19,576 nt of DNA from JACPSX01 sp035288405 [NCBI: bacterium] (lineage in GTDB: Bacteria; JACPSX01), in assembly GCA_035288405.1 (NCBI GenBank), contig DATEAK010000127.1, forward strand, positions 1 to 19,576, in the 5' to 3' direction. This document shows positions 1 through 19,576 of this stretch, piece after piece. Under the pieces are notes generated by a model, which had not been told where the DNA came from, made no database searches, and saw only the letters and a program-made list of their open reading frames with translations. A program made the translations under genes and the position numbers. Numbering within the stretch: position 1 is the first letter of the stretch; the number at the start of each line of letters is the position of its first letter.

Positions 1-1
1 C

Positions 2-364
2 GCATTCCACCACCTGGGTGTGTTTGCCTACTCCCAGGAAGAGGAAAGCATCGCGGGCCGCATGGAAAATCAGGTCTCCCCGAAGCTGGCGCAGCGGCGC
101 CAAGACGCTCTCATGAAACTGCAGACGGAGATTTCCGCGCGCCTGAATCGAAAGATGCTGGGCACCATTCAAAAAGTGCTGGTGGAAGGAATCTCCGAGG
201 AGAGCGATCTTCTTCTCCAGGGGCGCCTGGCCACCCAGGCCCCTGAAATCGACGGTGTCGTTTACCTGAATGAAGGCACTGCTTCACCGGGGCAGTTCGT
301 CCGCGTTGAGATCACCGATTCCCACACCTACGACTTGGTCGGCCGCATTCTTTCCTCCCCGTAG
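2..364 (+). CDS. rimO: Ribosomal protein S12 methylthiotransferase RimO, C-terminal fragment
   Basis: This is the 3' end of a gene that runs off the left edge; the open frame begins at base 2 with no start codon of its own. The visible part opens with the end of the radical SAM domain (LGVFAYSQEEES) and continues into a C-terminal TRAM domain, recognised by VLVEG near the middle, the ESDLLLQGR and QAPEIDGVVYLN segments, and the closing YDLVGRI. This layout fits RimO, which adds a methylthio group to an aspartate of ribosomal protein S12 in the cytoplasm using two iron-sulfur clusters. The related tRNA enzyme MiaB also has a TRAM domain, but the DGVVY and VRVEITDSHTYDLVGRI wording is typical of RimO. 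Its need for Fe-S clusters fits loosely with the nearby isc genes. The catalytic cysteines lie outside the window. Confidence 0.9.
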   Translation, partial: AFHHLGVFAYSQEEESIAGRMENQVSPKLAQRRQDALMKLQTEISARLNRKMLGTIQKVLVEGISEESDLLLQGRLATQAPEIDGVVYLNEGTASPGQFVRVEITDSHTYDLVGRILSSP

Positions 365-578
365 CTGCATAGCCCGCGCCTCCTGCCAGCGCTGCTGGTA
401 TCCTCCCACCGCAACAAAACCGATTGACTCCCGCAAAAGCCTGTGGTACCGATGGCTCATTCCTGGCTCTGAAGCAGGCAATCCGACTCATCTCCAGTAG
501 AGGGATGGCCCCTTTAACGCGTTACCGGACGACGCCCGGCGATCCGCTCCACGCGATCACTCAGGAGGAATCGCACAA
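365..578. other. Intergenic region between rimO and the cyclase gene
   Basis: About 210 bases without a convincing gene. A TTGACT hexamer occurs here (426-431), but no good -10 box follows at the right distance. The only clear signal is the AGGAGGA ribosome-binding site just before the cyclase start at 579. No tRNA, terminator hairpin or repeat is visible. Confidence 0.4.
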
Positions 579-1271
579 ATGTCCCCCCGCTTCGTTGATC
601 TCTCCTATGAGATCTACAACGAGATGCCCGTCTTTCCCCGCATCTATCGCCCCTTCATCGGTACTCATAGGGGGCACGCGGATACACAGCGCCCGGGGGG
701 TGTCTCCTCCCACACAAGTATCATCATCACCGGAGACCACGCAGGAACTCACATAGATTCCACCTTACACTTCAACCCTCGCGGGGAAAGCGCGGAGAAG
801 ATCCCTCTGGATGCGGTGTATGGACCTGCCACGGCTCTGGATCTATCCCATAAGAAAGCGAAAGACCCGGTTTCCGCAGATGAGGTGGCCGGAACTCTTG
901 AAAAGCACGGGATCGACCCGCGGAGCTTGAAGGTTCTTCTTTTCCGCACCGGGGCCTCCGACATCTACCAGAAACCCGAGTACTTCGACCACTATCTGGA
1001 GTTTCAGCGGGATACGGTGAACTGGATGCTGGACCACGGGATCAAGACTTTCGGGGTGGACGCATCCACGATCGACCATGCGCAGAATCGTGCTACCCAC
1101 ATGTTGGTGCGAGAGCGCGAGTATTATCACATCGAAAACTTGGCCAACGTGGATCAGGTCATCGGGAAACGTTTTACCTTTATCGGATTCCCTCTTAAGC
1201 TCCGAGGAGCCAGCGCCTCACCGATCCGGGCCGTCGCGGTCTTTCCCGACGAAGAAGAGGGAATCTTATAA
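579..1271 (+). CDS. Cyclase / kynurenine formamidase family metal-dependent hydrolase
   Basis: A 230-residue cytosolic protein of the cyclase family (Pfam PF04199), which includes bacterial kynurenine formamidase (KynB) and other amide or lactone hydrolases. The metal-binding signature HxGTHxDxxxH is present at residues 64-74 (H64, H68, D70, H74). The first residues, FVDLSYEIYNEMPVFP, match the usual start of the family, and GVDASTIDHA with the later FIGFPLKL segment fits its C-terminal half. The residue after the signature aspartate is Ser where many members have Pro. The start is supported by AGGAGGA about 10 bases upstream. There are no kynurenine-pathway genes nearby, so the substrate cannot be assigned. 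Family confidence is high; the specific reaction is unknown. Confidence 0.85.
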   Translation: MSPRFVDLSYEIYNEMPVFPRIYRPFIGTHRGHADTQRPGGVSSHTSIIITGDHAGTHIDSTLHFNPRGESAEKIPLDAVYGPATALDLSHKKAKDPVSADEVAGTLEKHGIDPRSLKVLLFRTGASDIYQKPEYFDHYLEFQRDTVNWMLDHGIKTFGVDASTIDHAQNRATHMLVREREYYHIENLANVDQVIGKRFTFIGFPLKLRGASASPIRAVAVFPDEEEGIL

Positions 1272-1331
1272 AAACAAGAAGGACCTTCCGTAGTCGCGCG
1301 TAAAGACCGGGCAGGACGGAAACCCCAAAAA

Positions 1332-1356
1332 GGACTATATTAAAAGGAGATAGTCC
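1332..1356 (+). promoter_or_regulatory. Inverted repeat with purine-rich, SD-like loop upstream of the EF-Tu-like gene
   Basis: GGACTAT (1332-1338) and ATAGTCC (1350-1356) form a perfect 7-base inverted repeat around an 11-base loop that contains AAAAGGAG. There is no T-tract after it, so it is not an ordinary terminator. It lies in the 206-base gap between the cyclase and the EF-Tu-like gene. A 16-codon frame starting with TTG at 1359 follows at Shine-Dalgarno distance and ends at a TAG, which could be chance. It could be a leader structure, but function is speculative. Confidence 0.25.
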
Positions 1357-1477
1357 CCTTGGACAGGGTGGTTGACCTCCAGTTCATCCGGGAGGCGGGA
1401 GGGCGGTAGGGGAAGAGGGATCGCAGATTCACCTGCCGGATGCCCCCTGTTGGGGATGCAAACGGGAGGATCCGGTC

Positions 1478-1726
1478 ATGGAAGTAAGAATCGGCAAGGT
1501 AATGAACTACTTCGAGCGGATCGGTGTGGCTGTCATCGAGTTGGAAGACACCCTGCACGTAGGAGATTTCCTCCACTTCTCGGGTCACGGCGCTAACTTC
1601 GAGCAGGCGGTGGCTTCCATGCAGATCGAGCACCAGCCCGTCACTAAAGCCGGTGCCGGCCAGTCGGTGGGACTCAAGACCGATGCCCACGTCCGCCGCG
1701 GTACTCTGGTCTACCGCAAATCGTAG
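1478..1726 (+). CDS. Small translation elongation factor-like protein (EF-Tu domain 2 fold)
   Basis: An 82-residue protein that consists almost entirely of a beta-barrel resembling domain 2 of EF-Tu. The pattern IGKVMNYFERIGVAVIEL, then a V-GD-LHFSGH stretch, then MQIEHQPVTKAGAGQSVGLK, then a terminal GTLVYRK is characteristic of stand-alone translation factor-like proteins found in many bacteria and archaea. There is no GTPase domain. A similar barrel occurs at the C terminus of some U32 peptidases, and the single-domain form may act as a separate subunit or RNA-binding accessory, but the role is not established. The start is supported by GGGAGGA a few bases upstream. No U32 peptidase gene is visible here. 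Confidence 0.75.
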   Translation: MEVRIGKVMNYFERIGVAVIELEDTLHVGDFLHFSGHGANFEQAVASMQIEHQPVTKAGAGQSVGLKTDAHVRRGTLVYRKS

Positions 1727-1750
1727 CCAGGATTGGCCGCAGACACCGAT

Positions 1751-1954
1751 TCATGACCTGTATTCTTCGTGCCAGGCCATCTGAATCGCCTCGAGTTTTC
1801 CCTCGCTGGAAGCTTTCGGGTCATCGCTGAAATTCGGCAGCTCGGTGACCCAGCGGTGCAGGTCCGTAAACCGAACGGTGAGAGGGTCCAATCCCGGGAA
1901 TTTTTCATGAAGCGCGATGGCGATTTCCTCCACATCATCCCAGGCGAGGTTCAT
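1751..1954 (-). CDS. iscX: Fe-S assembly protein IscX
   Basis: A 67-residue acidic protein, almost the same length as E. coli IscX (YfhJ, 66 residues). The core LDPLTVRFTDLHRWV and the DDPKAS motif are near-diagnostic for the family, followed by the EAIQMAW helix. IscX binds the cysteine desulfurase IscS and iron and is thought to modulate the rate of Fe-S assembly. It is the last gene of the isc cluster here and starts 13 bases after the fdx stop codon, so it is almost certainly co-transcribed. It converges on the EF-Tu-like gene, with only 24 bases between their stop codons and no clear terminator hairpin in the gap. Confidence 0.93.
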   Translation of the reverse strand: MNLAWDDVEEIAIALHEKFPGLDPLTVRFTDLHRWVTELPNFSDDPKASSEGKLEAIQMAWHEEYRS

Positions 1955-1967
1955 TCCCGTGCCCTCT

Positions 1968-2285
1968 TCAGTCCCCTTGGATATTTCGGGTTGAATCCGG
2001 AATGTTCACGACGACTTCTCCATCGCCGACGAGCGTGGCCTGGCACCCCAAGCGGGATTTGAGAGTAAGGCCATCGGCCATATCGAGGCGATCTTCCTCG
2101 TCCTCACCGATCTCCGAGAGCTGGTCCATCCCCTGCTCCACAATGACGTGGCAGGTGGTGCAGGCGCAGAATCCGCCACAGTTGTGATCCAGAGGAACCC
2201 CGTGAGCCAGAGCCACATCGAGGATCGATTCCCCCTTCTGAGCCTCAACGCTGACTCCCTCGGACTTAAAGGTCACCTTCGGCAT
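1968..2285 (-). CDS. fdx: [2Fe-2S] ferredoxin of the ISC system
   Basis: A 105-residue adrenodoxin-type ferredoxin. The four cluster cysteines follow the ISC-ferredoxin spacing CX5CX2C...C at C36, C42, C45 and C81, inside HNCGGFCACTTC and RLGCQA. An extra cysteine (C40) lies between the first two, as in E. coli Fdx. In the ISC pathway this protein supplies electrons for sulfur reduction or cluster coupling on IscU. The gene sits 19 bases downstream of hscA and 13 bases upstream of iscX. The acidic segment around residues 60-68 (GEDEEDRLD) is the usual interaction surface for redox partners. Confidence 0.95.
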   Translation of the reverse strand: MPKVTFKSEGVSVEAQKGESILDVALAHGVPLDHNCGGFCACTTCHVIVEQGMDQLSEIGEDEEDRLDMADGLTLKSRLGCQATLVGDGEVVVNIPDSTRNIQGD

Positions 2286-2304
2286 CGTCCCGATCCTTCT
2301 TTAC

Positions 2305-4131
2305 TCACAGACCCGAGAGACTCTTGTTCTGCAGAGCCTGCTTGACCGCCTTGTCCATGATAAGCTCGGCCAGATGGTAGGTGGCCTGATTGAGTTTTTC
2401 CATCCGTTCCCGGATCAGGAGGTGGTCAATCCCTTCCCGAGCCTCTTTCAAATCACTCAACGCGGCCTTGATTCCTTCCCTCTCCTCGCTGGAAACCAGG
2501 GTGCCGTTTTCCGCCAGGGATTTCTCGGTCGCTCGGATCACGCTGTCCGCTTCATTTCGAGAGTCGATGAGCTGGCGCTCATGAATATCACTCTCGGCGA
2601 ACTCGATGGACTCCATAAGCATCCGTTCCACCTCTTCGTCCGTCAGTCCGTAGGAAGGCTTCACCTCCACGGATTGGGCCTTGCCCGTGCGCACGTCTCG
2701 GGCGGCCACATTCAGGATACCGTTCGCGTCGATCAGGAAGGTCACCTCGATTCGCGGGATCCCGGCCGGCTGAGGTTCGATCCCTTTGAGTTGGAAGCGA
2801 GCCAGGCTGCGGTTATCTTTGGCCAGTTCACGTTCCCCCTGGAGCACGTGAATTTCCACGGAAGTCTGCCCGTCCACAAAGGTGGTGAACATTTCCTTGG
2901 CGCTGCTCGGGATCGTGGAGTTTCGCGCGATAAGACGCGCGACGGCCCCCCCGTAAGTTTCAATGCCCACCGACAGCGGGACTACGTCCAGAAGGAGCAT
3001 ATCCGTGGTACCGCCCGCGAGAATGTCGGCCTGGACGGCCGCTCCCAGCGCCACCACCTCGTCCGGGTTCAGCTCGCAGTGAGGAGGCCTGCGAAACGTT
3101 TCCTCCACGAGGCGGCGCACGAGAGGAATCCGGGTGGAGCCTCCGACGAGAACCACTTCTTCGATCTGGTCCGCCGCAAGATTTGCGTCAGCCAAGGCAC
3201 GGCGACACGGCCCCAGAGTTTTTTCCAGCACGGGAAGGACGAGGTTTTCAAATTCGCCGCGGGTCATGGTCCGGAGAAATTCACTCCTCTTGCCGGGAAG
3301 CGGGAGCCGCAACACGGCTTCCGGCTCGAAAGAAAGTCGGCATTTGAGTTGCTCGACTTCATCCCGCAGGGCCTGCAGCATTTCCGGAGTGTCCCTCACA
3401 CTCACGCCCGTCTGCGCGATGATTTCCGTCGCCAGCGTCTCCATCATCAGGTGATCGATGTCGTCCCCCCCGAGATGAGTGTCCCCGCTCGTAGACAGCA
3501 CCTCGAAGATCCCCTCCTTCAGTTTCAAAATCGAAACGTCGAAGGTGCCTCCCCCCAGATCGTAGACGGCAATGGTGCCCTGGCGTTTCTTATCGAGTCC
3601 GTAGGCCAGGGAAGCCGCCGTGGGCTCGTTCACGATGCGCAGCACCTCCAGACCCGCCAAGCGACCGGCGTCCTTCGTGGCCTGCCTCTGGGTATCGTTA
3701 AAGTAGGCGGGGACGGTGATGACGGCCTGAGAGATTTCTTCTCTCAGAAACGTTTCCGCCCGGCGTTTGAGCTCCATGAGGATCATGGCGGAGAGTTGGG
3801 GAGGGGTATATTCTTTGTCCGCCACGCGAATCCGCACCACCTGCTTCTGGTCTTCGGAAAGCTCGAAGGACAGATACTTGCGATCTTCCCGAAGATCGTC
3901 AAACCCTTTTCCCATGAAACGCTTGATGGAGTAAACCGTGTGGCCCGCCCGCGAGACACGCTGCCTCTTGGCCTCGGGTCCGACGATAATCCCCTCTTCC
4001 GTGAACGAAATGACGGAAGGAACCAGAGGACTGCCGTCCACGCCCGGAATCACACGAGGGACGCCCCCTTCCATGAAGGCCACCAGACTGTTTGTGGTGC
4101 CTAAATCGATCCCGACAATTCTTCCCGCCAT
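2305..4131 (-). CDS. hscA: Fe-S assembly chaperone HscA (Hsp70 family)
   Basis: A 608-residue Hsp70-type ATPase, close to E. coli HscA (616). The nucleotide-binding domain shows the phosphate-1 motif [10 protein letters not shown] at the N terminus, phosphate-2 [12 protein letters not shown], and the adenosine motif [10 protein letters not shown]. The substrate-binding domain contains [17 protein letters not shown] and ends in a helical lid. HscA pulls on the LPPVK loop of IscU with the help of HscB, promoting cluster transfer. The open frame extends upstream to 4173, but the ATG at 4131 is chosen because homologues start [11 protein letters not shown] and a GAGGAT site precedes it; this start lies 7 bases after the hscB stop. 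The neighbours make HscA more likely than DnaK. Confidence 0.95.
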
Positions 4132-4138
4132 CCGATCC

Positions 4139-4810
4139 TCAGAACAGGCTCTCCTGAGTAAGCCCGGCCACATCTCTCAGGAGGTTTTTTACGTAGCGGC
4201 GCTGGAGAACAATTTCCTTCATGCGTCCGAGGAGTGCCTCGCGGTTTCCCGAACCTGCGTCCCAATCTTGAAAGGTCACCATAAGTTCACGGGAAAGTTT
4301 CGCGGACCATTCCTGCACGCGCTCACGCAGGGCCTTCGCTTCGGGACTCGTCTGACCGGCAGCCGGCGGACCACTGGATCTCAGATCGGCCAGAGCCTCC
4401 TGGAATTCCAGAACTTCCTCCAGCAGACCTTTTGGAACCTGCTTCGTTTCTTCGATTCCCTTCTTATTTCCTTTCAGGACGTATTCGGCTCTCTGAAAAG
4501 GATCTTTCAAAGTCCGGTACGCCTCATTCAACAAGGCCGAGTTCTGCAAACTTGCTTCCCGCTCGCGCTCGGTTTTTTGTCTGTAAAAATCGGGATGGAA
4601 GCGACGGCTGAATTCGTGGTAGGTCTTCTCAATTTCCGCTTCCGGGAAGTTAAGCCTCCCGATGACACCCAGGAGTTCAAAGAAATCGACATCGGGTGGC
4701 AACGTTTGAATCGCGCCGCATGCCGGGCAGAAAGGAGCCCTTCCCGCATTTCCTCCACAATTCCAACATAGCGGCCTGGTTGTCACAGCAGTGATTGGCA
4801 CCTCTGTCAT
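4139..4810 (-). CDS. hscB: Fe-S assembly co-chaperone HscB with N-terminal zinc-finger
   Basis: A 223-residue J-domain protein. The J-domain begins around residue 41 (DFFELLG) and has the HPD motif at 72-74; the C-terminal part is the three-helix IscU-binding region. The N terminus carries an added CxxC...CxxC unit (C15, C18, C28, C31), likely a zinc-ribbon. Escherichia coli HscB (about 171 residues) lacks this, whereas human HSCB has a comparable tetracysteine domain. An insertion near residues 147-157 ([11 protein letters not shown]) looks like a loop. HscB brings IscU to HscA and stimulates its ATPase. The start is 24 bases from the end of an intrinsic terminator, so expression probably depends on readthrough. 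Confidence 0.93.
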
Positions 4811-4833
4811 GGAGGGGTTGATCTCCCGAATGC

Positions 4834-4860
4834 AAAAAAAAACCTCTCGGAAAGAGAGGT
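4834..4860 (-). terminator. Intrinsic terminator or attenuator between iscA and hscB
   Basis: On the minus strand a 7-base-pair stem (ACCTCTC / GAGAGGT, outer arms 4842-4848 and 4854-4860) with a 5-base loop is followed by an uninterrupted run of nine U residues (4834-4842 on the plus strand is A9). It lies about 100 bases after the iscA stop and 24 bases before the hscB start. The stem is short but the U-tract is strong, so partial termination is plausible. Confidence 0.75.
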
Positions 4861-4957
4861 CCTGCCTTCCTAAGAGGGGCCCCCCCGACCCCTTTTAAAC
4901 CGCTATCCCCCTTCAGACTCGAGTCATCCCCCGCGGTCCTACGACACTCGGAACCGG

Positions 4958-5281
4958 CTAGGCGTTAAACGAAGTCCCGCACCCGCAGGTGCTCTTCGCA
5001 TTGGGGTTCTCGAACTTAAAACCACCCCCCAGGAGATCCTGCGTGTACTCGAGAACCGTGCCGTTCAAGTAGAGGTAGCTCTTCATGTCACAGACGACCT
5101 TAATACCATCGAACTCAAAGACCTTGTCGTGCTCCCCCACGTTTGTATCCAGATTCAGCGAGTAGGAGAGGCCCGAGCAACCTCCTCCCTTCACTGCCAT
5201 CCTCAAGACCATATTCGGGCTGCTTTGCGACTCGATGAGGCGCTTGACTTCTTTCATTGCATTCTCCGTAAGCTGGATCAT
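4958..5281 (-). CDS. iscA: A-type Fe-S carrier IscA
   Basis: A 107-residue A-type carrier, the same length as E. coli IscA. The three conserved cysteines are at exactly the usual positions: C35 in GGGCSGLSY, and C99 and C101 in the terminal CGCG. These bind an Fe-S cluster or iron, and the protein passes clusters from IscU to targets, especially [4Fe-4S] enzymes. It starts 19 bases after the iscU stop and is the last gene before the internal terminator. SufA and ErpA are paralogues with the same motif, but the position after iscU makes IscA the natural assignment. Confidence 0.95.
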   Translation of the reverse strand: MIQLTENAMKEVKRLIESQSSPNMVLRMAVKGGGCSGLSYSLNLDTNVGEHDKVFEFDGIKVVCDMKSYLYLNGTVLEYTQDLLGGGFKFENPNAKSTCGCGTSFNA

Positions 5282-5299
5282 TGCTTTCCTTCTCCTCTG

Positions 5300-5731
5300 C
5301 TAAAGCTTCTTTGCCCCGACTCCCTCTTCCACTTTTTCCGCGACGGGGACTTCGGAGCCGGTTTTCTTCTTGTAGTCATCGATAGCTGCCTTGATGGCGT
5401 CTTCAGCCAGCACCGAGCAGTGAATCTTCACCGGGGGTAGGCTTAACTCCTGTACGATGTCCGTATTCTTGATTTTCAGGGCTTCATCGATGGTCTTCCC
5501 TTTCACCCATTCGGTGGCCAGGCTGGAGCTGGCAATGGCACTGCCGCATCCGAACGTCTTAAAGCGGGCGTCAACGATCACGTCATTCTCCACCTTGAGC
5601 TGCAGCTTCATCACATCGCCGCACTCGGGTGCTCCCACAATACCCGTTCCCACGTTCTTCTCGTCCTTCTGAAAGCTCCCCACGTTGCGTGGATTACTGT
5701 AGTGATCGATGACCTTCTCGCTATACCCCAT
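5300..5731 (-). CDS. iscU: Fe-S cluster scaffold IscU
   Basis: A 143-residue scaffold protein. The three cluster cysteines are present at C37 (APECGD), C62 (TFGCGSAIASSS) and C105 (IHCSVLAEDA), along with D39. The LPPVK chaperone-recognition motif at residues 98-102 is intact, in keeping with the hscA and hscB genes downstream. The protein receives sulfur from IscS and assembles [2Fe-2S] clusters. Compared with E. coli IscU (128 residues) it has a charged C-terminal tail of about 20 residues (after DDYKKKTG). It begins 48 bases after the iscS stop. Confidence 0.96.
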   Translation of the reverse strand: MGYSEKVIDHYSNPRNVGSFQKDEKNVGTGIVGAPECGDVMKLQLKVENDVIVDARFKTFGCGSAIASSSLATEWVKGKTIDEALKIKNTDIVQELSLPPVKIHCSVLAEDAIKAAIDDYKKKTGSEVPVAEKVEEGVGAKKL

Positions 5732-5779
5732 GATACCTTTCTCCCTGACCGCCGTACTTACCGCAACAAGTGACCCCGC

Positions 5780-6994
5780 TTAGCTCTTTGGCCACTGCAC
5801 GCTTTTCAGATTCACCCCCTCTTTGACCATTTCATAGAGTGGGGACATTTCCCGGAGCCGGATTACATTTTCTATGACCTGGCCGATCGTATAATCGACT
5901 TCTTCTTCCGTGTTGAAACGCCCCAGCCCGAACCGAATGGAGGAGTGGGCAAGATCCTCTCCAATCCCGAGTGCTTTCAGTACGTAGGAGGGCTCCAGTG
6001 TCGCCGAAGTGCATGCCGATCCCGAGGACAAGGCAATCTCTTTGAGACCCATGAGAAGAGATTCGCCCTCCACGTAAGCAAAGCTCAAGTTCAGGTTGCC
6101 CGGCAGGCGCTCGGTCGGATGACCATTGAGGTAGACATCCTCCAGCGCGCCCAGAATCGCGTCCTTCATCTTGTCCCGCAGGGCTCTCAGACGAGCCGCT
6201 TCCTCAGGCATCTTTTGCTGGCAAAGTTCGCAGGCTTTCCCAAAGCCCACAATCCCGGGGACGTTCAGCGTCCCCGAACGCATGCCGCGCTCGTGGCCAC
6301 CCCCATCAATCAAGGGGGCCAACCTCACGCGGGGAGCTTTACGCCGCACGTAAAGAGCGCCGACCCCTTTGGGACCGTACATCTTGTGAGCGGAAAGAGA
6401 GGCCAGATCGATGTTCATGGCCTGTACATCGACAGGAATTTTCCCCACCGCCTGAGTCGCATCGGTGTGAAAGAGAACCCCCTTCTCCCGGGCAATCTTT
6501 CCAATTTGAAGAATCGGATGGATGGTCCCGATCTCGTTATTGGCAAACATAACGCTGATCAGAATCGTTTGGTCTATGATGGCTTCTCTCACGGCCTCCG
6601 TTGAAACCCGTCCATCCTTTTCTACGGGGAGATAGGTGACCTTGTATCCGCTCTTCTCCAGCCGCTTGCAGGTATCCAGCACAGCCTTGTGCTCGGTAAC
6701 CACGGTGATGATGTGATTGCCCTTGTCACGGTACATCTCTGCCACGCCTTTGATCGCGACGTTGTCAGACTCCGTGGCCCCGCTGGTAAAGACAATTTCC
6801 TTGGGGTCCGCATTGATCAAGCGGGCAATTTGTTCCCTGGCATGCTCTGTTGCTTCGTCTGCTTTCCAGCCGAATATATGATTGCGGCTTGCCGCGTTGC
6901 CGAAGTGCTCGGTGAAATAAGGCAGCATTGCTTGCAACACTTCCGGATCCACCGGAGTTGTTGCGTGATTGTCCATATAAACGGGCAACTTCAT
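5780..6994 (-). CDS. iscS: Cysteine desulfurase IscS
   Basis: A 404-residue PLP enzyme, identical in length to E. coli IscS. The PLP-binding lysine is K204 in [10 protein letters not shown], with H102 ([10 protein letters not shown]) and D178 (HTDATQ) of the cofactor pocket. The mobile-loop catalytic cysteine is C328 in SSGSACTSA. The long loop and the [10 protein letters not shown] and [10 protein letters not shown] segments mark it as a group I (IscS/NifS) enzyme rather than SufS. It removes sulfur from cysteine as an enzyme-bound persulfide and passes it to IscU and to thiolation pathways. The ATG overlaps the iscR stop codon (ATGA, 6991-6994), implying translational coupling. Confidence 0.96.
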
Positions 6995-7428
6995 AACACC
7001 TTTTCCTCTCTCAAAACCAAGTTAGGTTCCATCATCTCGTCCAATGTAATGCTGTTGAGGAGCTGCATCATCCGGACCTGCACACCTCTCATCGGAGTCT
7101 TGATCGTGCACTGGGGTAGCTGGACACAGAGGGAATCAGGTCCGGAGAGACAATCGGTCACGTTGATCGGCCCCTCGATAGCCCGAATTACCTCGGACAC
7201 TGTGATCGTCCTCGGATCCTTCGCCAAGACGTACCCACCCTTTGGACCCTGATGGGATGCAATTAACCCATCCTTGGCCAGACGCTGTAAGATCTTGGCC
7301 AGCAGTTCCAGCGGAATATGAAAGCGCTCTGCGATCTCCTTCGTATTGACCGGACGCTCGTTAGATTGATTGGCCAAATAATTAAGAGCAATGAGACCGT
7401 AATCGATTTTCTTCGTTAGGGCTAACAT
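6991..7428 (-). CDS. iscR: Rrf2-family Fe-S sensing regulator IscR
   Basis: A 145-residue winged-helix regulator, first gene of the isc operon. The N-terminal DNA-binding part includes [11 protein letters not shown] and the wing motif [11 protein letters not shown]. The cluster cysteines are C93, C101 and C107, so the spacing is CX7CX5C instead of the CX5CX5C of E. coli IscR. The position matching the fourth ligand His107 of E. coli is Lys110, and the position matching Glu43, which discriminates between DNA motifs, is Ala44. IscR normally represses its own operon when it carries a [2Fe-2S] cluster. GGAGAG lies 6 bases before the ATG. Gene order makes IscR likelier than another Rrf2 member. 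Confidence 0.9.
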
Positions 7429-7460
7429 GCTCGTCTCTCCAAATCCGACCCTTTACATCC

Positions 7461-7477
7461 CCGACCTAATCAATCGG
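7461..7477 (-). promoter_or_regulatory. Candidate IscR operator at the isc promoter
   Basis: CCGA and TCGG form an inverted repeat separated by 9 bases, lying 4 bases downstream of the -10 box and so covering the expected transcription start. This position suits autorepression by a dimeric Rrf2 regulator. The sequence does not match the E. coli consensus closely, so the assignment rests on symmetry and position only. Confidence 0.4.
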
Positions 7478-7481
7478 ACTC

Positions 7482-7511
7482 AATATAGCGTCTCTTTACT
7501 TTTTCTGTCAA
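7482..7511 (-). promoter_or_regulatory. Sigma70-type promoter of the isc operon
   Basis: On the minus strand a perfect -35 TTGACA (7511-7506) is followed after 18 bases by TATATT (7487-7482) as the -10. The expected start of transcription is near 7475, giving a 5' leader of about 50 bases before iscR. The surrounding sequence is AT-rich compared with the genes, as expected for a strong promoter. Confidence 0.75.
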
Positions 7512-7713
7512 TCTGATTTTTTCGCACATAGTTCCCCTAACATTCTGATAATATTATGTTTTAAAAATTGGGAGTGTGGCCATCTAAATTCGAGCGGCCG
7601 GAACCGCCACAAGAGAGCTTTTTTTGTTAGGTCGATTTCGAATATGATGAGCTCCGATTTGCCCCATTCCTATCTGGAATTTTTCCTGGGATATCGAAAG
7701 GACCTTCAAACGG

Positions 7714-8604
7714 ATGAGCGGTACCACTCAGGAACGCACTTGCGGTTTGAATCCGGTGGATACAGTTGTTTTAGCCTATTCCGCAATCATTTTCGTGGTT
7801 ATCGCGTTCCTGGGCTCGAAGGTTCCTCGGCAGGCACTTCATCTATTCCTTCCGGTGGGAATCAGTCTCTTTGCCCTGATCATGAGCCGCTGGTGCCAGC
7901 CTACCTCTCCCCTCTGGGTACGCATTGTCAGAGACTGGTATCCCGTCTTCATCACCCCCCTGTTTTACAAGCAGCTAACGTTCCTGATCCATTCCGTTCA
8001 CCCGGGAGACATGGATCAGGTCCTAATCCTTCTCGACCGCCGCCTCTTCAGCGTTGATCCGACAGTGTGGATGGAACGGGTGACCGCCCCCTGGCTGACG
8101 GAATACTTTCAGATCGTCTATTCGACCTTTTATTTCCTCCCACTCTTGGTCGGTATCCCGATCTATCGAACTCGCTCTCGGCTCCAGTTCCAGGTGGCCG
8201 TGTTCGCAGTGCTGGTAGGGTTCTACTCATCTTACCTGGGATACATTCTTATCCCTGCTCTTGGACCCCGCTTCACCCTGCATTCCTTACAGAGTTTCCC
8301 TCTGAGGGGGATTTTTGCCTTTGAAACGATCCACCGAACTCTTGACCAGATTGAGCAGGTAACCCGGGACGCCTTTCCCAGTGGCCATACCGAGGTCACT
8401 CTGATTCTTCTCTACCTCACTTGGCGTTATTATCGTCCCCTTCTAATTCCGATGGCAGTTATCTCACTAAGCCTCATAGTGTCCACTGTTTACCTGCGCT
8501 ACCATTATGCAGTGGACGTCCTGGCCGGCAGCTTTCTTGCCCTGGCTTGCATTGTGGCCGCGCGTTGGCTGGAGAGTTATCTGTTGCGCAAAGGGAGATC
8601 GTAA
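7714..8604 (+). CDS. PAP2-superfamily integral membrane phosphatase/phosphotransferase (Aur1/IPC-synthase-like)
   Basis: A 296-residue membrane protein with about six hydrophobic segments (for example 16-35, 41-60, 138-152, 160-181, 227-258 and 268-285). The PAP2 active-site elements are present: FPSGHT at 221-226 (His225) and RYHYAVD at 262-268 (His264, Asp268). The GYILIPALGPRF stretch at 176-187 resembles the motif before the active site in the Aur1 / inositol phosphorylceramide synthase branch (PAP2_3). The gene overlaps the end of the ceramide-synthase-like gene by 28 bases in convergent orientation. It could transfer a phospho-headgroup to ceramide or remove a phosphate from a lipid intermediate; family is sure, substrate is inferred from neighbours. 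Confidence 0.8.
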   Translation: MSGTTQERTCGLNPVDTVVLAYSAIIFVVIAFLGSKVPRQALHLFLPVGISLFALIMSRWCQPTSPLWVRIVRDWYPVFITPLFYKQLTFLIHSVHPGDMDQVLILLDRRLFSVDPTVWMERVTAPWLTEYFQIVYSTFYFLPLLVGIPIYRTRSRLQFQVAVFAVLVGFYSSYLGYILIPALGPRFTLHSLQSFPLRGIFAFETIHRTLDQIEQVTRDAFPSGHTEVTLILLYLTWRYYRPLLIPMAVISLSLIVSTVYLRYHYAVDVLAGSFLALACIVAARWLESYLLRKGRS

Positions 8605-9725
8605 ATCCGGTAGGTCTTGGTACGTTGTCCGCCCAGTAGCTCAGCGGCCCGATTCATCATCAGATTGTCTTCCAGCACCCAGGACATTTCCCCTTCCCGG
8701 AACCCCTTCTCCCCTCCCCTGCAGCAGCTTTCCCAGTAAAGTAGCGCGTCGAGTCCCAACTTCTGATACTTGGGAATGATCCCCAAAGTAATGACCCGAA
8801 CCTGGGAAATTCGGCGGCCATACCACCACAGCTTCAGAAACCCCAGGGGAAACAGGCGGCCGTTGGCCCGCTTGAGGGCCGGGTTGATATCCGGAAGGAT
8901 GAGGGAGAAGCCCACAGGCTCTCCGGCAATGGACACAATCAGCAATAAGTCTGGATTGACAAGGGGACGCATGGAACTGGCTACGAATTTAAACTCGGCT
9001 TCCGAGAGCGGAACAAATCCCCAATTCCGGCTCCAAGCCTGGTTGTAAATGTTCCGAATAATCTGGACTTCTTTATCAAAGGCTTTCATGCGAATCGGGC
9101 GCACCTCGGCTCCGCTACGCTGGCGGATACGCTCGACAACCGCGCCGAGCCGGGGAGAAATGCCTTGGTCCGTCAGACGGTAGGCATAAAGGTCTTCGGT
9201 TTTCTTGAATCCAAAGTTTTCCAGAAAACCAGCATAGTAGGGAGGATTGTAGGGCATCATCAGGGAGGGAAACGCTTGGAATCCTTCCACCAGGAGGCCG
9301 CATTCGTGGTTTGTCGTAAAACTGCACGGTCCCCGCAACTGATCCATCCCCTGGCTCCGCGCCCAGTCCGTTGCCCTCTCCAGCAACTCCCGGGCCACAT
9401 CATAATCCTTGATGGTTTCAAAGAATCCGAAGAAGGCAGTCTTTTCCTCATGGAAGGAGTTGTGGGCAGAATCCACACTGGCAGAAATCCGCCCCACAAC
9501 CTTCTTCCCTCGTCTGGCCAGAAACAGAGCCACTTTTGCGTGATCGAAAAAGGGATTGCGCCGCGGATCCAGAAATGTTCGCCTCTCCTCGATTAGAGGA
9601 GGGATCCAGTAGGGGTCATCTTTATAGAAAGCCCAGGGACATGTGATGAAAGAGTCCCGATCGGATCGGGTTTGAACTTCGGAAATGATCAGAGAGGGAT
9701 GCGGCAAGGGGAATGCTGTGCTCAA
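8577..9725 (-). CDS. GNAT-fold acyltransferase, probable bacterial ceramide synthase (bCerS type)
   Basis: A 382-residue soluble protein of the GNAT-like family related to E. coli YghO and to the Caulobacter bacterial ceramide synthase. Family features are the N-terminal PWAFYKDDPYWIPPL box, the NPFFDHA segment, GRISASVDSAHN, the central GPCSFTTNHECGLLVEGF, the PYNPPYYAGFLENFGF motif, and the C-terminal ALLYWESC with VLEDNLMMNRAAELLGG. The predicted reaction is N-acylation of a sphingoid base or 3-keto-sphinganine. It begins with TTG at 9725, overlapping the stop of the SPT-like gene by 4 bases (TTGA), so the two products are probably translated together. The assignment to ceramide synthesis rests on the family and on this coupling. 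Confidence 0.75.
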   Translation of the reverse strand: MSTAFPLPHPSLIISEVQTRSDRDSFITCPWAFYKDDPYWIPPLIEERRTFLDPRRNPFFDHAKVALFLARRGKKVVGRISASVDSAHNSFHEEKTAFFGFFETIKDYDVARELLERATDWARSQGMDQLRGPCSFTTNHECGLLVEGFQAFPSLMMPYNPPYYAGFLENFGFKKTEDLYAYRLTDQGISPRLGAVVERIRQRSGAEVRPIRMKAFDKEVQIIRNIYNQAWSRNWGFVPLSEAEFKFVASSMRPLVNPDLLLIVSIAGEPVGFSLILPDINPALKRANGRLFPLGFLKLWWYGRRISQVRVITLGIIPKYQKLGLDALLYWESCCRGGEKGFREGEMSWVLEDNLMMNRAAELLGGQRTKTYRIYDLPLRNR

Positions 9726-10903
9726 ATGACGCCGAGCCGTTTTCCGACTCTTTCGAAGGCATTCAGGACGAGATCAAGATCCTCGTCCGTATGGGTCGCC
9801 ATGTAGCTTGTCCGCAAAAGAGAACGGCCGGGAGCCACTCCGGGACTCACCACCGGATTTACGTACACACCTTCGTTGAAAATTTCTTTCCAGAACTTAA
9901 ACGTCTTGAGGTCATCACCGATAATAATGGGGATTACCGGACTCTGGCTCGCCCCCGTATCAAACCCGAGACTGGTAAACCCTTCCTTCATCTTTCGGGT
10001 ATTTCGCCATAATTTTTCCCGCCGTTCCGGCTCAGTCTCGATGATGGTCAGTGAAGCGAGAGTTGCTGCCACAGAAGCCGGTGACATGCTGGCACTGAAA
10101 ATTAGAGAGCGGGCATGGTGCTTGATGTAATGGACCACTTCCTTCTTGCCGACCACAAAACCACCCAAGGAGGCAAAGGACTTGCTGAAGGTCCCCATGA
10201 CTAGGTCCACTTGATCCTCCACGTGGAAGTGCTCGGACGTTCCCCGGCCGTTTTCCCCCAAAATTCCGATGGAGTGGGCATCATCGACCATGATGCGAGC
10301 CCCGTAGCGCTTGCACAGCTGCAGGATCTCGGGTAAGGGCGCAATGTCGCCCTCCATGCTGAAGACACCATCGACGATGACCAGTTTTCCGCCGTGGTTG
10401 TTAGTACTGATGAGGGCTCTTTCCAGCTCCTTCATGTCGTTGTGCTTGAATCGTAAGGTTTGCCCGTAGGAGAGGCGGCATCCATCGATGATACTGGCGT
10501 GATCCGTCTTGTCGGTAATCACGGCGTCATCTTTGCTGATCAAGGCCGAAATGGTGCCCAGGTTCGTCTGAAAACCCGTGCTGAAGGCCAGTGCTTCTTC
10601 CTGCTTCATAAAGCGGGCCAGCCGTGCTTCCAGTTCTTCGTGTATGTCCAGAGTCCCGTTGAGAAAACGGGAACCGGAGCAACTGGTTCCATACTTCTCG
10701 ACAGCCCGGATGCTGGCCTCTTTGACCTTGGGATGGGTAGTGAGTCCGAGGTAGTTGTTGGAACCGATCATGATCAACTGGTGGCCGTTGATCGTGACCC
10801 GGGTATCTTGCTGGGATTGTAAGGGGTTGAAATAGGGATACATTCCCATTTGAATGAGCGTTTTTGCTACCGTAAATTTGCTACACTTGTCAAACAAATC
10901 CAT
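9722..10903 (-). CDS. spt: Serine palmitoyltransferase-like alpha-oxoamine synthase
   Basis: A 393-residue PLP enzyme of the alpha-oxoamine synthase family. The PLP lysine is K241 in GTFSKSFASLGG; H135 (DHASIIDG), D208 and H210 (DDAHSIG) complete the cofactor site. The N terminus (MDLFDKCSKF, then YPYFNPL) and the block IMIGSNNYLGLTTHPKVKEA resemble bacterial serine palmitoyltransferases more than glycine C-acetyltransferase (Kbl) or 8-amino-7-oxononanoate synthase (BioF). The reaction would be condensation of serine with an acyl-CoA or acyl-ACP to 3-keto-sphinganine. There are no biotin or threonine-degradation genes nearby, and the coupled downstream gene is ceramide-synthase-like. GGGAGAG precedes the ATG. 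The cytosolic form has no membrane anchor, as in other bacteria. Confidence 0.82.
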   Translation of the reverse strand: MDLFDKCSKFTVAKTLIQMGMYPYFNPLQSQQDTRVTINGHQLIMIGSNNYLGLTTHPKVKEASIRAVEKYGTSCSGSRFLNGTLDIHEELEARLARFMKQEEALAFSTGFQTNLGTISALISKDDAVITDKTDHASIIDGCRLSYGQTLRFKHNDMKELERALISTNNHGGKLVIVDGVFSMEGDIAPLPEILQLCKRYGARIMVDDAHSIGILGENGRGTSEHFHVEDQVDLVMGTFSKSFASLGGFVVGKKEVVHYIKHHARSLIFSASMSPASVAATLASLTIIETEPERREKLWRNTRKMKEGFTSLGFDTGASQSPVIPIIIGDDLKTFKFWKEIFNEGVYVNPVVSPGVAPGRSLLRTSYMATHTDEDLDLVLNAFERVGKRLGVI

Positions 10904-11092
10904 AAAAACTCTCCCGACGACCAGTGAATACCGGGCTGTTAAAAGAAACTTTCACTTACGGATCGGTAGAAGAAGAGGGCGTAAAACCCCCAGAGCACTC
11001 CACCACCGGGAACCGGAACCTGAGGAGGGATGGTGATAACCCCCCAATGGGAAACTGAACCACCCCTGCCACCGCTTCGACGTTCTCCGTCA

Positions 11093-11101
11093 TGCTATAA
11101 T
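11093..11101 (+). promoter_or_regulatory. Extended -10 promoter candidate for the ceramide-reductase-like gene
   Basis: TGCTATAAT is a perfect extended -10 element (TGnTATAAT). The -35 region is poor, which extended -10 promoters can tolerate. Transcription would start near 11108, leaving a leader of about 155 bases before the TTG start at 11264. Confidence 0.5.
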
Positions 11102-11137
11102 GTTCTGCCCTGTAGCAAGGCCGGAATGCTTACCGGA

Positions 11138-11166
11138 AAGACAGCCTATTCTAGTTTCGTTACAAT
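11138..11166 (+). promoter_or_regulatory. Second promoter candidate for the ceramide-reductase-like gene
   Basis: AAGACA (four of six matches to TTGACA) and TACAAT (five of six to TATAAT) are separated by 17 bases. It lies downstream of the extended -10 candidate and would give a shorter leader of about 90 bases. The two candidates may be alternatives. Confidence 0.35.
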
Positions 11167-11263
11167 CGGGTGTCAACAACCAATTCCCCGGCTGCTACAC
11201 GGAGTGTGCAGATCCTAAGTACAGGTTAACTCAAGACTTTTGGAGAAAGAAGGGAGATATCCT

Positions 11264-12244
11264 TTGCGCGTTCTGGTTACCGGCGGCACCGGTTTTCTCG
11301 GCAGCCATCTCGTTGAAACTCTGCTGGAGAAGAAGGCCGAAGTAGCATGCCTGGTGAGATCCACCAGCAACCTGCGCTGGATCGAAGGGCTTCCTGTGGA
11401 GCGGGTTCCCGGAAGCTTGGAAGACCCGGAATCCCTCCGGCGCGCAGTTGCGGGGGTTGAGGTTGTCATCCACGCTGCGGGGGTAACCAAGGCCATTTCT
11501 TCCGTCTCCTACGATCGCTTCAACCACCAAGGGACCCGAAACTTACTCGATGCATGTGTCCGGAACGGTTCCAGTCTGAAACGATTTGTGTACGTAAGCA
11601 GCCTGGCAGCGGCGGGGCCCAGTTCAACTCGTGTCCCCCGCAAGGAAATCGATCCGCCAGCCCCCGTTTCACTTTATGGTCTAAGCAAACTCCGGGGTGA
11701 AGAGGCAGCCCTTTCTTACGGATCCCTCTTTCCAGTAACTGTGGTCCGTCCGCCCGCCCTCTTCGGCCCCCGGGACTCCGACCTTTTCGAATTGATAAAG
11801 ATGATCGGGGGGGGGATTTTTGCCACATTCGGTAAGGGAGAGAGACTCATTGATCTCTGCTACGTTACGGATGCAGTCCGGGGAATTCTCTTGGCGGCCG
11901 AGCAGCCGAATGCCGTAGGCCAGGTGTTTTTCATAGGCAGCGGACAAAGCTACTCCTGGGAGATGGTTGCCCATCTGGTGGCCGCTCAATTAGGAACCAC
12001 TTTGAAAATGATCTCGCTTCCTGCATCCGCTGCCTCCGTCTATGCACTGGCCTGCGATGTCAGGGCCTATTTCACTGGAAGGCCTTTCATCATCAGCCGT
12101 CACAAGCTTCCGGAACTCCGGCAGCGCTACTGGATCTGCGACATAGGAAAAGCCCGGGAAATTTTAAACTACCGTCCCGCCACTCCTCTGGAGCAAGGCT
12201 TGAACCTCACCGTCCAATGGTACCGGAACCAGGGCTGGATTTAG
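11264..12244 (+). CDS. NAD(P)-dependent epimerase/reductase, probable ceramide reductase (CerR type)
   Basis: A 326-residue extended short-chain dehydrogenase. The Rossmann glycine motif TGGTGFLG lies at residues 6-13, the catalytic YxxxK is in SLYGLSK, and the matching serine is in YVSSLAAAG. The SDR fold alone does not name a substrate, but extended SDRs of this kind serve as CerR in bacterial sphingolipid synthesis, reducing the 3-oxo group of oxidised ceramide, and the gene lies divergent to spt. Another sterol or sugar nucleotide substrate remains possible. The frame is open to a TTG at 11240, but the TTG at 11264 is preferred: AGGGAG lies 7 bases upstream and the protein then opens with the typical RVLVTGG. 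The 3' end overlaps the convergent DUF763 gene by 38 bases. Confidence 0.72.
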   Translation: MRVLVTGGTGFLGSHLVETLLEKKAEVACLVRSTSNLRWIEGLPVERVPGSLEDPESLRRAVAGVEVVIHAAGVTKAISSVSYDRFNHQGTRNLLDACVRNGSSLKRFVYVSSLAAAGPSSTRVPRKEIDPPAPVSLYGLSKLRGEEAALSYGSLFPVTVVRPPALFGPRDSDLFELIKMIGGGIFATFGKGERLIDLCYVTDAVRGILLAAEQPNAVGQVFFIGSGQSYSWEMVAHLVAAQLGTTLKMISLPASAASVYALACDVRAYFTGRPFIISRHKLPELRQRYWICDIGKAREILNYRPATPLEQGLNLTVQWYRNQGWI

Positions 12245-13388
12245 CAGAAAGCGAAAAAACGCTCGCATGCTCCTTAGAGACCTGATGCCACCAGGCCTCC
12301 AAAGACCGCAATGACTTGAGTTTGTCCCCATCCCCCACACGGGCCCTGCGCACCGCGGTTTCTAGAAAGGAAATGGACTTTCCGTAGCTCTCCATGTCAA
12401 CGGGATAGGGGTGTCCATCTTTTCCCCCGTGCGCAAAGCTGTAGCGGGCCGGATCGCTAAAAGAAGCGGGGGCCCCGTAGAGAAGCTCCGCCAGCAGGCT
12501 CAGGGCTCTCACTGTCTTGGCACCAACACCCGGCATCTCCAGGAGCTTCTTAAAATCCCCGGGCTGGCGATCGTAGGTAGAGAGAAAGATTTTTTGCAGT
12601 CGATCGGGGTGAATATCCTCCATCTTGATTGGGTGACGCTCCGGCAACTCCAATCCACGAACAGCCTTGAGTTCTGCGAGCAACCTTTCCGGTTTTTCGC
12701 GGGAAAGTAGGGCGACTGCCTGACGGCACTTCCCACTGTCCGCTGCAATTAGATCCAAGACGCTCTCCTCCCGACAGTCACAGCAGATGGCGGACTCGGG
12801 CTCGCAGACAAAGTCGGAGACGGCACTGCTGATCCAATGATAGCGTCGGGCATAGCGGGTGTCGGAGTTCATCCCCTGTTGGACGACACACCACTCCCCT
12901 TCCCGCGTAAATACGAAGACATGATGGTACAGCGTGTAGCCATCCTGGACCGCCACCGAATCCACCTTGGCAGCCATCCGGCTTGCGTAAACGAGGGGTT
13001 GGGGATCTACGGAAAGATGCGGAGCATAGTTCCCAATTTCCACAGGAGTTTGTCGGGACGTTGCTCCTTTTCCCCCGGCTATGAATAGTCCCAGGTCGTG
13101 CTCCTGTCCGCGAATTCCCTCTTTCAAGGCGCCACATACGGTCGTTGTGACACCACTGCTGTGCCAGTCAAAGCCCAATACGGCTCCCAGCGCCTGAAAC
13201 CAATATGGATCGGAAAGACGGATGAGAACCTCCCGGGGACCGAATTCGAGGACCAGAGCCGCGGTGATTTCCCTCCCCAGGCGTACCATCTTCTCGAAGA
13301 GCCAGGGAGGCGCTTTCCCCCAGTGCAGCGGCAGATTTGCGATACCGCGTCTTCTCAACAAAAGAAAATTTGCCTCTCTCTGCGGCAA
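12207..13388 (-). CDS. DUF763 domain protein with helix-hairpin-helix segment
   Basis: A protein of up to 393 residues that matches the DUF763 family over most of its length. Signature stretches are GIANLPLHWGKAPPWLFEKM near the N terminus and SDPYWFQALGAVLGFDWHSSG further on, followed by VTTTVCGALKEG. A cysteine-rich patch (ICCDC) follows around residue 205. The segment LLEMPGVGAKTVRALSLLAEL is a helix-hairpin-helix of the type found in DNA glycosylases and other DNA-binding proteins. No biochemical function is known to me. The first codon is TTG at 13388, but homologues begin near RRRGIA, so TTG at 13361 or 13358 may be the true start; no site has an ideal ribosome-binding sequence. It starts 12 bases after the crotonase stop. 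Confidence 0.85.
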   Translation of the reverse strand: MPQREANFLLLRRRGIANLPLHWGKAPPWLFEKMVRLGREITAALVLEFGPREVLIRLSDPYWFQALGAVLGFDWHSSGVTTTVCGALKEGIRGQEHDLGLFIAGGKGATSRQTPVEIGNYAPHLSVDPQPLVYASRMAAKVDSVAVQDGYTLYHHVFVFTREGEWCVVQQGMNSDTRYARRYHWISSAVSDFVCEPESAICCDCREESVLDLIAADSGKCRQAVALLSREKPERLLAELKAVRGLELPERHPIKMEDIHPDRLQKIFLSTYDRQPGDFKKLLEMPGVGAKTVRALSLLAELLYGAPASFSDPARYSFAHGGKDGHPYPVDMESYGKSISFLETAVRRARVGDGDKLKSLRSLEAWWHQVSKEHASVFSLSAKSSPGSGTIGR

Positions 13389-13400
13389 TCGTCAGAAGAT

Positions 13401-14192
13401 CTACTTCCGAAACTGGGCAAAATTGGCGGGGCGCTTTTCTAAGAAAGCTTTCATTCCCTCCACAAGTTCTTCGCTGCCGTATGCGGAACACAAAATATCA
13501 ATTCCGTGCAGATAAGAAGGCAAAAGTTCATCGGACGCAAAATTAAACGAGAGCTTGGCGATCCGCAAAGCCTGTGGACTCATGGAGAGAATCCTTTCAC
13601 ACCATTCGGTAACCGCCTTCTCCAACTCGCCGGCGTCGGCCACCATCCGATTGATCCACCCCCACTCGAGTGCTTGCTTGGCGCTGTATCGTTGGCAGAG
13701 ATAGACAATTTCCCGCGCCCGTTTTTCCCCTACCGTGCGGGGAAGGAGCTGGGTCGCTCCCAGGATGGGGGAACTTCCAACCCTGGGGCCCACTTGGCCG
13801 AAGAACGATTTCTCAGTGGCAATGGTAAGATCACACATCATGTTAAACTCGTTGCCGCCTCCCAGGCAGTAACCATCCACAGCGGCGAGAACCGGCTTCC
13901 CCGCACCTCTCATGAGTTGAAAAATATTCCAGAGCTTACCGAGAAAAATCCGGCCCGTCGTGGAAGTCAAGGCACTCATTTCTTCCACGTCCCCGCCCGA
14001 GCAAAATGCCTTGCCACCGGCTCCACCCAGGACAATAACCCCCACCCTGTTATCTTGTCCGGCATCGATAAACGCCTGATGGATCTCGTGCAGGGTCAAG
14101 CTCCGAAAGGAATTTAAGACTTCGGGCCGGTTGATGGTAATCCGCGCGATTCCAGCTTCCTTGACGTACAGAATGTCCTTAAAAGAACTCAT
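13401..14192 (-). CDS. Enoyl-CoA hydratase/isomerase family protein, MenB/BadI-like
   Basis: A 263-residue crotonase. Oxyanion-hole segments are AFCSGGDVEEM and DGYCLGGGNEF. The blocks INRPEVLNSFR, MMCDLTIATEKSFFGQVGPRVGS and VGEKRAREIVYLCQRYSAKQAL closely follow 1,4-dihydroxy-2-naphthoyl-CoA synthase (MenB) and 2-ketocyclohexanecarboxyl-CoA hydrolase (BadI), rather than FadB-type hydratases. MenB makes the naphthoquinone ring; BadI opens a ring in anaerobic aromatic degradation. No men or bad genes are nearby, so the reaction is left open. ATG at 14192 is chosen over ATG at 14210 because AAGGAGG lies 5 bases upstream; this start still overlaps the SPL-like gene by 14 bases, indicating one transcript. 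Confidence 0.82.
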   Translation of the reverse strand: MSSFKDILYVKEAGIARITINRPEVLNSFRSLTLHEIHQAFIDAGQDNRVGVIVLGGAGGKAFCSGGDVEEMSALTSTTGRIFLGKLWNIFQLMRGAGKPVLAAVDGYCLGGGNEFNMMCDLTIATEKSFFGQVGPRVGSSPILGATQLLPRTVGEKRAREIVYLCQRYSAKQALEWGWINRMVADAGELEKAVTEWCERILSMSPQALRIAKLSFNFASDELLPSYLHGIDILCSAYGSEELVEGMKAFLEKRPANFAQFRK

Positions 14193-15288
14193 GCCGACCT
14201 CCTTGCTCATGGAACAGTTCGTTCGCCGTCACCTGGCAGTGAGGGCTCCAGCCAAAGACGTCTTTCCAGACATCAGGACCTTCCATACAGAGGTAAATAA
14301 AAACGCGGGGGTTTCGGGACCGAATCAAGGCATGCAATGTGCGGTACATCTGGATCCGAACTTGCCGGAGGTAGCGCATCTTCCCATCCTGCCCGGGAAC
14401 AAATTCCTCATAGAGAAGACGTGTCTTGGGAAACCGCTCTTCCATCACTTCCTTGAGCTCGGGCGGGTAGCGGAATCCTCCAAGGCTCACCCAGAGAATT
14501 TGGCGGGAATCAATCACTGAGAAAAGTTGATCGAGGAGTTCCTTATACTCCTTCTCCCAGCGCGGTGAGTAGATCAGGGGATCGAGATGGAAGCCGATCT
14601 TGTAGCCTGCCTCCTGGCACCTGCGGGCAGCAGACAGTCGTTCTTCCAAAGATGCGGTCTTGTGCTCTTCCTGGGAAATGATCCTCTGCGGGTTAAGGCT
14701 CCAGGAAATGACCACTCTCCCCTTGGGGTCCAGATCCAAAAGATTTTCCACTTGAGCGCTCTTCGTCTTGAGTTCCAAGAGCGCGTCTTTTTGGGCGGCG
14801 AAAAACGGGACCAGAAGCCGACTCATTTCGGTGATGTGATCCAGGGCCAAACTGTCGGCGATTTCTCCGGTACCCATGCGGAAAGGCCGGCCCGGATTGG
14901 CCGCCAGAGCTGCTTCCACCTCCTCAAGCATCTCCTCCATATTCGTATAGACCACCAGGAAGGGATTATTGAGGTATGTTTGCAAAAAACAGTAGCTACA
15001 CTCGAAGGAACAGTTGGAGAGAGGGTTTAGAACATAATAGTTGCAGCAGACCTCTCCGGCAGTACCCGGACATTTTTTTAAGAACTTCCCCTTGTGGGCA
15101 GTAAGAAAAAGGGTCCTTTTCCCCACCGTGATCGAGGTCCCGGGAAACCGCATTTCGGGCGTGAGTTCCGCAGGGTCGGAGATGATCCTTCGGGGGACAT
15201 CGGGGAGATTCTTTATGACCGTCTGCGTCATGGGGCTTCCCAGCACTCGGTTGTCGATCATCACGGTAGAGGGCTGGTAACGGATCAT
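14179..15288 (-). CDS. Spore photoproduct lyase-like radical SAM protein
   Basis: A 369-residue radical SAM enzyme. The [4Fe-4S] cluster motif CX3CX2C is at C93, C97 and C100 within NCSFECSYCFLQTYLNNP, as in spore photoproduct lyase (SplB). Aligning the next 40 residues by eye with Geobacillus/Bacillus SPL, the hydrogen-donor Cys141 of true SPL falls on Glu142 here, inside MGTGEIADSLALD. Extra cysteines C73, C81 and C82 precede the cluster motif. It therefore probably does not perform standard spore photoproduct repair, and nothing else in the window suggests sporulation. The ATG overlaps the stop of the ParB-like gene by 4 bases (ATGA), implying coupled translation. The substrate is unknown; a nucleic acid is a reasonable guess. 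Confidence 0.82.
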   Translation of the reverse strand: MIRYQPSTVMIDNRVLGSPMTQTVIKNLPDVPRRIISDPAELTPEMRFPGTSITVGKRTLFLTAHKGKFLKKCPGTAGEVCCNYYVLNPLSNCSFECSYCFLQTYLNNPFLVVYTNMEEMLEEVEAALAANPGRPFRMGTGEIADSLALDHITEMSRLLVPFFAAQKDALLELKTKSAQVENLLDLDPKGRVVISWSLNPQRIISQEEHKTASLEERLSAARRCQEAGYKIGFHLDPLIYSPRWEKEYKELLDQLFSVIDSRQILWVSLGGFRYPPELKEVMEERFPKTRLLYEEFVPGQDGKMRYLRQVRIQMYRTLHALIRSRNPRVFIYLCMEGPDVWKDVFGWSPHCQVTANELFHEQGGRHEFF

Positions 15289-16268
15289 GGCGACCCCCGG
15301 GAAAGCACCCCTAACAGGTCATCGAGTTCCGAACTGACCAGGAGCTTTTGCAACACCGCGATCTCCTGTTCCAGTTCTTTCTTACTCGGAAATTCAATGC
15401 TGGCGCGCAATTTTCCCCCCTCTCCTCCGGGGGGAAATACAAGAGAAACAGGAGGTGGAAGGTCCAGCGCACGGATTTTTTGATTCACCTCCTCCTTAAG
15501 GCGAGAGAGCTGGGGGAAACGTCGCCGCACGATATACTCACGGGCCTTCTCAGAGCGCTGGGGTGCGGGACCGCTTTTCTCATCGAGGCACCGTGCAAGT
15601 TCCGGCTCGCGCAAGAACTCCGCCACGGAAATTCCTTCTCGCTCCCTGATCTCTAGCAAGTAAGGGAGCATCTCCTTGATACGGTTCACCCCGGAAGGAA
15701 CCATGTGCAGAAAGTTAAGGAGTGCTTCCTGGTCCTCTGCCGAAAAACGCAGGAAAAGCGAGGAAACTTGGATGGGAAGATTCTTTTCGGCAATCAGGAG
15801 ATGCAACCCTTCGCTCAGGTTTGCCAGCCCTGCATATCGTCTGCGAATGGTCTCATGAGGTTCCAAGCCCAGGATGGGGAGGTAGGTCCTTATGATCTCT
15901 TCCTGAGGAACTCCCAGATCTTTTTGAAGTTTGCGCAAGATGCGGGAGATCTCCACATCGTTGAGACGCCGGGCCGACACATTGTGCCAGAGGGCTAAGT
16001 CAAAAGCCTGCCGGTCCGAGAGAGGATCCCGGCAAACCAGAGCAGGGAAAGCGGTGCGGTTGAGTGCCTTGCAAGCCAAGAATCGGCGAAATCCGCAGAC
16101 GATCTGGTAGCGACTCTCGGCCCGGCGCAGGATCAGAGGTTCCAGCACCCCCACCTGTGCAACCGACCGCAGAATCCGCTGCAAGTCCAAGGGAAAGGTC
16201 AAACAAAACCGCTGCTGGGAGTCGTCAATCTGGTCTACCTGAGCTTCCACAAATTCATAAGTGATCAA
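15285..16268 (-). CDS. ParB N-terminal-domain protein (non-chromosomal-partition type)
   Basis: A 327-residue protein with a ParB/Sulfiredoxin-like N-terminal domain: the VDQID start, SVAQVGVLEPLILRR, and IVCGFRRFLACKAL where ParB has the GERR or GHRR nucleotide-binding box. The central region (about 90-200) is helical and could be a helix-turn-helix, and the C-terminal third is rich in charged helices. There is no parA nearby, so classical partitioning is unlikely. The frame is open to 16376 with ATG codons at 16304 and 16289; the TTG at 16268 is preferred because it overlaps the upstream stop as TTGA and puts the conserved domain at the N terminus. The ATG at 16304 with GAGG 7 bases upstream remains possible. 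Confidence 0.72.
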   Translation of the reverse strand: MITYEFVEAQVDQIDDSQQRFCLTFPLDLQRILRSVAQVGVLEPLILRRAESRYQIVCGFRRFLACKALNRTAFPALVCRDPLSDRQAFDLALWHNVSARRLNDVEISRILRKLQKDLGVPQEEIIRTYLPILGLEPHETIRRRYAGLANLSEGLHLLIAEKNLPIQVSSLFLRFSAEDQEALLNFLHMVPSGVNRIKEMLPYLLEIREREGISVAEFLREPELARCLDEKSGPAPQRSEKAREYIVRRRFPQLSRLKEEVNQKIRALDLPPPVSLVFPPGGEGGKLRASIEFPSKKELEQEIAVLQKLLVSSELDDLLGVLSRGSP

Positions 16269-17110
16269 GCGACATGAACCCCCTGGCATCTCTGCCACTT
16301 GCATGAGAGAGCCTCGTAAGCCTCCACTCCCTCCGATTTTCCTCGCTTGAGACTCCCCTGGATCAGGATGCGGCATTTCTTCTCCAGTTCCCGGATCGCT
16401 TGCTCCTTCTGACCAGCGGTTAACAAACCCGAGCTTAGGAGTTTGTCCAGCGATTGCACCCTGAATCGGTCAAGCCCCCATAGGCTTCGAGAAAGTTGGT
16501 CCGGGTGTCCTCCTCGTTTCGTGATGAGTGCCCTGAATTCAAAATGGAACGGGTACGTCCTGGCCAGGCGAAGCCAGAGGTCATAGTCCTCGCAGGCGGG
16601 CAGAGCCTCGTCAAATCCACCGATTTCCCGGAGCACGTCACGTAGCATGAGGGCTGAGGAAAGACTTACGATGCATAAGGGAAGGCAAAAGGCAAATATG
16701 TCCCCCGAGTATTTGCGATGCCTCAACTTTTGGTTGACTCGAACCCCACGACGAATCCAGATCTCATCTGTATACGTGATCACGGCGGCGGGGTGAGTTT
16801 CCATGTACCTGACCTGGATTTGCAGCTTTTGTGGATGCCACAGGTCATCGGAGTCCAGGTAAGCGATATATTTTCCCCGGGCGGCATCCAACCCCAGATT
16901 GCGAGCCGTGCTCACGCCACGGTGTTCCGTGAAGAGTAAGCGGATAGGCCCCGGCAAGTTCTCCAACATCTCTCGAGTCCCATCTTCCGATCCGTCATCG
17001 ACAATGATCAGTTCCCAATCTCGGTAAGTCTGCCTCTGCACGGAAGTAATGGCCTCGGGCAAAAAATGGCGGCGATTATAGGTCGGTATGACGACGCTTA
17101 TTTGGGGCAA
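16265..17110 (-). CDS. Family 2 glycosyltransferase
   Basis: A 281-residue GT-A glycosyltransferase of family 2. It opens with PQISVVIPTYNRRHFLPEAI, followed by ELIIVDDGSEDGT, GVSTARNLGLDAARGKYIAYLDSDDLW with the metal-binding D-S-D, and ACEDYDLWLRLA as the likely catalytic-base region. It would transfer a sugar from a nucleotide donor to a glycan, lipid or protein at the cytoplasmic face. The frame is open to a TTG at 17173 and contains ATG at 17155; the TTG at 17110 is preferred because GGAG lies 7 bases upstream and the family motif then begins at residue 2. As first gene of the minus-strand unit it overlaps the ParB-like gene, yet its function has no obvious link. Confidence 0.85.
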   Translation of the reverse strand: MPQISVVIPTYNRRHFLPEAITSVQRQTYRDWELIIVDDGSEDGTREMLENLPGPIRLLFTEHRGVSTARNLGLDAARGKYIAYLDSDDLWHPQKLQIQVRYMETHPAAVITYTDEIWIRRGVRVNQKLRHRKYSGDIFAFCLPLCIVSLSSALMLRDVLREIGGFDEALPACEDYDLWLRLARTYPFHFEFRALITKRGGHPDQLSRSLWGLDRFRVQSLDKLLSSGLLTAGQKEQAIRELEKKCRILIQGSLKRGKSEGVEAYEALSCKWQRCQGVHVA

Positions 17111-17221
17111 CTCTCGGCTCCATATCGGTGAAACAGACGGAATTCCTTTCCGCATGATAGAGCAAAACGGCAAAACCTAGCAAGGGCGGACTGGAACTCC
17201 AACTTTCCCCTCTTTGTGTGG

Positions 17222-17250
17222 TTGCGCGTTTCCGTAGAGGACATTAGAAT
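17222..17250 (+). promoter_or_regulatory. Candidate promoter of the class III aminotransferase gene
   Basis: TTGCGC (17222-17227) and TAGAAT (17245-17250) are 17 bases apart; the -10 matches five of six positions, the -35 three. Transcription would start near 17257, about 46 bases before the ATG at 17303, which has AAGGAG 8 bases upstream. Confidence 0.45.
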
Positions 17251-17271
17251 TGATTGGCCTCATGTTTTTAA
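17243..17271 (-). promoter_or_regulatory. Candidate promoter of the glycosyltransferase-ParB-SPL unit
   Basis: On the minus strand TTAAAA (17271-17266) and TCTAAT (17248-17243) are 17 bases apart. The -10 matches five of six positions and the -35 four. Its -10 overlaps the -10 of the divergent aminotransferase promoter, so the two promoters would compete for RNA polymerase. Confidence 0.4.
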
Positions 17272-17302
17272 CAGTAGGATCCACCCATAAGGAGAGATAT
17301 TC

Positions 17303-18658
17303 ATGCCTTCAGGGAGTACGAAGCCATATCCTGCAATAAAGATCAAGCCTCCGGGCCCGAAAGCCCGCGCGCTGGTCGATCTGGATTCCCAGTTCGTCTC
17401 CCAGTCCTACACCCGAAATTACCCCCTGGTGGCCGACCGTGGCGAAGGGGCCATGGTGATTGACGTGGACGGCAATTGCTACCTGGATTTTACAGCGGGA
17501 ATTGCGGTGTGCGCTACAGGTCACTCCCATCCCAAGGTAGTAGAGGCCATTACCCGCCAAGCCAAACGTCTTATTCACATGTCGGGGACGGATTTCTACT
17601 ATTCTTCTCAAATCGCCCTGGCCCAGAAGCTCTCTCAGATCGCACCGGGGAAAAAACCGAAAAAGGTCTTCTTCGGAAATTCCGGCGCAGAGGCCATCGA
17701 GGCCGCCTTCAAGCTGGCTCGTTATCACACGAAAAGGACCATGGCAATTGCCTTTTACGGAGCCTTCCATGGACGCACCATGGGAGCCCTATCACTGACA
17801 GCGAGTAAAACGATTCAGAGAAAGAGCTATATTCCCTTGGTGCCCGGCGTCGTCCATGTCCCCTATGCTTATTGCTACCGCTGCGACTATAACCTCACCT
17901 ATCCAAGTTGCCGGGTCTCGTGTGTCGATTGGATTAAGGATGCGCTCTTCCGTACTGCCGTGCCACCGGAGGAAGTAGCCGCGATTTTTGTGGAACCCAT
18001 TCAGGGGGAAGGTGGATATATTGTTCCTCCTCCGGAATTTCACAGCAAACTCCATCAAATCGCCCGGGACCACGGAATCTTATTCGTAGTCGATGAAGTG
18101 CAAAGCGGTATGGGCCGCACGGGAAAGATGTTCGCGATTGAACACTTCGGAGTTGAACCCGACATTATTGCCGTAGCGAAAGGAATTGCCTCAGGTCTCC
18201 CCCTTGGAGCAATGATTGCCTCGGCTGACATCATGGACTGGGCCCACGGCTCCCACGCCAGTACGTTTGGAGGAAATCCGGTTTCCTGTGAGGCCGCCCT
18301 GACCACAATCGAACTCCTCGAAAACGGTCTCATGGCTAATGCCGCTGCAATGGGGGACTACCTTTTGACAGAACTGAGAAACCTGTGGTCCAGGCATCGG
18401 ATGATCGGCGAGATCCGGGGCAAAGGGCTTATGATCGGCATCGAGCTCGTCAAAGACCGGTCAAGCCGAGTCCCGGCCATTGAAGAGCGCAACCGTGTCG
18501 TTCAGAGGTGCTTCGAGCGCGGGTTCCTGATTCTTGGCTGCGGCCAGTCTACAGTGCGCTTCTCACCGCCCCTCATCATTGATCAGGAAGATGCGGATAT
18601 CGCCTTGGGGATCTTCTCAGAGGTCTTGACCGAAGTTGAAAAGGGGGTTACTCACTAG
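17303..18658 (+). CDS. Class III aminotransferase (acetylornithine/4-aminobutyrate aminotransferase family)
   Basis: A 451-residue PLP aminotransferase of fold type I. The PLP lysine is K293 in AVAKGIASGLPLG, D264 lies in FVVDEVQSGMGRTG, the phosphate-binding GNSGAEA is at 125-131, and FYGAFHGRTMGALSLT follows. It resembles the GabT-like group from thermophiles and archaea, which act on ornithine, 4-aminobutyrate or other omega-amino acids, rather than ArgD, which is about 50 residues shorter. Four cysteines (C191, C194, C203, C207) cluster in YCYRCDYNLTYPSCRVSC. No gab or arg genes are nearby, so the amino donor is unknown. It ends 11 bases inside the convergent thiL gene. Confidence 0.88.
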   Translation: MPSGSTKPYPAIKIKPPGPKARALVDLDSQFVSQSYTRNYPLVADRGEGAMVIDVDGNCYLDFTAGIAVCATGHSHPKVVEAITRQAKRLIHMSGTDFYYSSQIALAQKLSQIAPGKKPKKVFFGNSGAEAIEAAFKLARYHTKRTMAIAFYGAFHGRTMGALSLTASKTIQRKSYIPLVPGVVHVPYAYCYRCDYNLTYPSCRVSCVDWIKDALFRTAVPPEEVAAIFVEPIQGEGGYIVPPPEFHSKLHQIARDHGILFVVDEVQSGMGRTGKMFAIEHFGVEPDIIAVAKGIASGLPLGAMIASADIMDWAHGSHASTFGGNPVSCEAALTTIELLENGLMANAAAMGDYLLTELRNLWSRHRMIGEIRGKGLMIGIELVKDRSSRVPAIEERNRVVQRCFERGFLILGCGQSTVRFSPPLIIDQEDADIALGIFSEVLTEVEKGVTH

Positions 18659-19576
18659 GCATCTTGGAAAAAGAGTCGGGGCCCCGGGAAAAGTGATCGT
18701 AACCGGAGACAGGCAACTCTCTCACCTCGCCGTCACTAGAACGGATCTTGAGTCCCGGTTCCTGAGTAATTTCCCCGATGACCAGCAAGGGATTGGAGTC
18801 TGCCTGGAGGATCTGGTTCTGGAGTAATTCGACATTCGGGGCAGGAACTACGACGAGGAGCCGATAATCCTCTCCCCCTCCAAGAGCCCAGGAAGCGGGG
18901 TCTTCCTTTAGAAGCGTTGCAGCCCGGCCCAGTGCCGGGGAGATCGGAATCAAACTTTCAACCAAAATGGCGCCGACGCCGCTGCGCGTACACACATGAC
19001 CAAGGTCCTGTGAGAGCCCGTCGCTCACGTCGATCATAGCCGTTGCCAGGTGGGCCTTCCCGATTAATGTCCCCAGAGGAAAGGCCGGAGTCGGGTCTCG
19101 ATGCCAATCGAGAAGACACTGCAAAGCGGGATCATCCGTCGGCACCCCTCGGCGGAGCAGTTCCATTCCTGCCCGCGATTCTCCGAGCGGGCCGGAAACC
19201 AGTAACTGATCCCCTGGCCGGGCACCCGACCGAAAAAGAACATCCTCCTTGCCGGCCTTACCCGTTAGGGTAACGCTGATCAACAGACCGGCAGGAGAGG
19301 ACGTCGTGTCTCCTCCCACCAGGGTCACTCCACAAAGGTCAGACATTTCCCGTACGCCAGTCAGGAACTCCTCCAGAAAATGGACTGAAGTAGTGAAAGG
19401 GATCCCAAGGGACAGGAGAGCATACTGAGGTATCCCGCCCATGGCGACGATGTCGCTCACGTTCACCGCAATCGATTTCCTTCCGAGCGCTTTTGGAGAG
19501 GTCCATTCCAAGCGGAAATGGACGCCTTCTACCAAAGCATCTGTGGTGAGGAGTAGGCAGTGGTCCCCCTGGTCCA
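18648..19576 (-). CDS. thiL: Thiamine-monophosphate kinase ThiL, partial (5' end outside window)
   Basis: The open frame continues to the right edge, where it reads DQGDHCLLLTTDALVEGVHF, so the N terminus is missing and only about 309 residues are seen. ThiL belongs to the PurM/SelD ATP-binding fold; characteristic segments are NVSDIVAMGGIPQYALLSLGI, LVGGDTT, MIDVSDGLSQDLGHV with its metal-binding aspartates, and GGGEDYRLLV. It phosphorylates thiamine monophosphate to thiamine diphosphate, the last step of the pathway, in the cytoplasm. The gene overlaps the aminotransferase gene by 11 bases in convergent orientation, without a terminator between. There are no other thiamine genes in the window. 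Confidence 0.93.
   Translation of the reverse strand, partial: DQGDHCLLLTTDALVEGVHFRLEWTSPKALGRKSIAVNVSDIVAMGGIPQYALLSLGIPFTTSVHFLEEFLTGVREMSDLCGVTLVGGDTTSSPAGLLISVTLTGKAGKEDVLFRSGARPGDQLLVSGPLGESRAGMELLRRGVPTDDPALQCLLDWHRDPTPAFPLGTLIGKAHLATAMIDVSDGLSQDLGHVCTRSGVGAILVESLIPISPALGRAATLLKEDPASWALGGGEDYRLLVVVPAPNVELLQNQILQADSNPLLVIGEITQEPGLKIRSSDGEVRELPVSGYDHFSRGPDSFSKMPSE

Follow-up and report, generated by a model that had tools for sequence, protein, structure and literature searches.

A ceramide-type gene locus with an adjacent Aur1-like PAP2 gene in the bacterium JACPSX01 sp035288405

Ceramide was once considered typical of animals, plants and fungi. Among bacteria, the systems closest to the locus described here are those of Caulobacter and Escherichia coli BL21, whose ceramide genes comprise spt, acpR, aasR, cerR (epi) and bcerS (yghO); in the excerpted text of PMC9386255, yghO of BL21 and CC_1154 are given as the gene aca, which serves dihydroceramide synthesis. 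Excerpts of PMC11334938 report Spt-like genes in 38 phyla from Black Sea bins, some co-localized with bCerS and CerR, and this co-localization was not universal (0 of 33 Cloacimonadota bins). As for head groups, BT_1522 of Bacteroides, an AUR1 homologue, is treated as a PI-dihydroceramide synthase in the parts of PMC9246714 used here. The core ceramide genes are thus already known from many bacterial phyla, and an adjacent head-group enzyme has been little explored: sphingolipid-capable bacteria are increasingly mapped by their genes, whereas their head groups and the enzymes attaching them are much less clear. No link of Aur1/PAP2 to bacterial ceramide clusters beyond Bacteroides appeared among the matches listed for open-license PMC papers, terms starting with inositol or phosphoethanolamine do not occur in the main text of PMC11334938, and a literature search for Myxococcus ceramide phosphoinositol gave no lead.

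The window analyzed in this study is the whole stretch of 19,576 nucleotides from contig DATEAK010000127.1. Between positions 7714 and 12244, we confirmed a real grouping of four ceramide-type genes, arranged in the order PAP2 (+), GNAT (-), AOS (-) and SDR (+): the three core families, namely an alpha-oxoamine synthase (AOS), a tandem-GNAT protein and an extended SDR, and a PAP2 membrane protein as the fourth. The first-pass annotation had described the core enzymes as lying side by side, the AOS and GNAT genes as joined by a TTGA overlap and the PAP2 gene as converging on this pair, and each of these points was found in the sequence. All four ORFs carry the expected domains, the AOS stop codon overlaps the GNAT start codon at TTGA (9722-9725, reverse strand), from which we infer translational coupling, and the PAP2 and GNAT genes converge with a 28-nt overlap of their 3' ends (8577-8604). 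It appears probable that the four genes together specify a bacterial ceramide pathway that includes an Aur1-type head-group step of its own, and phosphosphingolipids are the predicted products. The evidence consists of homology and predicted fold, together with gene order and co-occurrence; the substrates, the order of steps and the head group are inferred from it.

Like Caulobacter and BL21, the locus combines an Spt-like AOS, a YghO-family acyltransferase and an extended SDR (the BL21 genes were compared by sequence, the Caulobacter genes through excerpts of PMC9386255). Unlike both, it has an AOS nearest to the CFB type and a divergent SDR, and the window adds a PAP2 head-group candidate and yields neither acpR nor aasR by tblastn. 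An AcpR-like acyl carrier gene likewise gave no tblastn match at E 0.01 in 80 loci from other genomes, the best 80 of 406 candidates by GNAT similarity, and AasR gave only two weak matches there (L028 and L046). Clusters of the same three genes were observed in little-studied anaerobes among the Black Sea bins; the window differs from those clusters in its linked PAP2 gene, for which no counterpart link was found in the excerpted PMC11334938.

The AOS gene (9722-10903, reverse strand, 393 aa) encodes a serine palmitoyltransferase (SPT)-like protein, in agreement with the earlier assignment. Its Pfam match was Aminotran_1_2 (215.4 bits; cut-off 19.7), and the best NCBIfam model was the CFB-type SPT equivalog NF047600; because its score of 567.8 bits lies below the curated cut-off of 640, we filed the protein as Spt-like rather than as an NF047600 equivalog. 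By score, the closest solved relative was the Sphingobacterium multivorum SPT (3a2b, 444 bits; 51% identity over 386 residues). Scores against the Thermus AOS, the Sphingomonas SPT (2x8u), Kbl and the cysteate acyltransferase 28eh were 319, 297, 293 and 260 bits, respectively, and the fact that the Sphingomonas SPT scored no better than Kbl is a point against an SPT identity. In an 82-row tree, which excluded short sequences (L035, L038 and L087) and copies of loci already fetched and retained some further copies (L111, L112 and L115), the AOS fell in an SPT clade of 71 rows (SH-aLRT 100). In a more careful tree of 29 of these rows, chosen by hand, it joined all SPT references used, from Bacteroidota, Sphingomonas and E. 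coli BL21, in a clade of 22 rows (support 100/100), and Kbl, the Thermus AOS and BioF stayed outside. An AU test on the 29-row set also rejected a grouping with Kbl (p 0.019). Thus, a Kbl or BioF identity was rejected by both trees, and a Kbl grouping by the AU test as well; a cysteate acyltransferase identity was disfavored by score, that enzyme being absent from the tree. The motif at the PLP lysine, TFSKS, is shared by all five SPT rows and by none of three outgroups (Kbl, BioF and the Thermus AOS).

Based on these comparisons, the AOS is predicted to be a PLP enzyme that would condense serine with a long-chain acyl thioester to form 3-ketosphinganine. Homology does not reveal substrate choice, and excerpts of PMC11334938 state that Spt is able to accept alanine and, by co-abundance, tie 1-deoxyceramides and sulfono-1-deoxyceramides to Desulfobacterota and/or Bacteroidota. 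The AOS might accordingly use alanine, cysteate or another amino acid to make a 1-deoxyceramide or a sulfonolipid-like base, with the PAP2 protein acting elsewhere. We consider this unlikely in view of the much higher score to the Sphingobacterium SPT than to the cysteate acyltransferase, and of the neighboring Aur1-like enzyme. A head-group transferase would require a C1 hydroxyl on its acceptor, which 1-deoxyceramides lack (PMC11334938, in excerpt), so that serine is favored over alanine as the substrate.

The next gene in the putatively coupled pair would provide the acylation step. The GNAT gene (8577-9725, reverse strand, 382 aa, TTG start) matched Acetyltransf_1 in Pfam (23.0 bits; cut-off 20.7), and its product was 37% identical to YghO of E. 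coli BL21 over 371 columns and 35% identical to a Sphingomonas protein taken as bCerS over 378 columns, homology to the two spanning about 95% of its length. The family alignment contained 24 invariant columns in 40 sequences. In a fold search with the predicted model (pLDDT 91.6), tandem GNAT folds ranked first (7q3a: Z 25.6, rmsd 3.2, 304 residues), and N-myristoyltransferases ranked lower (Z about 16.5). The YghO/bacterial ceramide synthase (bCerS) type proposed for this gene therefore holds as family membership; the tree, from which ten duplicates were removed and in which L099 and L100 (copies of L009 and L013) were kept, has no outgroup and shows membership rather than a position inside a bCerS clade. 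The protein would N-acylate 3-ketosphinganine, the bCerS step. On the other hand, a GNAT subclade of 15 had no AOS nearby, and the closest relatives among the best 80 of 406 candidates (L001 and L002) had no adjacent AOS and an SPT-like AOS on another contig, which suggests that the family may have other roles as well.

The SDR gene (11264-12244, forward strand, 326 aa) is the weakest assignment of the locus. Translation more likely starts at 11264 than at 11240, a position that probably lies too far upstream. The TTG codon at 11264 is in frame, AAGGGAG stands 7 nt before it, and a protein starting there begins directly with MRVLVTGGTGFLG. The translation shows GxxGxxG and YxxxK, matched Epimerase in Pfam (137.1 bits; cut-off 20.9), and was 28% identical to Epi/CerR of BL21 over 318 columns. 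Both SDR trees placed it in a broad CerR/NDUFA9-like group. One had 64 rows, with short and duplicate rows removed and L093 kept alongside its own reference row; in the other, 31 of these rows chosen by hand, it fell outside the smaller group containing CerR, and a pairing with 3wj7, an oxidoreductase, was not rejected by an AU test (p 0.38). Of the CerR-like divergent extended SDR annotated at first, the divergent orientation and the extended SDR type stood. By sequence, the protein is compatible with a CerR role, as a candidate rather than an established orthologue.

This SDR is predicted to reduce the 3-keto group, either ahead of acylation or following it. According to excerpts of PMC11087976, either order has been put forward, and Caulobacter CerR is periplasmic and acts after acylation. 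A eukaryote-like order is a possible but less favored course; in it, 3-ketosphinganine would first be reduced by the SDR, and sphinganine would then be acylated by the GNAT protein. Bacteroides does have a 3-ketosphinganine reductase, but it is another kind of SDR of about 31 kDa (PMC9278070, in excerpt). No signal peptide is visible in the window SDR, which opens at its Rossmann motif, and this might suit the early reduction; however, the reference reductases of BL21 and Sphingomonas likewise open directly at this motif, and the missing signal thus decides nothing about location. An SDR beside a PAP2 gene in Bacteroides (L127, 335 aa) was also considered as BT_0972; it is probably different, BT_0972 being described as the reductase of about 31 kDa.

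The PAP2 gene (7714-8604, forward strand) encodes an integral membrane protein of 296 aa that matched PAP2_3 in Pfam (68.7 bits; cut-off 27). The Aur1-like character claimed for it from the letters was borne out by both profile and fold. A profile built on 21 PAP2 proteins of ceramide-type loci, the window's included, found AUR1 first (E 2.2e-7), and the nearest solved fold to its AlphaFold2 model (pLDDT 91.9) was the IPC synthase AUR1 (9vj4: Z 19.8, rmsd 3.8, 256 residues). The protein shares the PAP2 fold and catalytic motifs with AUR1 (9vj4 and 9ivc), and is only 16% identical to it. In the 21 sequences, H225 (in PSGH), H264 and D268 were invariant, forming a His-His-Asp active site. Compared with BT_1522, set beside it by description, it lies among ceramide genes rather than in an inositol-lipid cluster.

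PAP2 folds are common among phosphatases, and the protein might be a lipid phosphatase (acting, for example, on undecaprenyl diphosphate or phosphatidylglycerol phosphate) that simply lies beside the cluster. Its NCBIfam matches were phosphatases, with E values of 2e-5 to 0.01, far below cut-off, and LpxE and PgpB came directly behind AUR1 by Z. We regard this explanation as quite improbable. The best phosphatase reached Z 15.8 over fewer residues, the alignment to AUR1 spanned 256-272 of the 296 residues with the N-terminal helices included as against about 160-185 for phosphatases, and the third motif, STVYLRYHY, has T as in AUR1 where phosphatase 5jki has R. A point against the transferase reading is that sphingomyelin synthase-related protein, a ceramide enzyme, ranked below LpxE and PgpB by Z (12.1), though it came third in Foldseek. 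As an Aur1-like candidate transferase, judged by sequence and model, the protein would move phosphoethanolamine or phosphoinositol from a glycerophospholipid to the C1 hydroxyl of ceramide. Inositol synthase (13/18) and phosphatidylserine decarboxylase (16/18) were both frequent in genomes of relatives, so both donors are possible. Reading the head group from inositol synthase was not discriminating in a class of 23 genomes (15/17 with and 4/6 without the GNAT gene). Overall, the ceramide-locus interpretation of the first-pass annotation was supported, and the organism is predicted to make phosphosphingolipids or ceramides.

To what extent the arrangement recurs was examined in the best 80 of 406 candidate loci, with counts taken from tblastn match coordinates. 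An AOS lay within 1 kb of the GNAT match in 56 loci and an SDR within 3 kb in 47; both accompanied it in 41, of which 15 also had a PAP2 match within 3 kb, and 60 of the 80 loci had no PAP2 within that distance. Many contigs are short, and these counts are therefore lower bounds. Thus, the grouping of AOS, SDR and GNAT is not due to chance. In 10 of the 80 loci, the PAP2 match converged on the GNAT match at a distance of less than 200 nt, overlapping it in five, and AOS and GNAT matches overlapped in L012, L040 and L046 as well. NCBI ranks put most loci named 'Deltaproteobacteria bacterium' in Myxococcota, and phylum tallies of the 80 loci are unreliable there. As a taxonomic marker for the host, HscA was compared with 25 genomes and reached no more than 56% identity across its length (G048 and G051), a single partial match being at 58% (G049).

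In the 23-genome class, the PAP2 gene was present in all 17 GNAT-positive genomes, adjacent in 15 and apart in two (G038 and G039), whereas one of six GNAT-negative genomes had a short match (G024; Fisher p 1.8e-4, relatedness not corrected), which also speaks against the lipid phosphatase explanation. At least seven of the 17 were reached through GNAT-selected loci; in the other 10, the pair was adjacent in nine. An Aur1-like gene that tracks the ceramide genes in this way is a concrete head-group candidate outside Bacteroides. We lean slightly toward a bacterial Aur1-type transferase family built into ceramide clusters (deltaproteobacterial, Nitrospirota, Acidobacteriota and others) that would lead, in parallel with the fungal route, to phosphosphingolipids such as ceramide phosphoethanolamine or ceramide phosphoinositol; the pair of a CerR-like SDR and PAP2_3 in Bacteroides may be the same module. 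If true, mostly uncultured lineages would make phosphosphingolipids. The Aur1-like gene may also shed light on how the IPC synthase of fungi, which is a target of antifungals, came about.

AOS, GNAT and SDR genes also occurred together on plasmids of Rubrobacter, Aureispira and Streptomyces, and on the Streptomyces plasmid a condensation-domain gene follows. The product of the AOS-GNAT pair might accordingly be an N-acyl amino ketone secreted as a natural product, and not a membrane lipid. We consider this highly unlikely here: the locus contains no condensation-type tailoring gene, and a membrane lipid is indicated both by the position of the AOS in the SPT clade and by the neighboring Aur1-like enzyme.

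Finally, in the divergent intergenic region between the AOS and SDR genes (10904-11263), a consensus scan predicted a sigma-70-like site facing the AOS (11176-11148, TTGACA-17-TAGAAT) and a second, weaker site facing the SDR (11138-11166); six such sites were counted in 7400-12300, compared with 2.5 (sd 1.5) in shuffled sequences.

Four genes make up the candidate ceramide locus: a PAP2 gene (7714-8604, plus strand), a GNAT gene (8577-9725, minus strand, TTG start), an alpha-oxoamine synthase (AOS) gene (9722-10903, minus strand) and an SDR gene on the plus strand that ends at 12244. The SDR most likely begins at 11264 and not at 11240, judging from the sequence, because AAGGGAG lies 7 nt upstream and the protein then opens at its Rossmann motif; this is also where the E. 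coli BL21 and Sphingomonas reference reductases open. The translational-type overlap of AOS and GNAT noticed in the first-pass annotation is present, the TTG start of GNAT sharing bases with the TGA stop of AOS. The divergent AOS-SDR intergenic region is 360 nt and has a good sigma-70-like site toward AOS (consensus match only). On one side the locus is flanked by an isc operon, iscR-iscS-iscU-iscA-hscB-hscA-fdx (minus strand, from 7428 to 1968; gene names assigned by eye on the translations), and on the other by a DUF763 protein gene (12207-13388), which is convergent with SDR and overlaps it by 38 nt. Measured along its whole length, the HscA of this operon reached no more than 56% identity across 25 genomes, the best matches being in bins G048 and G051. 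Genes beyond the DUF763 gene encode, among others, an enoyl-CoA hydratase, a radical SAM protein resembling spore photoproduct lyase, and a ParB-like protein. The radical SAM protein (14179-15288) scored 128.1 against a cut-off of 27 for Pfam SPL and 153.5 against 400 for NCBIfam, and its host looks Gram-negative.

Reference genes of E. coli BL21 were named from the gene order given in PMC9386255, where the BL21 SPT yielded 3-oxo-sphinganine and the roles of the reductase and acyltransferase were proposed. The Sphingomonas parapaucimobilis CerR, SPT and bCerS labels were assigned here from position and homology (its presumed bCerS is ~6 kb away from spt), and the Bacteroides finegoldii and Prevotella rows were taken as SPT on homology and context. 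First, the AOS was best matched by the CFB-type SPT model of NCBIfam (567.8 bits, under the cut-off of 640; next model 434). Among solved proteins it scored 444 bits with Sphingobacterium SPT, 319 with a Thermus AOS, 297 with Sphingomonas SPT, 293 with Kbl and 260 with cysteate acyltransferase. Pairwise scores thus place it with the Sphingobacterium type; Sphingomonas SPT and Kbl are not separable by such scores alone, but the trees separate them. In the quick tree (82 rows), the window protein and all SPT references fell in a 71-row clade (SH-aLRT 100), with Kbl, BioF and the Thermus enzyme outside, and the careful tree of 29 selected rows agreed (22-row SPT clade, 100/100). The earlier SPT-like assignment, as opposed to Kbl or BioF, therefore holds in both trees. 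Constraining the window AOS to pair with Kbl was rejected (p 0.019, 29 selected rows).

AOS genes were also seen on plasmids. An SPT-like one on a mobilizable Bacillota plasmid of Priestia megaterium (L094:8001-9215; 56% to the window) had methyltransferase and acyltransferase genes near it and no annotated GNAT or SDR in the 17-kb stretch viewed. On a Streptomyces plasmid (L126:4995-9521), AOS, GNAT and SDR genes overlap one another by 4 nt and precede a condensation-domain gene.

Second, sequence search found no solved relatives of the GNAT protein. Its predicted structure is a tandem GNAT, with structural matches that include N-myristoyltransferases, enzymes that act on long acyl-CoA. Its proposed YghO/bCerS-family membership was borne out by homology along ~95% of its length, at 37% identity to BL21 YghO and 35% to the Sphingomonas protein; yghO (ECD_02850) was grouped with CC_1154 as aca, needed for dihydroceramide synthesis, in PMC9386255. 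In a midpoint-rooted tree of 89 rows, E. coli and Sphingomonas formed one branch and everything else the other, with the window GNAT on a long branch. The same tree contained a subclade of 15 rows without a nearby AOS, so GNAT family membership alone is no proof of ceramide synthesis, and this reading rests mostly on the coupling to AOS. These 15 rows came from Aminicenantota, LCP-89, Fermentibacterota and others (including L045:9983-11104, L067:10004-11113 and L060). In one of three loci inspected the GNAT gene sits next to TetR and patatin genes, in another next to MMPL and LolA-like genes, and in the third next to Lon-like protease and tRNA synthetase genes. Because some bins (GMC4, CSMAG_1030 and CSMAG_2897) carry both the AOS-linked and the AOS-free kind, the latter may acylate another envelope lipid. 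In the set L001, L002, L097 and L098, the closest GNAT relatives (L001 and L002, ~50%) retain the divergent SDR, but the SPT-like AOS (65-66%) is on a different contig in the same bins.

Third, the SDR is compatible with a ceramide reductase. Best matches to curated models were far under cut-off for the window SDR and the CerR references alike. In a quick tree (64 rows), a 56-row group (SH-aLRT 92) included the window protein, both CerR references, 45 of 47 cluster SDRs (not L007 and L014), two NDUFA9-type proteins and a second Myxococcus SDR. In the careful tree (31 rows), the window SDR shared a broad clade with the CerR references (100/100), which also held 3wj7, but was outside the smaller CerR-containing group (92/93), and its pairing with 3wj7 was not rejected (p 0.38). 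In two Myxococcus genomes, the top match to the window SDR was not the SDR beside GNAT. Gene context thus makes it likely that this SDR reduces a keto-sphingoid, but descent does not prove it.

Finally, the PAP2 protein had been described as Aur1-like, and both profile and predicted fold point the same way. When 21 PAP2 proteins of such loci were combined into a profile, its first match was the fungal AUR1 (E 2.2e-7, 215/288 positions), followed by YodM (2.4e-4) and PgpB (1.3e-3). Unlike the profile, the window protein as a single-sequence query gave no matches. Its model (pLDDT 91.9) aligned with AUR1 at Z 19.8 (9vj4, 256 residues) and 19.7 (9ivc, 272 residues), versus 15.8 (161 residues) and 14.6 (168 residues) for the phosphatases LpxE and PgpB; a sphingomyelin synthase-related protein ranked below both phosphatases (Z 12.1, 195 residues). 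Foldseek placed AUR1 first, then the sphingomyelin synthase-related protein, then the phosphatases, and only the two AUR1 entries had E < 0.001.

Linkage of the PAP2 and GNAT genes was examined in the best 80 of 406 loci by GNAT similarity, a biased sample with many short contigs. A PAP2 match occurred within 3 kb in 20 of the 80, and 10 of those share the window's arrangement, the two genes being convergent and no more than 200 nt apart. The gene was present in 17 of 18 relatives' genomes, 16 of which had been chosen for a PAP2 gene beside the cluster; it was the sole match in 14 of the 17 and is thus not ubiquitous. Of the 23 genomes that make up the class around G002, 17 hold GNAT. PAP2 occurs in exactly those 17, apart from an 81-residue match in G024 (Fisher p 1.8e-4, one class, relatedness uncorrected). 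The two genes were adjacent by coordinates in 15 of the 17 (not in G038 and G039). At least 7 of the 17 genomes were originally reached via GNAT-selected loci; the other 10 included 9 with the adjacent pair. Divergent SDR and PAP2 near GNAT, as in the window, were found together in none of the 80 loci, so the window has common parts in a reshuffled order. Absences are weak, since the relatives are mostly metagenome bins.

Spt-like genes of 38 phyla, part of them adjoining bCerS and CerR, have been published (PMC11334938), and cellular locations of the Caulobacter enzymes were assigned in PMC11087976. PMC9246714 takes an AUR1 homologue of Bacteroides to be its PI-dihydroceramide synthase; among the matches listed from open-licence PMC literature, we found no recurrent Aur1-type neighbour of bacterial ceramide clusters outside Bacteroides. 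In Bacteroides finegoldii, a PAP2_3 protein (24% identity) is encoded directly behind a CerR-like extended SDR (30%), away from spt. These two genes (L127:4976-6939) overlap by 10 nt and are a candidate reductase and head-group pair. They probably differ from BT_0972, to judge by size, and from the surroundings of BT_1522 that PMC9246714 describes. For the window locus, we infer the substrates, step order and head group. Co-abundance in PMC11334938 links 1-deoxyceramides with Desulfobacterota and/or Bacteroidota. An Aur1-like enzyme would require the C1 hydroxyl that 1-deoxyceramides lack; therefore, the ceramide and 1-deoxyceramide readings predict different lipids, distinguishable by mass spectrometry.
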